Of a stretch of DNA of 64,000 nt, positions 1-64,000 are shown piece by piece. The translations under genes and the position numbers were made by a program. The notes below the pieces were generated by a model. The model ran no database searches and was not told the origin of the DNA. It was given only the letters and a program-made list of their open reading frames with translations. This DNA comes from an uncultured Acidobacteriia bacterium. GTDB lineage: Bacteria > Acidobacteriota > Terriglobia > Bryobacterales > Bryobacteraceae. The stretch is taken from the NCBI GenBank assembly GCA_903875575.1, contig CAIQWJ010000104.1, positions 1 through 64,000 on the forward strand, read 5' to 3'. Within the stretch, counting starts at the first letter, position 1, and each line of letters opens with the position of its first letter.

Positions 1-111
1 AGCCAGAGCGTTCGTCCGTATTTCAGGATACTTTGTATTGCAAAGTCGCTTAAAACTCGGAATCCGGCGCCGTTCACCAAGCCAGCCTGAAGGTCCGGCT
101 ACGGTCGGTTT

Positions 112-354
112 TTGCAAATTTGGGACTTCTGCCACGGGCTGTTAGCCGACCTTCAGGAGGTAGGCCGCCGGGTTGTGGATAAGACCGGACTGCCACCGGA
201 TGTCTTCTATCAGTTTCGCCTCGACTATCCCAATCAAGACGTTACGGACATCTTCGAAGCTACGGAAGCGCAACTTGGTCTTAAGTTAGTCCCGGGAAAA
301 GCACCGGTAGAATTTGTAGTGGTCGATCGGATCAGCAAGCCATCCGCAAATTAG
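112..354 (+). pseudogene. TIGR03435 (Solibacter C-terminal) family remnant
   Basis: Only the last ~80 residues of this secreted acidobacterial family remain. The VVDKTGL motif, the EAQLGLKL block and the terminal PVEFVVVD-(x)n-PSAN signature align with the C-terminus of the intact member at 41072-41833 (ILDKTGV, REQLGLRL, PVEVLVVD, ATEN). There is an in-frame TGA at 88-90, the only available start is a TTG at 112, and no signal peptide or FEVASIK N-terminal motif lies upstream. Intact members are about 250-300 residues, so this is a 5'-truncated copy. The family's function is unknown. The truncation may continue left of the window, where it cannot be seen. Confidence 0.7.
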
Positions 355-522
355 AACATACGTAGTTCATAACGAGGCGCGAGTGGCACCCGAAAGGGCC
401 TTCAGGAACCCTCGGGAACTGGTAATGGGAGTTGAAATGGCCCTCTGGGTTTCTCCCCGGTGAACGGGAGTCGGCTAATATTGATCCCCCGCTATTTGCA
501 CCATGGTGGCGGATCTCCTATC

Positions 523-777
523 ATGGAATCAGCGATGACGGCAGAGCAAAAGAACGCACTTGCGGGCGTGGTGACCATCGACAAAGATGTCATGCACGGA
601 ACGCCCTGTTTTGCGCATACGCGAGTGCCAGTGCAGACGCTCATCGACTTCCTGGAGACCGGCGAAACCATCGATGATTTTCTGGCCGTCTACCCCTCCA
701 TTCTCCGGCAACACGTTTACTCGTTTCTCGAACTGAGCCGCGATATCGCCATTGATCAACTGGCATGCGCGTCGTAA
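523..777 (+). CDS. DUF433 family antitoxin
   Basis: Small 84-residue protein with the DUF433 pattern (VTIDKDVMHGTPCFAHTRVPV, then a Leu-rich helix and a predicted winged-helix region). DUF433 proteins are antitoxins or DNA-binding partners of PIN-like toxins. The stop overlaps the start of the DUF5615 gene by 13 bases, so the two are translationally coupled. I chose ATG 523 because upstream codons from 460 add a non-conserved tail; ATG 535 is also possible. No strong Shine-Dalgarno sequence is visible. The expected role is to neutralise the downstream nuclease and autorepress the operon, which is inferred from the family. Confidence 0.8.
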   Translation: MESAMTAEQKNALAGVVTIDKDVMHGTPCFAHTRVPVQTLIDFLETGETIDDFLAVYPSILRQHVYSFLELSRDIAIDQLACAS

Positions 778-1106
778 TAGACGCCTCTATCGATCCGCGT
801 TTGGTCGAAGCATTCCCCGACCATCAAGTACGGACCCTTTTCGATCTCGGCTGGCAGCACCTGAAAGACCATGTACTGGTGAAGCAATTGGAGTGCGACG
901 TATTGATCACCGCTGATCGGGGATTCGAGCACCAGCACGACCTCAAATCGTTGAAGTTCGGCATAGTCATTGTTCACGTGGCCCGGAACAAAATCACTTT
1001 CTATCGACCGCTCTTCCCGCAGTTGCTCCAGGCGGTGGCAACGATCAGGGCCGGCTCCGTGGTTCATGTTTACGGTCTTCCCGTGGACGGACCGCGGTTT
1101 GTCTGA
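765..1106 (+). CDS. DUF5615 PIN-like toxin
   Basis: 113-residue PIN-like domain protein. Acidic residues at the expected places (VVIDASID near the N-terminus, CDVLITADRGFE in the middle) match the metal-binding core of this family, which is predicted to act as an RNase. It overlaps the preceding DUF433 gene by 13 bases, the normal antitoxin-toxin order. The frame is intact and full length, unlike the two other toxins in this window (28449-28699 and 33759-34045). Cleavage specificity cannot be read from the sequence. Confidence 0.8.
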   Translation: MRVVIDASIDPRLVEAFPDHQVRTLFDLGWQHLKDHVLVKQLECDVLITADRGFEHQHDLKSLKFGIVIVHVARNKITFYRPLFPQLLQAVATIRAGSVVHVYGLPVDGPRFV

Positions 1107-1242
1107 TGATGAGCGCGCCGACGCTGGTGCTTCATTATTGGCGCTTCGCCGCAGTTGCCGCCGCGAGCCGATACCGATGGGACAGCGTCAAGAAGGGTTC
1201 TCGACAGGGCCTTAGGCTGAGGCGTAGAATAATGTCGCTGAC

Positions 1243-2760
1243 ATGCCTCTGCCTTTGACATTATCCGGGTTATCCGGGATCGCGGCACTATTGCTGGTGA
1301 GCGTTCCGTGCTTCGCCGGCACGTATTACATCGATTCGGCTCGCGGCCAGGATGGGAATGCCGGCAACAGCGCCGCGCAGCCGTGGAAGACACTCGCAAA
1401 GGTGTCGGCCACCGATTTCAAACCGGGCGACCGCGTTCTGCTCCACGCCGGTTCTGTCTGGCACGAACAATTGCGGCCCACGAGTTCAGGCACCGAAGGC
1501 GCGCCCATCGTGATCGACCGCTACGGAGAGGGTCCGCGCCCCCGCATCGACGGCGCGGGAACACTTGACGATGTCGTACTCCTGCGGAACATCCAGCAAA
1601 TCGAGATCCGCAATCTGGAGATTACAAACTCCGGTGCTTCCGCTGCGTTGCGACGTGGTGTACATATGGCGCTCGACAACTTCGGCACTGCGCGGCATAT
1701 CGTCATCGCCGGCCTGTATATCCACGACGTCAATGGCACCAATACGAAGAAGGACAATGGCGGGATCATCTTCAGCACCAATGGCCCGGTGACGCCCAGC
1801 CGGTTCGACGATTTGAGGATTGAGGGCAATATCGTGTGGAAGGTCGACCGGTCAGCCATTGTGGGGCAGAGTTATCACTGGCCGCGCGACCACTGGTTTC
1901 CCAGTCTTCATGTCGTGATTCGGGGCAACTATGTCGAAGACATCGGCGGCGACGGGATTGTGCCGTGGGCCACGGATGGGGCGCTGGTGGAATACAACAT
2001 CGCGCGACACTGCAACATGCGCGCGGGCGCAGGCGACTTCAATGCCGGGATCTGGCAGTGGAGCACGGATAATACGTTGCTCCAGTGGAACGAAGCTTCA
2101 TGGACGCACGGGACGCGCGACGGCGAGGGTTTCGATTCCGACTACAATTCGCGCGGCACGGTCTTTCAGTACAACTACAGCCACGATAACCAGGGTGGCT
2201 TCATGCTGATCTGTTCGCCGGGACAGCGCAATCCTGCGGAGAATATCGGCAATTCCGGGACGATCGTTCGGCGCAATATCTCGCATAACGACCAGACACG
2301 CATCTTCCATCTCAGCGCCGTGGAGCATACGACGGTGGAGGAAAATGCCATCTACGTCGGTGCCGGGCTCGATGTGCAGATGGTGCTGGCGTCGAACTGG
2401 TCGGGGTGGACGGACGGCGCGGTATTTTCGAAGAATCGGTTTTACGTGGAGGGCACCGCGCGCTATGGTCATGCCTCTGCGAGCCGCCCGGACGGGACTT
2501 ACGAGATTGCGCCGGGGTGGGCTCCGGCGAAGAATATCTCTTTCTCTGGTAATGAATATTTCGGGCGGCAGGTGGATCGTCCGGAGGATGCGGCGGGGAG
2601 AGCAAGCGATAAGGTTCCGGCCGTTACGCCCCGCGACTGGACGGGGCCCGAGTTCGATCCGGCACAGCCCGAGGGTTTCGAGGCATTCATGGTGAACCAT
2701 GCAGCCTGGCTGCGGGGACTCATCAGAAACGAGTTCGGAGAGATTGCCACCGAACGCTGA
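1243..2760 (+). CDS. Secreted right-handed parallel beta-helix protein
   Basis: 505 residues with an N-terminal signal peptide (hydrophobic stretch ending VPCFAG) followed by TYYIDSARGQDGN-AQPWKTL, the standard opening of secreted pectate-lyase-like beta-helix proteins. The body contains the recurring short strands and Asn/Gly turns (IRNLEIT, IVIAGLYI, LRIEGNIV, VVIRGNYV, VEYNIA) of PbH1 repeats. Such proteins bind or cleave acidic or neutral polysaccharides, or act as surface adhesins; the substrate is not evident. It lies 136 bases after the toxin gene and 89 bases before the GT39 gene on the same strand. No catalytic residues could be assigned, so lyase activity is only a possibility. Confidence 0.75.
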   Translation: MPLPLTLSGLSGIAALLLVSVPCFAGTYYIDSARGQDGNAGNSAAQPWKTLAKVSATDFKPGDRVLLHAGSVWHEQLRPTSSGTEGAPIVIDRYGEGPRPRIDGAGTLDDVVLLRNIQQIEIRNLEITNSGASAALRRGVHMALDNFGTARHIVIAGLYIHDVNGTNTKKDNGGIIFSTNGPVTPSRFDDLRIEGNIVWKVDRSAIVGQSYHWPRDHWFPSLHVVIRGNYVEDIGGDGIVPWATDGALVEYNIARHCNMRAGAGDFNAGIWQWSTDNTLLQWNEASWTHGTRDGEGFDSDYNSRGTVFQYNYSHDNQGGFMLICSPGQRNPAENIGNSGTIVRRNISHNDQTRIFHLSAVEHTTVEENAIYVGAGLDVQMVLASNWSGWTDGAVFSKNRFYVEGTARYGHASASRPDGTYEIAPGWAPAKNISFSGNEYFGRQVDRPEDAAGRASDKVPAVTPRDWTGPEFDPAQPEGFEAFMVNHAAWLRGLIRNEFGEIATER

Positions 2761-2849
2761 GACCACCGCGCGTGAGGGCGCATTTTTCCCGAGCCTGCTA
2801 GATTATAGGGAGCACGCCGGGGCCAGGGAAGCCTCTAAATCGTATAGCT

Positions 2850-4691
2850 ATGGGGAATGGGGAAAAGCGAAGGTTCGCGGGGGGCGAACAGGATCGCGGC
2901 ACGGCCGATACCGGCGGGAATCGCCGCGTCTACCTGATTGTCCTGCTCGTCGCGGCCGCTGTTTATGCCGGGTGCATGATCTCCCCGCCATCCCTTATGG
3001 ACGATGTGGATGCCGTGCAGGCGCAGATCGCCCGCAACATGCTGACCACGGGCGACTGGGTCACCGCGCGCCTCGACGGCATTCCCTACTTCGAAAAATC
3101 GCCGCTCATCTACTGGATGATCGCCTGCGCGTTCAAACTCTTCGGCGCAGCCGATGTTGTCGCACGCATCCCCATGGTGCTGGCCGCGCTGGCGTTGGCG
3201 TGGCTCACCGCCGCCTTCGGTGTGTGGGCGTTTGGCCGCCGCGCAGGGCTCTACGCCGGCCTCTGCATCGGCACCTGTTTTGGACTGTTTCTGTTTACCC
3301 GAATTCTGATTCCGGATGTTATGCTGACGGGCAGTATCGCGCTCTCCATGTGGGCCTTTCTCCGCGCGATTGACGAAGGCGAGCGCAACCCGCGCTTCTG
3401 GTCCATCGTCATGGCCGCCAGCCTCGGCACCAGCCTGCTGTTCAAGAGTCTGATCGGAGTCGTCTTCCCGATTGCCGCGGCGCTGCTCTATCTGGCGCTC
3501 ACCCGTCAGTTGTTCGAAGCTCGCGTCCGCAAGGCTCTGCACCTCGGCACTGGGACGTTGATCGCGCTCGCCATTGCCGCGCCGTGGCATATTCTGGCGA
3601 CGCTGCGCAATCCGCCGTACTTCGAATTCACCATGCGAAGCGCGTCCGGCGAATATCACGGCTTTCTCTGGTTTTATTTCATCAATGAACAACTGCTGCG
3701 CTTCCTGAACATGCGCTACCCGCGCGATTACGATACCGTGCCGCGCGTCCTGTTCTGGATGTTCCATCTCCTGTGGCTGTTCCCGTGGAGCGTCTACTTA
3801 CCGGCCATCTCGAAGCTCAATTTCAAACCGGTGGATCGCGCTGGCCAGACCCGCCTGCTCGCTCTGTGCTGGGCCGGCTTCATCATGGTCTTCTTCACGT
3901 TTTCCACGACGCAGGAATACTATTCAATGCCTGCGTATCCCGCGATGGCGCTTCTGCTCGGTTCCGCGATCGCCGCGGGCGGCAACTGGATTCGTTACGG
4001 CACCCGCGTTCTGTGCGGCATCCTCACGCTGGCGGCCATTGCCGTCATTTCGCTGGCGGCGTTGTCCTGGAATCTTCCCACGCCCGGCGATATTTCGGCC
4101 GCTCTCACTTCGAATCCCGGTGCCTACAAACTTTCGCTCGGCCACATGGAAGATCTCACCATTGCGTCGTTTGCGTATCTGCGTCCGCCGCTGATGCTGG
4201 CGGCGGTAGCTTTCCTGGTGGGGGCCATCGGCACTTTCCGCTCTTCGGGACGCCGCACCGTGATTGCCATTGTCGCGATGGCCGTGCTTTTCTTCCAGGC
4301 CGCGCGCATCGCGATGGCGGATTTCGATCCGTTTCTTTCGTCACGACCGCTCGCCGAAGCGCTGAAGCGCGCGCCCGCCGGCAAACTGATGGTCGATCAT
4401 CACTACTACGAGTTTTCCTCCATCTTTTTCTACACCAATCGCGAAGCCCTGCTCGTGAATGGCCGCTTCAACAATCTGGTGTACGGGTCCTACGCACCCG
4501 GCGCTCCGAATGTTTTCATTGACGATCAGCAATGGAAGACGATGTGGCTCCAGCCGGAGCGCTGCTATCTGGTCATCACGCATGAAGCAGTATCGCGTCT
4601 GGAGAAGCTTGTCGATCCCTCAACGATGAACATCGCTGTTGAAAGCGGCGGTAAGTTACTTCTGACGAATCACCCGTTGTCCGCCAGATAG
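2850..4691 (+). CDS. ArnT-like GT39 glycosyltransferase, inner membrane
   Basis: 613-residue polytopic membrane protein of the dolichyl/undecaprenyl-phosphate-sugar transferase family (GT39/ArnT/PMT). The first membrane segment (about residues 28-46) is followed by a periplasmic loop starting DDVDAVQAQIARNM, which carries the acidic pair (D51, D52) used by this fold, and then by FEKSPLIYWM. About ten more hydrophobic segments follow, then a soluble C-terminal domain. Such enzymes move a sugar from a polyprenyl-phosphate carrier to lipid A, protein or another envelope acceptor. The neighbouring HpnI-like transferase and the half-size SMR pair at 6095-6903 echo the parts of the ArnT/ArnE/ArnF system, although the donor and acceptor here are unknown. 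Confidence 0.8.
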   Translation: MGNGEKRRFAGGEQDRGTADTGGNRRVYLIVLLVAAAVYAGCMISPPSLMDDVDAVQAQIARNMLTTGDWVTARLDGIPYFEKSPLIYWMIACAFKLFGAADVVARIPMVLAALALAWLTAAFGVWAFGRRAGLYAGLCIGTCFGLFLFTRILIPDVMLTGSIALSMWAFLRAIDEGERNPRFWSIVMAASLGTSLLFKSLIGVVFPIAAALLYLALTRQLFEARVRKALHLGTGTLIALAIAAPWHILATLRNPPYFEFTMRSASGEYHGFLWFYFINEQLLRFLNMRYPRDYDTVPRVLFWMFHLLWLFPWSVYLPAISKLNFKPVDRAGQTRLLALCWAGFIMVFFTFSTTQEYYSMPAYPAMALLLGSAIAAGGNWIRYGTRVLCGILTLAAIAVISLAALSWNLPTPGDISAALTSNPGAYKLSLGHMEDLTIASFAYLRPPLMLAAVAFLVGAIGTFRSSGRRTVIAIVAMAVLFFQAARIAMADFDPFLSSRPLAEALKRAPAGKLMVDHHYYEFSSIFFYTNREALLVNGRFNNLVYGSYAPGAPNVFIDDQQWKTMWLQPERCYLVITHEAVSRLEKLVDPSTMNIAVESGGKLLLTNHPLSAR

Positions 4692-4913
4692 TACGCTTCG
4701 CCGCAGGGAAGCCGCCATGCTTATTAATTGCTTATCCTGGCCGGGCAAAACGTAACTTCCTTTACTTGTCACAAATAACTCTTTATTTGTCGCTCCGTAA
4801 ACCTTTACCATTCATTTATAGAAATGGCTGATTTGTACGGTTTGTAACACACAGACAGTAACAAATAGTAACTAAATGGGCGGCTTTGGGTTGAACCCGG
4901 TAGACTCACAAAT
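4692..4913. other. AT-rich intergenic region with inverted and direct repeats
   Basis: Gap of 222 bases, clearly richer in A/T than its surroundings. It holds a perfect inverted repeat, ACAAATAA (4771-4778) and TTATTTGT (4783-4790) with a CTCT loop. It also holds two adjacent near-copies of AGTAACWAAT-type sequence (4857-4866 and 4867-4877) just before the glycosyltransferase start. Further GTAAC words occur at 4752 and 4844. This looks like the control region of the 4914 gene, but I could not assign a confident promoter pair. Confidence 0.4.
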
Positions 4914-6098
4914 ATGCCCTACGCGAGCGAGGTCTTCCTCGCAATTGCGGCGATCCCGTTCATTTACTACCTCATCGCACTTTTCAGCGCGTGGCGGTAC
5001 TTTGGCCGGCCCGAAACCGTGCCTGTCGAATCGTTCACTCCCCCTGTCAGCATTCTGAAACCCGTCAAAGGCCTGGATCCCGACGCGTACAAGAACCTCG
5101 CGAGTTTCTGCCGCCTGGACTATCCCGAATACGAAATCGTATTCTGCGTCGACCGCAAAGACGAGGGCGTGCTCTCCGTCCTCGCCAGGCTTACCGAAGA
5201 CTTTCCAAAGACACACATCCGGATACTATATGGTTCCGGTCGCCAGGCCACGAACGACAAAGTTGCCAAACTCACGCGGCTCACCGCCGAAGCGGCTTAC
5301 GAACATCTGGTGATCAGCGACAGCGACGTGCGGGTTCGCCCCGACTATCTGCGGCGGGTGATTGCGCCCCTCCGCGATTCGCGCGTGGGAGCCACCACAT
5401 GCATCTACGTTCCGGCGGAAATCACAACCACGACGGATGCGCTGCAAAACATCGGCATGGTGTCGGATTTCTACGCCGGGGTGCTGGTCGACTGGCAACT
5501 GGAAGGCATTAAATTCGCTCTCGGGCCGAGCATCGCCACTACTCGCACCCGACTGACCAACTTCGGCGGCTATGCTTCTCTTGAAAACAGGCCCGCCGAT
5601 GATCTTCTTGTCGGTCGTCTGATCGCCGAACAGGGCTGCGAAGTCGCCTTGCTCCGCTATACCATCGAGACCGTTTGCGATTACGCTTCGTTCTCTGAAT
5701 TGCTGCACAAACGGCTGCGCTGGATTACCGTGATGCGGCACCTGCGGCCCTGGGGACACCTTGGCCTGCTGCTCACGCAGGGACTTGCCTGGTCGCTTGC
5801 GGCGATTGCAGTACGTCCTGCCATCACCACTGCGGCGGCTTTCCTGGGCGTTTATCTCGGGCTGCGAGTTGCGATGGCCTGGAGCATTGGTATTCGCGGC
5901 CTGCGTCAAGCCGGCCTGTGGCAACAAATGCTTCTGATTCCGGTCTGGGATGCGGTGGCAACGGGCCTTTGGCTGGCGAGTTTTCTGCGCAGCACCATTC
6001 GCTGGCGCGGTGCCGATTACTACATCCGCAAGGGCCATCTGGTTCCCGTCGTTCCGGCGAAGCAGGTTAGAACCGCGCCGGCACGCGTCGGCAGCTAA
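4914..6098 (+). CDS. hpnI: HpnI-like GT21 glycosyltransferase
   Basis: 394 residues. An N-terminal membrane anchor (about 7-27) precedes a GT-A domain of the ceramide-glucosyltransferase (GT21) type: PPVSILKPVKGLD at 43-55, a DSD motif at 136-138, PADDLL with D229/D230, and KRLRW at 266-270 matching the (Q/R)xxRW motif. C-terminal membrane segments follow. This matches proteins annotated as HpnI, which transfers N-acetylglucosamine to bacteriohopanetetrol. No hpnJ, hpnK or other hopanoid gene is in the window, so a different lipid acceptor is possible. Its stop shares bases with the convergent transporter gene's stop (6095-6098). Confidence 0.7.
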   Translation: MPYASEVFLAIAAIPFIYYLIALFSAWRYFGRPETVPVESFTPPVSILKPVKGLDPDAYKNLASFCRLDYPEYEIVFCVDRKDEGVLSVLARLTEDFPKTHIRILYGSGRQATNDKVAKLTRLTAEAAYEHLVISDSDVRVRPDYLRRVIAPLRDSRVGATTCIYVPAEITTTTDALQNIGMVSDFYAGVLVDWQLEGIKFALGPSIATTRTRLTNFGGYASLENRPADDLLVGRLIAEQGCEVALLRYTIETVCDYASFSELLHKRLRWITVMRHLRPWGHLGLLLTQGLAWSLAAIAVRPAITTAAAFLGVYLGLRVAMAWSIGIRGLRQAGLWQQMLLIPVWDAVATGLWLASFLRSTIRWRGADYYIRKGHLVPVVPAKQVRTAPARVGS

Positions 6099-6454
6099 CC
6101 GCCCACCAGCACCACACCTGCCAGCACAATGGCCGCGCCGATGGCGCGTCGCAGATTGATGTTTTCGCGCAACACCAGCCAGGCGAGAATCGTTTCCAGT
6201 ACGTAGCTCGCCGCCGATGCGGGCACTGCGAAGCTGAGTGGCTCGCGTTGCACCAGCGCCATGAACGCGAAGAACGAAACTGCATTACCCGCCACGCCCA
6301 GGATGAGCAGGCGCTGCCGGAAGATGGTCTGCAGCAGCTTTCCATAACCCCGGGCGCTGACGGTTTGTTCGCCCGCGCGCTTCATCTCATAGCTCTGCAG
6401 CAGATCGCTCGCCACCGTGGCCGCGACGATTGCCATCACCAGAAGCCACTTCAT
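6095..6454 (-). CDS. Half-size EamA/SMR-type transporter, second of a pair
   Basis: 119 residues starting at ATG 6454 (MKWLLVMAIVAATVASD), whose ATGA overlaps the TGA of the partner gene. Four hydrophobic segments make a half-EamA or small-multidrug-resistance-like unit comparable in size and pairing to ArnE/ArnF or EmrE-type heterodimers. The segment FAVPASAASYVLETILAWLVLREN is the characteristic last two-helix part of these exporters. The function is expected to require the partner at 6451-6903. The substrate could be a lipid-linked sugar given the nearby glycosyltransferases, but this is only contextual. Confidence 0.7.
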   Translation of the reverse strand: MKWLLVMAIVAATVASDLLQSYEMKRAGEQTVSARGYGKLLQTIFRQRLLILGVAGNAVSFFAFMALVQREPLSFAVPASAASYVLETILAWLVLRENINLRRAIGAAIVLAGVVLVGG

Positions 6455-6903
6455 TCCGAAGGCCCCGGCTTTGAAATGGTATCCGCGGATTGCCCGCGCG
6501 AAGTTGTCCCCACCAGCAGCGCTCCGCCAAATATCAGCAGCGTCCCCAGCCACCGCCGGCCGCTGACGGTCTCATGGAGGAAGACTCTGCCAATGAAAAC
6601 GGAAATGACGTACCCGATCGCCGTGACAGGCAGCACAAAACTCAGGTCGGCCAGGCTCAGCAAGGCCATACGCGTGAGCAGAGCCAGAATCAGCGCTACA
6701 ATTCCCAGCGCGACGTAAGGGTTGAGCATCGCGCGAATGTACTGGGTGGGGTCGGCCGACATGCGTTCGGAAACGTGCTTCATTCCCCAAGCCATCGACG
6801 AATTGCCGCCAGCCTTCAAAGCGAGGAAGAGGAGCAGGACCGCCCAGGTTTTTGCGGTGGAGGAGCGGCGAATTGCCTGCTGTGGCGCGGCCTGTAAGCT
6901 CAC
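6451..6903 (-). CDS. Half-size EamA/SMR-type transporter, first of a pair
   Basis: 150 residues from GTG 6903; the GTGA overlaps the TGA of the upstream TPR gene. It has four membrane segments and the typical SMR/EamA end, LSFVLPVTAIGYVISVFIGRVFLHE followed by RRWLGTLLIFGGALLVG. The paired, separately encoded half-transporters suggest an antiparallel heterodimer. The last three genes of this minus-strand operon (TPR, this gene and its partner) are joined by 4-base overlaps, so they are produced together. ArnE/ArnF-like flippase or drug-metabolite exporter are the two realistic readings. Confidence 0.7.
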   Translation of the reverse strand: MSLQAAPQQAIRRSSTAKTWAVLLLFLALKAGGNSSMAWGMKHVSERMSADPTQYIRAMLNPYVALGIVALILALLTRMALLSLADLSFVLPVTAIGYVISVFIGRVFLHETVSGRRWLGTLLIFGGALLVGTTSRGQSADTISKPGPSE

Positions 6904-7787
6904 TTACCCAACCGTTCCAGAAGTTTCTCCGCTTCACGCCGCGGCGGATCTTCCGGCGTCAGCGCGGCCTTCAGATAGGCTTTCAGAAGTTCGCGCGCCT
7001 GCTCCATATTGCGGTGATTCTCGATATCGGTTTTGGCCTGCGTGAACGTAATGCCGGGTCTGGCCGAGGGCAGCGCCCGTGCCTTCTCAAACAGACGATC
7101 GCTTTCTTCGAAGCGCCCGTGTTTGGCAAGGAATTTCGCGACATCGATAACACGCCCCGCCTCAGTCGGATCCAGCTGCATCGCGCGACGCAGATGGGCC
7201 TCCGCTGCGACGTTGTCGTTGCGCTTCTGCGCGATTTGTGCCATTTCGAACTCGTACTCCGCCGGTCGCTCCGTGGCGATTCTCTTCGCGGCCGCCAGAG
7301 CCTTATCCATGCCGCCACCGACAATACCAGGCGCGTTGAGATAGTAATCGAACAGGTCGTTACCCGCTTCGGAGTTGCGGGGGTCGATCTCGACCGCCTT
7401 CTCGAAAAACTGGCGGGTGCGGCCGGCATAGACAAGGGCCATCGGCGAGTTACTGGTTTCCGCCCGCCGCCCCCAGGAGCGCCCCAGCCAGAGATTCACG
7501 TCGGAGTTGCGGGGAGCCGCAGCCAGCGCTTTTTCGAAGGCATCCGTCGCACGCTTGTAGTCGCCCAGCATGAAATAGTTCTTGCCGCTCAGCAGGGCGC
7601 TCTCGGCGTCGGGCGCGGGTTCCTGCGCCAGGATTCGCAGGGAAGCTTCGTATTCCGTCCGCTCGTAGAGCGCATCGGCACGCTTGGTGAAGTCTGCGGA
7701 GGCCGCGATTGCGACTGCCGGAGCAAGTATGGCCAGGACTGCAAGAGCGAACGCACAGGGCGCGTGAAGAACGAAGCGGTATCTCAC
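6900..7787 (-). CDS. Secreted/periplasmic TPR repeat protein
   Basis: 295 residues with a signal peptide (MRYRFVLHAP...LAPAVAIAAS). The mature part is built of helix-turn-helix TPR units, for example LSGKNYFMLGDYKRATDAFEKALAAAPRN and EAHLRRAMQLDP. TPRs scaffold protein complexes in the periplasm. It sits 42 bases downstream of the radical SAM gene and overlaps the first transporter gene by 4 bases, so it probably serves the same envelope process. No enzymatic motif is present. Confidence 0.75.
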   Translation of the reverse strand: MRYRFVLHAPCAFALAVLAILAPAVAIAASADFTKRADALYERTEYEASLRILAQEPAPDAESALLSGKNYFMLGDYKRATDAFEKALAAAPRNSDVNLWLGRSWGRRAETSNSPMALVYAGRTRQFFEKAVEIDPRNSEAGNDLFDYYLNAPGIVGGGMDKALAAAKRIATERPAEYEFEMAQIAQKRNDNVAAEAHLRRAMQLDPTEAGRVIDVAKFLAKHGRFEESDRLFEKARALPSARPGITFTQAKTDIENHRNMEQARELLKAYLKAALTPEDPPRREAEKLLERLGK

Positions 7788-7829
7788 CTGGACCTGCTTC
7801 CAGTGTACGGGAAGCCCGGTGTTTCCGTT

Positions 7830-9002
7830 TCAGATCACGTGCAGTTGCGGGTCGTGCTCGCAAAGCGGATCCGTACCCAGCACGTCGCCCGTCGCCTCAA
7901 ACGCACGCGATCGGGACCCTCCGCAAAGCATATGGTACTGGCAGTGCCCGCAACGGCCTTCGAACTGTGTCGGATCGTGCAACGCTTCGAAGGTTGGCGA
8001 GTTGCGATAGATGTCCACCAGGCTATCCTGCCGGATATTGCCCGTCACCAGAGGCAGGAAACCCGCCGGGCAAATTTCGCCGGTATGCGAAACAAAGACG
8101 ATGCCATGCCCATCGCGGATGCCGAAGCTCCGGAAGGGGCCGCTGCGCCTGATTTCATCGCCCGTCATGCCGTTTTCCCGCATCTTTTCGAGCGCCACGC
8201 GCCGGTAAGAGGGAGCTTCCGTGGTCGCCACCACAAATGGAGCGATTTTCGAGGTCTCGTAGATCCAGCCCATCAGGTTTTCGGCTTCTCCCGCCGAGAG
8301 CGGCTGAAGAACCTTCCCGCGTCCTACTGAAATCAGGAAGAAGAGACTCCAGCGGGCAACGCCAAACGGCTTGAGTAGTTCGTAGATGGCGGGCAGATCT
8401 TCAGAGGTTTCGGCTGAAACCAGGGTATTCACCTGGAGCGGCATTTCCAGTTCCTGCGCCCACTTCATCGCCTGAATGGTTCGGTCAAAGGTTCCGGCCA
8501 CCCCGCGAATCGAATCGTGACGTCCGGCGGTGGAGCCATCGAGGCTGAGGCCCAGGCCCTCCACGCCGTGTTCCTTGAGTTTGGCCAGAACATCGCGTGT
8601 GAGCGCCGGAGTCGCGGCTGGAGTAATGGAAACGCCGATGCCCAGCTTGCGGGCTTCGTCGATCAGTTCGTAGAGATCGGGGCGCATCAGCGGATCGCCG
8701 CCCGTCAGGATCAACTGCGGAAACGGATCGCCAAATTCGGTGATTTGCTTGAGGAATTTCACACCTTCGTCGAAACTCAGTTGATTGGGATCGGCCCCGG
8801 GGACGGCCTCGGCGCGGCAGTGCCGGCAGGCCAAAGCGCAGGCGCGGGTGGTTTCCCAATAGACGTTGACAGGAGTTTTCGCGTAATCGCGGGGCACGTG
8901 ATGCGCGGGACTGCCGGAACGACGGGTGCCGGGATGCGCGGCTTCGGGATTCGCGGACGTCGGTCTTTCGGTGGATGTTTCGTGGGTGCTGGAGGTAACC
9001 AT
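7830..9002 (-). CDS. Radical SAM/SPASM domain protein (TIGR04053-like)
   Basis: 390 residues from ATG 9002, which is preceded by AGAGGGT. The [4Fe-4S]-SAM motif CALACRHC places C55, C59 and C62, followed by ILTGGDPLMRPDL (GGDP) and TPAATPALT. The C-terminal SPASM-type region carries further cysteines (GEICPAGF, GRCGHCQYHMLCGG, DPLC) for extra Fe-S clusters. The opening RDYAKTPVNVYWETTRACALACRHCRAEA is the hallmark of the TIGR04053 group, whose reaction is unknown; relatives modify peptides or tetrapyrroles. It is followed 42 bases later by the TPR/transporter genes and preceded by a small His/Gln-rich protein gene, so peptide modification is a possibility. Confidence 0.85.
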   Translation of the reverse strand: MVTSSTHETSTERPTSANPEAAHPGTRRSGSPAHHVPRDYAKTPVNVYWETTRACALACRHCRAEAVPGADPNQLSFDEGVKFLKQITEFGDPFPQLILTGGDPLMRPDLYELIDEARKLGIGVSITPAATPALTRDVLAKLKEHGVEGLGLSLDGSTAGRHDSIRGVAGTFDRTIQAMKWAQELEMPLQVNTLVSAETSEDLPAIYELLKPFGVARWSLFFLISVGRGKVLQPLSAGEAENLMGWIYETSKIAPFVVATTEAPSYRRVALEKMRENGMTGDEIRRSGPFRSFGIRDGHGIVFVSHTGEICPAGFLPLVTGNIRQDSLVDIYRNSPTFEALHDPTQFEGRCGHCQYHMLCGGSRSRAFEATGDVLGTDPLCEHDPQLHVI

Positions 9003-9224
9003 ACCCTCTGAGATGGCACGTTTGGGTCCACTGACCGAATTTTGTGCGCGAAACAGCGCAATCCGTGGGGCAACTGCAAGCCTCCCAAGATGATAGAGGG
9101 TGGATGACCGGGTGTACGACGCTGCCCACAAATGCGCTTTCAGGCAGACTGAAGAGCAGGCATTGCGTGAAAAAGCGCAAATCCGACCGACCGCGCCGCC
9201 GGCGGAGCGTGATCCGGCGCAAGT

Positions 9225-9746
9225 TTAGCCTACGGTCACGCCAACGCCCGCGCTGGCAAGCGCATTCCGAATGATGGTCGCCGGATCGGTAGTTGGGTCC
9301 GTGGCTGTGCCGGTGGAAGCGGTCGACGTACCGACTGCCTCCGCCCCGCCATACCGGTGGTGATGATGCCCGCCCAGCGCCTGTGCCAGATCCTGCAAAT
9401 TCGGCAACTGCCCGGTACCCGAAGCAGTGCTGAAATCCTTCGCCAGTTGATTGAGTTGCGTCGCCGCAGCGGTGTTTCCATTTGCAGAGGCTGTTTGAGC
9501 GGCGGTTTGCAGATTGGTGGAGATCTGCTGCGTCACCTGCGCAAACTGCGCGGGGTTGGATTGCTCGAGTTGCTGGAGCGTGCCTGCGAGTTGCGCAAAC
9601 GACGAAAGCTGTCCCACGTCCGGAGGCTGCGTCACGGACGTGGTGGGTGCATTCGCCACGTTGTTTGTAGTCTTGTTACCTGTGAGCGGATTGGCAGGGA
9701 GGATTGCGTTCAACAGGGTACTGGCGAGACTTCCTATGGTACTCAT
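9225..9746 (-). CDS. Small Gln/Ala/Thr-rich protein with a HHHH motif
   Basis: 173 residues of low complexity starting at ATG 9746. A predicted helical central part (SNPAQFAQVTQQISTNLQTA...NQLNQLAKDFSTAS) leads to LAQALGGHHHHRYGG and a Thr/Ala-rich tail. There is no signal peptide or membrane segment. Similar proteins with natural poly-His stretches occur in Acidobacteria without a known role; the His run suggests metal binding. It lies upstream of, and on the same strand as, the radical SAM gene with a 222-base gap, so co-transcription is uncertain. Confidence 0.55.
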   Translation of the reverse strand: MSTIGSLASTLLNAILPANPLTGNKTTNNVANAPTTSVTQPPDVGQLSSFAQLAGTLQQLEQSNPAQFAQVTQQISTNLQTAAQTASANGNTAAATQLNQLAKDFSTASGTGQLPNLQDLAQALGGHHHHRYGGAEAVGTSTASTGTATDPTTDPATIIRNALASAGVGVTVG

Positions 9747-9857
9747 GCCCGCGTAAACTGCAATTTCATCGCCTCAGAAATTCGATGAAAACACTCAACA
9801 AAACTGGAATCCAGCCGACAACGCGCCCTCAAGCGGCAAATTCCTGCCGCCAGGATC

Positions 9858-11144
9858 TTAGCGGACTGGAGCCAGTTCGGCGGTGATCGGCCGGTCTGGC
9901 CGAATCCCCAGCCAGCAGCCCGCCGCGACAATGTACAGACCAGCCAGCACATACAGCGGAATCGCCCAGTCCGAAAACGCCCGCACCAGGTAGGCAAGAA
10001 TGATCGGACTCAGCATCCCGCCAATATTCCCTGCTGTATTCATCGCCGCACCCAGCACCCCCGCGCGGCGGCCCCCAATATCGATACAGGCCGCCCAACT
10101 GGGTGCCAGCGTAAACATCGATGCCGCAGTCGCTACAGCAATCAGCACCGCAGCCAACCGGTTGTTCCCGGCACCCGCGGCTATCGCCATCGCGACGCCG
10201 GCCACCGCATAGCCCGTCACGCCGATCGCACACCGCCCAAAACGAATTCCGAAACGCTTCGTCAGCCAGTCCGTCAGGAGTCCGCCAAAGATATCGGCCA
10301 CTACGCTCAACCCAAGCGGCAGTCCAGCGAAAATGGCGAGTTCCGTTTTGGCGAAGTGCCGAATATCTTTCAGGTAAGTCGGCAGCCACGTAATCAGGAA
10401 GTAAGTCCCATAGGTATTGGCGACATACATCATGCATAACAGCCAGGAACTACGGTGCCGGAACACGGCGGCGAACGACGACGCCCCATGGCCTTCATGC
10501 GGCGGAAGATTGCGCTCGCTCAGGATCAGATCGCGTTCAGCCGCACTCACCGAGGGGTGATCGCCCGGCTCATCGCGAAACCACCAATACCAGAGCGTCG
10601 CCCAAAAGAATCCGACGCAGCCGCAGCAGACGAAAATCTGGCGCCAGGAAAGGAACCCCGTCATCCACAGCACAATCCCGGGAGTCAGCGCGCCGGAAAG
10701 ATGCGCGCCGGAGAAAAACACGCCCTGCACAATACCCCGCTCGCGCGCCGGAATCCAGCGCGAAAAAACACGGGCCGCGTTCGGCCAGGCCCCCGCTTCG
10801 CCAATACCGAACAGAAACCGCAGCGCCAGCAGCGAGGGAAAGCTGAACGCCGCCGCCGTCAGAATCGTGAAACTGGACCACCACGCCACGATCCGCGTCA
10901 CCACCGCGCGGCTGCCAATACGATCCGCCCACCATGCCGTGGGGATCTCAAACGCCGCGTAGGCCAGCGTGAACGCGCTGAAAACATAGCTCATCTGCAC
11001 CTGCGTCAGATGGAACTCTTTCGTGATGGACGGTGCCAGTACTGAAATGCAGACGCGATCCAGATAGGTCAGCGCGGCCAGAGTAGCAGTCAGGCCAACA
11101 AGCTTGTAACGGACGGGGAAACCGGTCTTGCCGACGGAAGGCAT
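9858..11144 (-). CDS. MFS transporter, anion:cation symporter (ACS) type
   Basis: 428 residues with 12 predicted membrane helices. The first-helix signature LTYLDRVCISVLAPSI and the helix 4-5 region RFLFGIGEAGAWPNAARVFSRW are typical of the ACS subfamily (hexuronate, glucarate/galactarate and related carboxylate importers). GDHPS-(x)3-ERDLI in the central cytoplasmic loop is also usual. It probably imports a sugar acid. A second ACS-type transporter lies at 48150. The gene stands alone between the 9746 start and the divergent metallophosphoesterase. Confidence 0.85.
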   Translation of the reverse strand: MPSVGKTGFPVRYKLVGLTATLAALTYLDRVCISVLAPSITKEFHLTQVQMSYVFSAFTLAYAAFEIPTAWWADRIGSRAVVTRIVAWWSSFTILTAAAFSFPSLLALRFLFGIGEAGAWPNAARVFSRWIPARERGIVQGVFFSGAHLSGALTPGIVLWMTGFLSWRQIFVCCGCVGFFWATLWYWWFRDEPGDHPSVSAAERDLILSERNLPPHEGHGASSFAAVFRHRSSWLLCMMYVANTYGTYFLITWLPTYLKDIRHFAKTELAIFAGLPLGLSVVADIFGGLLTDWLTKRFGIRFGRCAIGVTGYAVAGVAMAIAAGAGNNRLAAVLIAVATAASMFTLAPSWAACIDIGGRRAGVLGAAMNTAGNIGGMLSPIILAYLVRAFSDWAIPLYVLAGLYIVAAGCWLGIRPDRPITAELAPVR

Positions 11145-11264
11145 TGAGTCAGCATACTAGAAACCCAACGCCCATCGCCTGACACTGCTCTGTCACTCAT
11201 CTGCAATGCGGTTGAAACAAACTGTTGCTAGCTTCGGAGTACCGCTCCAAAGCAACTGCGCGCC

Positions 11265-12515
11265 ATGCCTTTTCTGAATAAAACCCTGTTTACACTTGCA
11301 GTCACGGCCACTCTTCCTGCCTTTTCGCAGACGCTCACGCCGGTCTGGACCGAAATGGGCGAAAATGGCGCAGTGGCGCGGGTTGTCGTAACCTCCGCCA
11401 GCGATTGCCCCTCGGTCACGGTGGACGGCGCGGTTCAGCGCATGTCCGTACGGTTACCTGTCCCGGACGGCCTGCGTCCGGCCTGCGAACTCCAGTTGCC
11501 TGCCTCCGTGAAGACCGCCTCCGTCGCAGGCAAACCGCTTGCGCTGCCGGTTGGCGATGCCGCGCGTGTCGTGGTCATCGGCGATACCGGCTGCCGTGTG
11601 AAAGGCACCAGAGCCCCGCAGGATTGCAACGATCCCGCCAAATGGCCCTTCGAACGCGTGTCGAACGCCGCCGCGGAATCGAAACCCGATCTCGTCATCC
11701 ACGTGGGCGACTACCTCTATCGGGAAGACCCCTGCCCCGCCGACGCTCTGAAGAACTGCGGCCTGCCCGCCGGAAGCGCCTCCGGCGACACATGGGCTGC
11801 CTGGGATGCCGATTTCTTCACACCCGCAAGAAATCTTCTTGCTGCCGCCCCCTGGGCCTTCTCGCGAGGCAATCACGAAGCGTGCGAACGTGCCTGGCGT
11901 GGCTGGTTCTACTATCTGGATCCGCGCCCTTTCAGTGGCACCTGCGAAGCGTTCAGCGTGCCCTACGCGGTGACGCTCGGAAAACTCGCGCTGTTCATGT
12001 TTGACTCTGCATCCGCCTCGGACAAAGAGCTGAATCCCGCAACCACCGCGCGCTACGCGAAGCAACTCGCAGCCATTCATGCCGATCACGGCTGGCTCGT
12101 GCTGCACCACCCGCTGTGGGGTCTGAAGATTCCGGCCACTGCCGCGCCCGGCACCCCGCCCGGCGAATCCCCCACCGAAGTCACCCAGGCCTGGGAGAGC
12201 GCGCCGGTCGCCGGAATCGATCTCGTCGTCTCCGGCCACACACACCTGTTCGAACTGCTGTCGTTCGATCATGGCCGTCCCACTCAGTTGGTGGCTGGCG
12301 ATGGTGGCACTGAAATGGGAAATTCCCTGCCCGCCCAGATTGCCGGCCTGAAGCTTCGCGGCGCGACGCTGCTCTCCGGTGAGAACGCGCACGAGTTCGG
12401 TTACACTGCGCTCACCCGAAACGGCCAGAGCTGGCACCTTGAGTTGACCAATACCCTGGGACGTGTGCTGCAATCGGCGAACATCCCCGGCAATGGCCTG
12501 CGGGCTGCCCAGTAG
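11265..12515 (+). CDS. Secreted metallophosphoesterase
   Basis: 416 residues with a signal peptide (residues 1-21, ending LPAFSQ). The calcineurin-type metal site is complete: GDTG (106-109), GDYLYRED (G148-D149), RGNHEAC (N203, H204, E205), HH at 281-282 and SGHTHLFE (H325, H327). An N-terminal ~90-residue beta-rich region precedes the catalytic domain, as in purple-acid-phosphatase-like secreted enzymes. It would release phosphate from extracellular phosphoesters; the specific substrate is not apparent. It is divergent from the MFS gene with 120 bases between. Confidence 0.85.
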   Translation: MPFLNKTLFTLAVTATLPAFSQTLTPVWTEMGENGAVARVVVTSASDCPSVTVDGAVQRMSVRLPVPDGLRPACELQLPASVKTASVAGKPLALPVGDAARVVVIGDTGCRVKGTRAPQDCNDPAKWPFERVSNAAAESKPDLVIHVGDYLYREDPCPADALKNCGLPAGSASGDTWAAWDADFFTPARNLLAAAPWAFSRGNHEACERAWRGWFYYLDPRPFSGTCEAFSVPYAVTLGKLALFMFDSASASDKELNPATTARYAKQLAAIHADHGWLVLHHPLWGLKIPATAAPGTPPGESPTEVTQAWESAPVAGIDLVVSGHTHLFELLSFDHGRPTQLVAGDGGTEMGNSLPAQIAGLKLRGATLLSGENAHEFGYTALTRNGQSWHLELTNTLGRVLQSANIPGNGLRAAQ

Positions 12516-12555
12516 CCTCAGCCCACTCACCATCCGGCCCCTGTCAGAATTGTTC

Positions 12556-13587
12556 TTGCGGCTTTCCGATTTCGATTACCACCTTCCTGAAGACCTCATC
12601 GCGCAGGAACCTCCTGCCGAACGCGATGGCGCGCGTATGCTGGTGCTCCATCGCGCCTCGCAACACTGGGAAGACCGCGCGTTTCGCGATCTCCCCGAAT
12701 ACCTCGCACCGGGCGATTGCCTGGTCCTCAATGACTCCCGCGTCCTGCCCTCCCGGCTCTTTGGGAAACGGGATACCGGCCAACCAGACAGCGCCGACGC
12801 GGAGGTCATGCTGATTGAGCCGCTGACGGTGGATGCGACCGAATGGCGCGCCCTGGTGCGCCCTGGACGAAAGTTGCGGGTAGGAGCCACCGTCCGTTTC
12901 GACGCTCGCTTCTCGGCCGAAATCCTCGCGCAGGGAGTGCGCGGCGAACGCACCGTCCGTCTGATCGCGACCGATGGCGACATTTACTCTGCGATCGAAC
13001 GCCTCGGCCACATGCCGCTGCCGCCATACATTAAGCGGCAGGATCGCACCGAGGATCGCGAGCGGTACCAGACGGTTTTCGCCCGCGAGCGTGGCTCCGT
13101 CGCCGCGCCCACTGCGGGCCTGCATTTCACCGGAGAAACTCTGGAGCGTTGCGAAAGGGCAGGCGCGAAGGTAGCCCGCGTCACGCTGCACGTGGGTCTC
13201 GGCACCTTCCAGCCCATGGAACGCGAAGACTTCGAAAACCACCGCCTCCACTTTGAGCGCTACTCCATCGCGGAAGACGCGTGGGCAAAAATACGAGCTG
13301 CAAAACGAGTGGTAGCGGTCGGCACCACCAGCGTTCGCACCGCCGAAGCCGCGATGCTGACCGGCGAACACAGCGGCGTGACTAACCTGTTTATTCATCC
13401 CGGCCCGGGCGGCGGCGAATTCCGGCGCGTCGGGGCCATGCTGACCAACTTTCACCTCCCGCGAACCAGCCTGCTCCTGTTAATCAGCGCTTTTGCCGGG
13501 GCTGACTTCGCCATGTCAGCGTACCGCCATGCCGTGAAAGAACGCTACCGCTTCTTCTCGTACGGCGATTGCATGCTGATCGTTTAA
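12556..13587 (+). CDS. queA: tRNA ribosyltransferase-isomerase QueA
   Basis: S-adenosylmethionine:tRNA ribosyltransferase-isomerase converts 7-aminomethyl-deazaguanine in tRNA to epoxyqueuosine. The sequence RLSDFDYHLPEDLIAQEP is the conserved N-terminus, so I place the start at TTG 12556, giving 343 residues, the usual length; TTG 12550 or upstream ATG codons inside the previous gene are less likely. Other family blocks are DRERYQTVFAR, GSVAAPTAGLHFT, HVGLGTFQP and FIHPG-(x)n-MLTNFHLPRTSLL. The stop shares bases with the convergent ilvA stop (13584-13587). Confidence 0.93.
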   Translation: MRLSDFDYHLPEDLIAQEPPAERDGARMLVLHRASQHWEDRAFRDLPEYLAPGDCLVLNDSRVLPSRLFGKRDTGQPDSADAEVMLIEPLTVDATEWRALVRPGRKLRVGATVRFDARFSAEILAQGVRGERTVRLIATDGDIYSAIERLGHMPLPPYIKRQDRTEDRERYQTVFARERGSVAAPTAGLHFTGETLERCERAGAKVARVTLHVGLGTFQPMEREDFENHRLHFERYSIAEDAWAKIRAAKRVVAVGTTSVRTAEAAMLTGEHSGVTNLFIHPGPGGGEFRRVGAMLTNFHLPRTSLLLLISAFAGADFAMSAYRHAVKERYRFFSYGDCMLIV

Positions 13588-14792
13588 GCAATCTGCTCGA
13601 TGGGATAACCGCCGGCCCCGAGCGCCGAAATAATTTCGTTCGCGTGCTCGCGCCCCCGCGTCTCCAGCGTCAGATCGATCACCGTCTCGCCCAGATGCAC
13701 CCCGTAATGCGAGCGATCGTGCACAATATCCATCACATTCGCGCGCAGCCCCGCGATCACCCCCAGCACTTTATGCAGCGCCGCCGGCTGATCCGGTGCG
13801 CGCAACCGCAGTCGCACCAGACGACCGTCCTTCACCAGACCGCGCTCGATAATCCGCGAAAGGAAATTCACGTCGATGTTGCCGCCAGAAATCACCACCG
13901 CCGTGCGCAGCCCGTTCAACGACGTCTTGTGGTTCAGCAGCGCCGCGGCCGCAGCGGCACCCGCGCCCTCTGCCACGCTCTTCTCCCGTTCGAGCAACAG
14001 CAGAATTGCATTCGCGATTTCCTCCTCGTCCACCGTGACAATCTCGTCCACGTAGCGCTCCACCAGCGGCAGCGTCCGATCCCCCGCGCGACGGACGGCA
14101 ATACCATCGCCGATCGTCACGGCAGGCGGCAGCGTGACGGGCGTGTGCGCGGCAACAGCGGCCTTCATGGAAGGAACGCGCATGGTTTCTACCCCAATCA
14201 TACGGATCTCCGGCCGCAGTGTCTTCACCGCGCACGCGATACCGCCGATCAGGCCGCCCCCGCCAATGGGTGCCACGATAGCTTCCAGATCCGGTTGCTG
14301 CTCCAGCAGCTCCAGCCCGATAGTCCCCTGCCCCGCAATAATCGCGTCATCGTCAAACGCGTGAACGTAGATCAGGTTCTCCGCCTGCCGCAAACGCTCC
14401 GCTTCTTCGCAGGCTTCGTCGAAATTATTCCCGATCAGCACGACCTCGGCCCCATAGCTCCGGGTGGACGAGACCTTGATCAGCGGCGTCCCCACCGGCA
14501 TGCAGATCTTCGAGCGAATCCCCAACCGCGTCGCGTGATAAGCGACACCCTGCGCATGATTGCCGGCCGAGGCAGTAACCACACCGCGCTTCCGTTCTTC
14601 GGGCGTCAGCGACATCAGCTTATTCACCGCGCCCCGCTCCTTGAATGAGCCGGTCATCTGGAGGTTTTCCAGCTTGAAGAAGATCTTATTGCCGGTGAGC
14701 CGACTGAAGGTTTCCGAGTAAGCGCAGGGCGAAAGGAAAACGGCGTCGCCGATGGTGGCGCGCGCAGCCCGTATATCGGCAAGGGTAATCAT
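13584..14792 (-). CDS. ilvA: Threonine ammonia-lyase with ACT domain
   Basis: 402-residue PLP enzyme that deaminates threonine to 2-oxobutanoate, feeding isoleucine synthesis or catabolism. The PLP lysine is K51 in MTGSFKERGA. The SAGNHAQGVA substrate loop and the GGGGLIGG phosphate-binding loop are present. A C-terminal ACT domain (about 325-402) suggests allosteric control by an amino acid. This single-ACT ~400-residue layout is the TIGR01127 type rather than the long two-ACT biosynthetic enzyme. It is convergent with queA and shares a TTAA at the stops. Confidence 0.9.
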   Translation of the reverse strand: MITLADIRAARATIGDAVFLSPCAYSETFSRLTGNKIFFKLENLQMTGSFKERGAVNKLMSLTPEERKRGVVTASAGNHAQGVAYHATRLGIRSKICMPVGTPLIKVSSTRSYGAEVVLIGNNFDEACEEAERLRQAENLIYVHAFDDDAIIAGQGTIGLELLEQQPDLEAIVAPIGGGGLIGGIACAVKTLRPEIRMIGVETMRVPSMKAAVAAHTPVTLPPAVTIGDGIAVRRAGDRTLPLVERYVDEIVTVDEEEIANAILLLLEREKSVAEGAGAAAAAALLNHKTSLNGLRTAVVISGGNIDVNFLSRIIERGLVKDGRLVRLRLRAPDQPAALHKVLGVIAGLRANVMDIVHDRSHYGVHLGETVIDLTLETRGREHANEIISALGAGGYPIEQIA

Positions 14793-14824
14793 GCTGACAC
14801 CGCCAGGTTAGCACGAAAAGCTGC

Positions 14825-16924
14825 TTACTTCACCGCCGGCAACGCAAACGCCACATAAACCCCACCCGACGTCCCGCCGCGCCCGCTCTTCCCGCCCGTT
14901 GCGTAAATCACCACAAACTGCCGACCGCCCACCTCATACGTAATCGGCGTCGCATTCCCCGCCATCGGCAGCGTGGTCTCCCACAGCAGCTTCCCGGTCC
15001 GCTTGTCGAACGCGCGAAACATCTTATCGAAGTTCGTCGCCGCAATAAACACCAGCCCGCCCGCCGTCACAATCGGCCCGCCGTAATTCTCCGAGCCCGT
15101 ATCCTTCAGCCCCTTCGCCGCCAGTTCCGGATACTCGCCCAGCGGAATCTTCCACGCATACTCGCCCGTGTTCAGGTTGATCGCATTCAGCGTGCCCCAC
15201 GGCGTCGCCACCGCCGGATACCCGTCCGGATCCAGCCACTTGTGATACCCGCTGAAACGATATGCCTGATTAATCCGCGCATCAGTCGCCGGCCCCGCGC
15301 TCGCCAGTTCTTTGTTATCGCCCGTCAGAACATACTGCGCCAGCGCGCTCGCCTCCGCCGCACTCAACCCAGGAAACGACGCCATCCGCCCGCCACCCTG
15401 CCGGATCATCGTCACCACCTGCTGCTCCGTCCGCTTCCCCCGAAGCTCCAGCAACGAAGGAAACTGCGGCGGCTGCCCCGCAAAATCCGCGCGATGGCAC
15501 GACGCGCAATTCGCGCTGTACAACTGCTCAGCCGACCGCGACCGCGCGGGCGGTGCCGGATTCAGGCTCGACGTCCAGGCCACATCATTCGCGTTCACAT
15601 AGTAAAGCCCTGTCTCGGGATCAAACGCCGAGCCACCCCACTCCGCGCCGCCGTCGAAACCCGGAAACACGACCGTCTCCTGCCCCACTGTCAGCGGCAC
15701 AAACTGGCCACCGCTTTGCAGTTTCGCGAATTGCTCCACCGCCCAATGATGCGCCTCCGGCGTGCGATTCGTCAGCATCTCCGCCGTCAACATCTGCCGC
15801 GCATACGGCGCGGGCTTCGTCGGCAGGCCCTGCGTCTCGGCGGTCACTTCACCAGGCACCGTACTCGCCGGATACTTCCGATACTCAATCGGAAACAGCG
15901 GCGCACCATTTGCGCGATCAAACAGATACAGCCACCCCTGCTTGCTTGCCTGCGCCACCGCATCCACAGTCTTGCCGTTGCGCTTGACCGTCACCAGCGT
16001 GGGTGGCGATGGGAAATCGCGATCCCACAAATCGTGCTTCACCGCCTGAAAGTGCCAGATCCGTTCGCCCGTATCAGCCTTCAGCGCCAGCAGTGTGTTC
16101 GCAAAAAGATCGTCGCCAATCCTGTCCGCCCCATAAAAGTCCGTCGCAGCAGACCCTGTCGGCACGTACACAATCCCGCGCTGTGCATCCACGGCCATGC
16201 CCGGCCAGTTATTCGCCGCACCCGAGTATTCCCACGCATCCTTCGGCCACGTCTCATAGCCAAACTCACCCGGATGTGGGATCGTGTGGAACTGCCACCG
16301 CAGCTTGCCCGTGCGCACGTCGTAAGCGCGAATGTCGCCAGGCGGAGCGGGCAGCGCCTCGGGGTTGCGACCACCCACAATCAGCAGATCCTTATAAACA
16401 ATTCCGGGACTGGTAATCACCCACGATTGTTTCGCGGCCTCGCGCCCCAGATCATCGCGGAGATCGATGCGTCCCGCGTGCCCGAAACTCTTAACCACCT
16501 CGCCGGTCTTTGCATTCAGCGCGTAAACGAAGCTCTGCACATCCGCAAAAATGCGCGCCTCGCCATCTTCCGCCCAATAGGCAACAGAACGATTCGGCCC
16601 ACTACTCTTCACTCCGGAATCGAACTGCCACTTGCGCTTTCCGGTTGCCGCATCGATCGCCACAATCCTGTGTGCCGGCGTCACGCCAAACAAAGCTCCG
16701 CCGATCATGATGGGCTGGTTCTGCGTGTCCCCCGAACCATCCTGCGTATCGTAAGTCCACGCCACCTGCAGCTTGCCGACATTGCGCGTATTGATCTGCT
16801 TCAACGCCGAGTAGCGGTTGTCCGCAGCACCGCCGCCATACGCAGGCCATGCGCGTTCCGGCCGGGTCGATGCCGCGTACGCAAGCGACAGAGCTGCAAT
16901 CAGAACAACAAACCAGACCTTCAC
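14825..16924 (-). CDS. PQQ-type quinoprotein dehydrogenase with embedded cytochrome c
   Basis: 699 residues with a signal peptide (1-17). The eight-bladed quinoprotein propeller shows W-motif repeats such as DAATGKRKWQF, DVRTGKLRWQFHT, KADTGERIWHFQAVKHDLWDRD and the late DKRTGKLLWETTLP, as in glucose/alcohol dehydrogenases using PQQ. A c-type heme domain (C473-A-S-C476-H477 with a later Met-containing segment) is inserted before the last propeller blades, which return at about residue 560, so electrons can pass internally from PQQ to heme. The start is GTG 16924, overlapping the ORF6N stop by 4 bases. No pqq biosynthesis gene is present in the window. Confidence 0.85.
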   Translation of the reverse strand: MKVWFVVLIAALSLAYAASTRPERAWPAYGGGAADNRYSALKQINTRNVGKLQVAWTYDTQDGSGDTQNQPIMIGGALFGVTPAHRIVAIDAATGKRKWQFDSGVKSSGPNRSVAYWAEDGEARIFADVQSFVYALNAKTGEVVKSFGHAGRIDLRDDLGREAAKQSWVITSPGIVYKDLLIVGGRNPEALPAPPGDIRAYDVRTGKLRWQFHTIPHPGEFGYETWPKDAWEYSGAANNWPGMAVDAQRGIVYVPTGSAATDFYGADRIGDDLFANTLLALKADTGERIWHFQAVKHDLWDRDFPSPPTLVTVKRNGKTVDAVAQASKQGWLYLFDRANGAPLFPIEYRKYPASTVPGEVTAETQGLPTKPAPYARQMLTAEMLTNRTPEAHHWAVEQFAKLQSGGQFVPLTVGQETVVFPGFDGGAEWGGSAFDPETGLYYVNANDVAWTSSLNPAPPARSRSAEQLYSANCASCHRADFAGQPPQFPSLLELRGKRTEQQVVTMIRQGGGRMASFPGLSAAEASALAQYVLTGDNKELASAGPATDARINQAYRFSGYHKWLDPDGYPAVATPWGTLNAINLNTGEYAWKIPLGEYPELAAKGLKDTGSENYGGPIVTAGGLVFIAATNFDKMFRAFDKRTGKLLWETTLPMAGNATPITYEVGGRQFVVIYATGGKSGRGGTSGGVYVAFALPAVK

Positions 16925-17550
16925 TTCCGGCTCCCGGCGCTCTCCGTCAGATGAAACCCGATCTTCTTTCGCGATACCGGAGGCAGCGCCTTCAGTTCCT
17001 GAAGATCCCGCTCAATCTGGTCGATATCATGCACCAGCATCTCAATCACCGACGCGGTTTGTGCATGACTTTTCTGCAGCTTCTCAATGCGCGCCCCCAT
17101 CTCTTTGTTCGTCGCGACAATTCGCCGCATCCGCACAAACGCGCGCATAATCGCCACGTTCATCTGCACGGCGCGCTCGCTGCGCAGCACGGAAGATAGC
17201 ATCGCCACGCCTTGCTCGGTAAACGCATACGGCTGGTACCGTCTTCCGCCCCACGCGCCACTTGAGGTTTCAATCTGCAACCTCAAGTTCTCGCTCTCCT
17301 TCTCGTCCAGTTGAAAAACAAAATCCTCCGGAAACCTGGTCAGGTTACGTCGCACGGCAAGATTGAGAGCCTTCGTCTGAACCCCATACAACCCTGCAAG
17401 CGTACTATCCAGCATCACCTTCTGCTGCCGGATCACATGAATCAGATTCTCCATCGGAGTAATGAGCGCAACGGCCTTAGCGGGGCGTTTCGTTGCTTTC
17501 GCGGTTTTCGCTGGTTTCGCGGCCGCGACTTTTTTGCGTATAGTTGCCAC
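16921..17550 (-). CDS. ORF6N domain DNA-binding protein
   Basis: 209 residues from GTG 17550. A Lys/Ala/Pro-rich tail leads into an ORF6N domain (IRQQKVMLDSTLAGLYGVQTKALNLAVRRN, then RFPEDFVFQL, LRLQIETSS and AFTEQGVAMLSSVLRS), followed by a coiled-coil C-terminus. ORF6N is a phage-derived putative DNA-binding domain found in stand-alone chromosomal genes; its targets are not known. The gene carries an inverted repeat (17260-17288) that recurs in a perfect palindrome just upstream (17574-17616). Its end overlaps the quinoprotein start (GTGA), an unexpected operon partner. The open frame extends to a TTG at 17607 inside the palindrome, so an earlier start is possible. Confidence 0.8.
   Translation of the reverse strand: MATIRKKVAAAKPAKTAKATKRPAKAVALITPMENLIHVIRQQKVMLDSTLAGLYGVQTKALNLAVRRNLTRFPEDFVFQLDEKESENLRLQIETSSGAWGGRRYQPYAFTEQGVAMLSSVLRSERAVQMNVAIMRAFVRMRRIVATNKEMGARIEKLQKSHAQTASVIEMLVHDIDQIERDLQELKALPPVSRKKIGFHLTESAGSRK
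17260..17288. repeat. Inverted repeat inside the ORF6N gene
   Basis: ACTTGAGGTT (17260-17269) and AACCTCAAGT (17279-17288) form perfect 10-base arms around a 9-base spacer. It encodes the conserved LRLQIETSS segment of ORF6N. The same arms with the same 9-base spacing occur in the palindrome at 17574-17616 (core 17581-17609). Confidence 0.85.
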
Positions 17551-17573
17551 CGGCAACAGTCTATCGCAAACGA

Positions 17574-17616
17574 AAAGAGCACTTGAGGTTTCAGACTGAA
17601 ACCTCAAGTGCTCTTT
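17574..17616. repeat. Perfect 43-base palindrome upstream of the ORF6N gene
   Basis: Left arm 17574-17594 begins AAAGAGCACTTGAGG; right arm 17596-17616 is its exact complement; a single A at 17595 is the centre. Arms are 21 bases. It lies between the ORF6N start (17550, minus) and the end of the DUF4097 gene (17659, minus). It may act as a terminator-like hairpin, an operator, or a REP-like mobile palindrome. Its core matches the inverted repeat within the ORF6N coding sequence. Confidence 0.9.
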
Positions 17617-17658
17617 GTGTTGGCTATCGCCAATCAGACTACGGAAGCGCCCGCTGCT

Positions 17659-18624
17659 TTACTTCTTGTGGATCAGAATGTTCCCGTTCATCGTCTGGAA
17701 CGTATACTCCGGTCCTCCTCCGTTGATCGTGCCCGTCACAGCTTTATCCACGGTGATCTTGTACTTCCCGCCTGCACGCGCTGCCACTCGATCCCGACTT
17801 CGCTGCGCCGCAGTCAGTTCCCTTTGCGCCGCCACCACTTCCGGATGGCTCCTGGTTCTCGATTTGAGAAGCTCCTGCAGCCTGGCCTCGGCCGCCGCAA
17901 TATCCTTATCCATCTGCGCCAGTTCCGGCGGCGTTGGCTGTCCCCGCGTATCCTCAATGATCGGCTTCGCTGCGTCCGCTTCCAGCTTCACGTCGAAGTC
18001 GCTGTAGATCGCTCCGTTATCCGTTTTCATCCGCAGCCGCGCCTTCGCATCCCCCGGCAGCGTCACATCCACCTTCCCGTTCAGCGACGTAAACGACATC
18101 GGCTTATTCCCCGTCACGCGTTCCATCGAGACCGTCACCCCGCCATTCAGCGTGTGCGCCACCACTGACCCGGATACATTCGTCATCGTAATCGACCCGT
18201 TCAGATTCTCCACTTCCAGATCCCCGTTGACGCCTGTCACTTCAATGCTGCCACCACTGACCGTCTTCAGCTGCAGATTCGTATTCGCCGGTGCCTCAAT
18301 CGTCAGATCCGCGCCCGCCCCCGCTCCGCCCGCCGAAATCGTCACTACATTGTGGTCTTCCTCCACGTTCAGCCCGGATCGGCTGCCGATGCGCTTCATT
18401 CCCGGAGGCGCGGCATCCTGATTGCGCGATCTTGAGCCGCCTTCGCTCGTCGTCACCACAAGATCCTTACCTGTCCCTCCCGTCACCCGAATGCTGCCGG
18501 AAACCAGATTCGCCTTCACTGTCACAGGCTGTGCCGGATTCGAAATCGGCACCGTGATCCTGTCCTGCGCCGCAGCACCCGCCACACAACAAACCGCGAC
18601 CGCAACTAAGTTATGAATTCGCAT
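17659..18624 (-). CDS. Secreted DUF4097-like beta-repeat protein, second copy
   Basis: 321 residues from ATG 18624, one base after the previous gene's TAG, so translation is coupled. A signal peptide (MRIHNLVAVAVCCVAGAAA) precedes repeated short strands of the DUF4097/DUF2807 type (VKANLVSGSIRVTG, LQLKTVSGGSIEVTGVNGDLEVENLNGSITMTNVSG, FTSLNGKVDVTLPG). A coiled-coil insert (AQMDKDIAAAEARLQELLKSR) interrupts the fold before a last strand pair. These right-handed beta proteins are common under ECF sigma control in this group; their role is unknown, possibly envelope sensing or adhesion. Confidence 0.75.
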   Translation of the reverse strand: MRIHNLVAVAVCCVAGAAAQDRITVPISNPAQPVTVKANLVSGSIRVTGGTGKDLVVTTSEGGSRSRNQDAAPPGMKRIGSRSGLNVEEDHNVVTISAGGAGAGADLTIEAPANTNLQLKTVSGGSIEVTGVNGDLEVENLNGSITMTNVSGSVVAHTLNGGVTVSMERVTGNKPMSFTSLNGKVDVTLPGDAKARLRMKTDNGAIYSDFDVKLEADAAKPIIEDTRGQPTPPELAQMDKDIAAAEARLQELLKSRTRSHPEVVAAQRELTAAQRSRDRVAARAGGKYKITVDKAVTGTINGGGPEYTFQTMNGNILIHKK

Positions 18625-18625
18625 C

Positions 18626-19486
18626 CTACTTCGCTCCCTTTTTAATCTGAATCGCAGCATTCACCGTTTCCAGCCGGATATGCGGCCCTCCCGCGCCTAC
18701 CCTGATATGCGACTCCCCGCGGTTCTTATAAACGAATCGCCCATTCTCTTTCGTCGCCGCACCAGTCCCTGATGCCACCATGGTCGACTCAAAATCCGTG
18801 AACATGCCGCCGTTCACCGTCTTCAGGTCGAAGTCCGCCGCCAGGTTCGCCGGGAACGTCAACTCGATCCGCCCGTTCACCGACGTAAACGCACTATCCA
18901 CCTTCGGGCTCTCGCGGAACGAGACCACATTCGCCCCATTCACTGCCGCCGCCGTGCCCGACCCCGCCATATCCGTCATCGCAATCGCGCCATTCACGCT
19001 CCTGACGTCAAACGCACCCGAAGTTTCCCGTGCCGTCACCCCGCCATTCACCGTCCGCAAATGCAGCGCCGTCTCGCGCGGCACGTGTACCGTAATCTCA
19101 TAGCTCACCGAATAGTGCCGATCCGAATTCTCATGGAACCCGTGATAGTCGCTCGACCGGTTGTTTTTGCCGCGATACGGGCCGTTCTCGTAAATCTGCG
19201 CCGTCCCGTCCTTCTCGTTCAGGTCCAGCGCGACTTCCTTCTTCGCCCGCGTCATCTCTTCGGCGTTCAGGGCGCGAATCACGCGCTCACCCTCCACCCG
19301 CAAGGTGCCTCCCGCGCCGTCGCCGATCACCGTGACGTTGCCGCTGATCAAATCCACATCGAGCGTCTTATCGCCGCTGAAAGTATGCCGAACCGGCTCG
19401 CGATCCTCCACCTTGTAATCCTGAGAAGAAGCTGCGCCAAGCAGGGCCGCCAGTCCAACAATGCCGAAGCATAATCTGTAATTCAT
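18626..19486 (-). CDS. Secreted DUF4097-like beta-repeat protein, first copy
   Basis: 286 residues from ATG 19486, preceded by AAAGG. A signal peptide (MNYRLCFGIVGLAALLGAASS) is followed by the same repeated pattern as its neighbour (VDLISGNVTVIGDG, LHLRTVNGGVTARETSGAFDVRSVNGAIAMTDM, FTSVNGRIELTFPA, IRLETVNAAIQIKK). The two genes look like a tandem duplication that has diverged. It lies 53 bases after the anti-sigma gene on the same strand, and that gap contains a widespread dispersed repeat (19502-19530). Confidence 0.75.
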   Translation of the reverse strand: MNYRLCFGIVGLAALLGAASSQDYKVEDREPVRHTFSGDKTLDVDLISGNVTVIGDGAGGTLRVEGERVIRALNAEEMTRAKKEVALDLNEKDGTAQIYENGPYRGKNNRSSDYHGFHENSDRHYSVSYEITVHVPRETALHLRTVNGGVTARETSGAFDVRSVNGAIAMTDMAGSGTAAAVNGANVVSFRESPKVDSAFTSVNGRIELTFPANLAADFDLKTVNGGMFTDFESTMVASGTGAATKENGRFVYKNRGESHIRVGAGGPHIRLETVNAAIQIKKGAK

Positions 19487-19501
19487 ATTTGCCTTTGTCC
19501 G

Positions 19502-19530
19502 ATCCGTGTTCATCTGTGTCCATCTGTGGC
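19502..19530. repeat. Dispersed 'ACAGATGRAC'-type short repeat
   Basis: On the minus strand the segment reads as imperfect ~10-base units (CACAGATGGAC, ACAGATGAAC, ACGGAT). From memory, this sequence family recurs between genes in many environmental genomes and is often mis-translated as 'QMDTDEHG'-like peptides. Here it occupies the gap between the anti-sigma gene and the first DUF4097 gene and artificially extends the latter's open frame. Only one copy was noticed in this window. Confidence 0.6.
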
Positions 19531-19539
19531 AAAGGGTTT

Positions 19540-20334
19540 TCACTGCCCCAACTGCCGCACTGCATAACCAGCCCGTTCCCGTACCGTCGGATTCACATCC
19601 GGCCGCGCCACCAGATCCCGCATCACGCCCACAGCGTTCTTATCCCGCGCATCCACCAGGTAATCGATCAGCGCGGCCTGCACCATCGGCGAATCCTGCT
19701 GCACCAGCGCCTGCTGCATGGAGTTGCGAACCCGCATGTCCCCGGCCACTTTACTCAGCGCGTCCACCGCCGCCAGTCGCACATTCACGTTCGAATCCCG
19801 GTTCACAGCCTGTACCAGCGCATCCACCACCTGCGTTTCCATCTGCGGCATCCGCGCACTGTAATCCACCCCACGCAGCCGTTCTGTCGCGGATTGCTGC
19901 TGCAACAAAGACAGCGCCACCATCTCTTTCGTGCTCGCTACCTCATCCCGCAACCGCGACACCTCATCGCGCTCCACGCGCCCACGCTCCAGCAGCGACC
20001 CCGCACCCAACCCAACCGCCAGACACAACCCGGCAATCGCCATCTGCCACGCCGGTTGCGACGGCCAGATCTTTTTCCACCACGGCAACTGAGGCCGCGC
20101 CGCAAGAAACGTATCGAGCGTCCGCTCAAACCGCATCCGCATCATCGGACTGGGCTCCGGCACCGGCAAGTCCCCCAGCCGCCCCCACATCGTACCCAGC
20201 GCTGCCATCTCCGCCGCGCACTCAGCGCAACCCTCCAGATGCATCTGCAATGCCAACGCCGACGCCTCATCCTGCTCAGCCATCCACGCCCCGGCCATCA
20301 ACTCCCGCGCGCGTTCACAACCTGGTTCCATCAC
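19540..20334 (-). CDS. Zinc-finger anti-sigma factor with HEAT-repeat periplasmic domain
   Basis: 264 residues. The N-terminal ZAS-type zinc finger (H32-(x)3-C36-(x)2-C39) should bind the ECF sigma factor encoded upstream. A membrane helix (about 95-113, MAIAGLCLAVGLGAGSLL) separates it from a C-terminal domain with HEAT-like units (NVNVRLAAVDALSKVAGD, SPMVQAALIDYLVDARD, NPTVRERAGYAVRQLG). HEAT repeats as the sensor half of an anti-sigma factor are unusual. The start GTG 20334 overlaps the sigma stop; ATG 20331 is an alternative. Confidence 0.82.
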   Translation of the reverse strand: MMEPGCERARELMAGAWMAEQDEASALALQMHLEGCAECAAEMAALGTMWGRLGDLPVPEPSPMMRMRFERTLDTFLAARPQLPWWKKIWPSQPAWQMAIAGLCLAVGLGAGSLLERGRVERDEVSRLRDEVASTKEMVALSLLQQQSATERLRGVDYSARMPQMETQVVDALVQAVNRDSNVNVRLAAVDALSKVAGDMRVRNSMQQALVQQDSPMVQAALIDYLVDARDKNAVGVMRDLVARPDVNPTVRERAGYAVRQLGQ

Positions 20335-20900
20335 GACGCTTTCTCCTTCCGTAATTCGTGAAACACCTGCCCCATTTCCTTCATAGCGCGAAACACCCGC
20401 ACCTTCACGGTGCCGGGCTCGCAGCCTACAATCCGTCCAATTTCTTCGTAAGTCAAACCCTGAAACCGGCTCAGCACGATCAGTTCGCGCTTCTCGTCCG
20501 GCAAGCCCCGCAGCGCCTTGTGCAGCAACGCCAGATCCTGCTGCTTCACAACGGAATCGAGCGGCGTGGGCCTTGTGCTTTCCACCAACTCCATCTGCCC
20601 CTCAACCGCCGGAATCTCCAGCCTGTGCCGCTTCGTGTGATCCGTGAAGACATTGCGCGCGATCCGGTACATCCACGCTTCAAACAACTCTCCGGCCCTA
20701 TAAGTTTGCCGATACCGCATCATTCGGAGAAACACCTCATGAGTCAGATCTTCCGCCGGTGCCTGCCGCCCCACCATGCGAAAAAAGAAACGGAACAGCT
20801 GACGGTTCCGGCGCGCGTAGATCTCGCTCATCGCCGCCAGATCGCCGCCCGCCACCGCCACCATCAGTTCGTGGTCTGTGTTTCCGTTCACCGTGTTCAT
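20331..20900 (-). CDS. ECF-type RNA polymerase sigma factor
   Basis: 189 residues. Region 2 ([55 protein letters not shown]) and region 4 ([44 protein letters not shown]) are both complete. It heads a four-gene minus-strand operon with a zinc-finger anti-sigma factor and two DUF4097-like proteins, which are its probable targets as well as partners. Direct repeats immediately upstream (20927-20962) may be its own promoter or operator. Confidence 0.92.
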
Positions 20901-20926
20901 TCAGGTTAACCGCGCGGCCGGGCAAA

Positions 20927-20962
20927 GGTTACAGTGGATTTTCAGGCACGGGTTACAGTGGA
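20927..20962 (-). promoter_or_regulatory. Candidate control region with direct repeats before the ECF sigma gene
   Basis: GGTTACAGTGGA occurs at 20927-20938 and again at 20951-20962, starts 24 bases apart. On the minus strand this gives two TCCACTGTAACC copies upstream of the sigma ATG at 20900. TGTAACC resembles the AAC-containing -35 elements of ECF promoters, which fits autoregulation. The region is shared with the divergent dcm gene. No clear -10 element was identified. Confidence 0.4.
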
Positions 20963-20971
20963 ATCTTACTG

Positions 20972-21970
20972 ATGCCCGCCCCCTTCACTTTTATAGATCT
21001 TTTTGCCGGCATCGGCGGCTTCCGCGTCGCTCTCGAAAAACTGGGCGGCGAGTGTCTCTTCTCTTCCGAATGGGACAAGTATTCCCGTCAGACCTACGAA
21101 GCCTGGTTCGGCGAGGCCCCCCACGGCGATATCAACCAGATCAACATCGCAGCCATCCCGGATCACGACCTCCTGGCTGCCGGCTTCCCCTGCCAGCCCT
21201 TCTCCCTCGCCGGAGTCTCCAAGAAGAACAGCCTCGGCCGGGAACACGGCTTCCGCGACGCCACCCAGGGCACCCTCTTCTTCCGCCTCGCCGAAATCAT
21301 CGAAGCCAAACGCCCCTCCGCCATCCTGCTCGAAAACGTGAAGAACCTCCGCTCGCACGATAAAGGCCGCACCTGGCGCGTCGTCCGCGACACGCTCGAA
21401 GAACTGGACTACTGGGTCTTCACCGACGTCATCGACGCCGCCGGCTGGGTCCCGCAACATCGCGAACGCGTCTATATCGCAGGTTTCGACCGCCGCCGCT
21501 TCCCCGGCCTCCCGGACTTTCGCTTCCCCTCGCCGCCGCCGTCCCGCCCGGCATTCGGCGACATTCTGGAGTCCTCGCCAAGCCCCAAATACACACTCAC
21601 CGAGCACCTCTGGGAATACCTGCAGGCCTACGCTGAAAAACACCGCGCCAAAGGCAACGGCTTCGGCTTCGGTCTGGCCGACCCCAAAGGCGTCTCCCGC
21701 ACCCTCAGCGCCCGCTATTACAAGGATGGCGCCGAAATCCTCATCGCACAGGGCACCGACATACCGCCGCGCCGCCTGACCCCGGCGGAATGCGCCCGCC
21801 TGATGGGCTTCGACATCACGCACGGCAGGAAAATCGTAGTCTCGGACACCCAGGCCTACCGGCAATTCGGCAACGCCGTCGTGCCGAAGGTGATTGAAGC
21901 CATCGGCAGGCAGATCGTCGAAGTTCTGGAAAGCCCGCCCCGGCCCGCCGCCGTCTTCGAGCTCACGTGA
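20972..21970 (+). CDS. dcm: DNA cytosine-5 methyltransferase
   Basis: 332 residues. Motif I is [15 protein letters not shown], motif IV contains the catalytic cysteine C74 in GFPCQPFS, motif VI is ILLENVKNL, motif VIII is [10 protein letters not shown], and motifs IX-X ([29 protein letters not shown]) close the fold. ATG 20972 starts right at the conserved domain. It is followed with a GTGA overlap by a vsr gene, as for Dcm/Vsr. No restriction endonuclease gene is adjacent, so it acts as an orphan methylase or has lost its partner. The recognition sequence cannot be inferred. Confidence 0.92.
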
Positions 21971-22386
21971 CGGACGTCCACACCCCCGCCCAGCGCAGCT
22001 ACAACATGTCGCGCATTCAGGGCCGCGACACCAAACCCGAACTTCTCGTCCGCCGCCTGCTCCACGGCTTAGGCTTTCGCTACCGCCTGCACGTCAAAGA
22101 TCTCCCCGGCAAGCCCGACCTCGTCTTCCCCCGCTCGAAAGCCATCCTGTTCGTGCACGGCTGTTTCTGGCACATGCACCGCTGCAAATACGGCAAACCC
22201 GCCCCTGCTACGAACAAAACGTTTTGGGCGGAAAAGCGACGCTCCAACGTCGACCGAGATAAGCGCAATCGACGCCAACTCCGCGCCGCCGGCTGGCAGG
22301 TTTTCGAGATCTGGGAATGCCAGACGCGCGAACCCGAAACCATGCGGGCAAAACTGACGAAATTGATCGAACTCCTCGGAGCCTAA
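21967..22386 (+). CDS. vsr: Very short patch repair endonuclease Vsr
   Basis: 139 residues. Vsr nicks at T:G mismatches formed by deamination of 5-methylcytosine, here those made by the overlapping methyltransferase. Diagnostic parts are the N-terminal [33 protein letters not shown], the catalytic [24 protein letters not shown] with D and the HGCFWHxHxC zinc-type motif, and [25 protein letters not shown]. The start GTG 21967 overlaps the methylase stop by 4 bases; the end shares CTAA with the convergent gene. Confidence 0.93.
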
Positions 22387-22715
22387 CGCACAGGGGCAGG
22401 AGGCTGCGCTGCCGGATCCGCAGGCGCGGGCGCAGGCGGCGGAGTCGGCGCATTCGGCATCCCTGGCCGATTCGGATCCTGGATCGGCTTATTCGGATCA
22501 GGCACGGTCGGCACCTTCGGAGGACGCGGCGCATCGGGTTTCGGCAACGGAGCGTTGGGATCCTGAATCGGCAACTGAGACCCCGGCACCGGCACGCTCG
22601 GTGCATTTGGCGGCGTGGGCCCCGCCTGCCCGAACACGTCGCCCACATTGCTCAGGCTCACCACCATCAGCGATATCGCCAGCAGTCTGTGCGAAAACAC
22701 GAATCGTCTCTTCAT
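22383..22715 (-). CDS. Secreted proline-rich small protein
   Basis: 110 residues from ATG 22715. A signal peptide (MKRRFVFSHRLLAISLMVVSLSNVGDVFGQ) is followed by a Pro/Asn/Asp-rich extended segment with DPN-type repeats (QDPNAPLPKPDAPRPPK, PDPNKPIQDPNRP) and an Ala/Pro tail. Such segments are natively extended and often span or decorate the cell wall. It starts 64 bases after the end of the large DUF2339 gene on the same strand and may be co-transcribed. Function unknown. Confidence 0.6.
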   Translation of the reverse strand: MKRRFVFSHRLLAISLMVVSLSNVGDVFGQAGPTPPNAPSVPVPGSQLPIQDPNAPLPKPDAPRPPKVPTVPDPNKPIQDPNRPGMPNAPTPPPAPAPADPAAQPPAPVR

Positions 22716-22778
22716 GGCAGATCTCCGCTCCACTCCCTGCACGCGGACTGCCATGCAGAGCAGGTGCGGCACTCGCGC

Positions 22779-25700
22779 TCACAAAATCCGCCGCACCTGC
22801 TCCCGAAACCGACTGTAAATCCAGCTCACTCCCAGCAAAATCAGCCCCAGCACGATAAACGACAGGATCCGAAACGGCGTCTCCAGATTCCGCAAATCCC
22901 GCAAAAACAACTTCAGCGTGCAGCCCAGCACCAGCCCCAGCCCCTGCAGCCGGAAGATCCGGTCCCGCAACGCGAACCCCGCGCTCAGCAGCACCAGCCC
23001 CTCCAGCCCCCACGCCACCGTCAACACACTCCCCGATACCGCGTTGTAAAGCACCGCTCCCATCAGCGCCGTCGCCACCAGACTGAAACCCGTCGCCGGT
23101 CTCTGGTCTTCCACCTCCCGCACTACAAATCGCGCCACGTACAGCATCGCCACCACAGGCAACGAAACCTCCAGCCGCACCGGCAAAAGATCGAACAACA
23201 TCGCCGCCGCCAGCGCCGTCGACGCCAAGGCATAACCCTGTAGCCGGAAACTGCGCTCCCCGCTCCTGACTCCGTAGATCAACAACGCCAGCGCGCCAGC
23301 CGCCCACCACACCGCCACATCCCGACTCCCCGCCGCCACCCACGTCAGCGCCAGGAATGTACCCAGCGCACACCAGCCCACCAACGTCGCGGTTTCCACT
23401 CTCTCCATAGAACTCAAACGCGCCTTCAGCCAGTAAAGCCCGCCAATAAACACCGGAATCGTGTACAGCCGGGTCGATGCATCACCCAGGTCCACGAACA
23501 ACACCCGCCCGTACGCCAGCGTGACCTCACCCAACGCCACCCACACCATCGCGGCCAGCGAAAACCGTCGAGTCAATTCCACCAAACCCAGCGCGACCGC
23601 GAGCCACACCAGCGAAACCATCGGCAGCGGTACCAGCAACCACACGGATACCGTCGCCGCCGCCATCGCAACCAGTCCCATCACATCCCGTATCAGTTCG
23701 TCGATTGCCGAAGCATTTCCCCGCGATGACAACCGAACCGCGCTCCAGGTGCTGCACCCAAACGCCACCACATAGGTCGCCCACACGGCAAACTGCGGCC
23801 AGTGCACAAGGTCACTCAGGTGGGTCGTCAAAACTCCCATTGCAGCCACAGCCACCATCGCCGGGAAGTACCGCCGAAACACCTCCAGCACCGCCACCGA
23901 CAGCAGGCACCACGCGATCCCCAGATACTCCACCGGCACCACCAGCCACAACAACAACGCCGCCAGCACAACCACAGCCCCCTCACTCCCAAGGCTCGCC
24001 AGCCGCTTCTCCCGCACTCCGGTCTCGCCCCACTTCAGCGAGACCACAACACCGCAAGCCAGACCCAGGCAAACCGCCACAGGTTCCCACTGTTGCGCCG
24101 CAGCCCAACAAAACCCGCCAGCCATCAGCGCATACCCCTGCATCCGAAACTCAATCGCTCTTCGATACAGCCCGGTCTGGAGTAACACAAACCCGAACGC
24201 CGCCCACGCCACACCTGCCCAGTTGTGCGAGAACTCAGCCGCCGCCACCAGCGCCATCAACCCCGCCGCCACACTGGTAAACACCGCACCCATCCACGTC
24301 GCACCCATCCGCCGAATCTCGCGATTCACATAGAACAGCCCGCCATGCAGCAACGCGACCGGACTCCAGTTCCGGAAAACATGCCCCCAAACTTCCGTCC
24401 CCTGCGTCGCATCCGCCGCAAGGCCAAGCCGCAGCAACGACACCCCAAATCCACCGCAGCCCAGCCCGCGCAGAAATGCCGACCCCAGCCCAGCCCCCAC
24501 CAGATAAATCACCTCCGTCTCCATCGCGAACGCGAAGCTGCTCCACACTCCCTGCACCTGCCCGAAGATTGACATCCCCTCCAGCACTGCCGCAATCAGC
24601 GTCGCGCCTTCGAAACTACCCGCATTCAGCCGCTCCACCAACCCGCCGTCAATCGAATCCGGCCGCCGCACCACGTATCGCACCACCGCGCTCCCCAGAT
24701 ACAAAGCAGCCCCGTACGACGCCGCCAGCCACAACTCACCCGGCGCATGCGCAGCCCACGCCCCATACGACATGGCAAGGAATCCCAGCGCATTCAACGG
24801 CCCGATCCACTCAACGCCTCCCGCCGCCACCCGACGCCGCATCCGCAGCCAGTCGAACGCCTCAAACAACACCCAGTAAGTCAGCAGCAGCGCCTGCGAC
24901 TCCAGCAGCTCCGCATGAGCGTCCGCCTTCGACATACACGTCAGATAAGTAGCCGCCGTCCCAAACACCGCCATCCCATACCAGTCGAAACGATAGGCCA
25001 GATAGAGAATCGACGCCGCCATCGGCACCAGACTCAGCACCGCAAAAGGAGTCTCCGGCGTAATCGCCAGCGCGGCAAACGCCGCAAAGTAAGTGATCCC
25101 CGTAATCGCCTGCACCCGATACCGCAGCGAATGCGCAATCATCCCGCACGCCACACCCAGCAGCACCAGCGACCCCACAAACGGATTCTCAACAATCCGC
25201 GTCGCCGGCACCGCGTAGATCGCATAAGCCGTCGCATACATCGCCGCCCACCCGGCCCCGATTAACCCCCGCGAGAAAACCGTGAACTTCGGCTGCGTCT
25301 CCAGCCTCACACCCGTCGCCAACAGCGCCAGACTCAGCACAATCGACCCCGTCGCGCGCCCCATCGGTCCCACATGCCCAAACGAATACCCCAGGAAAAG
25401 CGCAATCCCGATCACCAGCACCACGGCGCCGATCTTATTCAGCAGGCTCCCGCCCACCAGCGCCTCCCACTCGTCGTTACCCAGCCACCCGCGAATCCGA
25501 TCCCCCAGTCCTGGCTCCGCCACCACCGGCGCAGGCAACGAAATCGGGGCGGCCACCACAATCGGCTCCGGCACAGGCACCACCACCGGCTCCGGGATGA
25601 ATGCGGTTGCGACCGGCATCGCTACTATGACCGGTATCGCCACTTCCTCCACAACCGGGTTCGGGGCCACAGGAACGTTCCGAACCTCCCGCGCCGCCCG

Positions 25701-25889
25701 CCCTTCCAACTCCCGCACCCGCTCCAGCAGCAGCCGAAACTCATCCGGCGTCGGCCCCCACTTCCGCTCCACCTCCAACAGCCCAATCCGCATCGCCAAC
25801 TCACCCGCCCGCCGACGCATAGCCGCAACTCCCCAAATCGAAATGCCGAGCGGCGTCAGCAGGATCAAGAGCACGAACAGTGGGATCAT
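22779..25889 (-). CDS. DUF2339 large polytopic membrane protein
   Basis: 1036 residues from ATG 25889. An N-terminal membrane helix is followed by a short coiled coil (PTPDEFRLLLERVRELEGR), a Val/Pro/Ile-rich linker (about 65-125) and then more than twenty hydrophobic helices beginning RGWLGNDEWEALVGGSLLNKIGAVVLVIGIALFLGYSF, the DUF2339 signature. The biochemical role of this family is unknown. An in-frame ATG at 25931 would add 14 residues. A candidate sigma-54 promoter lies between these two starts, and the divergent neighbour is a sigma-54 activator, which favours the shorter start if that promoter is used. Confidence 0.8.
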   Translation of the reverse strand: MIPLFVLLILLTPLGISIWGVAAMRRRAGELAMRIGLLEVERKWGPTPDEFRLLLERVRELEGRAAREVRNVPVAPNPVVEEVAIPVIVAMPVATAFIPEPVVVPVPEPIVVAAPISLPAPVVAEPGLGDRIRGWLGNDEWEALVGGSLLNKIGAVVLVIGIALFLGYSFGHVGPMGRATGSIVLSLALLATGVRLETQPKFTVFSRGLIGAGWAAMYATAYAIYAVPATRIVENPFVGSLVLLGVACGMIAHSLRYRVQAITGITYFAAFAALAITPETPFAVLSLVPMAASILYLAYRFDWYGMAVFGTAATYLTCMSKADAHAELLESQALLLTYWVLFEAFDWLRMRRRVAAGGVEWIGPLNALGFLAMSYGAWAAHAPGELWLAASYGAALYLGSAVVRYVVRRPDSIDGGLVERLNAGSFEGATLIAAVLEGMSIFGQVQGVWSSFAFAMETEVIYLVGAGLGSAFLRGLGCGGFGVSLLRLGLAADATQGTEVWGHVFRNWSPVALLHGGLFYVNREIRRMGATWMGAVFTSVAAGLMALVAAAEFSHNWAGVAWAAFGFVLLQTGLYRRAIEFRMQGYALMAGGFCWAAAQQWEPVAVCLGLACGVVVSLKWGETGVREKRLASLGSEGAVVVLAALLLWLVVPVEYLGIAWCLLSVAVLEVFRRYFPAMVAVAAMGVLTTHLSDLVHWPQFAVWATYVVAFGCSTWSAVRLSSRGNASAIDELIRDVMGLVAMAAATVSVWLLVPLPMVSLVWLAVALGLVELTRRFSLAAMVWVALGEVTLAYGRVLFVDLGDASTRLYTIPVFIGGLYWLKARLSSMERVETATLVGWCALGTFLALTWVAAGSRDVAVWWAAGALALLIYGVRSGERSFRLQGYALASTALAAAMLFDLLPVRLEVSLPVVAMLYVARFVVREVEDQRPATGFSLVATALMGAVLYNAVSGSVLTVAWGLEGLVLLSAGFALRDRIFRLQGLGLVLGCTLKLFLRDLRNLETPFRILSFIVLGLILLGVSWIYSRFREQVRRIL

Positions 25890-25900
25890 GCCGCAATATT

Positions 25901-25916
25901 TGCACGAAAGTGCCCA
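25901..25916 (-). promoter_or_regulatory. Candidate sigma-54 promoter for the DUF2339 gene
   Basis: On the minus strand a TGG at 25916-25914 and a TGCA at 25904-25901 place the essential GG and GC exactly 10 bases apart. The -24 side (TGGGCA) and -12 side (GTGCA) match TGGCAC/TTGCA only partly. The GC lies 12 bases before ATG 25889, implying a leaderless message. The divergent gene at 26002 encodes a sigma-54 activator. Confidence 0.35.
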
Positions 25917-26001
25917 CTCCGAACCAACCATTCTTCAGCGACTTACAGGCACAAAGCCGCCCTCTATGTACAAGCAACGTACCTTCATATACAATTCCTG
26001 C

Positions 26002-27510
26002 ATGGAAATCCTCCAGCCCGACGAACGCCCCACCCTCCAGGCCATCGCCAACCTCGCCTACTGCAACCCCTTCCTCGCCGACCGCACCAACTACGAAAAA
26101 CAAGCCCTCGGCCCCGCCTACATCTCCGCCGGCCCCGTCTGGAGCGCCTCCGTCACCGCCCCCCACGCCCACAGCCCCAACGTCGTCAAAATGCACCAAC
26201 GCCTCGAAACCCTCCTCCCCCAAATCCGCGCCCGCCTCGCCGACCCCGCCCTCACCCCATCCCCCGCCGACCTCACTACCTATATAGACTGCGTCCAATA
26301 CCTCCTCTTCCAGCGCTATGACCTCAACTTCCTCCAAACCACCCGCGACTGGTCCTTCTACCGCCAGTTCGAAACCGACTGGCGCCACTTCTTCAACGTC
26401 ATCCCGAATTACCCCGCCGTCACCCTGCCCGACCCCGCCCACGTCTTCGCTTGTTTCCGCCAACTTCGCCGCGCCTTCCAGCACATTTTCGACAACATCA
26501 TTGGCAATTCCATGCCGATCGCCCGCCTCCGTGCCTCCGCCTGGCAATCCGTCTTCACGCACGATCTTCGCCGCTACCACCGCGTTCTCTACTCGCGCAT
26601 GCACGATTTCCCCACCCTCATCACCGGCCCTTCCGGCACTGGCAAGGAGCTAATCGCGCGCGCCATCGCCGGCGCGCGCTTCGTCCCCTTCCACCCGCGC
26701 ACCCTCCAGTTCGAAGACCCGCTCACGGAAACCTTCCTCCCCATCAACCTCGCCGCCCTCTCCCCCGCGCTCATTGAATCCGAACTCTTCGGCCACAAGA
26801 AAGGTTCCTTCACAGGCGCGCTGGCCGACCGCAAAGGCTGGCTCGAAACTTGTCCCCCAACCGGCTGCGTCTTCCTCGACGAACTGGGTGAGATGGACCT
26901 CTCCATCCAGGTCAAACTCCTCCGCGTCATCGAGACCCGGAAGTTTTCCATGGTGGGCGATACCGCCCCGCGCGAGTTCCCTGGCAAACTGATCGCCGCG
27001 ACGAATCGCGATCTCTCCGAAGCCATCCGCACGGGCCGCTTCCGCGAAGATCTCTACTACCGCCTCTGCGCCGATCTGATCCGCACGCCCTCACTAAGAG
27101 ACCAACTCGACGATTCCCCCGCGGTGCTGGACGACCTGATTCTCTTCATGGTCCGCCGCACCGTAGGCGACGACGCCGAACGCTGCTTCCCCGAAGTACA
27201 GGCCTGGATCGCGGAGAACATCCCGCAGGACTACGCCTGGCCAGGCAACTATCGCGAGTTAGAACAGTGCGTGCGCAACGTCATCATCCGCCGCTCGTAC
27301 CGGCCGCTAACGCACACTTCAGACACGGCAGACCCGATGTCGGAGCGCATAGCCGCAGGCCAAATCAGTGTGGACGAACTGGTCTCCTGGTACGCCGCGC
27401 TGGTTTATCGGAAAGCAGGCACATATGAGGAAGCATCGAAAATACTAGGCATAGACCGGAGAACGGTAAAAGCGAAAGTAGAAGCCTTCCTGGAACGCTC
27501 GACAGGTTGA
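26002..27510 (+). CDS. Sigma-54-dependent transcriptional activator
   Basis: 502 residues from ATG 26002. An N-terminal ~200-residue region with no recognised sensor domain leads to a AAA+ sigma-54 activation domain: Walker A GPSGTGKE (209-216), the sigma-54 contact loop GSFTGA (268-273; canonical GAFTGA), Walker B CVFLDELGEM, then ATNRDLSEAIRTGRFREDLYYRL with the arginine finger. The C-terminus is a Fis-type helix-turn-helix (YEEASKILGIDRRTVKAKVEAFL). It is divergent from the DUF2339 gene. The first ~130 codons are strikingly C-rich at third positions. The ligand or partner of the N-terminal region is unknown. Confidence 0.88.
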   Translation: MEILQPDERPTLQAIANLAYCNPFLADRTNYEKQALGPAYISAGPVWSASVTAPHAHSPNVVKMHQRLETLLPQIRARLADPALTPSPADLTTYIDCVQYLLFQRYDLNFLQTTRDWSFYRQFETDWRHFFNVIPNYPAVTLPDPAHVFACFRQLRRAFQHIFDNIIGNSMPIARLRASAWQSVFTHDLRRYHRVLYSRMHDFPTLITGPSGTGKELIARAIAGARFVPFHPRTLQFEDPLTETFLPINLAALSPALIESELFGHKKGSFTGALADRKGWLETCPPTGCVFLDELGEMDLSIQVKLLRVIETRKFSMVGDTAPREFPGKLIAATNRDLSEAIRTGRFREDLYYRLCADLIRTPSLRDQLDDSPAVLDDLILFMVRRTVGDDAERCFPEVQAWIAENIPQDYAWPGNYRELEQCVRNVIIRRSYRPLTHTSDTADPMSERIAAGQISVDELVSWYAALVYRKAGTYEEASKILGIDRRTVKAKVEAFLERSTG

Positions 27511-27541
27511 GGTGGGGCAGACGTTTTTCGTCTGCCCCACC
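27511..27541. terminator. Perfect 13-base-pair hairpin between convergent genes
   Basis: GGTGGGGCAGACG (27511-27523) and its exact complement (27529-27541) flank a TTTTT loop. It fills the gap between the activator stop (27510) and the lipoprotein stop (27546). It can serve both strands as a transcription barrier, although there is no T-run after the stem, so a REP-type repeat is equally likely. Confidence 0.6.
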
Positions 27542-27545
27542 TGCC

Positions 27546-27941
27546 CTAAAGGCCAATCTTTTCGTAGGAAATGCTGACACCTCCCAAATGGGCTTCCTGA
27601 AGAAAAACGCGTGCTCGCGCCGGGAAAGACACGACAAGATGGTAAGGCGATACCCACTGAACGCTAACGCTCAAGTTCGTCACCGCTCCATGGTCGCTAT
27701 CGGCTACAAACACGTTGCCGCCTCCAACGGGGGCATGTTCGTTTGCCTCAAGTATCGATAACTGGGTACTGAAATCTGTCGTTGCCCCACAATCGCGCTC
27801 AAACACGACGGCACGTTTATGACTTCCCTGAGCAGTCGTCTCGCTCAGGATTGTGTTCCCACACATATCGCCGCAGCCAGTCATGCTGAGCAGCCCTGCT
27901 ACCGGCCCGAAGATCCGCCAAAAGCGCCCCAACCATTTCAC
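27546..27941 (-). CDS. Small lipoprotein of unknown function
   Basis: 131 residues from GTG 27941, preceded by AGGA at 7 bases; a TTG at 27947 is the alternative. A basic/hydrophobic signal segment (MKWLGRFWRIFGPVAGLLSMTGC) ends in a lipobox-like LSMTGC, so lipid attachment is likely. The mature part contains further cysteines (CGDMCGN, RDCG) and a beta-rich segment ending FLQEAHLGGVSISYEKIGL. No family was recognised. It lies just beyond the truncated lgt-like gene on the same strand. Confidence 0.6.
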   Translation of the reverse strand: MKWLGRFWRIFGPVAGLLSMTGCGDMCGNTILSETTAQGSHKRAVVFERDCGATTDFSTQLSILEANEHAPVGGGNVFVADSDHGAVTNLSVSVQWVSPYHLVVSFPARARVFLQEAHLGGVSISYEKIGL

Positions 27942-27983
27942 GTTCAAATCCTAACAGAATCGGCCCCTTTTGAGGAAAGGAGC

Positions 27984-28364
27984 TCATGATAAGCTCCACC
28001 CCTTGAGCAGGATGGCAATGCCCACAGCGAGAGGAATTGCAAAAAGGTCGCCGGTGCGTTGACGAATGCCCGCTCGTCGCTTGACCACTTCAACGGATAT
28101 CGTGCCGCCGATGAGTGCGCCGACCAGGGTCTTGCCGCCAAAGAAGTAAGCCGGGTTCGACCAGTTGCGCAGGGTGTGAGCGGGGTCTTCGGCGAGGTAC
28201 AGGATCTTGGCACCGATGACTGCTCCGATGCAGCAGGCGACGATGATTCCCAGGCGGGTGGAGGTGTCGAGGGTGTCGCCGTCAGTTTCACGGGCACGGG
28301 AATAGAGACGGAAGCCGATTGCGTACGCGAGGGTTTCAAAAACGAAGTGCCAACCCAGATGCAT
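27984..28364 (-). pseudogene. Truncated prolipoprotein diacylglyceryl transferase-like gene
   Basis: 126 residues matching the first half of the acidobacterial Lgt-like family: MHLGWHFVFETLAYAIGF, then GAVIGAKILYLAEDP, YFFGGKTLVGALIGGTISVEVVKRR and RTGDLFAIPLAVGIAI. At the point where the family continues with GRIGCF and the second half, the sequence runs into LLKGWSLS and stops. The conserved second half is not found in any frame before the next gene, so this is a truncation, not a simple frameshift. A short functional paralogue cannot be fully excluded. The break coincides with the change in strand composition near 28 kb. Confidence 0.65.
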
Positions 28365-28448
28365 TCTTCTGGATTATACGGGGCCTCCGGTGGTGGTCAG
28401 GGGAGTTTGTCGGTGGAGGTCAGCCGGGCGTGCCCCGTGATTTGCGGT

Positions 28449-28699
28449 TCAGCTAATGAGCCGCTCATACGAACGATGGTCGCCGATCCAGAACCAGAGA
28501 AATCCATCCGGAGTCCCGACCGCGAGCGCCCGATGATGCAGGCCGATACGGACCGACCAAAACCGCCTTTCTTGAGCCGCAGCGAATAGTGGGATGGATG
28601 CTGCTTGAGAAGTTCAAATGACCTGTCAGCAAGGTCGCGAGTGGCTGGCGGCAGGGAACCATAGGCTTCCCAGAACGACGGTGCCGCACGGTGGTTCAC
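28449..28699 (-). pseudogene. RelE-type toxin, frameshifted
   Basis: The frame begins at GTG 28699 (MNHRAAPSFWEAYGSLPPATRDLADRSFELLKQHPSHYSLRLKK) and matches a RelE-like mRNA interferase. Near 28565-28573 one base is missing. The frame one base over continues the family exactly: RFWSVRIGLHHRALAV, then GFLWFWIGDHRSYERLIS and a TGA at 28449-28451. Reading without the shift gives an unrelated tail. The antitoxin gene upstream overlaps by GTGA and is intact. Either the toxin is dead or the base is a sequencing error. Confidence 0.75.
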
Positions 28700-28896
28700 A
28701 GATCCGTAGCTCTGTTCTCCGCGAGGTCTATTAGCGCCCGGTCCGCAAGTGCGTCGAGCCTGCCAGCTGAAACATCAGCCGCAAATTGTCGATCCCATCG
28801 TTCTGCCTCGTATTCCGCCAGCCACTCACGCAGTTCGCTTAGCTCATGCGAAGTCAGATCCTGGATTTTGCTCTCAAGTTCTTCAACGCGACTCAC
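28696..28896 (-). CDS. Antitoxin-like protein paired with the RelE-type gene
   Basis: 66 residues from GTG 28896, with GAGGTAG six bases upstream. An N-terminal helix (MSRVEELESKIQDLTSHELSELREWLAEYEAERWDRQF) is followed by an Ala/Asp/Leu-rich tail (AADVSAGRLDALADRALIDLAE), the usual layout of small antitoxins that wrap RelE toxins. Its stop overlaps the toxin start by 4 bases. No DNA-binding motif is obvious. Confidence 0.7.
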   Translation of the reverse strand: MSRVEELESKIQDLTSHELSELREWLAEYEAERWDRQFAADVSAGRLDALADRALIDLAENRATDL

Positions 28897-28962
28897 AATG
28901 CTACCTCAAACATAAGAATACCCCAGGAAAGCAATCAACCGAGCAGGGTAACCCGGATGCCC

Positions 28963-29841
28963 TTAACTCGCGAAAATCTTGTCCATGCCCGCTGTCAGCG
29001 TATTGAGACCTTCCAGCGTGTCACCGCCGGATTGCTCAGCAATTCCCCAGCCGGTGTAACCGATCTCATCTATCGCCGCCATCACTGCGGGCCAGTCGTT
29101 GTCGCCTTCATTGAATGCTACGTTGAAGCCGGCGTAGGGGCCCAGCTTGTCGCGCTTCGCGCGGCTGTATTCTTTGATGTGCAACTTCACGATGCGCTTG
29201 CCGAGAATGCGAATCCATTGCTCGGGGAAACCGTACGTGACTGAGTTGCCTATGTCGAAATGCCAGCCGACCCAAGGGCTGGCGATTTCATCGACGTAGC
29301 GGGCGGCTTCGAGCGGCGTCAGGATGAACTGATTCCACACGTTCTCGCACGCAATCTTTACGCCTAGACTTTGGGCTACCGGGATCGCCTTGCGGATTTC
29401 GATTTGCGAACGCTTCCAGGCGTCGTCGAACGAAGTTGCCTTGTTGACGACTGCCGGCACGAGCAGTACCGAGCTGGCTCCGTAGGCCTTCGCGTCCTTC
29501 AGGGCCTGGGTCAGACCGTCCAGGCCGGCCTGGCGGACGGCGGGGTCGGAATCGGAGAGGGGCTTCTTCCAGTGTGTGTCGCAGCAGACGCTGGCGGGCT
29601 TGAGGCCGGTGGCGGCGAAGGCGTCGAGGACTTCGTTCTGGTGCATGTGGCTCATGGGCTCAATGCCTTCGAAGCCGGCGGCTTTCACGGCCTGGAATTT
29701 CTCCAGTACGGTGCCTTTGAGGCCGATGGTGCCGTACATGATGGCCTTGTGGAGGTCGCGGGTTTTGGCCGCGGCGGTCGGTACCAGGGCGGGGGCGGCG
29801 AGGGCGGTGCCGGCGGTGATGAGAAAGTTCCTTCGGTTCAC
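28963..29841 (-). CDS. TAT-exported TIM-barrel sugar isomerase/epimerase-like protein
   Basis: 292 residues from GTG 29841, beginning with a twin-arginine signal (NRRNFLITAGTALAAPALV). The mature part is an AP-endonuclease-2/xylose-isomerase-like TIM barrel: GFEGIEPMSHMHQNE, IACENVWNQF, VGWHFDIGNSV, RIVKLHIKEYSR and GYTGWGIAEQSGGD carry the Glu/His/Asp metal ligands. Such proteins isomerise or epimerise keto-sugars. The divergent Gfo/Idh oxidoreductase, also with a TAT signal, is the common partner in this phylum, suggesting joint periplasmic sugar modification. Confidence 0.82.
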   Translation of the reverse strand: MNRRNFLITAGTALAAPALVPTAAAKTRDLHKAIMYGTIGLKGTVLEKFQAVKAAGFEGIEPMSHMHQNEVLDAFAATGLKPASVCCDTHWKKPLSDSDPAVRQAGLDGLTQALKDAKAYGASSVLLVPAVVNKATSFDDAWKRSQIEIRKAIPVAQSLGVKIACENVWNQFILTPLEAARYVDEIASPWVGWHFDIGNSVTYGFPEQWIRILGKRIVKLHIKEYSRAKRDKLGPYAGFNVAFNEGDNDWPAVMAAIDEIGYTGWGIAEQSGGDTLEGLNTLTAGMDKIFAS

Positions 29842-29911
29842 GGGGTTTATGATATCGCTTTTGGGGGAGTGGTGCTTCGCGCGACATGCGGAATCGGATA
29901 AGATGGTGCGC

Positions 29912-31240
29912 ATGAATGCGGAAAACTCTCAGGCTGACGCGTCCTCGCGGCGCGATTTCGTGAAGGCGGGCGGGGCGGGCGCGGTGCTGGTGCTGGCGGT
30001 GCCGGCGTTTCTTCGGGGCGCTCCCGCGGCGGGGCAGGCGATTAAGGTCGGGCTGGTGGGCTGCGGGGGGCGCGGCACCGGTGCTGCGAACCAGGCCCTC
30101 AATGCCGACGATTTCTCTATGCTCACCGCTGTTGCCGATATTGCGCAGGAGCCGATTGACGCTTGTCTGGCTACGCTTCGCAAGCAGCAGGGCGCGAAGG
30201 CGGGGATCAAAGTGGCGGTGGAGAAGCCGATGCAGTTTGTCGGCGTGGATGCGTTCCAGAAACTGATCAATACGGATGTGGATGTCGTGATTTTGACGAC
30301 GCCTCCTGGATTCCGGCCGCAGCATCTGCGGGCGTGCATCGACGCGAACAAGCATGTGTTTTGCGAGAAGCCGATTGCTACGGATGCGCCGGGCGTACGC
30401 AGTGTGATGGAGACGACGCAGATTGCGAAGCAAAAGAATCTCAATCTGGTCTCGGGCTTCTGCTGGCGCTATGCAAACCACATTGTGGATACGTTTGCGC
30501 AACTGCATTCTGGCGCGATTGGCGACATTCTCAATTACTACGCGACTTACTACACGAGTCCGGTGAAGCCGATGCCGAAGGCGAGCACGCGGCCGGCGGG
30601 GATGAGCGATATTGAATGGCAGGTGCGCAACTGGTACAACTTCTCATGGGTTGGCGGCGACAGCATTGTGGAGCAGGCGGTTCACAGCGTGGATAAAGTG
30701 GCATGGGCGATGCACGACAAGCCGCCGATCAGCTGCGTGGCGGTGGGCGGGCGCCAGATTCCGGCCGAGGGCGGCAATATTTTCGATCACTTCGAGGTCA
30801 ACTATCTGTATCCGAACGGCGTCCGGGCGATAGTGGCGAATCGCCAGATTGAGGGCTGCTACAACGAGAACGCGGATTACATTACCGGCACGAAGGGCGA
30901 GTGCACCATCGGGCGCGGGCCGAATCCCGTGATTCGCGACCGGGCGGATTTATCGAAGGTCAAATGGACATTCGAAGGCACAAAGTACGACATGTACCAG
31001 AAGGAGCATGACGAACTGTTCGCGGCGATTCGGAAGAACACGCCGATTAACAATGGCGACCGGATGGCGACGAGCACACTGCTGGCGCTGATGGGCAGAA
31101 TGGCGGCGTATACAGGGCAGGAGATTACCTGGGATCAGGCGCTGAACTCGAAGGAACAGTTGGGGCCGACGTTGGTGGACTGGAATGGGAGCTTCACGCC
31201 CTCGCCTCTGCCGAAGCCGGGAGTTACGAAGTTCCTGTGA
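29912..31240 (+). CDS. TAT-exported Gfo/Idh/MocA family oxidoreductase
   Basis: 442 residues from ATG 29912 (ATG 29903 is also in frame). The signal SRRDFVKAGGAGAVLVLAVPAFL contains twin arginines. The Rossmann motif is VGLVGCGGRGTGAANQAL, followed by the conserved EKP (HVFCEKPIAT) and the C-terminal substrate domain with WYNFSWVGGDSIVEQAVHSVD. NAD(P)-dependent oxidation or reduction of a sugar or cyclitol is expected. It overlaps the next gene by GTGA. Confidence 0.87.
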   Translation: MNAENSQADASSRRDFVKAGGAGAVLVLAVPAFLRGAPAAGQAIKVGLVGCGGRGTGAANQALNADDFSMLTAVADIAQEPIDACLATLRKQQGAKAGIKVAVEKPMQFVGVDAFQKLINTDVDVVILTTPPGFRPQHLRACIDANKHVFCEKPIATDAPGVRSVMETTQIAKQKNLNLVSGFCWRYANHIVDTFAQLHSGAIGDILNYYATYYTSPVKPMPKASTRPAGMSDIEWQVRNWYNFSWVGGDSIVEQAVHSVDKVAWAMHDKPPISCVAVGGRQIPAEGGNIFDHFEVNYLYPNGVRAIVANRQIEGCYNENADYITGTKGECTIGRGPNPVIRDRADLSKVKWTFEGTKYDMYQKEHDELFAAIRKNTPINNGDRMATSTLLALMGRMAAYTGQEITWDQALNSKEQLGPTLVDWNGSFTPSPLPKPGVTKFL

Positions 31241-32481
31241 GGGGGCTGCTCGTCGCGCTTTGTGTGGTTGCGCTGCCGTGTGGCGCCGCCGATTTTGCGA
31301 AGGATATTCAGCCGCTGCTCGAAGAGCACTGTACGGCTTGCCATGGGTCGGTCAAGCAGTCGGGTGGAGTGCGGCTCGATGCGCCCTCAGGGGTTGAGGC
31401 TGCAACGCTGGCGAAGGTGCTGGCCTCGATTGGGGCGGGCAAAATGCCGCCGCCAGCGGGGGATTCGCTCACGGCTGCTGAGGTAGGCACGCTGCGGGAC
31501 TGGCTGAGGTCCGGTGCGGCGTGGCCTGCGGGTGTTGTGCTCATGAGTGGCGGTGCGGGCGCGGGAAGTGCCGATAATATGGCGCTGGCGCGGCGTATTC
31601 GCGGGACGATTGTGCCTTCGCCAGCAGGCCCGATGACGGCTTATAAGAAGACGATTCCGGGTACCGATGTTTCGTACGACATGGTGCCGATTCCGGCGGG
31701 AGAGTTTTACATGGGACTTCCGGGGGCCGGGCCAGTGCGTACGGTTCAGGTGAGTGCATTCTGGATGAACGCGCATGAGGTGACGTGGGACGAGTATCGG
31801 CTGTTCATGTTTGCGAATCAGGCGGGCGAGGCTGCTACGAAGGACGCGCAGGTGGATGCGGTGAGTCGGCCGACGCGGCCTTATGTGGAGATGAGCTTCG
31901 GGATGGGAATCAACGGGTTTCCGGCGATCAGTATGACGCAGCACGCGGCGAATAAGTATGCCGAGTGGCTGAGCGCGAAGACGGGCGAGTTTTATCGGCT
32001 GCCAACGGAAGCGGAGTGGGAGTATGCGTGCAGGGCGGGGTCGGACGCGGAGCCGGTGAATCTGGGGGATTATGCGTGGTATGCGGATAATTCTAATGGC
32101 AAGTACCAGAAGGTGGCGACGAAGAAGCCGAATGCGTGGGGGCTGTTCGACATGCTGGGGAATGTGATGGAGTGGACGCTGGATCAGTATGCGCCTTATT
32201 CGGCGGGGTCCGGGGTGGTGCGGGATCCGTGGGTGAAATCGACTACGGCGTATCCGCAGGTGGTGCGCGGTGGGGCGTGGACGGATCGTGCGGGGCTGGT
32301 GCGGTGTGGGGCGCGGGTGGCGTCGGATGCGAGCTGGAAGCAGCAGGATCCGCAGTTGCCGAAGAGCATCTGGTATCACACGGATGCGCAGGGGCTGGGG
32401 TTTCGTCTGGTGCGGCCGCTGAAGGTGCCGGATGCTGACGCGATGTATCAGTACTGGAACAACGGTGTGGAGCACGATTAG
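31237..32481 (+). CDS. Cytochrome c / formylglycine-generating-enzyme-like fusion
   Basis: 414 residues from GTG 31237. A signal peptide (1-17) is followed by a short c-type heme domain of the planctomycete type (FAKDIQPLLEEHC-TACH; C32, C35, H36) to about residue 100. The second part, from about 140, is a FGE-sulfatase/SUMF1 domain (MVPIPAGEFYMG, NAHEVTWDEYRLF, RLPTEAEWEYACRAG, WGLFDMLGNVMEW, VVRGGAW, GFRLVRP). The catalytic cysteine pair of true formylglycine enzymes is not evident, so it may bind ligand rather than modify sulfatases. It is coupled to the Gfo/Idh gene and overlaps the ApbE gene. Confidence 0.83.
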   Translation: MRGLLVALCVVALPCGAADFAKDIQPLLEEHCTACHGSVKQSGGVRLDAPSGVEAATLAKVLASIGAGKMPPPAGDSLTAAEVGTLRDWLRSGAAWPAGVVLMSGGAGAGSADNMALARRIRGTIVPSPAGPMTAYKKTIPGTDVSYDMVPIPAGEFYMGLPGAGPVRTVQVSAFWMNAHEVTWDEYRLFMFANQAGEAATKDAQVDAVSRPTRPYVEMSFGMGINGFPAISMTQHAANKYAEWLSAKTGEFYRLPTEAEWEYACRAGSDAEPVNLGDYAWYADNSNGKYQKVATKKPNAWGLFDMLGNVMEWTLDQYAPYSAGSGVVRDPWVKSTTAYPQVVRGGAWTDRAGLVRCGARVASDASWKQQDPQLPKSIWYHTDAQGLGFRLVRPLKVPDADAMYQYWNNGVEHD

Positions 32482-33454
32482 ACGGGCGCTGGCGATTGTC
32501 GCGCTGTGGGTGGTGCCAGCGGTTGCCGCGGAACGGATTGAGGCACTGGAGCCTCACATGGGGACGATGTTTCGCATCGTACTCTATGCTGATGATCCGG
32601 GACGCGCGCATGAAGCGATTCGGGCGGCGTTTGATCGCGTGGCCACGCTCGATAGCGAGCTTTCCGATTACATTTCTGACAGTGAACTGAACCGGATCTG
32701 CGTGGATGCGGTGGGGCGGGATGTTGCGGTTTCTGATGATCTGTTTACCGTGTTGAGTGCCTCGCAGGCGCTGGCGGTGCGGTCGGACGGGGCTTTCGAT
32801 GTCACGCAGGGGCCGGTGATTCGGCTGTGGCGCGCGGCCCGGCAGAGTCATCAACTTCCCGGCGCGGAGGAGATTGCCGCGGCTCTCAAACTGACCGGCT
32901 ATGGCAAGTTGCATCTGGGAGCGCACACGGTCCGGCTGGATATGACGGGGATGCGGCTGGATCTGGGCGCGATCGCAAAGGGCTATGCCGCCGATGAAGG
33001 TCTGCGGGTGTTGCGCGAACGCGGGTTTCCGCAGGCGCTGGTCGCGGCGAGCGGGGATCTGGCGTTTGGCGAAGCGCCTCCGGGTAAGGCGGGGTGGGAT
33101 ATCGGGGTGGAGCCGGTTCATGCAGCGGGTGAGGGGTTTGCGAAGGTGTTGCAGTTGCACAACGCGGCGGCTTCCACTTCTGGGGATACGGAGCAGTTTG
33201 CGGAAATCGACGGGGTTCGGTATTCGCACATTGTGAACCCGAAGACGGGCACTGGGCTGACGATGCGGGTGGGGGTGACGGTGATTGCGGGGAAGGGGAT
33301 CGATTCAGACGGCCTGTCGACCGCGGCGAGCGTGATCTGCGGGCAGAGTGGGGTGGCTGCAGCGCTGGTGTTGATTGAGAAGGCCGGCGCGCGGGGGATT
33401 GTGGTGGTGGAGGAGGGCGGTCAGTGGAAGAAGTATGAGTCGCCGGTGCGTTGA
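32465..33454 (+). CDS. apbE: FAD:protein FMN transferase ApbE
   Basis: 329 residues from GTG 32465, within the end of the previous gene; this start gives a clean signal peptide (MWSTIRRALAIVALWVVPAVA). ApbE attaches FMN to threonine or serine of exported flavoproteins. Diagnostic parts are the N-terminal MGTMFRIVLY, RLDLGAIAKGYAAD, a GDLAFGE loop and the metal-binding C-terminal DSDGLSTAASV. No FMN-binding-domain target protein was seen in the window, so its client is unknown. Confidence 0.87.
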   Translation: MWSTIRRALAIVALWVVPAVAAERIEALEPHMGTMFRIVLYADDPGRAHEAIRAAFDRVATLDSELSDYISDSELNRICVDAVGRDVAVSDDLFTVLSASQALAVRSDGAFDVTQGPVIRLWRAARQSHQLPGAEEIAAALKLTGYGKLHLGAHTVRLDMTGMRLDLGAIAKGYAADEGLRVLRERGFPQALVAASGDLAFGEAPPGKAGWDIGVEPVHAAGEGFAKVLQLHNAAASTSGDTEQFAEIDGVRYSHIVNPKTGTGLTMRVGVTVIAGKGIDSDGLSTAASVICGQSGVAAALVLIEKAGARGIVVVEEGGQWKKYESPVR

Positions 33455-33481
33455 GCGCGAATGAGTCCAGTTCGTGCTAAG

Positions 33482-33501
33482 TTGTGGACACGTGGACACA
33501 A
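33482..33501. promoter_or_regulatory. Candidate operator palindrome of the CopG/ParE module
   Basis: A 20-base imperfect palindrome, TTGTG (33482-33486), CACGTG (33489-33494) and CACAA (33497-33501), symmetric about 33491/33492 with 16 of 20 bases paired. It ends four bases before the antitoxin ATG. Ribbon-helix-helix antitoxins bind such sites as dimers of dimers and autorepress, so this is a likely operator. Confidence 0.5.
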
Positions 33502-33504
33502 GTG

Positions 33505-33762
33505 ATGACAGAGACGCTTTCGATCAGGTTGGATTCGGATACGAAACAGCGCCTGACTGCTCTTTCGCGGCAGGCCAGACGTTCTGATTCCTTTCTTGCA
33601 GCGGAGGCAATTGCCGCCTTTGTCGCCCAGGAAGAGTGGCAGCCTGGTGAGATCCGCGAAGCCATCGCGGAACTGGATGCGGGCGAATCGGTAAGCCATG
33701 AGAAGACCGCCGCCTGGCTGAGGTCATGGGGCAAGCCTGGGGAGAAGAGAGCTCCGCGATGA
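33505..33762 (+). CDS. CopG/ribbon-helix-helix antitoxin
   Basis: 85 residues from ATG 33505 (GTG 33502 also possible). TETLSIRLDSDTKQRLTALSRQARRSDSFLAAEAIAAFVAQEEW is a complete ribbon-helix-helix DNA-binding domain of the ParD/CopG type; the C-terminal tail (AIAELDAGESVSHEKTAAWLRSWG) would bind the toxin. It overlaps the ParE-like gene by ATGA and is intact although that toxin is frameshifted. Confidence 0.85.
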   Translation: MTETLSIRLDSDTKQRLTALSRQARRSDSFLAAEAIAAFVAQEEWQPGEIREAIAELDAGESVSHEKTAAWLRSWGKPGEKRAPR

Positions 33763-34045
33763 ACGTTGTCTGGTCGAGGCGGGCGATTCGTCACCTGACT
33801 GCGATCCGAATGTATATCGAGACAGACTCCGACAATAATGCCGCCATCGTTGCAGAGCGCGTTCTCGACGCTGACCTTCTAAATCGGCATCCTCAAATCG
33901 GCAGACCGGGGCGACTGCCGGGAAACAGAGAGTTAGATTAGTAGTCTCCGGCACACCGTACATTGTGCCGTATCGTGTCAGGGACGGGCGACTGGAATTG
34001 CTGGCTGTGTTCGATGGTCGTCGGCACTGGCCGACAAAGCTGTAG
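33759..34045 (+). pseudogene. ParE/RelE-family toxin, frameshifted by a 5-base insertion
   Basis: The frame starts at ATG 33759 (MNVVWSRRAIRHLTAIRMYIE...NRHPQIGRPGRLPGNREL) and hits TAG at 33939-33941. Removing five bases (GATTA, 33936-33940) restores the family C-terminus: VVSGTPYIVPYRVRDGRLELLAVFDGRRHWPTKL, ending at TAG 34043-34045. The insertion looks like a local TTAGA/TTAG duplication. The product as read is 60 residues and lacks the C-terminal strands that hold the toxin active surface, so it is probably inactive. Confidence 0.8.
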
Positions 34046-34052
34046 TTCGCGA

Positions 34053-34940
34053 CTAAACGGGCTTCGCGAGATCCCTGTGCGTGACCTTGGTCTGGTAGCC
34101 TTCGTCCGCCAGAACTTTCCTGACGCTCTCCGCGATCATCACGGAGCGGTGGTGTCCGCCGGTGCAGCCGAAGCCGATGGTCAGATAGCTTTTCCCTTCG
34201 CGGATGTAATGCGGGAGCAGCCACGTCAGCAGTTCAGAGACCTTGCCGATGAATTCCTGCGTCTGCGGAAACGACCGGATGTAGCGCGCTACTGCCGGGT
34301 TTTTGCCCGTCAGTTTTTTGAACTTCGGGATGTAGTTCGGGTTCGGCAGAAAACGCGCGTCGAAGACCAGGTCGCAATCGGGCGGGACGCCGTGACGGAA
34401 TCCGAAGCTGGTGAGGTATATCAGGATGCGCGAAGTTTCGCCTTCGCCCTGAAACTTCTGGCGGATGAAATCCCGCAGATCGTGCACGTTGAATTTCGAG
34501 GTGTTAATGGTGAGGTCGGCCAGAGCGCGGATAGGGGACAGCATCTTTCGCTCGGCGGTGATGCTTTGGCCAATGGCCTGATCGCCGTCTGACAGCGGAT
34601 GCGGGCGGCGGGTCTCGCTGAAGCGGTGGACGATAGCGTCGTCATCTGCTTCGAGGAACACGAGACGCGTGTTGACACTGCTCTTCAGCGCTTTGAAGAT
34701 TGCAGGGAATTTCTTCAGGCCGGTGCCTTCGCGCACGTCCACGACCAGCGCGGCGTGACGGGTGGAGGATGAGTCGCGGACGAGGTCGGCAAATTTTGGG
34801 ATCAGCTCCACCGGCAGATTGTCCACCGAGTAATAGCCGAGGTCTTCCAGCGCGCGGAGCACGGAGCCTTTGCCGGAACCGCTCATGCCGGTGATGATGA
34901 CCAGTTCTGAGGAGGACGGCTTCGCGCGCTTGGTTGCCAT
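34053..34940 (-). CDS. rapZ: RNase adapter / nucleotide-binding protein RapZ
   Basis: 295 residues. A P-loop (GMSGSGKGS, about 18-26) and a Walker B-like VVDVREG sit in the N-terminal kinase-like domain. The C-terminal domain contains LTSFGFRHGVPPDCDLVFDARFLPNPNY and FGCTGGHHRSV, both diagnostic of RapZ/YvcJ. In enterobacteria it senses glucosamine-6-phosphate and guides RNase E; in other phyla the role is less clear. It is third in the rpoN-hpf-rapZ order; no ptsN gene lies between hpf and rapZ here. Confidence 0.93.
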   Translation of the reverse strand: MATKRAKPSSSELVIITGMSGSGKGSVLRALEDLGYYSVDNLPVELIPKFADLVRDSSSTRHAALVVDVREGTGLKKFPAIFKALKSSVNTRLVFLEADDDAIVHRFSETRRPHPLSDGDQAIGQSITAERKMLSPIRALADLTINTSKFNVHDLRDFIRQKFQGEGETSRILIYLTSFGFRHGVPPDCDLVFDARFLPNPNYIPKFKKLTGKNPAVARYIRSFPQTQEFIGKVSELLTWLLPHYIREGKSYLTIGFGCTGGHHRSVMIAESVRKVLADEGYQTKVTHRDLAKPV

Positions 34941-34959
34941 GTTGGGTTACCGTTAAGTC

Positions 34960-35271
34960 TTATGCGGGGACGCGCTTCAGATCGCGCGCTTTTTCCCGCT
35001 GGCGGGTGACCTGTGCCGTCACTTTGGCGATGGCCGCGTGAATGGCGGTGAAGAGGTCGTCATGCTCGGCGGCACCGTCAGCCTCATTGTGACGCCAGGT
35101 CACTTTCACTTCCACCTGGTTGGTGCGATGTTCGTGTTTCAGAAAAACGTGCGCTTCGGCCTCGCCTTTCGGGGTGTCGAGGAGTTGCCTCAGTCTGGTG
35201 AACTCTGCTTCGAGTTCCACGGTTTGTGAAGGAGCCAGCGCGATGTGGCGTCCGGTGTAGGTGATCTTCAT
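34960..35271 (-). CDS. hpf: Ribosome hibernation promoting factor (short HPF)
   Basis: 103 residues, the short-form length. MKITYTGRHIALAPSQTVELEAEFTRL and VEVKVTWRHNEADGAAEHDDLFTAIHAAIAKVTAQV match the beta-alpha-beta HPF/RaiA fold that sits in the ribosome decoding region during stress and promotes 100S dimers or inactivation. It lies between rpoN (10 bases) and rapZ (19 bases), the classical location, and is probably co-transcribed with both. Confidence 0.9.
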   Translation of the reverse strand: MKITYTGRHIALAPSQTVELEAEFTRLRQLLDTPKGEAEAHVFLKHEHRTNQVEVKVTWRHNEADGAAEHDDLFTAIHAAIAKVTAQVTRQREKARDLKRVPA

Positions 35272-35281
35272 TTTAGTCGTC

Positions 35282-36889
35282 TCAGTCCCGGGATCGACGC
35301 TGATGCGTGGACGGAATTTTCAGATCTTCGCGGTACTTGGCGACAGTCCGGCGGGTCACCTGGATGCCTTCGGCCTGTAGCTTCGCGGTGATCTGATCGT
35401 CCGTCAACGGGCGTTTCGAATCCTCTTCCTCAATCATCTTCTTTACTTTGCGCTTCAACAACAACAGCGGCGTATCGCCGCCCTGCGGACCCTGCACGGC
35501 TTCTGAGAAAAAGTAGCGCAGCTCATAAACGCCGTGCGGCGTATCCGCATACTTGTTTGCCACCGCGCGGCTCACGGTGGAGGGGTGCACGCCGACTTCC
35601 TCGGCCACGTCCTTAATCATCATGGGACGCAGGAAGTCGATGCCGTGCAGAAGGAATTCGAGCTGACGGCGGCGTATAGATTCGCAGACCTTGAGGATCG
35701 TCTGCTTGCGCTGCTCGATGTTCTTAATCAGCATCAGCGCGGAGGAGTAGCGTTCGCGCACGTAATCGCGCACGTCTTTCGTGGCGCCGTTGTCGCGTTC
35801 GAGCATCCGGCGGTACTGCGAATTGAGCCGGAGTTGCGGGAGGTCATCATCATTCATCTGGATGATGAAGTCTTCGCCATCGCGGATGAAATGGACGTCA
35901 GGCTCGACGGTGCGGGCGGCGGGGGCGGAGTAGCGTGCGCCGGGACGGGGGTCAAGATGCCGGATGCGGGCAATTGCGATCTCAAGATGTTCCGGCGGGC
36001 GGCCCAGAACCTTGGCCAGTTCTTTAAACTGGCGGGTTTCGAGGAGTCGCATATGATCCGAGACGATCTTCCAGGCGACGCCGCCTTTGCCGTTGGCGCT
36101 TTCGAGTTGCAGGAGCAGGCATTCGCGGAGATCGCGGGCACCGATGCCGGCCGGGTCAAGCGACTGTACGGCTTTCAGGGCCGCTTCCATGATTTCCGGC
36201 CGATGGCGGCCCTGTTCGGCCACGTCTTCCAGCGTTTCCGTGAGGTAGCCATCGTCATCGAGGTTGCCGATGATGGATTCGGCGGCGTCGCGGGTTTCGT
36301 CGTCCAGCAGGCCGATGCTCAGTTGGGAGCGGAGATAGTCGGGGAGGGTCTGCGGCTGGGAAAGGAAGGTCTCGAATGATGGCTTTTCGACGGATTCGGA
36401 GGCGGGGCTTTTGTAGCCGGGGTCGAGGTAGTCGTCAAAGAAGGAGCCGAAGTCGATCTCGTCGAAAGGGTCGGTGGAACTGGCTTCGGTGTTTTCAGGG
36501 GCATCGCCGGGCCCGGCGGACTCGGGCAGGAGGCCAGCGTCGGCCGTGCCTTCGGGAAAAGTGCCTTCCGGGTATGCGCCTTCCTGAAAATTGGTGGCGC
36601 TGAGCAGTTCGGCGGAATCGGCCTCAATGCGAATGTCGGCGGCTTCGAGGAGGTCCTTATCGGCAAGGTCGGAAGATCGCTCGGCTTCGAGCAGAGGTTG
36701 GAGCTCCTCGGGGGAGATCTCGTCTTCGGCGTCCAGGCTCTCTTCGAGAACCGGGTTGTCGACGATTTCCTGATTGATCATCTCCTTCAATTCCAGCCGA
36801 TTCAGATGGAGAACGGTCACCATCTGGACCAGGCCTGGGGTCAAAATCTGCTTCTGCGCGACTTTGAGTTGGAGCCTCGGTGAGAGCAT
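35282..36889 (-). CDS. rpoN: RNA polymerase sigma-54 factor RpoN
   Basis: 535 residues from ATG 36889. Region I (LSPRLQLKVAQKQILTPGLVQMVTVLHLNRLELKEMI) is followed by an acidic linker, the core-binding domain and the DNA-binding region (MMIKDVAEEVGVHPSTVSRAVANKY) ending in the RpoN box RRTVAKYRE. It supplies the sigma factor that the activator at 26002 requires. A consensus-like -10 hexamer sits 12 bases before the start codon (36901-36906). Confidence 0.95.
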   Translation of the reverse strand: MLSPRLQLKVAQKQILTPGLVQMVTVLHLNRLELKEMINQEIVDNPVLEESLDAEDEISPEELQPLLEAERSSDLADKDLLEAADIRIEADSAELLSATNFQEGAYPEGTFPEGTADAGLLPESAGPGDAPENTEASSTDPFDEIDFGSFFDDYLDPGYKSPASESVEKPSFETFLSQPQTLPDYLRSQLSIGLLDDETRDAAESIIGNLDDDGYLTETLEDVAEQGRHRPEIMEAALKAVQSLDPAGIGARDLRECLLLQLESANGKGGVAWKIVSDHMRLLETRQFKELAKVLGRPPEHLEIAIARIRHLDPRPGARYSAPAARTVEPDVHFIRDGEDFIIQMNDDDLPQLRLNSQYRRMLERDNGATKDVRDYVRERYSSALMLIKNIEQRKQTILKVCESIRRRQLEFLLHGIDFLRPMMIKDVAEEVGVHPSTVSRAVANKYADTPHGVYELRYFFSEAVQGPQGGDTPLLLLKRKVKKMIEEEDSKRPLTDDQITAKLQAEGIQVTRRTVAKYREDLKIPSTHQRRSRD

Positions 36890-36900
36890 CGTCAAATCGT

Positions 36901-36906
36901 ATTATA
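36901..36906 (-). promoter_or_regulatory. Candidate -10 hexamer for rpoN
   Basis: The minus strand reads TATAAT at 36906-36901. Transcription would begin only a few bases before ATG 36889, implying a very short leader. No good -35 hexamer was found at 16-18 bases upstream, so confidence is limited. Confidence 0.35.
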
Positions 36907-37171
36907 GAGCGCGAGCGACGGTGGGTGGAGTTTCATGTGGACGAAATGGTACGAAAATTGCAAACGCGCGGAGGCCGCTCCGTGTGTCTGGAGTTACCGC
37001 CGCGAGTCGGGGTGCGCGAAAGCGCACAGTTTAGAACGCAAAACCTCTGGTCGTGTCGTGATTGCGGGCACGATGAAGACGTTGTCATCGAGACCGGGGT
37101 GCCGCGGTCATGCTGCTGTTGGTATCAACGGTTCCCTGTGGACTGTCAGGCCTTCGGCCTGACCGCGATCG
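36907..37171. other. Intergenic region between rpoN and the histidine phosphatase
   Basis: About 265 bases without a convincing gene. It contains a strong hairpin, GTCAGGCC (37145-37152), loop TTC, GGCCTGAC (37156-37163), just past the end of the phosphatase gene; it may limit its transcript but has no T-run. A 137-codon plus-strand open frame through here has no recognisable protein character. Confidence 0.4.
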
Positions 37172-38476
37172 CTAGCGCACCAGAGGAGATTCCGGGCGGA
37201 CCTGGCCGAAGTCGATGGAGGCTTCGACGGTTTTGCGGAAAGCGTCCCAATCGCAGGGGAAGCCTTCGGCGGCGGTGCTGCAGCCGGGAATGAAGACGGC
37301 GACCTTCATGGGAGGATTCTGCGCTGTGGGCTGAATGCCGTCGTGGATCTGCTGAATGGACTGACCGACGATGGCGAGGCGGACTGTTCGTTTCCCTGCG
37401 GCATCACGCCAGACTTCGAACGCCATGCCTGCACCTGGAGGCGTTGCCTTCGGCGGGAAGCTGTCGAGGATCCAGGATAAGCCAAGCATGGTGGCGACCT
37501 GGCCGAAATCGGAATCGTGGCCAAGCACGAAGATGGCTTTGTCGCCAACGTTGCCGAGCGCACCTTCCACGGGATGGCCGCTGACGCCCTGTTGCATGGA
37601 ACGCAGCATGTGCGCCATGAGATTGGAACTGCGGGCGCGGGCGAGGATGGGATTATCCCAGGCGGCATCGACGAAGGCTTCCTGCAGCAGGAGCAGCGCG
37701 GGAAGATTGCTTTCGTTGAGGCGGCCCCAGCCGGTTTCACTCATGGGATAGCCTTCTTCATATTCCAGGGTCAACGCATCGGTGACGTCATTGAGCGGCG
37801 TGACCTGGCTGGTCATGCGTTCGTAGCGATCCCCTTTGGGCGGGTTGGGTGTCATCAGCAATCTCTTTGGCGCAGGGCCGGGGCCAGTAAGGATCTGTTG
37901 GAGGATGTCAATTTCAGGTGCGTGCGCTTTGAGAATGAGGCGGGGATCGCCACCGAGGCGACCTTCGAGCGCGGCGGCCGCGAGTTCGCGGTCCACGAGG
38001 CCTGGCGAATCGGCACCGAGGAACATGGGGTCCGCGTTCTTTTCGGGCAGTGCGTGGATGGCGACGTGGCAATCGGGGAACATGCCGAAAGAAATGGCCC
38101 TCGCGCTTTCAACGTCGCGCTGGATGGAATCGGCACGGAAGAAGATGTGCGAGGCGTCGTCGCAGCCCGGCTTGCCGGAGATAAGACCCTGCTGCGCGAA
38201 GGACTGCCGATACCATTCACCCATCCACTGCATTTCCTGGCGACCGTGTGCGGTCATATAGCCGATGGGGTCGTTTTCAGTGTGCCAGGGCTGCGAAGAA
38301 AACTCGTTGAGCTTTTCGCGCGTGACGAGCGCGGTGCGAACGCCGTGACGGCTGAGGATGGCGACGTATTCCAGCTTCGATGCTGAGACTGGCGACTGCG
38401 CGGTTGCGAAGTGCGGTGTCAGAATCAAGGCGACGACGAAGCCGAGAGCGCCTGCGATGGCTGCTTTGTGGTGCAT
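37172..38476 (-). CDS. Secreted histidine acid phosphatase (phytase-like)
   Basis: 434 residues from ATG 38476. A signal peptide (about 1-26, ending TPHFATAQ) precedes the catalytic RHGVRTA motif (R43, H44). The distal proton-donor motif is GHDSDFG, and FFRADSIQRDVESARAI is the conserved helix between them. Branch-2 histidine phosphatases of this type (AppA, glucose-1-phosphatase) act in the periplasm on phytate or sugar phosphates; the preferred substrate cannot be assigned. Confidence 0.87.
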   Translation of the reverse strand: MHHKAAIAGALGFVVALILTPHFATAQSPVSASKLEYVAILSRHGVRTALVTREKLNEFSSQPWHTENDPIGYMTAHGRQEMQWMGEWYRQSFAQQGLISGKPGCDDASHIFFRADSIQRDVESARAISFGMFPDCHVAIHALPEKNADPMFLGADSPGLVDRELAAAALEGRLGGDPRLILKAHAPEIDILQQILTGPGPAPKRLLMTPNPPKGDRYERMTSQVTPLNDVTDALTLEYEEGYPMSETGWGRLNESNLPALLLLQEAFVDAAWDNPILARARSSNLMAHMLRSMQQGVSGHPVEGALGNVGDKAIFVLGHDSDFGQVATMLGLSWILDSFPPKATPPGAGMAFEVWRDAAGKRTVRLAIVGQSIQQIHDGIQPTAQNPPMKVAVFIPGCSTAAEGFPCDWDAFRKTVEASIDFGQVRPESPLVR

Positions 38477-38522
38477 GATTCGATTTTCACTCAGGCACGT
38501 TGCCGGATGTTGAGAGCGAAAC

Positions 38523-38544
38523 AAAAGGCCCCGTTGCCGGGGCC
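38523..38544 (-). terminator. Rho-independent terminator of the lysine-rich peptide gene
   Basis: Stem GGCCCCG (38527-38533) and CGGGGCC (38538-38544) with a TTGC loop on the plus strand. In the minus direction the stem is followed by TTTT (38526-38523). It lies 43 bases after the stop codon of the 21-residue reading frame and before the phosphatase start at 38476. Confidence 0.8.
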
Positions 38545-38586
38545 TCCGTTCGTTGATCAATTATTTACGCCCTTACGGACGCTACC

Positions 38587-38652
38587 GCTACTTCTTTTTC
38601 TTCGCGGCGGCTTTCTTCTTCGGGGCAGCCTTCTTCTTGGTTGCGTTCTTCA
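38587..38652 (-). CDS. 21-residue lysine/alanine-rich basic peptide
   Basis: A tiny reading frame from ATG 38652 to TAG 38587. It encodes 21 residues, 11 of them Lys and 6 Ala, in the order MKNATKKKAAP then KKK, AAA and a final KKKK. The start is preceded by TAGGAGA, an excellent ribosome site with 9-base spacing. A sigma-70 type promoter (38709-38737) and an intrinsic terminator (38523-38544) complete the unit. The composition resembles the tail of bacterial histone-H1-like proteins, suggesting binding to nucleic acid or ribosomes. It is too short for routine gene calling. No function can be stated. Confidence 0.75.
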
Positions 38653-38708
38653 TCTGTGATTCTCCTAATCGAATTTTGCGATCTCAAAAAAAATCGCAGC
38701 GTGATTCA

Positions 38709-38737
38709 TATATAGAGTTACCGGAGAAAAAAGTCAA
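38709..38737 (-). promoter_or_regulatory. Sigma-70-type promoter of the lysine-rich peptide gene
   Basis: On the minus strand TTGACT (38737-38732), a 17-base spacer and TATATA (38714-38709). The start of transcription would be near 38702, giving a leader of about 50 bases that includes the AGGAG site. This is the best -35/-10 pair seen in the window. Confidence 0.65.
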
Positions 38738-38909
38738 GCAAAAAATGAAGGCATTGGGGCTGGTGAGTCACCGCGTGGCTCATCCGAATGACGGCCCGTT
38801 ACGTATCACTCAATGTGAAGAGGGATTTAGGGCGATGGGGGCATGGCAAATGACATTGCAAACGCGCTATGCTCGTCGCAGTGGAGTAGTATTCGCACCA
38901 ATCGATTGC

Positions 38910-39503
38910 ATGATTCTTCCTGGCCTTATACTCTCGCTCGAACTGAGCGGACAACATGACGAGGATCTCGCGCGACGCCTGCAGCGCCGCGATCCCGACG
39001 CGATGAAAGATCTCTATGATCGCTTCGGACGGCTCGCATATTCGGTAGTGCTGGCGATCGTGAGGGATGGGGGCACGGCGGAAGATCTGGTGCAGGAAAC
39101 TTTCCTGCGCGTGTGGAATCGCATTCAGGCATTCGAGCCTGGCCGCGGCGCGCTGGGACCGTGGCTGCTGGCAATCGCGCGCAATCGCGCCATTGACCAT
39201 GTGCGGTCTTCTTCGGCGCGGATGGACAAGAACGCTTACGAACTGGATGTGCGGGAGCACCCTTCGTTGTTCGTTGATATGTCCCGTGAGGTGGAGAACA
39301 CGGACCATGCGCGACTGATTCGGGCGGCGATCGCGAAGCTGAATGAGAATCAGCAGCGGGTGATTGAACTCGCTTACTACGAAGGTCTGTCGCAGACCGA
39401 GATGGCGACGCGTTTGGGGCAGCCGCTTGGCACCGTCAAGACCTGGGTGCGTGCGGCACTGGCGATCCTGCGGGAAGAGTTGGGACAGGCGGTGGCGGCA
39501 TGA
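38910..39503 (+). CDS. ECF RNA polymerase sigma factor (SigK-like)
   Basis: 197 residues from ATG 38910. Region 2 (LARRLQRRDPDAMKDLYDRFGRLAYSVVLAIVRDGGTAEDLVQETFLRVWNR) and region 4 (LNENQQRVIELAYYEGLSQTEMATRLGQPLGTVKTWVRAALAILREEL) are complete and typical of the SigK/RskA pair. It overlaps the anti-sigma gene by ATGA. The frame is open far upstream, so the exact start is uncertain; residues before SGQHDEDLARRL are not conserved. Confidence 0.9.
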   Translation: MILPGLILSLELSGQHDEDLARRLQRRDPDAMKDLYDRFGRLAYSVVLAIVRDGGTAEDLVQETFLRVWNRIQAFEPGRGALGPWLLAIARNRAIDHVRSSSARMDKNAYELDVREHPSLFVDMSREVENTDHARLIRAAIAKLNENQQRVIELAYYEGLSQTEMATRLGQPLGTVKTWVRAALAILREELGQAVAA

Positions 39504-40192
39504 CGTGCGAGGAACTGCGGGACGATTACTGTGCGTGGGCACTCGGGATTGCGGAAGGGCCTGCGCGGTCGGAGATCGCGGCGCACCTGGCGCGTGAATG
39601 CCCTGACTGCGTGGCTGGTATCAGGAGCGCAATGGTGACTACGGCGGCGTTTTCCGGTGCGGTGAAGGATGTTGCTCCACCGAAGCATCTGCGGCGTCGG
39701 GTGGTGGCGATGGTGGAACCGGCACCGAAGCGGGCGTTCGTGTTTCTGCCGTGGGCGGTATCGGCGATGCTGGCGATTGCGCTGTTGTCGGTGGCGGTCA
39801 CGCGGACGAAGGAAACTGCGCCGGATACTTCGAAGCTTGCCGAAGCGTTGACGGTTCTAAATGATCCGGTGGCGAAGGAGGTGATGTTTGGAGATCCTGC
39901 GGCGCGCGGGCGCGTGTTCGTGGGGTCGAAAGGCGTCGTATTAATTGCGGCGAATCTGCCGAAGATTGATGCGGGCCGGACGTTTGAGCTTTGGCTGATT
40001 CCGAGTGCTGGCAAGCCAGTGCCGGCGGGGACGTTCCAGGGCGAGGCCGTTGCGGGTGGGGCGAATGCGACGAGCGCCGTTTATGTGTATCACGGGGATA
40101 CAGCGAATGCGGCAGTGGTAGCAGTGACCGTGGAGCCAACTGGTGGGTCGGCTCAGCCCACGACTACGCCATTCATTGTCACGAAGCTGTAA
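39500..40192 (+). CDS. RskA-type anti-sigma factor
   Basis: 230 residues. A zinc-finger N-terminus (H29-(x)4-C34-PD-C37 in HLARECPDC) is followed by one membrane helix (about 80-100, FVFLPWAVSAMLAIALLSVAV) and an RskA extracytoplasmic domain (GKGVVLIAANLPKIDAGRTFELWLIPSAGKPVPAGTF and VAVTVEPTGGSAQPTTTPF). It should hold the overlapping sigma factor at the membrane and release it on proteolysis. It is followed by a terminator at 40205-40228. Confidence 0.88.
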   Translation: MTCEELRDDYCAWALGIAEGPARSEIAAHLARECPDCVAGIRSAMVTTAAFSGAVKDVAPPKHLRRRVVAMVEPAPKRAFVFLPWAVSAMLAIALLSVAVTRTKETAPDTSKLAEALTVLNDPVAKEVMFGDPAARGRVFVGSKGVVLIAANLPKIDAGRTFELWLIPSAGKPVPAGTFQGEAVAGGANATSAVYVYHGDTANAAVVAVTVEPTGGSAQPTTTPFIVTKL

Positions 40193-40204
40193 GAGCTTTC
40201 AGCT

Positions 40205-40228
40205 CCCGCCTCCGGCGGAGCGGGTTTT
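40205..40228 (+). terminator. Intrinsic terminator after the SigK/RskA-like pair
   Basis: Stem CCCG (40205-40208) with CGGG (40221-40224), a one-base bulge, CTCC (40210-40213) with GGAG (40217-40220), loop GGC, then TTTT at 40225-40228. It lies 13 bases after the anti-sigma stop. Confidence 0.6.
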
Positions 40229-40274
40229 CGAAGGTGATGGCTGACGGCTGACCGCCGAAAGCTACCATAGTTTC

Positions 40275-41033
40275 GTGGACCCAATCGATATCAGAGAAAA
40301 AGGCGGGATACGTGGCGGTGTGCAGCAGACCTCCGACCGCCGCTTGTTTATGCAGTTCCTCGCGTTCGGCGGCGCAGGCATCACGGGCGGCGATTCCGCG
40401 ACGTTGATCGCCTCACTGGAAAAGTCAGGGCTCAACGGCGTTCTCTATGAGGATGCAAACGATCCGAACGGGATCGGATTGCTGACGTGGAGTGAAGATC
40501 CGGATTTCTTTGTCACCAAAGTGCGGGCGCTGTTTGCGCGTGGCTTTCGGGATACCGGGGCTTTTTCCGGCCTGACTCTCAAGCCGGAGTTCACTATGAT
40601 GGGACGGACGTATTCGCTTGGCTATGAGCCGAACCTGGAAGAATGGTTGCTGGCGCGATCGCCGCGCGCGGTGACAGACCCAGCGTGGCTGTGGCATGTC
40701 TGGTATCCGCTGCGCCGCAAAGGTGAGTTCAACGCGCTGCCGCAGGACGAGCAGATGACGATTCTGCGGGAGCACGGGAAGATTGGGCATAGCTTTGGCG
40801 AAGCGGGTATGGCGATGGACGTACGGCTGGCCTGTTTCGGCATGGACAAGAACGATAACGATTTTGTGATAGGCTTGATCGGCAAAGAGCTGTTTCCGCT
40901 TTCGGCGTGTGTGCAGGCGATGCGGAAGACGCGGCAGACGTCTAGCCTGATGGAACATATGGGTCCGTTCTTCATTGGCAAGGCGATCTGGCAGAAGAAT
41001 CACGTGGAGCCGGTCAACGAAACGGCGGGTTAG
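40275..41033 (+). CDS. Chlorite dismutase family protein
   Basis: 252 residues from GTG 40275. RRLFMQFLAFGGAG, GVLYEDANDPNGIGLLTWSEDP, MMGRTYSLGYEPNLEEWLL, WHVWYPLRRKGEF, MTILREHGKIGHSFGEAGMAMDVRLACFGMDKNDNDFVIGLIGKELFPLSACVQAMRKT follow the chlorite-dismutase-like alpha/beta barrel. HxxIGxxF with the histidine of REHGKIG fits the proximal heme ligand seen in the family. HemQ-type coproheme decarboxylase or a heme peroxidase are possible; the region is not close enough to HemQ to name it. It stands alone between two regulatory/secreted genes. Confidence 0.75.
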   Translation: MDPIDIREKGGIRGGVQQTSDRRLFMQFLAFGGAGITGGDSATLIASLEKSGLNGVLYEDANDPNGIGLLTWSEDPDFFVTKVRALFARGFRDTGAFSGLTLKPEFTMMGRTYSLGYEPNLEEWLLARSPRAVTDPAWLWHVWYPLRRKGEFNALPQDEQMTILREHGKIGHSFGEAGMAMDVRLACFGMDKNDNDFVIGLIGKELFPLSACVQAMRKTRQTSSLMEHMGPFFIGKAIWQKNHVEPVNETAG

Positions 41034-41071
41034 AACGTCATTGTTGATGCCGGGGAAGGGGCGGCATCGTG

Positions 41072-41833
41072 ATGGTTCGATTCATTGTTTCTGGATCTCT
41101 GCTTCTGGCTCTGGCCGGTTTTGTGGCAGGGCAGCCGTCAACTGCGTTTGAAGTTGCGTCGATCAAGCTGAATCCGGCGGGCATCAATGGCGGACGGGTG
41201 CAGTTTCCTCCGGGTGGGATGTTCTCCGGCGACAATGTGCCGCTGGATTTTCTCATCCAGCAGGCATACGACATTCATGATTATCAACTGATCGGGCCGA
41301 GTTGGCTGGCGGTGAATCGATTTGTGATTCAGGCGGAGGCGGCGGATCATGCTGCTGACACTCCCGCGCTGAAAGTGATGCTGCAGAATCTGCTTGCCGA
41401 GCGATTCCACTTGAAACTGCATCGCGAGACCCGGGAGTTGCCCGTCTTTGAACTGGTGGTGGATAAAGGTGGGCTGAAGATTCAGCCGCTGTCGGCCGTC
41501 GAGACAGAGAAGTACGGCGACAGGCGCGGGTTTGGCTGGAATCGCGATGGCATCATTGCCAACAATGCGACATTCGCAATTATGGCGCAGGCGCTCACTC
41601 GTGAAGTGGGGCGCCCGATCCTGGATAAGACCGGCGTCAGCAATAAGTTCGACTTCAAGGTGAAGTACGGCCAGAGCCTGAGCCGCGCGGATGGTGGGGA
41701 CGGGCCGGCGGCGGGCGGCGATTCCATCTTTTCAGCGATTCGGGAACAACTCGGGCTGCGCCTGGATTCCAGGAAGGCACCGGTTGAAGTTCTCGTGGTG
41801 GATAGTTGCGATAAGACGGCCACCGAGAACTGA
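41072..41833 (+). CDS. TIGR03435 (Solibacter C-terminal) family secreted protein
   Basis: 253 residues from ATG 41072 (GTG 41069 adjacent). A signal peptide (1-20, LLALAGFVAGQ) leads to the family opening FEVASIKLNP, then LIQQAYDIHDYQLIGPSWL, LLAERFHLKLHRETRELPVFELVVDKGG, ILDKTGVSNKFDFKVKYG and the C-terminal EQLGLRLDSRKAPVEVLVVD. This is the signature family of Solibacter-like Acidobacteria and is the intact relative of the remnant at 112-354. Function unknown. Confidence 0.85.
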   Translation: MVRFIVSGSLLLALAGFVAGQPSTAFEVASIKLNPAGINGGRVQFPPGGMFSGDNVPLDFLIQQAYDIHDYQLIGPSWLAVNRFVIQAEAADHAADTPALKVMLQNLLAERFHLKLHRETRELPVFELVVDKGGLKIQPLSAVETEKYGDRRGFGWNRDGIIANNATFAIMAQALTREVGRPILDKTGVSNKFDFKVKYGQSLSRADGGDGPAAGGDSIFSAIREQLGLRLDSRKAPVEVLVVDSCDKTATEN

Positions 41834-41881
41834 CCGCAGCCTGTAATAGAATGGGCGAAACAAGCGAGGCTCATTCTATCT

Positions 41882-42805
41882 ATGCGGATCAGATATTTTT
41901 CAATGCTGGTGGCGACTGCCGCGGCGATCATTGCAATTTCGGCTTATGCACAGAATCCGGGTGCGCCAGGTGGTTCGGGTGGACGGGGCGGTTCGGGTCG
42001 CGGTGGGCGAGGCGGGTCGGGCAGGGGTCCGGCGGTCAATAACGATCTCGGCTACACGGATACGCCTCTGGTACCCGGCCAGCAATGGCACGTGCATGAC
42101 CCCGCGCGACCGCATCCTCCGGTGGTGACTCCGGGCGAGAACCTGGGCGACGCGCCTTCCGACGCGATCATTCTGTTTGACGGCAAGGACCTCTCGCACT
42201 GGCAGCCGGCGACGCAGGTGATGCCGACGGGGCCGGTGCTCAAGCCGGGCGCTCCGGGCTGGAAGGTGGAGAACGGCTACATGGAGGTTGTGCTCGGCAG
42301 CGGCGATATCGCGACGAAGGAAAAGTTCGGCGATGTGCAGTTGCATGTGGTGTTCGCGGAACCGGCGGAGATTCGCGGGAACAGCCAGAACCGCGGCAAC
42401 AGCGGCATCTTCCTGCAGGGTCGTTATGAGACGCAGGTGCTGGATGGCTGGAATAATCCGACGTATGCGGATGGGCAGATTGGGGCGATTTACGGGCAGT
42501 GGCCACCACTGGCGAATCCGGCGAAGAAGCCTGGCGAGTGGCAGACTTACGACATTATTTTCGAAGCGCCCAAAATGAATGGCGAGACGGTGATTAAGCC
42601 AGCCTATGTCACGGTGCTGCTGAATGGCGTGCTGATGCATGTTCATAAGGAACTGCTTGGGCCGACGGTGCATCGCGCGGCGGCGAAGTACGTTCCGCAG
42701 CCGGACGAGGACGTGCTGCTGCTGCAGAATCACAATACCCTGGTGCGGTACAAGTACATTTGGGCGCGCCGTTTGGGCGCTTACGATACACCCGAAAAGA
42801 AATAG
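41882..42805 (+). CDS. Secreted DUF1080 domain protein
   Basis: 307 residues with a signal peptide (1-23, IAISAYAQ) and a Gly/Ser/Arg-rich linker (about 27-50). The DUF1080 jelly-roll follows: DAIILFDGKDLSHWQ, GWKVENGYMEV, FGDVQLHVVFAEP, NRGNSGIFLQGRYETQVLDGW and a final VLLQNHNTLVRYKYIWARRL. DUF1080 proteins include 3-keto-glycoside hydrolases that act on oxidised sugars. Starts 49 bases after the TIGR03435 gene; co-transcription is possible. Confidence 0.85.
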   Translation: MRIRYFSMLVATAAAIIAISAYAQNPGAPGGSGGRGGSGRGGRGGSGRGPAVNNDLGYTDTPLVPGQQWHVHDPARPHPPVVTPGENLGDAPSDAIILFDGKDLSHWQPATQVMPTGPVLKPGAPGWKVENGYMEVVLGSGDIATKEKFGDVQLHVVFAEPAEIRGNSQNRGNSGIFLQGRYETQVLDGWNNPTYADGQIGAIYGQWPPLANPAKKPGEWQTYDIIFEAPKMNGETVIKPAYVTVLLNGVLMHVHKELLGPTVHRAAAKYVPQPDEDVLLLQNHNTLVRYKYIWARRLGAYDTPEKK

Positions 42806-42864
42806 TTCAGGCGGGGGAAGAAATGCGGGGGCCTGCTTCGTCCAAAAGGACAGAAGGAGGCTTT

Positions 42865-44028
42865 ATGCCACGATTCTCTTTTTCGAAATTCGTGCCGGTG
42901 GTGTTGGTGGCGTCCGCGTTCGGCGCTGAGATTGGCCCGGTACAGCCGCCGGTTACTGTTCACGAGTGGGGGACGTTTACGTCCGTGGCTGGCAGGGATG
43001 GTCAAGCCGTCTCATGGGCACCGCTGGCTGCAACGTCCGACCTGCCTTGCTTTGTGCACCAGCTTGGCAAAGGCATTGTAAAGTTCAGTCCGGGGTTGGT
43101 GCGGATGGAAACGCCGGTGGTGTATTTCTATTCGCCGGCTCCGACGAAAGCATCCGTCCACGTTGATTTCCCCGAAGGCTGGATTACCGAGTGGTATCCG
43201 AAGGCGACGCGCGTGTTTCCGAATAATCCGGAGGCTTACGGGACGCTGCCAAATGGCGGCGCGATGTACGAGCCGAAGCTCGGGAGCATCGACTGGACGG
43301 ATCTGAGCATTCTGCCTGGTTCGTCAACGCCGCTGTCTGTTTCAAGGGGAGCGAGCCGCTATTTCGCTGCTCGCGCGACCGACTCCGCGTCGGTGCAGTC
43401 GGGCGATGAAGCGGAGAAGCTGCTTTTTTATCGCGGTATCGGCAACTTCAAAGTTCCGGTGGAGTCGGTTGTGGAGGGCAGCGGCGTCCGGCTTCATGCG
43501 GCGGATGGGCAGATTCTTCCAGTGGCGATTTTGTTCGCGAATGAAGGGGGACGAATCGGCTATCGTGTTGTTCATAACGTGCGCGATGGCTTGATTGCCG
43601 CTCCGGAGATGAACGGGAGTCTCGATGCGCTGCGCGGTGAGTTGGCGCGAGCGCTGGAGCAAGCGGGGCTGTATCCGAAAGAAGCAGCGGCGATGGTGGA
43701 GACCTGGCGCGATTCCTGGTTTGAGGAAGGCATGCGCGTTCTCTACATCATGCCGAGGGCCGAGGTGGATCGCGTGCTGCCACTGCGCGTCACGCCTGCC
43801 CCTGTTGATACGCAGCGTGTGTTTGTGGGCAGAGCTGAGGTAGTGTCGCCGTGGGCCGAAAAGACGATACGGACCGCGATGGAAGCGGGAGATACGGCGA
43901 CGCTGGCCAGGTTCGGTCGCTTTCTGACTCCTTTTCTGGCGGAGATCAAAACGAACGGTGAAGTGAAGCAGGCCGGGCGTTTGAATCTCAGCGCCAACAA
44001 CCCAGTCGCCGGGTCATGCGTACAGTAA
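42865..44028 (+). CDS. Secreted protein of unknown function (VHEWGTF family)
   Basis: 387 residues from ATG 42865, which has an excellent AGAAGGAGG site. A signal peptide (MPRFSFSKFVPVVLVASAFGA) precedes the conserved opening VTVHEWGTFTSVAGRDGQAVSWAPL, then LVRMETPVVYFYSP, a beta-rich central region and a helical part (LDALRGELARALEQAGLYPKEAAAMVETWRDSWFEEGMRVLYIMPR). Similar proteins occur in Acidobacteria and Myxococcota without an assigned role. No catalytic motif was recognised. Confidence 0.7.
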   Translation: MPRFSFSKFVPVVLVASAFGAEIGPVQPPVTVHEWGTFTSVAGRDGQAVSWAPLAATSDLPCFVHQLGKGIVKFSPGLVRMETPVVYFYSPAPTKASVHVDFPEGWITEWYPKATRVFPNNPEAYGTLPNGGAMYEPKLGSIDWTDLSILPGSSTPLSVSRGASRYFAARATDSASVQSGDEAEKLLFYRGIGNFKVPVESVVEGSGVRLHAADGQILPVAILFANEGGRIGYRVVHNVRDGLIAAPEMNGSLDALRGELARALEQAGLYPKEAAAMVETWRDSWFEEGMRVLYIMPRAEVDRVLPLRVTPAPVDTQRVFVGRAEVVSPWAEKTIRTAMEAGDTATLARFGRFLTPFLAEIKTNGEVKQAGRLNLSANNPVAGSCVQ

Positions 44029-44050
44029 ACGAAAATCCAGCTAAGATACG

Positions 44051-44617
44051 TTGAGCGTGGCCGATCGTGAAATCGACGCGAGTATTCTCGAGGCCTGTCG
44101 CCGCGGCGATCGGGAGGCCTTTCGTGCGCTCTATGAGGTCTATCAGGACAAGGTTTATTCCATTTGCCTGTATTTCTTTCATGGCGATGAGGCCGAAGCG
44201 GCTGACGTGACGCAGGAGGTGTTTCTGAAGCTGTTTGCGGGTATTGCGGGGTTTCGCGGCGACGCCGGGTTTTCCACGTGGCTTTACCGGCTCACGCAGA
44301 ACGCTTGCCTGGATGCTTCGAGGCGCAAGGCTGCCAGGGAGCGGCTTCGGGAAGCGGTACGGGCGGATGACCGGACGGAAACAACGTCGGATGATGTCGT
44401 GGATCCGGAGGCTGTGCAGGCTGCGCTTTCGTCTTTACCGCCGCAATACCGGTTGCCGATTCTGCTTCGCTATTTCGAGGATCTGTCTTACGAGGAAATG
44501 TCGAAAACGCTGAATTGTTCGATGGGAACGGTGGCGTCTCGTTTAAACCGCGGGCACAAGATGCTGGCGGGTTTGCTGGCGCCGCAGCGACGTGCCGGGG
44601 GAGGTCGTGATGTTTGA
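44051..44617 (+). CDS. ECF RNA polymerase sigma factor
   Basis: 188 residues from TTG 44051 (GTG 44057 is an alternative). Region 2 (ILEACRRGDREAFRALYEVYQDKVYSICLYFFHGDEAEAADVTQEVFLKLF) and region 4 (LSSLPPQYRLPILLRYFEDLSYEEMSKTLNCSMGTVASRLNRGHKML) are complete. It overlaps the downstream FecR-like gene by 8 bases. It is the third ECF factor in the window. Confidence 0.9.
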   Translation: MSVADREIDASILEACRRGDREAFRALYEVYQDKVYSICLYFFHGDEAEAADVTQEVFLKLFAGIAGFRGDAGFSTWLYRLTQNACLDASRRKAARERLREAVRADDRTETTSDDVVDPEAVQAALSSLPPQYRLPILLRYFEDLSYEEMSKTLNCSMGTVASRLNRGHKMLAGLLAPQRRAGGGRDV

Positions 44618-45530
44618 CGACGAACGGATGGTGGCTGAGGCGCTGGCGTTGTTGCCGGTAGTGAAGGCTCCAGACGCGGTGTGGGTTTCAATCGAAGCGT
44701 CTCTGCGGGTTCCCGTGCGGAAGGAACGGATGCCCGTGTGGCGCTGGGTGCTTGCGGCGACCGTAGTGCTAATAGCCGTCGTTGGCCTGTGGCAGTGGGA
44801 AGCGGCCCATCGAGTTCGGTGGCAGGTAGTCCGTACGAGCCTCGGTCAGGCGAAACACGTGGAAAGTATCAGCGCCGGCGAATGGCTACAGACAGATGGC
44901 TCGTCACACGCAGAGTTGCGGGTTGGGTCCATCGGTACGGTGATTGCGGAGCCGGGTACGCGCCTGCGAGTCGTGGCCACGAAGCCGAACGAACACCGCC
45001 TGTTGCTCCAGCATGGCGAGATTTCGGCGACAATCTCCGCCCCGCCGAAGTTGTTTTTTGTGGAGACGAAATCCGCCACAGCGGTGGACCTGGGATGCGA
45101 ATACAAGATGAAGGCGGACGATTACGGCAACGGGTCGCTCATTGTGACGCGCGGCTGGGTTGCGTTTGACTGGCAGGGCAAGGAATCACTGGTACCTGCA
45201 GGGGCGAGTTGTCGAACACGCGCGGGGCGGGGGCCGGGGACGCCTTACTTCTCCGACGCGCCGAAGAGTTTGATAGCCGCACTGGACCAGCTCGACTTTG
45301 CCAATGGCGGGGCGAACGCGCTCCAAACGATCGTCAGTGCGGCGCGCGTTCGCGACACGCTCACGTTGTGGCATCTGCTGTCGCGAGTGGAGCCGGGGCT
45401 GCGTCCGCTGATCTATGAGCGGATGGTTTCGTTTGCGGCACCACCGGCCGGGGTAACCCGCGACGGGGCGCTGGCGCTGGACCCGCAGACTCTCAAATTG
45501 TGGAAAGATGAATTAGCCTGGACATGGTGA
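44610..45530 (+). CDS. FecR-like membrane regulator
   Basis: 306 residues from ATG 44610 with a GGGGGAGG site. A short cytoplasmic N-terminus without zinc-finger cysteines, a membrane helix (about 43-62) and a FecR-type periplasmic domain (AGEWLQTDGSSHAELRVGSIGTVIAEPGTRLRVV, LLLQHGEISATISAPPKLFFVETKSATAVDLGCEYKM, LIVTRGWVAF). It is expected to control the overlapping sigma factor in response to a periplasmic signal. No TonB-dependent receptor is nearby. Confidence 0.82.
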   Translation: MFDDERMVAEALALLPVVKAPDAVWVSIEASLRVPVRKERMPVWRWVLAATVVLIAVVGLWQWEAAHRVRWQVVRTSLGQAKHVESISAGEWLQTDGSSHAELRVGSIGTVIAEPGTRLRVVATKPNEHRLLLQHGEISATISAPPKLFFVETKSATAVDLGCEYKMKADDYGNGSLIVTRGWVAFDWQGKESLVPAGASCRTRAGRGPGTPYFSDAPKSLIAALDQLDFANGGANALQTIVSAARVRDTLTLWHLLSRVEPGLRPLIYERMVSFAAPPAGVTRDGALALDPQTLKLWKDELAWTW

Positions 45531-46021
45531 AAATTACGATGAAAACACTTACCGGTTTGACTACATTGTTTGTTCTTATGCTTTCGCCCGGGTGGGCAGA
45601 TGGACTGTCGCTGACCATCGGGGCACCTGTTGCGGCTCAGGGGCAGAACATGAGTGGCCCGCCGTATCCGATGTCAAAGAGGGCGTCGTTCGTGTTTCGA
45701 CTGAACGGTTGCGCAGATAATCCGGGGGCGCAGATCACGGCCCGCGCGGAAGGGATCGTTGCGGGCTCGCGTGTCTCAGTGCCGCTGAATCCGTCGACGG
45801 CCCAGGCCTCGGGCGTGTTTGGAATCGCGCCGCAATGGGGCAATCAGGGTAAGTGGGTGGTGGCGATCACTGCGACCTGCAAGGGGGAAATCACCGGGGC
45901 AATAGTCGCCGTGGAGGGCTATGACTTCAAGCGTGACAGCTCCCGGCTACTGTCCCACGCGCCGACGCAGGCGGAGATTGAAGCCGATCTAAAGGCCTGG
46001 AACGAGGCACCGGCCCAGTAA
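45524..46021 (+). CDS. Small secreted protein after the FecR-like gene
   Basis: 165 residues from ATG 45524; ATG 45539 (MKTLTGLTTLFVLML) is an equally good start. A signal peptide ends near SPGWADG. The mature part is an Ig-like beta-sandwich candidate with two cysteines (NGCADNPG, TATCKGE) and a charged C-terminal helix (APTQAEIEADLKAWNEAPAQ). It overlaps the FecR-like gene and is probably the third gene of that operon. No family was recognised. Confidence 0.65.
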   Translation: MVKITMKTLTGLTTLFVLMLSPGWADGLSLTIGAPVAAQGQNMSGPPYPMSKRASFVFRLNGCADNPGAQITARAEGIVAGSRVSVPLNPSTAQASGVFGIAPQWGNQGKWVVAITATCKGEITGAIVAVEGYDFKRDSSRLLSHAPTQAEIEADLKAWNEAPAQ

Positions 46022-46043
46022 ATCTGACACGGATTCGCATATA

Positions 46044-47126
46044 ATGCAGTCCATGTCCCGAAGTACCAGATATTCACTCCTGCCGACAGCCACGGTCCTG
46101 TGCCTGCTGGCCGTTCCCTATGCCGTCGCACAGACAAAGGCCAAGGCCCAGAATGTGCCGGAGATCTCTTATACCTCCGTGCCCGATCTTTTGAAGCTGC
46201 CCCCCAACCTCTACCTTGGCGAATCGATGGGCGTAGCTACGAACTCGAAGGGCCACATCTTCGTCTACACGCGCAGCGCGAATACGCGACTGTTTGAATT
46301 CGATTCGCTTGGCGTTTTCGTCCGCGAAATCGGCGCAGGGAGCTATGCCTTCGAGTTCGCGCATTCGGTTCGCGTCGACCCGCAGGACAATATCTGGGTG
46401 GTTGACGAAGGCACGAATCTTGTGGCCAAGTTCAATCCGGCCGGGCGCGTCGTGATGGTGCTGGGGCACAGGCCGGAAGCGGTAGCGGGCGCGACAGCTA
46501 CGGGCGGTGCCTCGCCGCCTGCCGCGAAATACACGCTGAACCGGCCGAGCGATGTGGCGTGGGACCCGCAGGGAAACATCTTCGTCTCCGATGGCTACGG
46601 TAATAATCGCGTGGTCAAGTATGACAAGAACGGCCGTTTCCTGAAGCAGGTGGGCAGCGAAAAGGCGGGGTCTGGCAAGGATCAGTTCAATCTGCCGCAT
46701 GCGATCGCAGTGGATGGGAAGGGTAACGTGTACGTCGCGGATCGATCCAATCACCGGATTCAGGTGCTGGATAACGATCTGACGCCGAAGACGGTTTACG
46801 ACAACATTGGAGACTCATGGACAGTTTGCGTGTCGCCGGGGCCGCACCAATATTTGTTTACGTCGAATTCGAATCCCAACGGCAACGGGCCGGGCACGTG
46901 GGAGAACACGGGTGAGATTTACAAGATGGAACTGGATGGCACGATCCTGGGGCGCTTCGGCCATGCGAGCAAACAATTGGGCGGCTTCCAGGTGGCGCAC
47001 ATGCTGGACTGCCGGAATCCGGATCAGATTCTGGTGGCCGAGATTGAATCATGGCGCGTGCAGAAACTGCTGCTGAAGACGCCAGGTGCGGCCGCGACGA
47101 CTGCGAAGCCGCAGGGGGTGAAGTAA
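46044..47126 (+). CDS. Secreted NHL-repeat six-bladed propeller protein, first of a pair
   Basis: 360 residues with a signal peptide (about 1-29, LAVPYAVAQ). NHL units are clear: ESMGVATNSKGHIFVYTRSANTRLFEFDSLG, AHSVRVDPQDNIWVVDEGTNLVAKFNPAGR, PSDVAWDPQGNIFVSDGYGNNRVVKYDKNGRF and PHAIAVDGKGNVYVADRSNHRIQVLDNDL. NHL propellers bind ligands or act as lyases (peptidylglycine type). The next gene, a paralogue, starts inside this stop (TAATG). Function unknown. Confidence 0.85.
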   Translation: MQSMSRSTRYSLLPTATVLCLLAVPYAVAQTKAKAQNVPEISYTSVPDLLKLPPNLYLGESMGVATNSKGHIFVYTRSANTRLFEFDSLGVFVREIGAGSYAFEFAHSVRVDPQDNIWVVDEGTNLVAKFNPAGRVVMVLGHRPEAVAGATATGGASPPAAKYTLNRPSDVAWDPQGNIFVSDGYGNNRVVKYDKNGRFLKQVGSEKAGSGKDQFNLPHAIAVDGKGNVYVADRSNHRIQVLDNDLTPKTVYDNIGDSWTVCVSPGPHQYLFTSNSNPNGNGPGTWENTGEIYKMELDGTILGRFGHASKQLGGFQVAHMLDCRNPDQILVAEIESWRVQKLLLKTPGAAATTAKPQGVK

Positions 47127-48160
47127 TGAGACGGATCAGACTTCTGTGTTGTGCTTCTCTGCTGGCTGGTGCCCTGCTGACGGCGCAGGATCGCGGGGAT
47201 GAGATTCAGTTTCATTCCAACGCTGATCCTTTGAAATTCCCGACAGGTCTTTCGCTGGGCGAGACGGCGGGCGTGGCGACCGATTCGCACGGGAACGTGT
47301 TCGTGTACACGCGTACAGGACATCCGACGATTTCCATCGGCACCGCGCGGCCGTTTGCCCACGGGGGATCGCGTCTGTTTGAGTTCGACAAGCTGGGGAA
47401 CTTCGTCCGCGAGATTGGGAAGGACACTTACGGCTTCCTGGAGGCGCAGCAGGTGCGGGTGGATGCGCACGACAATATCTGGATCGTGGACCAGATGTCG
47501 AGCATGGTGATTGAATTCGGCCAGGATGCCAGGGTGAAGCTGTTGCTGGGGCGCAAGACCGAGGCCGAGACGGTTCCCGCGAGGGCGCTGACTCCATCCG
47601 CCGGTGGCGGCGCGCAGAGCGATATTTTCAACCGTCCCACCGATGTGGCGTGGGATTCCGCAGGAAATATCTATGTCGCAGATGGACTGGGGAATTCGCG
47701 GATCGCCAAGTTTGATAAGAATGGGAAGTTCATTAAGTCCTGGGGGACGCGCGGCACAGCCAACGGGCAGTTCATGGATGTACGCGGCATCGCGATCGAC
47801 GCGAAGGACAACGTGTACGTAGCGGATGCCGGCAACAAGCGGATTCAGGTGTTTGACGCCGACGGCAACTACAAGAGCCAGATTGCGAAGGTGGGTTCGC
47901 CGGCTGCAGTTTGCATTACGCCGGGGGCACATCAGTACCTGTACGCCTCGAATTCGAATCCGGTGGATGACATCGATACGGGCGGCGAGATCTATCGTAC
48001 GGAACTCGATGGCACCATCCTGGGGCACTTCGGCAAAGCGGGCAAGCTGTCCACAGAGTTCGGAACTGTCAACGCGATCGACTGCCGCAGCAACAGCGAG
48101 CTTTACGTAGGCGAAATCGGCAACTGGCGTGTGCAGAAGCTCTCGCTGAGTGTCAGGTAG
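47126..48160 (+). CDS. Secreted NHL-repeat propeller protein, second of a pair
   Basis: 344 residues from ATG 47126, overlapping the previous stop by one base. A signal peptide (MRRIRLLCCASLLAGALLTAQ) and the same NHL blades as the paralogue (GVATDSHGNVFVYTRTG, QVRVDAHDNIWIVDQMSS, PTDVAWDSAGNIYVADGLGNSRIAKFDKNGKF, GIAIDAKDNVYVADAGNKRIQVFDADGNY). The pair arose by tandem duplication. Its end overlaps the MFS transporter gene, so all three are likely one transcript. Confidence 0.85.
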   Translation: MRRIRLLCCASLLAGALLTAQDRGDEIQFHSNADPLKFPTGLSLGETAGVATDSHGNVFVYTRTGHPTISIGTARPFAHGGSRLFEFDKLGNFVREIGKDTYGFLEAQQVRVDAHDNIWIVDQMSSMVIEFGQDARVKLLLGRKTEAETVPARALTPSAGGGAQSDIFNRPTDVAWDSAGNIYVADGLGNSRIAKFDKNGKFIKSWGTRGTANGQFMDVRGIAIDAKDNVYVADAGNKRIQVFDADGNYKSQIAKVGSPAAVCITPGAHQYLYASNSNPVDDIDTGGEIYRTELDGTILGHFGKAGKLSTEFGTVNAIDCRSNSELYVGEIGNWRVQKLSLSVR

Positions 48161-49427
48161 GCTCGTGGAGCAGGTTTCGGGCCGCCGCTGGCTGATGATC
48201 GGGCTGGCATTCTGGGCGACCGTCATCAACTATCTGGACCGGCAGACGCTCTCCGTGGCGGCGCCGGTGCTGCGCGAGCAGTTCCACATGAGCAATGTGG
48301 CGTACTCTCGCGTGGTGTTTGCATTCCTGCTGGCTTACACGATCATGAACGGCGTTTCGGGGCCGTTGATCGACAAGCTGGGGACGCGACTCGGTTACGC
48401 GCTGTGCATCGGATGGTGGAGCGCGGCCGCGGTGCTGCACGCGTTCGCGCGCGGGGCGCTGAGCCTGGGTGCGTTTCGCTTCCTGCTGGGGATGGGCGAG
48501 GCGGGGAACTGGCCGGCGGGCGTGAAGGTGGTGGCGGAATGGTTTCCCACGCGGGAACGCGCGATGGCGTGCGGGATCTTCAATAGTGGGTCGTCATTTG
48601 GCGCGATTCTGGCACCGCCGGTGGTAGCGTTCATTCTGCTCACGCTGGGCTGGCGGGCGGCGTTCCTGGGTGTGGGTGCGGTTGGATTTCTGTGGCTGCT
48701 CTTCTGGTGGCCGATCTATCGGACGCCGGCGGTTGACGCCGCCGCTCCGGTTGAGGCCGCGCCAGTGCCGGTGCGGGAGATGCTTCGGGTACGTTTCGTG
48801 TGGGCCTTCCTGCTCTCCAAAATCTTCATGGACCCGGTCTGGTACTTCTACATCTTCTGGTTTCCGGAATATCTGAAGAACGCGCGGCATTTCGATATGG
48901 CCGCGATCGGTAAGTTTGCGTGGATTCCGTTTGTTGTTGCAGGCGCGGGCAACTTTGCAGGTGGCGCACTCTCGGCGTGGTTGTTGAGGCGCGGCGTTTC
49001 GGTGACGGTGGCGAGAAAAGGGTCGGTGTCGTGCTTCGTGGCGCTGATGACGTCGGCGATTCCAGCGGTGCTGGTGCACGATGCGTGGCTGTCTATTGCT
49101 CTGGTCTCAGTGGCGATGGCAGGCTATACCGGTTGTCTGGCAAACATGCTGGCGATGCCTGGCGATGTGTTTCCGCAGAACGCGGTGGCGTCGGTGTATG
49201 GCCTGGCGAGCATGGGGTCAGGCTTCGGCGGCATGGTATTCACGCTCATCACGGGCTGGGTGGTGGACCATTATTCGTACACGCCGGTATTCATCGGCTT
49301 CGGGATTGTGCCGGTGGTCTGCGCACTGGTGATGTGGACCCTGATGGGACCGCTGGTGCAGGGAGCGGGGCAGGCTACTTCGGGTCGCCCGCTTTCACCC
49401 AATCTTCCGACAACTGCACGTGCTTGA
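48150..49427 (+). CDS. MFS transporter, ACS (hexuronate-like) type
   Basis: 425 residues from GTG 48150 (GTG 48165 also possible). WATVINYLDRQTLSVAAPVLREQF and RFLLGMGEAGNWPAGVKVVAEWFPTRERAMACGIFNSGSSFGAILAPP are the ExuT/ACS signatures. Twelve membrane helices are expected. It probably imports a uronate or another sugar acid and may supply the pentonate/hexuronate-type enzymes at 52584-55217. It overlaps the second NHL gene and, by 53 bases, the convergent sialidase-like gene. Confidence 0.87.
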   Translation: MSGRLVEQVSGRRWLMIGLAFWATVINYLDRQTLSVAAPVLREQFHMSNVAYSRVVFAFLLAYTIMNGVSGPLIDKLGTRLGYALCIGWWSAAAVLHAFARGALSLGAFRFLLGMGEAGNWPAGVKVVAEWFPTRERAMACGIFNSGSSFGAILAPPVVAFILLTLGWRAAFLGVGAVGFLWLLFWWPIYRTPAVDAAAPVEAAPVPVREMLRVRFVWAFLLSKIFMDPVWYFYIFWFPEYLKNARHFDMAAIGKFAWIPFVVAGAGNFAGGALSAWLLRRGVSVTVARKGSVSCFVALMTSAIPAVLVHDAWLSIALVSVAMAGYTGCLANMLAMPGDVFPQNAVASVYGLASMGSGFGGMVFTLITGWVVDHYSYTPVFIGFGIVPVVCALVMWTLMGPLVQGAGQATSGRPLSPNLPTTARA

Positions 49428-50547
49428 TCGACTTGCCTTCCGGGACGAAGTAGCTGTACGTGATGTGAATCGTCCCATCCTTCGCCTGAAGAACCGATGG
49501 ATAGTGATACTCGCTGCTGATGGCTTTTGTCGGATCGCCATCCAGATGGCGACGCCACTTCCATGTCGCTCCTTCGTCGTCCGAAACCGCGGCGACCAGT
49601 GAGTAACGCTTCTCTTCCAGATCGTTATAGACCATAATCCAGTCGCCATTTTTCAGGCGAATCACTTCCAGACTCGTGCCAGGGTTCAGGATGTCCGTAT
49701 CGGTGGCAGGTGCCCATGACATACCGTTGTCCTTCGAAAAGCTGAACTGCGCACGCTTCGGTGGCGGGCCGTTGTCGCGCAGGTAGGCGACCAGCGTGCC
49801 GTCCTTTTTCAGAACCACCGAGGGCTGGATACCGCCGAAGCCCACAATGGGCTCGCTGGCCGTCCACGTATAGCCGCCATCGTCGCTGATGGCCATGATG
49901 CCGAACGAGTAACCGTCGGAATACATCGGTACCAGAATGCGGCCCGAGGGAAGCTCCTGCGGATGCGTGCGCGTGAACCAGCCCATGCGGGAGAAATACA
50001 TGTCGTCGGCATGTTCGATAACCTTCCTGGCCTTGTCACCAGCGGGGCCCTCCGTGGTGGCGAGCTTGCCGAAAACTTCGCGGGTCTTCTCCGCAATGTT
50101 TTTCGGGATCAGAAGAATATTGCCTTCGTGCTCCCACTTGGGCGGGCCGGCTACCTGTTGGTAGTCGGTGGAGATCCAGACGTTCATGAGCGCTGTTTCC
50201 CATTGATGGGCGATGATGGTGGGCCACATCAGGAAGAGGCGCTGCTTCGAATCGATGAACATGGTGGGGTTGGTATCGGGAAAGCCCGGCGTATCGGCAA
50301 TGATGAACGGCGTGCCCCATTTGCCGGTCTTCTTGTTGAAGCGGGCGGCGTTGATGACGACGTCGTCTGCCGTGCGCTCGCCGGAGCCGTGGAACCAGCA
50401 GACCAGGAAATCGCCGTTGGGGAGTTCGACGATGGAGGACGAATGGTTGTGGATCTTCTCCACGGGGAAGATCAGTTCGCCCTTATAGAAGGGCTCGGCG
50501 GCGAACGCGGTCAACGCGGCGACAAGGAAGCAGAGGGCAACACGCAT
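49375..50547 (-). CDS. Secreted sialidase-like (BNR) protein
   Basis: 390 residues from ATG 50547 with a signal peptide (MRVALCFLVAALTAFA). The six-bladed sialidase fold shows an N-terminal HNHSSSIVELPNGDFLVCWFHGSGERTADDVVI, Asp-box-like turns (ISDDGGYTWTAS, SKDNGMSWAP, SDDEGATWKW) and a late HYPSVLQAKDGTIHITYSYF. It may cleave sialic acid or a related glycoside outside the cell. The catalytic arginine triad was not fully assigned, so some other exo-glycosidase is possible. Confidence 0.8.
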   Translation of the reverse strand: MRVALCFLVAALTAFAAEPFYKGELIFPVEKIHNHSSSIVELPNGDFLVCWFHGSGERTADDVVINAARFNKKTGKWGTPFIIADTPGFPDTNPTMFIDSKQRLFLMWPTIIAHQWETALMNVWISTDYQQVAGPPKWEHEGNILLIPKNIAEKTREVFGKLATTEGPAGDKARKVIEHADDMYFSRMGWFTRTHPQELPSGRILVPMYSDGYSFGIMAISDDGGYTWTASEPIVGFGGIQPSVVLKKDGTLVAYLRDNGPPPKRAQFSFSKDNGMSWAPATDTDILNPGTSLEVIRLKNGDWIMVYNDLEEKRYSLVAAVSDDEGATWKWRRHLDGDPTKAISSEYHYPSVLQAKDGTIHITYSYFVPEGKSIKHVQLSEDWVKAGDPK

Positions 50548-50592
50548 GTTCACTATTAGACATCAACGGGAGACTGCCGTGGAGGGCGGGGC

Positions 50593-51165
50593 TTAGGGGA
50601 GCCTGAGCTGCAGGCTGGGTTTGCCGAAGAGGTCACCGCTGCCGATGATGAAGCTGGCGTACTGGATGCGGTCCGTGTAGGCGGCGAGGGAAAGTGCCCG
50701 CACATCCGAGGGTACGTGGAAGGTGAGTGAAGTGTTGACGGATTGGCGGGGATTCAGAGCAGTGCCAAATGGAATCCCACCGGGATCCTGCGACGCGGGG
50801 AATCGCCGGTTCCGTGCGTCCGTCAGATACACGGTCGCGCCTTTGGTGCTTCGCGGTCCATGGTTAGCGAGGCTCGAGAGGTGCATGCAAAACCGGTACG
50901 ACGTGCCGCCTGGCTCGGGTGTTGCACTGACGCGATCCACGCTCATGCAGACATCGTCATCGCAATACAGGACTCCGGTTCGCAGTATGGCGGTGTGCGG
51001 CCACAGGGCGGAGACTGCCAGGATGGCGGCGTAGGCAACCGCGCAGAACGCCCAGCGGACTGCAAGTCGTCCCGCCGGAAAGAATTTGTGTCGCAGGCAG
51101 AGGTTTGCTGCGGTGGCGAGCGCGACCAGCGACGCGATGCACAGCGCAAGCAGCAGTATCGACAT
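50593..51165 (-). CDS. Membrane-anchored protein of unknown function
   Basis: 190 residues from ATG 51165. Two hydrophobic segments near the N-terminus (MSILLLALCIASLVALATAANLCL and LAVRWAFCAVAYAAILAVSALW) anchor a ~130-residue domain containing YCDDDVCMSVDRV and a beta-rich C-terminal half (LTFHVPSDVRALSLAAYTDRIQYASFIIGSGDLFG). No family was recognised. It precedes the sialidase-like gene on the same strand with a 45-base gap. Confidence 0.6.
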   Translation of the reverse strand: MSILLLALCIASLVALATAANLCLRHKFFPAGRLAVRWAFCAVAYAAILAVSALWPHTAILRTGVLYCDDDVCMSVDRVSATPEPGGTSYRFCMHLSSLANHGPRSTKGATVYLTDARNRRFPASQDPGGIPFGTALNPRQSVNTSLTFHVPSDVRALSLAAYTDRIQYASFIIGSGDLFGKPSLQLRLP

Positions 51166-51228
51166 CTTTCCCTGAATTATAGCCCGAAATGGACAATTCC
51201 CCATCCGGGTTTACAATTGCACTGAGCC

Positions 51229-52506
51229 ATGAAAAAGATACTGCCTCTTCTCCTGCTACTGCTGCCGATGGTCGTGTTCGCGCAGCGCCCCAAGGTTGTC
51301 GTGATTTCGCTGGACGGTTTCCCCGCCTACGCGCTGGACGATCCGACGTCTCCGATTCCCACGCTGCGCAAGCTCATTGCCAGCGGCACCGGCGGTGCGA
51401 TGAGCGCCATCAATCCCACCATCACGTGGCCGAATCACACCACCATGGTGACGGGCGTGACGGCCGACGTTCACGGGCTTTTGCTGAACGGCGCGATTCA
51501 GCATGTTGCGGCGTGGCCACCCGTGAAAGTGGAACCGCTGGTGGATAAGGACAAGCTGGTGCGCGTCCCGACGGTCTACGATGCTGCGCATGACGCGGGC
51601 CGGACCACGGCGCAGGTGGATTGGGTGGCGATCCAGAACGCGCCGTCGATCAACTGGCCTTTCGCGGAGCAGGCGAGCGTGAATGGGGCGGTGGAAAAAG
51701 AGATGATTGCGAAAGGCGTCATCACGGCCGACAATCTGAAAGATTTTGGCAAGGCGAATATCGTGTATCGCGACCAGATCTGGACGCGCGCGGCGGCCTA
51801 CATTATCAAAGAGCACAAGCCGGATCTCATGCTGTTCCACCTGCTCTCGCTCGATTCGACGCAGCATGAGTACGGGCCGAACACGCTGGGGGCGCGCGCG
51901 GGCATGGGATTTCTGGATGGCTGTGTGGCACAGATTGTGGCGGCGGTGCAGGAGGCGGGCCTCGAAAGCAGCACCACTTTCCTGATTGTTTCCGATCACG
52001 GTTTTAAGGCCTTCACCAGGGCCATTCGCGCGACGAACGCGATGGAGGCAGCGGGTCTCGGCAAAGACGTGTACGTACTGCCGGAGGGCGGCTCCGGTTT
52101 CGTTTATTTCGAGAAACCTGAGAATGCGGCGAAGGCGCGCGAGATTCTGGCGGGCCTTGAAGGGGTGGAGCATGTCTATGGGCCGGACGAATATGCGGCG
52201 CTCGGACTGCCTCGTCCGGAGAAGGATCCGCAGTTCGGACAGTTGTTTGCGACAGCCAAGGCGGGTTACTCGTTCTCCGGAACCGTCGGCGGGCCGGCCT
52301 TTGCGGCGGTGCCACAGATCGGCGGGAGTCACGGTTATCTGGCGAGCGATCCGGATCTGCATCCGATCTTTATTGCCGCCGGTGCCGGAGTGCGCCAGGG
52401 CGTGAAGCTCGGCCTGGTGAGCAATCTGAACGTTGCGTCGACGATTGCGAAGCTGTTGGGCGTGGCCTGGCCCGCGACGAAAGGCACGCCGCTGGTGTTG
52501 CGCTAG
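51229..52506 (+). CDS. Secreted type I phosphodiesterase / nucleotide pyrophosphatase
   Basis: 425 residues with a signal peptide (MKKILPLLLLLLPMVVFAQ). Metal ligands and nucleophile of the NPP/alkaline-phosphatase superfamily are visible: VVVISLDGFPAYAL (Asp), NPTITWPNHTTMVTG (Thr nucleophile TITWPNH), LSLDSTQHEYGP (Asp and His), VSDHGFK (Asp-His) and GGSHGYLASDPDLHPIFIAAG (His). It hydrolyses phosphodiester or phosphomonoester substrates outside the cytoplasm; the specific substrate is unknown. Confidence 0.88.
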   Translation: MKKILPLLLLLLPMVVFAQRPKVVVISLDGFPAYALDDPTSPIPTLRKLIASGTGGAMSAINPTITWPNHTTMVTGVTADVHGLLLNGAIQHVAAWPPVKVEPLVDKDKLVRVPTVYDAAHDAGRTTAQVDWVAIQNAPSINWPFAEQASVNGAVEKEMIAKGVITADNLKDFGKANIVYRDQIWTRAAAYIIKEHKPDLMLFHLLSLDSTQHEYGPNTLGARAGMGFLDGCVAQIVAAVQEAGLESSTTFLIVSDHGFKAFTRAIRATNAMEAAGLGKDVYVLPEGGSGFVYFEKPENAAKAREILAGLEGVEHVYGPDEYAALGLPRPEKDPQFGQLFATAKAGYSFSGTVGGPAFAAVPQIGGSHGYLASDPDLHPIFIAAGAGVRQGVKLGLVSNLNVASTIAKLLGVAWPATKGTPLVLR

Positions 52507-52583
52507 GCCTTCGGTATATTCTGAAGGTAGCCGTATGAAACCGGTTCCAGTTTCTGGCGGCAGCCTCTCACATCTCTACACAT

Positions 52584-54038
52584 ATGACCTTCGAATTCAA
52601 AAACCTCATCAACGGCGAATGGACGCCGGCCACTGGTGGCAAGACTTTCCAGTCGCACAACCCCGCTGATTTTGCGACCGCCGTGGGTACGTATCCCGCG
52701 TCCGTTAAAGAAGATGCGGAAGCTGCTTTTGCCGCAGCCGAAGCTGCGTATCCTGCGTGGCGGAATATGCCGGCACCGAAGCGTGGCGAGATTCTGTATC
52801 GCGCGGCGGAACTGCTTTCGGGTCGCATCGACCAGCTCGCGAAAGAGATGACTGTTGAAGAGGGCAAGACTTTCCCGGAAGCCAAGGGCGAAGTCATGCG
52901 CGCGATCAACATCTTCCGCTATTTCGGTGGCGAGGCCGCGCGCCTGACCGGAGAGACTGTGCCTTCGGAACGCGATGGCGTCTTCTGCTTTACCATCCGC
53001 AAGCCGCGTGGCGTGGTCTCTCTGATCACGCCCTGGAACTTCCCCATCGCGATCCCGGCCTGGAAAATGGCCCCCGCGCTGATCTGCGGCAACACCGTGG
53101 TGATCAAGCCGGCCGCGCTGGCTCCCAGTTGTACGTTCCGCCTGGCGGAAGCGCTGGTGGAAGCCGGGTTGCCGAAGGGCGTGCTGAACGTGGTGACTGG
53201 TTCCAGTCGCGAAATCGGCGACACGTTTGTGAATCATCCTTCCATGCGCGCGATTTCGTTTACTGGTTCCTGCGGCGTGGGCGATCACATTTACACGTCA
53301 GTGGCACCGCGCAAAATTCCGGCGCAGCTTGAAATGGGCGGCAAGAATCCGACCATCGTTCTGAAAGATGCCGATATCGATTACGCGGTGGATACCGTGA
53401 TGAACGCGGCATTTGCGTCGACCGGCCAGAAGTGCACGGCGACGAGTCGCGCGATCATCGAAGGGCCGATTTACGACGAGTTCGTTGCCAAGCTGGTGGC
53501 GAAGACCAAAGCCATCAAAGTGGGCGACGGCATGGAGGCCGGGGTCTACATGGGACCGTGCGCCGATGAGTCACAGTTGAAGACGGCACTGTCGTACATC
53601 GAAAAAGGCAAGGCGGAAGGCTGTGAGTTGCTGGCTGGCGGTACCCGGCTCACGGATGGCGCGCTGGCGAAGGGCTACTTTGTGGCACCGACGATTTTCG
53701 GCAACGTGGCCCCGGACGCAACCATTGCGCAGGAAGAAATCTTTGGACCGGTGCTGGCGCTGATTCGCGCGGAGAATTACGACGACGCGATGAAGCTTGC
53801 GAATAAGGTGCGCTTCGGACTGTCGGCGTCGATCCTGACGAAGGATCTTTCGGCGGCATTCAAATACATCCACGACATTGAAGCCGGTCTGATCACGGTG
53901 AATCTGCCGAGCGCGGGCGTTGAATACCAGCTTCCGTTTGGCGGCGTGAAAGATTCCAGCTCGGGCTATCGCGAGCAGGGGTCTGTTGCCATCAACTTCT
54001 ATTCAGAGTTGGCCACCATCTACATGAAGTACCGCTAA
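52584..54038 (+). CDS. Aldehyde dehydrogenase, 2-oxoglutarate-semialdehyde type
   Basis: 484 residues. Catalytic cysteine C284 in FASTGQKCTATSR, general base E250 in QLEMGGKNPTIVL, and the cofactor loop TPWNFPIAIPAWKMAPALICGNTVVIKPA. The N-terminal NLINGEWTPATGG and the C-terminal INLP-type SAGVEYQLPFGGVKDSSSGYREQG fit the alpha-ketoglutarate-semialdehyde dehydrogenase group. The next gene is a FAH-family hydrolyase that would make that semialdehyde from 2-keto-3-deoxypentonate, so together they form the last steps of oxidative pentose or uronate catabolism to 2-oxoglutarate. No other pathway enzyme is adjacent. Confidence 0.87.
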   Translation: MTFEFKNLINGEWTPATGGKTFQSHNPADFATAVGTYPASVKEDAEAAFAAAEAAYPAWRNMPAPKRGEILYRAAELLSGRIDQLAKEMTVEEGKTFPEAKGEVMRAINIFRYFGGEAARLTGETVPSERDGVFCFTIRKPRGVVSLITPWNFPIAIPAWKMAPALICGNTVVIKPAALAPSCTFRLAEALVEAGLPKGVLNVVTGSSREIGDTFVNHPSMRAISFTGSCGVGDHIYTSVAPRKIPAQLEMGGKNPTIVLKDADIDYAVDTVMNAAFASTGQKCTATSRAIIEGPIYDEFVAKLVAKTKAIKVGDGMEAGVYMGPCADESQLKTALSYIEKGKAEGCELLAGGTRLTDGALAKGYFVAPTIFGNVAPDATIAQEEIFGPVLALIRAENYDDAMKLANKVRFGLSASILTKDLSAAFKYIHDIEAGLITVNLPSAGVEYQLPFGGVKDSSSGYREQGSVAINFYSELATIYMKYR

Positions 54039-54050
54039 GGCTCCAACGCG

Positions 54051-55217
54051 ATGATTGAACAACTGCTTACCGTGGCGGCCACGCTGCCGAAAGACGCTTC
54101 GAAGGCCGCCCTGGTGGGTCGCGTGGATCGACCGGGGCTTGGGCCGTCCGTGGTGCGGGTCAATGCCGACGCCACTGTCACCGATATCACTGCCGCGTTT
54201 CCGACCGTCAGCGCTCTTTGCAACGAAGCGAATCCCGCTGCGGCGTTGCGGGCCGCGCAGGGTGAGGAGATTGGCGGTCTCGCGGAACTTCTGGAACAGC
54301 GGCGCCTGCTGGCTCCTATCGATCTGCAGACGGTCAAAGCCGCAGGTGTGACATTTCCCGTTTCCATGATTGAGCGCATGATTGAGGAAGCGCTGCGGGG
54401 CGATCCGACCAGTTCGTCGAAGCGCGCGGAAGTGATCGGCAGGATTCGCGATTCGGTGGGCAGCATTTCAGAACTGACGCCCGCGACGCCGGAAGCGCTG
54501 AAACTGCTCCAGTATCTGACGGATGTGAACGGGTTGAATCTTTCGGCCACGTATCCGCAGGTGGGGCTCGGCGAGAAGGCGGAGATCTTCACGAAACAGG
54601 CGGTGATGCTGGCGTCGGTCGGTCATGGGGCCGAAGCGGGTTTCAACGCGGATTCCAAGTGGACGAACCCCGAGCCGGAACTGGTGTCGGTGATCAATTC
54701 GACGGGTCGGATTGTGGGCGCGACGCTGGGTAATGATGTGAACGACCGGTACCTCGAAGGGCTTTCGGCGTTGTTGCTGGGCGTGGCGAAGGATCGGCGC
54801 GGGAGCAGTACGCTGGGTCCGTTCATTCGGCTGTTTGACGACGGGTTTACGCTCGATTCGATCCGGCAGATTCGCGTGAATCTGCGGGTGGATGGTGTCG
54901 ACGGTTTCCACGAAGAGGGCGTGAATTCGATGGCGGAGATCCGGCGCGATCCGCAGGACTCGCTGGCATTGCAATTATTTGAGATTCACGATTATCCGGA
55001 TGGCGTGGTGCTGTTTAACGGGACGGGTATTGTGCCGACGAGCGATCGCGGCGGGCCGGGCAGTGGATTCTTCCATAAGACCGGCGACTGCGTGCATATT
55101 TTCGCGGATGAGCTGGGCAGCCTGGCGAATGTGATGGTGCCGACGGGGGAAGTGCGGATGCATGAGCATAGTATGCTGTCCTTCATGACCAGCCTGGCGC
55201 GGCGCGGCGTGCTCTAG
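54051..55217 (+). CDS. FAH-family 2-keto-3-deoxy sugar acid dehydratase-like protein
   Basis: 388 residues, 12 bases after the dehydrogenase gene. The fumarylacetoacetate-hydrolase fold shows EPELVSVINSTGRIVGATLGNDVNDRYLEG (metal Glu and NDVxxR-type segment), the preceding VTFPVSMIERM and late VLFNGTGIVPTSDRGGPGSGFFHKTGD. This is the branch that dehydrates 2-keto-3-deoxy-arabinonate/xylonate. With the aldehyde dehydrogenase it fits a Weimberg-type pathway. The exact stereospecificity is unknown. Confidence 0.8.
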   Translation: MIEQLLTVAATLPKDASKAALVGRVDRPGLGPSVVRVNADATVTDITAAFPTVSALCNEANPAAALRAAQGEEIGGLAELLEQRRLLAPIDLQTVKAAGVTFPVSMIERMIEEALRGDPTSSSKRAEVIGRIRDSVGSISELTPATPEALKLLQYLTDVNGLNLSATYPQVGLGEKAEIFTKQAVMLASVGHGAEAGFNADSKWTNPEPELVSVINSTGRIVGATLGNDVNDRYLEGLSALLLGVAKDRRGSSTLGPFIRLFDDGFTLDSIRQIRVNLRVDGVDGFHEEGVNSMAEIRRDPQDSLALQLFEIHDYPDGVVLFNGTGIVPTSDRGGPGSGFFHKTGDCVHIFADELGSLANVMVPTGEVRMHEHSMLSFMTSLARRGVL

Positions 55218-55275
55218 CTAGGAACGTGAGCCTGCCGTGAATTTTGCGGCAACCATTTGGCGCTATACTGGCGCA

Positions 55276-56669
55276 ATGCGAAACCTGCTGCTGCTGCCCT
55301 TTCTGATTGCGCTGCCGATGGCGGCGCAGACGCCCGACTGGTCGAAGGTCAACGACGAGGCGATGCGCCACTTCCAGGCGCTCGTCCGCATTGATTCCAC
55401 CGACCCGCCTGGTAACGAAACGCGCGTAGTGGATTACCTGAAGAAGGTACTGAATGCAGAGGGCATCCCGAACACGGTTGTCGCGAAGGATCCGGCGCGC
55501 GCCAATATTATTGCGCGGCTGAAGGGCAACGGCTCGAAGCGTCCGCTCATGATTGTGGGCCACAGCGATACGGTTCGCGTAGACGTCTCGAAGTGGACCT
55601 TCCCGCCCTTTAGTGCGGCTATCGATGGCGGCTATGTTTACGGCCGCGGCACGCGCGACGACAAGAGCGATCTGTTTGCCGCGCTGATGACGATGGTGAT
55701 GCTGAAGCGCTCCGGGACTCCTCTTGATCGCGACGTTATCTTTGTTTCGGAAGCCGGTGAAGAAGCGTCCACCGGTCCGGGTATTGAGTACCTGATTGCC
55801 GAGCACTGGAGCGAGATCGACGCGGAGATCTGTCTTGCCGAGGGAGGGGGAGTCAGGAGGCAGAACGGGCAGCCTGTCTACTCTGTGGTGCAGACCACGG
55901 AAAAGCAGCCCCGCAGCATGCTGCTGATTTCCCGCGGGCCCTCGGGACACGGTTCCGTACCGTTGCGGACGAATGCGGTTGTGCACCTCGCGAATGCGGT
56001 GAGCAGGATCGCGGCCTGGGAACCGCCAACGCGGCTGAATGACACGACCCGGACTTATTTCGAAAAGCTCACGAATCTCAGCAAGGCGGAGGATGCCGCG
56101 CGCTATCGGGCATTGTTCGATGCGACGAAGTCAGCCGCGGCGCGAGAGTATCTGGCGGTGAATAGCCCGATCGAGTATTCGATGCTGCACACTTCGATCT
56201 CACCGAACATGACGCAGGCGGGCCTGCAGGTGAACGTGATCCCTTCCGAGGCGCAGGCCACGCTCGACGTACGGGCGGTGCCGGACGAGGACATGCCTGC
56301 CTCATGGAGATGATGCGCAAGGTGATAGACGATCCCACGGTGGAGATTGTGCCGCAGACGATTAACCAGCGGCCGGGGTCTGCCCCCTCGCGGATCGACA
56401 ACGATTCATACCATGCGCTGGAAGCTGCCTACAAAAAAATCTACGGGACGACGACGGTACCCTATATGTCGACCGGTGCCACCGATATGGCGTTTCTGCG
56501 GGCGAAGGGCGTCCAATGCTATGGAATTGGAGCTATGTTCGATCTGGAAGACGCGCCGAAAGGTTTCGGTGCGCACAGCGATCAGGAGCGAATTCTGGTG
56601 GAAGCCGTCTACAAGCACCTGCAGTTTTACTGGGAAGCGGTGACGTCCATAGCCGGGACGAAGAAGTAG
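55276..56669 (+). pseudogene. Secreted M20 metallopeptidase, frameshifted
   Basis: Starts at ATG 55276 with a signal peptide (MRNLLLLPFLIALPMAAQ). M20 zinc ligands are present: MIVGHSDTV (His), YGRGTRDDKSD (Asp), SEAGEEAS (Glu-Glu) and later LAEGGG. The first frame ends at TGA 56311-56313 right after DEDMPA. The frame one base back continues the family: MEMMRKVIDDPTVEIVPQTINQ, then MSTGATDMAFLRAKG and HSDQERILVEAVYKHLQFYWEAV to 56669. One base is missing near 56296-56303. If real, the enzyme lacks its last zinc-ligand region; a sequencing error is the alternative. Confidence 0.8.
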
Positions 56670-56676
56670 CCGAGCG

Positions 56677-57960
56677 TTAGCGCCCGGCGGCCTTTTCCAG
56701 AATTCCCCAGAATTCGGGGAATGACACTGACGCGGCCTCTGAGTTATCGATGACGGAATCGCCATCGCCGCGCAGAGCGGCCACTGCGAACGCCATGGCA
56801 ATGCGGTGATCGCCGAACGAATCGAAGTTCGCGGCGCGGAACTTCTGCTTGCCAGGGACGCGCATGCCATCCGGCGTAGCTTCAATCTCAATGCCCATGC
56901 GCTTGAAATTATCGGCGACTGTGGCGATTCGGTCCGTCTCTTTGATCCGCAGTTCGGCGGCATCGCGGACGATCAGACCCTCTTCGGAAGCGGCACCGAG
57001 CACGGCCAGCACCGGGATCTCGTCGATCAGCGCGGCGGCCATGTCCTTCTCAATGACGCCGCCGCGAATGGGGGCGTGACGCACCTGGATATCGCCGATT
57101 GGCTCACCGTTAACGGACTCGATCTTAAGCACCTTGATGTTGGCGCCAACGGACAACAGGAAATCGAGCAGCGCGGAGCGCGACGGGTTGAGTCCTACGC
57201 CCTGGATGACCAGGTTGGAATCCGGCACCAGCAGGCCAGCCACCAGGAAGAACGCGGCGGAAGAGAGATCGCTGGGTACCACGACATCGCGTCCAGTCAG
57301 ATGCGGACGGCCCTGTAGCGTGATGACACGTTGGTTGACCTTGATGTCTGCGCCAAACTCGCGCAGGGCGACTTCGGTATGGTCGCGCGACCGGATCGGT
57401 TCGTGAACGATGGTCTGGCCTTCGGCGAAGAGGCCGCCGAAGAGCACGCAGGTCTTCACCTGAGCGCTGGGCACGGGCAGAGTGTATTCGATGGCGTGCA
57501 GTTCGCCGCCGTGAATAGTGAGGGGCGGAAACTGTCCATCGCGCGCTTCAATCTTCGCACCCATTTCCGCGAGCGGCTTCATCACGCGGCCCATTGGGCG
57601 GCGTGAGAGCGATTCATCGCCGAAGATGCGACTGGTGAAGGGCTGCGCGGCGAGCAGGCCGGACATCATCCGGATAGTGGAGCCGGAATTGCCCGCGTCG
57701 AGATCGCCGGCAGGTTGCTTCCAGCCATGCAGACCTTTGCCGTGGATGGTGACGCTGGTGCCTTCTTCGGTAGCGTCGATGCCGAGAGCCTGCACGCAGC
57801 CGAGAGTGGAGTGGCAATCGGCGCCAGTTGAATAGTTGGAGATTCGCGAGGTGCCTTCGGCGAGCGAGGCGATCATGGCGAAGCGGTGGGAAATGGATTT
57901 GTCACCGGGCAGAGACAGCACGCCAGAGAGGCGTCCGGCGGGACGGATAGTTTGTTGCAT
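56677..57960 (-). CDS. aroA: 3-phosphoshikimate 1-carboxyvinyltransferase (EPSP synthase)
   Basis: 427 residues, full length. The shikimate pathway enzyme joins phosphoenolpyruvate to shikimate-3-phosphate. Diagnostic motifs are LPGDKSISHRFAMIASLAEG, DAGNSGSTIRMMSGLL, SLSRRPMGRVMKPL, the catalytic SAQVKTCVLF, PSDLSSAAFFLVAGLL, AELRIKETDRIATVADN and DSFGDHRIAMAFAVAAL. GNSGST in place of GNAGTA fits the class II (glyphosate-tolerant) type. It is convergent with the M20 pseudogene, 7 bases away, and monocistronic. Confidence 0.95.
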   Translation of the reverse strand: MQQTIRPAGRLSGVLSLPGDKSISHRFAMIASLAEGTSRISNYSTGADCHSTLGCVQALGIDATEEGTSVTIHGKGLHGWKQPAGDLDAGNSGSTIRMMSGLLAAQPFTSRIFGDESLSRRPMGRVMKPLAEMGAKIEARDGQFPPLTIHGGELHAIEYTLPVPSAQVKTCVLFGGLFAEGQTIVHEPIRSRDHTEVALREFGADIKVNQRVITLQGRPHLTGRDVVVPSDLSSAAFFLVAGLLVPDSNLVIQGVGLNPSRSALLDFLLSVGANIKVLKIESVNGEPIGDIQVRHAPIRGGVIEKDMAAALIDEIPVLAVLGAASEEGLIVRDAAELRIKETDRIATVADNFKRMGIEIEATPDGMRVPGKQKFRAANFDSFGDHRIAMAFAVAALRGDGDSVIDNSEAASVSFPEFWGILEKAAGR

Positions 57961-58132
57961 GAAGTCTCATTGTAAACGTCGGATGCGTAGCGGCCACCAG
58001 TGGTGGTGGGCGGAAGGCAGTTTGTGGCCGTTCCAGGCATAAGGATGTTGTTGGTATTGAAACGAAACTAATGTCCCGCCGTCGGGTTCAACAGAAGGTG
58101 CGAAAACGTACAGGAGAGTATTCTAGACAGGG
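57961..58132. other. Divergent control region between aroA and the 58133 gene
   Basis: 172 bases, the leader for both genes. It contains a small CCACC-AGT-GGTGG hairpin (57992-58004) and AGGAG about 20 bases before the 58133 start, too far to be its ideal ribosome site. No confident promoter pair was found. Confidence 0.3.
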
Positions 58133-61100
58133 ATGAGTCTGTGCCGGGTTCGCCGTATCGCTTGCAGTCTCGCTTTGATTGCCTGGTTGCCCGCGCTCGC
58201 CGTGGCGCAGAACCAGGCTTCCACAACGGTCGCTATTTTTTATGACGGTCCGGACACGCCGCTTTCGGAAGGCGTCCTAGACGCCCGTCACATTCAGAAT
58301 CTTCTTGGCCATTTCGGGCTGAAGGGCGAAACCGTTCCTCTGGCTGCCTACCGGTCGGGCCAGCTTGCTGGCTACCGGGCGGGCTTCTTCGCGGGCAGCG
58401 GGGAGGCTACGAAGTTTCCGGTCGGTTTTCTCGACGACGTGCGCCACACCCAACAGCCGTTCTGCTGGCTCGGGCGGCACCTGGACAAACTGATCAATTC
58501 CCCCGAGGCCAAACGGCAGTTCGGTTTTGCGTGGACCGACTACTTTGACGATCTGGAGTACCGGGAAGTCCGTTACAAGGGTACGGTCCTGCCGAAAGAG
58601 GACCCCGATCTGAATATCGTCCAGGTTCTGGATTCCGCTGCGGTTCAGGTCCTCGCGACCGCCCGCAACGATCAGAACGTCACCCAACCTTACGTCGTTC
58701 GAAGGAATCGCTTCTGGTATTTCGCCGACATGCCGTTTTCTTTTGCGGAAGAGGGCGGACGTTACCTGGTTTTTTGCGATCTGCTCCACGACATTCTGGA
58801 GATTCAGCACCCGGCGTCGGCAAAAGCGCTGGTCCGGATTGAGGACATCAGCACGGATATCGATCCGGACGATCTGCGTCAGGTGACGGACGTTCTTGCG
58901 CGACGCAAGGTGCCGTTCACCATGGCGGTGATTCCGATCTATAAGAATCCGACGCAGGGTACGGAGGTGAGGCTCACAGATCGGCGGGCTACGGTGGATG
59001 CCCTGCAGTACATGATTGCCCACGGCGGTACGCCCGTGATGCACGGTGTCACCCACCAGTATCGCGGCGTCAGCGGAGATGATTACGAGTTCTGGAACGG
59101 CACGGAGAACACGCCAATCGGCAACGATTCCGCGGACCTGGTCCGGAGGAAACTGGCGGACGGACTTCAGGAATCTTTCGCCGCCGGCATCTTCCCTCGC
59201 GCGTTTGAGACGCCACACTATGCGGCGTCGGACATCGATTACGAAGCGATGAAGCCGATGTTCGGGTTGTTCTACGAGCGCGTGCTGACTACTCCGGATC
59301 TTGGCTCCGCGCAGTACTCCCCGTATGCGACGACCGATCGCCTGGGCAGGGCGTTGATTCCTGAGAACCTTTCGTATCTGCCGCAGGAAGCCCCGGATCC
59401 CAAGGTCGTGATTGCGGCGGCACGCAACCTTCGAGTGGTGCGGGATGGCGTGGCATCGTTCTATTTCCATCCGTTCCTGCCGCCGGCATTGCTGGAGCAG
59501 GTGTTGACCGGCATCACGGGTCTGGGATATCAATTCGAGTCCATTGCCGGGCTGGGCGGCACGGTGAACCTGGAGAACCGGTATCGAGTGGTGGCCCAAT
59601 CGGGCACGTTCGGGATGGATCTTAAGAACGAATTCTGGCGCGTGATCGTATTCGACGCCGCAGGAAAGACAGTGCGCGATGAGACTTCTCCCCTGCGGAT
59701 CAGCGGCACGGCAAATGTTCCGGTCACGGTACCCGCCGACGGTTGGGCGGCGCTGGAACCGGTGAAAGATCCGACTTCGGCGGCGGCACCTGGCTGGCTA
59801 ACCAGTGTATCCGCCTGGCTTGGAAAGTTCTCTCCGCGAAATGCCGGCGCGGATTCAGGCGGCTTCGCTTCCACGACTCCCGCCTGGGTCTTATCGACAG
59901 ATGACAACGACAGCCGCAGCCTGCACGCCGCGCTCGGCGTTTCCGGCTATGCGGTTCGTGACGTTCGGCCTGCGGAATTTACGGCGGCCCCGCCGGATAG
60001 ACGAACCTTGCTCGCCATTCCCGAAGCTGCGGGTTCGCGCATGACAGCGGGTCAGATCGAAACCGTACTCCGCTACCTTCACGACGGCGGCAATGTCGTG
60101 GCGGATGGGCATCAGGTCTGGCTTGCGAAGCTGGGCTTTCAATGGGCTGGCCGCAGTATTCCCGTTTCGCAGGTCACAGATTCTCTGTTTCCTGAAGAGA
60201 AGCTTACGTGGCAACCTGCGCAGGTCATAGAGCGGTTCACGTCTCCGGAGAATGCGGCCACCTACATGGTGGATCCGCAAAGCCGGCAGGTGCTGGCCGC
60301 GGGTGGTAACTGGGGGGCCGGTCGCTACCTGTACCTCGCCGCGCCGCTCGATCAGCATACGCCCTATGGGACCAGTCACTATCCTTATTTCGGGGCGTAT
60401 CTGGATGAAGCCTTCCGTAGGCACGCCTCTGTGCGCAGCGCCCGGCTGGAAGCCTATTTTGATCCCGGTTATCGGCAGGGCGCGGATCTGGGCCGTCTGA
60501 TCTCGCAGTGGAAGCAAAACGGCATTCGCACAGTTTACCTGGCGGCGTGGCAGTTCTATCCGCGCTATCAGTTCGATTACGCTGGCTTTCTGAAACTGGC
60601 GCACCAGAATGGCCTGGCTGTCTACGCCTGGCTGGTATTGCCGGAAGTGACGCCGGACATGTGGATCAGGCATCCGGAATGGCGGGAACGCACGGCAACG
60701 GGTGCGGATGGGCAGGTCGCCTGGCGGACGCTCATGAATCTGGAGAATCCGGATTGCTTCCGGGCGACGATGGACTGGGTGAAGGAACTGCTGACCACTC
60801 ACGAGTTCGACGGCGTGAACCTGGCGGAACTGAACTACGATGCGGACTTTACGGATTATCTGCGTCCGGACAAGTTTGTCCCCATGAATGCCGATGTGCG
60901 CGGGGCATTTCAGAAGACTGCGGGTTTTGATCCGGCGCGTTTATTTGAAGCAGGCTCGCCCTACTATTACAAGACGAATCCGAAGGCGCTGGAGCGCTTC
61001 CTGCAATACAGGGAAGACGTGGTAACGGGCTGGCACCAGCGTGTTTTGACGGAGATCGCGCCGATTCAGAAATCCCGCGGCTGGGAAGTCATTGTGACCA

Positions 61101-62062
61101 TGCTCGACAGTCTGCACAGCAACTATGTACGCCCGGCGCTGGGGATCAATTCGCGTCGTATTGTGGCTCTCATGAAAGACTTCGATTTCATGCTGCAGGT
61201 GGAAGATCCGGCGGAGCACTGGACGTCGCCTCCCGACAGGTATCGGGGCTTTGCGGAGACATATACGAGGCTGGTGCCTGATGTTCACAGGCTCATGTTC
61301 GACGTCAATGCCATGCCGGATCGCGATGTCAGCGCGACAACGCTTCCCTCCGGATTGCTGACCGGGATGGAACTGGCGAGTACGGTGGCATCCGCGGCAG
61401 CGGCTTCAGGTCGCGTTGCGATCTACTCCGAATCGACGGTCCGCAATCAGGATTGGGCGCTGATCGGCGAGGCGCTGGCTTCTTCCGCGCGTGTGGAAGG
61501 GGACGCAAGGCATGTTACGGTCACCACGCTGTTTCCTGCGCGTCTGGTTGCTCCGCCTGGACAGGACTACTATCTGGATGGACAGCTGTGGCCTGTGGCT
61601 TCGGGCGATGGCGTGGTGATCCCGCCAGGCAGGCATGAATTGGCAGCGGAGCGGCCCTGGTATCGGTTTCTGGAACGCGGGGAAATGCCGGCGCGTCTGC
61701 AATCTTCTACCGCTGATCTGCTGGAAGCGCGCGTGGATTCCACAGGGATGGCGCTGCGTTACCGGAGCCCGTCGCGAGCGTTGTTCGTGATGGACACCGA
61801 GCCGGCGCGCATGATGCTTGATGGCCAGCCAGCGATGCTGCTGGTACAGGCCCGGGCCGGGCGCTGGATCGTGACGGCACCCCGGGGCGAGCACGCGCTC
61901 AGCATCATTACCACGACTCGAACAGGGGCATATGTGAACATCTGGAGTTGGCTTTCGTCTTCGGCGATTACGGCGTTCGGCGCCCTCTCAACGGCTCTGA
62001 TGCTGGGCATTTATATGACCATACGACTGCGCAGGCTGGCGAAGGGGCGAACTCACCCGTGA
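58133..62062 (+). CDS. Large secreted DUF2334 deacetylase-like / TIM-barrel glycosidase-like fusion
   Basis: 1309 residues. A signal peptide (1-25) is followed by a Rossmann-like N-terminal part and then a DUF2334 polysaccharide-deacetylase-like barrel (about 233-480: ALVRIEDISTDIDP, VPFTMAVIPIY, GGTPVMHGVTHQYRG) with the Asp and HxxxH-type residues of carbohydrate esterases. A central domain (600-760) contains a Class I glutamine-amidotransferase-like/ThuA-type pattern (LAIPEAAGSRMTAGQIETVLRYLHDGGNVVADG). A second barrel (about 769-1100: IRTVYLAAWQFYPRYQFDYAGFLKLAHQNGLAVYAWLVLPEV, FDGVNLAELNYDADF) resembles glycoside hydrolases of the PgaB C-terminal/GHL10 kind. A C-terminal membrane helix (about 1278-1300) anchors it. 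The layout suggests exopolysaccharide deacetylation plus cleavage. Confidence 0.7.
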   Translation: MSLCRVRRIACSLALIAWLPALAVAQNQASTTVAIFYDGPDTPLSEGVLDARHIQNLLGHFGLKGETVPLAAYRSGQLAGYRAGFFAGSGEATKFPVGFLDDVRHTQQPFCWLGRHLDKLINSPEAKRQFGFAWTDYFDDLEYREVRYKGTVLPKEDPDLNIVQVLDSAAVQVLATARNDQNVTQPYVVRRNRFWYFADMPFSFAEEGGRYLVFCDLLHDILEIQHPASAKALVRIEDISTDIDPDDLRQVTDVLARRKVPFTMAVIPIYKNPTQGTEVRLTDRRATVDALQYMIAHGGTPVMHGVTHQYRGVSGDDYEFWNGTENTPIGNDSADLVRRKLADGLQESFAAGIFPRAFETPHYAASDIDYEAMKPMFGLFYERVLTTPDLGSAQYSPYATTDRLGRALIPENLSYLPQEAPDPKVVIAAARNLRVVRDGVASFYFHPFLPPALLEQVLTGITGLGYQFESIAGLGGTVNLENRYRVVAQSGTFGMDLKNEFWRVIVFDAAGKTVRDETSPLRISGTANVPVTVPADGWAALEPVKDPTSAAAPGWLTSVSAWLGKFSPRNAGADSGGFASTTPAWVLSTDDNDSRSLHAALGVSGYAVRDVRPAEFTAAPPDRRTLLAIPEAAGSRMTAGQIETVLRYLHDGGNVVADGHQVWLAKLGFQWAGRSIPVSQVTDSLFPEEKLTWQPAQVIERFTSPENAATYMVDPQSRQVLAAGGNWGAGRYLYLAAPLDQHTPYGTSHYPYFGAYLDEAFRRHASVRSARLEAYFDPGYRQGADLGRLISQWKQNGIRTVYLAAWQFYPRYQFDYAGFLKLAHQNGLAVYAWLVLPEVTPDMWIRHPEWRERTATGADGQVAWRTLMNLENPDCFRATMDWVKELLTTHEFDGVNLAELNYDADFTDYLRPDKFVPMNADVRGAFQKTAGFDPARLFEAGSPYYYKTNPKALERFLQYREDVVTGWHQRVLTEIAPIQKSRGWEVIVTMLDSLHSNYVRPALGINSRRIVALMKDFDFMLQVEDPAEHWTSPPDRYRGFAETYTRLVPDVHRLMFDVNAMPDRDVSATTLPSGLLTGMELASTVASAAAASGRVAIYSESTVRNQDWALIGEALASSARVEGDARHVTVTTLFPARLVAPPGQDYYLDGQLWPVASGDGVVIPPGRHELAAERPWYRFLERGEMPARLQSSTADLLEARVDSTGMALRYRSPSRALFVMDTEPARMMLDGQPAMLLVQARAGRWIVTAPRGEHALSIITTTRTGAYVNIWSWLSSSAITAFGALSTALMLGIYMTIRLRRLAKGRTHP

Positions 62063-62859
62063 TGCATAAAAGACAGCGCATTCTGGTTGTGGCTCTCTTC
62101 GCGTGTCTGGCCGCCGAAGCGCAGACGACGACAACGCGTCGCATCAGCGCCCCGGAATCGTTCTATGACGACGCGTCGATCAACGATCCCGGTGTCGTCG
62201 GTGTCTCGATGGGAGCCGGGTACAGGGAGGTTTCCGCAGGTCACGATTTCGGCGCTCCTTCACTGGACCTGAGCGTCGGTATCACTCGCCGGCTGGAACT
62301 TAACGCCAGCAGCGGCTACGCGAAATCCCGTTTTGAAGATCTCCGCATCAGCGGCCTGTCTGACAGCTATTTTTCCGCCAAAGTGCTGCTGGTCCGGGAG
62401 GGCGATCGCATGCCCGCCATCGCGATAAAGCCTACGATTGAGGTGCTTGGCCGGCCCAGCGTTGCTTACGATTTGCTGGCACCCGCCCGCGTGAATCTGA
62501 TGATCCCGGTTGCAATTGAGAAGTCATCATCCTGGAGTCGGACTTATCTGATGGCAGGCTACAATACCCGCGGGATTGCCTTTGCGTCTCTGGTCAACGA
62601 ACTCAACGTCTGGTCGAAATTCACGCCTTCCGTGATTCTGGCCTACGGGCGACTTACACGCGATCTTGGCCTCATCAGCGATCTGAATCTGAATCGTTCT
62701 CGGCTCGATGTGGAAGGCAGCGGTTCCTTCGCCGTCGCCCCGCATTGGAGCGTTTACATCGGCGCAGGTCGCAGTCTGGGCCGTACGGACCCGAACAGCA
62801 CGTCGTTCAGCGTGAGCGGCGGGCTTGGTTACAATTTCCGCTTATGGGGTCATCGGTGA
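62062..62859 (+). CDS. Outer-membrane beta-barrel-like protein
   Basis: 265 residues from ATG 62062, overlapping the stop of the large fusion (TGATG). A signal peptide (MHKRQRILVVALFACLAAEAQ) is followed by alternating amphipathic strands (VGVSMGAGYREVSAGHDF, LDLSVGITRRLELNASSGYAKSRF, SYFSAKVLLV, PSVILAYGRLTRDLGLISDL) and ends with a typical barrel C-terminus with aromatic residues (VSGGLGYNFRLWGHR). It may be a porin or an export channel for the product of the upstream enzyme. No specific family is recognised. Confidence 0.65.
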   Translation: MHKRQRILVVALFACLAAEAQTTTTRRISAPESFYDDASINDPGVVGVSMGAGYREVSAGHDFGAPSLDLSVGITRRLELNASSGYAKSRFEDLRISGLSDSYFSAKVLLVREGDRMPAIAIKPTIEVLGRPSVAYDLLAPARVNLMIPVAIEKSSSWSRTYLMAGYNTRGIAFASLVNELNVWSKFTPSVILAYGRLTRDLGLISDLNLNRSRLDVEGSGSFAVAPHWSVYIGAGRSLGRTDPNSTSFSVSGGLGYNFRLWGHR

Positions 62860-64000
62860 TCAGGGCTCAATTGACTTTCATTCCGGCGTTGTTCGTTCTG
62901 CCGCTGTCGCTGTTCGCCCAGAACGCAGCCTATGTGGTCGACAGCGCAGGTGGGCGCGTCCAGACAATTGAGCTCAATCAACGGCGGGTCACGGCGAACA
63001 TAACGACCGGTGCGCAGAGCGCCCAGATGCTGATCCTCCCCGGCAACAACTTCGGTTTTGTCACGAACGCCGGCGATAACACGGTTGCAGTTGTCGACCT
63101 GAATGCCAACAAGCTAAAGACGACCATCCCGGCGGGTCAGCTGCCGGATGCCATCACAGGCTCACCGGATGGACGCTTTATCTATGTGGCCAATCAGACA
63201 AGCAACGACGTGACGGTAATTGACGCTGTGGCGCTCACTGTCATCGCCACGATTCCAGTTGGTGCGACGCCGGTGGATATTAACGTGTCTCCGGACGGAC
63301 GCTACATCTACACGGCGAACCGCGACGACTCCCCCGGCACAGTCACCGTCATTGACGCGAGCCGCCTGCAGGTCATCTCAACGCTGACCGTGGGGGCCTC
63401 CCCTGTGCAGATTGCGGTGAATCCAAACCAAACGGCGGCGTACACGATCAACCGCGCCTCGAACAACCTGTCGGTCATCAGTCTTGCCACGAATCAGGTG
63501 GTCGGCACCATCGGGGTGGGGGCGGGGCCGGCAAGCGTTGCGTTTTCCACGGACGCCAGCCGCCTCTACGTGCTAAACCAGGCGGGCGGCAGTGTGTCAG
63601 TGGTCAATACCCAGAAGAATTCCGTGATTGCGTCGATTGCGGTAGGTTCACAGCCTGCGGCGATAGCGATCACTTACGACTCCCTCTATGCCTACGTCTC
63701 AAACCAGGGTTCCAACACTCTCAGCGTTCTGGATCTCGCGGCCAACGCCAACGTGGATACGGTAAATGTAGGAAGCGCGCCCTTCTCCGTGATATTCGAT
63801 CCGAATGAGAACTTTCTTTTTTGCACGAATCTGAATTCCGGCACGGTCAGTGTGGTGGATACGAATACGGATGCTGTCGTTGTGACAATCCCTGTGGGTG
63901 GAACACCGTCGCAGATTCTGCAACTGAACGGGCCGGAGTTGCGGCAGATGGCACCCAACCCGGTGGTGTCCGGAGCGGTTCTTACGCTGAATGGCGAAGG
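62856..64000 (+). CDS. Secreted YVTN-repeat beta-propeller protein, cut by the window end
   Basis: At least 381 residues from GTG 62856, overlapping the previous stop by GTGA; the frame is open to the end of the window. A signal peptide (MIRAQLTFIPALFVLPLSLFAQ) precedes seven or so YVTN blades of about 42 residues: DGRFIYVANQTSNDVTVIDA, DGRYIYTANRDDSPGTVTVIDA, QTAAYTINRASNNLSVISL, ASRLYVLNQAGGSVSVVNT, LYAYVSNQGSNTLSVLDL and NFLFCTNLNSGTVSVVDT. These propellers are surface or periplasmic scaffolds. It is the third gene of the overlapping cluster that begins at 58133. Confidence 0.85.
   Translation, partial: MIRAQLTFIPALFVLPLSLFAQNAAYVVDSAGGRVQTIELNQRRVTANITTGAQSAQMLILPGNNFGFVTNAGDNTVAVVDLNANKLKTTIPAGQLPDAITGSPDGRFIYVANQTSNDVTVIDAVALTVIATIPVGATPVDINVSPDGRYIYTANRDDSPGTVTVIDASRLQVISTLTVGASPVQIAVNPNQTAAYTINRASNNLSVISLATNQVVGTIGVGAGPASVAFSTDASRLYVLNQAGGSVSVVNTQKNSVIASIAVGSQPAAIAITYDSLYAYVSNQGSNTLSVLDLAANANVDTVNVGSAPFSVIFDPNENFLFCTNLNSGTVSVVDTNTDAVVVTIPVGGTPSQILQLNGPELRQMAPNPVVSGAVLTLNGE

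Follow-up and report, generated by a model that had tools for sequence, protein, structure and literature searches.

A palindrome inside the coding sequence of ORF6N genes co-varies with the predicted recognition helix of the encoded proteins

The window analysed here is the whole stretch of 64,000 nucleotides (64 kb) from an uncultured Acidobacteriia bacterium, in which a minus-strand ORF6N gene lies between a PQQ-dependent dehydrogenase gene and a DUF4097 gene. The features of this locus are listed below, without strand in the case of the palindromes.

14825–16924, minus strand: PQQ-dependent dehydrogenase gene, directly downstream of the ORF6N gene, its GTG start overlapping the ORF6N stop codon
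16921–17550, minus strand: ORF6N gene with the proposed (inferred) GTG start, 209 amino acids
17239–17244, minus strand: both arginines of GGRRY in the predicted wing, equivalent positions of which co-vary with palindrome bases 10 and 11
17260–17288: internal palindrome of 29 nt in the ORF6N coding sequence, encoding the flexible loop LRLQIETSS
17344–17376, minus strand: codons of TKALNLAVRRN, the recognition helix predicted from the structure model and covariation
17359–17361, minus strand: L, helix position co-varying with palindrome base 4
17368–17370, minus strand: A, helix position co-varying with palindrome base 5
17371–17373, minus strand: K, helix position co-varying with palindrome base 7
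17386–17409, minus strand: codons of DSTLAGLY, first helix of the helix-turn-helix predicted by the structure model
17574–17616: upstream perfect palindrome of 43 nt with its core at 17581–17609, a proposed promoter-proximal operator
17659–18660, minus strand: DUF4097 gene, upstream of the ORF6N gene, its stop codon 42 nt before the 43-nt palindrome

The 43-nt palindrome preceding the ORF6N gene has one central base with all 21 pairs matching, and its 29-nt core is found again within the gene, at a distance of 321 bp. An earlier note on this DNA had claimed both the perfect palindrome and a core repeated with identical arms and spacing, and direct comparison of the internal 29-mer with the upstream core (26 of 29 positions identical) bears this out. 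Its description of a 10-9-10 inverted repeat is correct for arms and spacing but understates the symmetry, since, of the 13 positions scored on either side of the centre, 12 are paired in the internal copy; that copy is imperfect at base 4 (TG/TT). The segment LRLQIETSS of the ORF6N protein is indeed encoded by the internal copy, as had been proposed. The arm pattern ACTTGAGGTT-9-AACCTCAAGT occurs at exactly two sites in the window, 17260–17288 and 17581–17609, with a chance expectation of 0.00 (100 shuffles of the window, up to 3 mismatches), and the genome-wide search for the core that the note had recommended, made in the organism's own genome (5.98 Mb in 110 contigs, 98% complete), revealed no copy beyond these two at up to 3 mismatches. 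A REP/RAYT system was rejected, the many dispersed palindromes of such a system not being met in a genome with two copies at this threshold.

The longest reading frame begins with TTG at 17607 and comprises 228 amino acids; however, the GTG at 17550 (MATIRKK) is judged, by inference, to be the likelier start, and would place the centre of the upstream palindrome at −45. The observation that the upstream palindrome reads in frame with the gene thus holds only with the TTG start and is probably incidental. No sigma-70-like promoter was detected around the ORF6N gene of the window.

The protein of the window belongs to PF10543 (ORF6N), with 109.7 bits against a cut-off of 27.8 (E 8.8e-32). Among the related Rha and phage anti-repressor families (PF09669, phrog_4792) it matches phrog_4792 (E 4.5e-25) and PHROG anti-repressor families, its match to Rha being below the cut-off. 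The stretch 16921–17550 also matches the PADLOC family PDC-S05 (E 2.4e-57), which from PADLOC's naming is presumably a candidate defence family. In the structure model, residues 13–20 and 24–33 form the two helices of a predicted helix-turn-helix pair, the second of them being the predicted recognition helix, and residues 73–76 form a strand. The palindrome-encoded peptide appears in the AlphaFold model as a low-confidence loop of the ORF6N domain, and only the C-terminal tail is otherwise comparably weak. A sequence search of the PDB found no significant relative (best E 0.25), and fold matches to the PDB with Foldseek were weak (best E 0.21).

Two relatives (L049 and L050) have no ORF6N gene between the PQQ-dehydrogenase gene and the DUF4097 gene, which are direct neighbours there; it follows that the gene was either gained in the window or lost in the relatives as a unit. 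The flanks of both relatives are too diverged for the insertion junction to be fixed, and in three others (L051–L053) BLAST found the DUF4097 side only. Farther along the window, adjoining reading frames at 20759–22386 resemble, by eye, a cytosine-5 DNA methyltransferase and a Vsr-type mismatch endonuclease.

Other ORF6N genes were found to have a matching palindrome, as the earlier note had asked. The DNA that encodes the loop motif LRxQxxTS in 106 genes of many phyla forms a palindrome in which on average 11.94 of 13 pairs match, as compared with 4.92 of 13 under a null of synonymous recoding of the same genes; the pairing of every one of the 106 genes (range 9 to 13) exceeds its own null mean. 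These genes come from 111 loci that were retrieved solely through protein or Pfam searches, 14 of 120 HMM hits having been dropped for missing anchors. A larger set of 134 distinct genes, partly fetched by the palindrome pattern itself and obtained after dropping 18 of 152 whose anchors were not found, comprises two genes with 9 pairs, five with 10, 33 with 11, 47 with 12 and 47 with 13. On a parsimony tree of these 134 genes built without the motif, and counting only states that remained Watson-Crick, 186 changes of pair state were obtained over eight pair positions, the minimum numbers at pairs 4, 5, 7, 8, 10, 11, 12 and 13 being 52, 25, 23, 21, 14, 13, 4 and 34, respectively. Both arms change in concert and the amino acids of the loop vary along with them; at the level of sequence, the symmetry of the palindrome is maintained by paired changes.

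The position of the palindrome is conserved across phyla, and in nine genes (L046, L354, L359, L363, L366, L408, L414, L421 and L422) the palindrome is read in a different frame and encodes another peptide. Taken together, the frame changes, the covariation of the loop and its low confidence in the model indicate that it is the DNA that is constrained and the loop peptide that yields. Eleven homologous copies in the Epilithonimonas mollis family, including second copies in two genomes, keep the palindrome, and these copies have 2.4–3.4 kb of flank in common with 74–100% identity around the site. In seven loci (L022, L074, L079, L086, L101, L130 and L132) a tandem, in-frame second motif was seen by eye in the loop.

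Given the strong complementarity within the transcript, and the copies located directly after stop codons in some loci, the conserved feature could be an mRNA hairpin acting in translation control or stability. The types of mismatch do not agree with this. Among pairs 2–13, the G-T mismatches that RNA tolerates number 10 versus 35 for A-C, whereas synonymous transitions from perfect sites would yield 168 to 249. On these grounds a hairpin of the sense strand was rejected, and since a hairpin predicts no protein residues either, very little credence is left for it.

Protein residues are, however, what the palindrome follows. The loop was removed from the 134 proteins, the remainder was aligned, and the mutual information of each protein column with the variable palindrome bases was calculated. 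The dominant column, with 1.89 bits (z 42), is the residue aligned with the leucine at 17359–17361 in the TKALNLAV helix of the window protein. This helix residue predicts palindrome bases 4 and 5, with Q corresponding to CA, E to CG, K to TC and R to GC. In the 114 of 134 rows with intact pairs 4 and 5, which form the basis of these figures, Q is found in 52 of 53 CA rows (the remaining one has a gap), E in 32/32 CG rows, K in 11/11 TC rows and R in 10/10 GC rows, and rarer dinucleotides make up the other eight rows; the thinnest class is L, with six fitted genes and one outside the fit. In a second column of the recognition helix, R occupies all 32 CG rows, and a third (K or R/S/F) tracks pair 7; pairs 10 and 11 are tracked by two residues within GGRRY. 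The key helix codon is located 70 nt from the palindrome, so that the link between residue and base does not result from coding overlap. As far as comparison of sequences can establish it, the variable bases of the palindrome are predicted by the recognition helix and, less strictly, by the wing, both outside the palindrome-encoded part, and helix and own-gene palindrome evolve as lock and key. The idea that the DNA of the motif is also a recognition site gains support from this covariation, no binding data being at hand.

The code was also evaluated on 58 genes outside the fit, taken in part from Pfam positions and some of them from genomes shared with it, while 21 HMM stretches (fragments, and some intact genes in which no anchors were located) remained unscored. 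Both arms were predicted correctly in 51 genes, one arm in three and neither in four. Two of the four misses are L381, a parsing error whose helix fits the code, and L362, a divergent member with a GG palindrome; the L440 gene of Legionella fallonii has the same two helix residues (D and K) as L362 and likewise GG. Two genes without an internal palindrome have upstream ones of the class that their own helices predict, namely L410 with three (at −242, −144 and −37) and L426 with two (at −200 and −91). Of the palindromes in a shifted frame, those of L354, L359, L363, L366, L408, L421 and L422 obey the code on both arms and that of L414 on one. The link to pair 7 was found again in the genes not used for fitting, where those of the wing were less tight. 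A tree of 182 genes, from which the loop and six helix residues had been left out, requires a minimum of 80 changes of the helix residue and of 62 changes in palindrome class. Independent contrasts across supported branches agreed in 16/16 cases for Q/CA and in 16/16 for E/CG (p 3e-5 each); the pairs for R (mean 4.6 of 5), for K (3 of 4) and for L (2 of 2) are too few for significance.

At seven of 12 plasmid and phage loci, the gene or its upstream region contains a fitting palindrome in which 10 or more of 12 pairs match. One of the seven, from Segatella hominis, has two further copies that misfit. L437 fits by eye, its helix having been missed by the regular expression; L440, with the GG palindrome mentioned above, is also among the 12; L432 and L433 have no palindrome of at least 10/12 pairs, and L435 only an unrelated one. 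On the Treponema plasmid of L437, the ORF6N gene was seen to be flanked on one side by a DNA methyltransferase gene, together with a small gene of the winged-helix type, and on the other by the gene for a restriction subunit S.

Template-switch repair is known to correct quasi-palindromes, and it could in principle keep a chance palindrome symmetric without any function. Such a process cannot yield a residue-to-base code, frame-shifted palindromes or upstream substitutes, and hardly any credence at all can be given to it.

Within 700 nt outside the ORF6N domains, 57 palindromes were found, 43 of them upstream and 14 downstream. Of the 51 that could be classified, 33 agree with the class of the protein closest to them and 18 do not; shuffling gave a mean of 15.2 and did not reach 33 in any of 5000 rounds. 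For this scoring the code was widened after the fact, admitting TC or GG for K and GC or AC for R. In an earlier count, in which sites internal to adjacent ORF6N genes were also included, 184,777 nt of near sequence contained 50 copies and 401,708 nt of far sequence eight; 29 of the 50 fitted (shuffled mean 16.0, maximum 26 in 2000 shuffles). An extra palindrome lies near 41 of 183 genes and none was found for the other 142 in the stretch examined; no promoter has been mapped. The upstream copy of the window has TT/TT half-sites, as expected for helix residue L, and for this reason a promoter-proximal operator is its best reading; the suggestion of an operator in the earlier note is supported to that extent, in the absence of binding data.

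Alternatively, the 43-nt copy could be mainly the transcription terminator of the DUF4097 gene. A T-rich stretch follows the stem on the minus strand, and at the equivalent place of L050 (about 2260–2420) a stem-loop followed by a T run was seen by eye. The 43-nt copy was not among the hits of a terminator scan (loop of 3–8, at least 5 T in 8), however, and its TT/TT half-sites agree with the class of the neighbouring ORF6N protein. A mainly terminating function is accordingly held to be unlikely, although it retains some weight, and the roles of operator and terminator could coexist at this site.

The generalised pattern TTNARRTNNCANNNTGNNAYYTNAA was met at 41 places in 121 genomes of the taxonomic family, compared with two for a backward-read control. 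As judged from loci and Pfam positions, 38 of the 41 are in or beside ORF6N genes or fragments; the remaining three are in G014, G055 and G119:C8, and that of G055, which is imperfect, is probably a chance match. In other phyla, 23 of 25 zero-mismatch places are in ORF6N domains among the matches listed, the exceptions among them being G140:C20:55935 and G145:C11:74351. Solitary bacterial copies are thus G014:C2:2189, G119:C8:113247, G140:C20:55935 and G145:C11:74351, and two further solitary copies, G137:C2:320935 and G153:C410:1646, mismatch the pattern. A dispersed mobile repeat was rejected for cellular genomes, where the copies are tied to ORF6N (38/41, and 23/25 among the matches listed). 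An element of the Rickettsia type (RPE) was likewise rejected, dispersed copies in unrelated genes not being met with 38/41 places at ORF6N, although viral contigs differ.

Viral contigs gave at least 125 motif matches versus eight for a base-swapped control pattern, and at least 74 matches with at least 10 of 11 pairs versus one for the control. Among the matches listed, the 74 viral copies divide into 11 near ORF6N, 11 duplicates, 29 intergenic copies and 23 in other reading frames, so that 52 of 63 distinct, well-paired copies among the matches listed have no detectable ORF6N gene nearby. Possible identities of these copies are operators for ORF6N proteins from other loci, terminators and remnants. 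The earlier note had regarded a palindrome that is common without any link to ORF6N genes as refuting its proposal; this is not what cellular genomes present, but the viral contigs, with those 52 of 63 copies among the matches listed, do depart from the expected link. In intergenic stretches of several viral contigs (among L160–L279), the form TTGAGGTCTCAATTTGAGACCTCAA was seen to recur.

The same copies bear on a selfish coding palindrome, resembling RPE or PARCEL elements, that would insert in frame into tolerant loops and favour ORF6N by accident. The disordered loop, the tandem in-frame motifs seen by eye in seven loci, the viral copies without ORF6N (from at least 125 matches versus eight in the control) and the few solitary bacterial copies are all compatible with it. 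The fixed position across phyla, the retention in homologous copies and the 38 of 41 copies at ORF6N in 121 genomes are not, and the helix-base code would be left unexplained, which makes this origin very unlikely. Of the mobile palindrome that the earlier note had considered for the upstream copy, only partial support remains, from the in-frame tandem motifs and the flanking copies.

It is most likely that ORF6N proteins bind the palindrome in their own gene; this is drawn from the recognition code, its tests and the upstream substitutes, there being no measurement of binding. With considerable confidence, although autoregulation itself is inferred, it is proposed that ORF6N proteins are winged-helix-turn-helix-like DNA-binding proteins that recognise the own-gene palindrome as an intragenic operator, together with upstream copies in some loci. 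The recognised palindrome would have about 25–29 bp and would form part of the coding sequence of the protein itself, specifying the domain's disordered loop. A dimer presumably binds the internal site and, once bound, would block elongation or damp transcription through the gene; where upstream copies exist, it may act at the promoter or by looping. The window would have both sites, the intragenic operator and the promoter-proximal copy. With the ORF6N stop overlapping the dehydrogenase start, bound protein would by inference also obstruct transcription into the dehydrogenase gene. The gene would be a self-contained autoregulated unit, keeping its operator wherever it is inserted, and the lack of another good site in the window's genome suggests that the main target of the protein is itself.

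The internal site may be bound for a purpose other than transcription, in the manner of an origin, a centromere or an immunity-like self-recognition. ORF6N genes are present on plasmids and phages, no further genome copy of the window palindrome (up to 3 mismatches) makes a regulon visible, and the window protein matches the presumed defence family PDC-S05. A precedent is RepC of repABC plasmids, which like the ORF6N proteins is a DNA-binding protein with its target inside its own coding sequence, but there the target is the replication origin, and the accessible part of the source describes no loop-encoding palindrome or residue-base code (PMC2783167). Against such a purpose, the extra copies are mostly upstream (43 of 57) and the two genes without an internal site have upstream ones, both of which correspond to an operator layout, and the small Segatella copri plasmid has a separate replication protein. 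A non-transcriptional purpose is therefore considered quite unlikely, without being dismissed. On that plasmid (L442, 4.1 kb), the only genes listed, in a gene table that may be incomplete, are that of the replication protein and an ORF6N gene whose palindrome is of its own class.

The preferred reading, an intragenic operator, has known counterparts. In the lac system, O2 lies inside lacZ and O3 upstream, and an operator within a coding sequence cooperates with a promoter-near one, as is proposed for ORF6N; unlike there, O2 lies in the regulated gene and not in the repressor's own gene. Likewise, parS lies inside spo0J. The stoperators of Cluster A mycobacteriophages are repressor sites that block elongation and, as in ORF6N, site and repressor diverge together; in contrast to the ORF6N palindrome, they are, according to the portion of the source available, asymmetric, scattered over the phage genome and not found in every repressor gene (PMC6550527). 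RPE, WPE and PARCELs are palindromes translated as part of protein loops or repeats, which resembles the situation in ORF6N, but they occur in many unrelated host genes, and no cognate DNA-binding protein is mentioned in the accessible text (PMC2996958). In the literature on ORF6N, seen in part, no DNA target or recognition code was apparent, nor was such a self-encoded palindrome in the equally partial literature on KilA-N, Bro-N, intragenic operators and binding to the own coding sequence, subscription papers being mostly outside its scope.

Members of ORF6N are found in bacterial phyla, phages and plasmids and are mostly annotated only as 'ORF6N domain-containing protein'; most of them now receive a predicted DNA target directly from sequence, and a naturally diversified protein-DNA recognition code is on offer. 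One coding sequence is constrained for two readings, with the protein loop yielding to the DNA site even by a change of frame. A possible reason for an internal operator is that regulation is kept after horizontal transfer, or that the own kind is recognised. Since nearly every ORF6N copy carries the predicted site of its own protein, a resident protein could recognise incoming kin. It is a rather doubtful conjecture, offered as such, that a resident ORF6N protein silences incoming genes or phages whose specificity equals its own, that the code evolves as a mating-type-like or immunity specificity, and that the phage palindromes are targets or decoys.

No evidence for an insulation of paralogues from one another was drawn from their half-sites. 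Paralogues within a genome had a half-site in common in 0 of 140 pairs, versus 1.8 expected, which is not significant (permutation P 0.13), and the count is biased towards 0 by the removal of pairs identical in site and helix. The window's genome itself has, on another contig (C74:19827–19955 of G000; L004, L136), a truncated ORF6N paralogue without the helix-turn-helix part, which keeps a CA-class palindrome related to but unlike that of the window.
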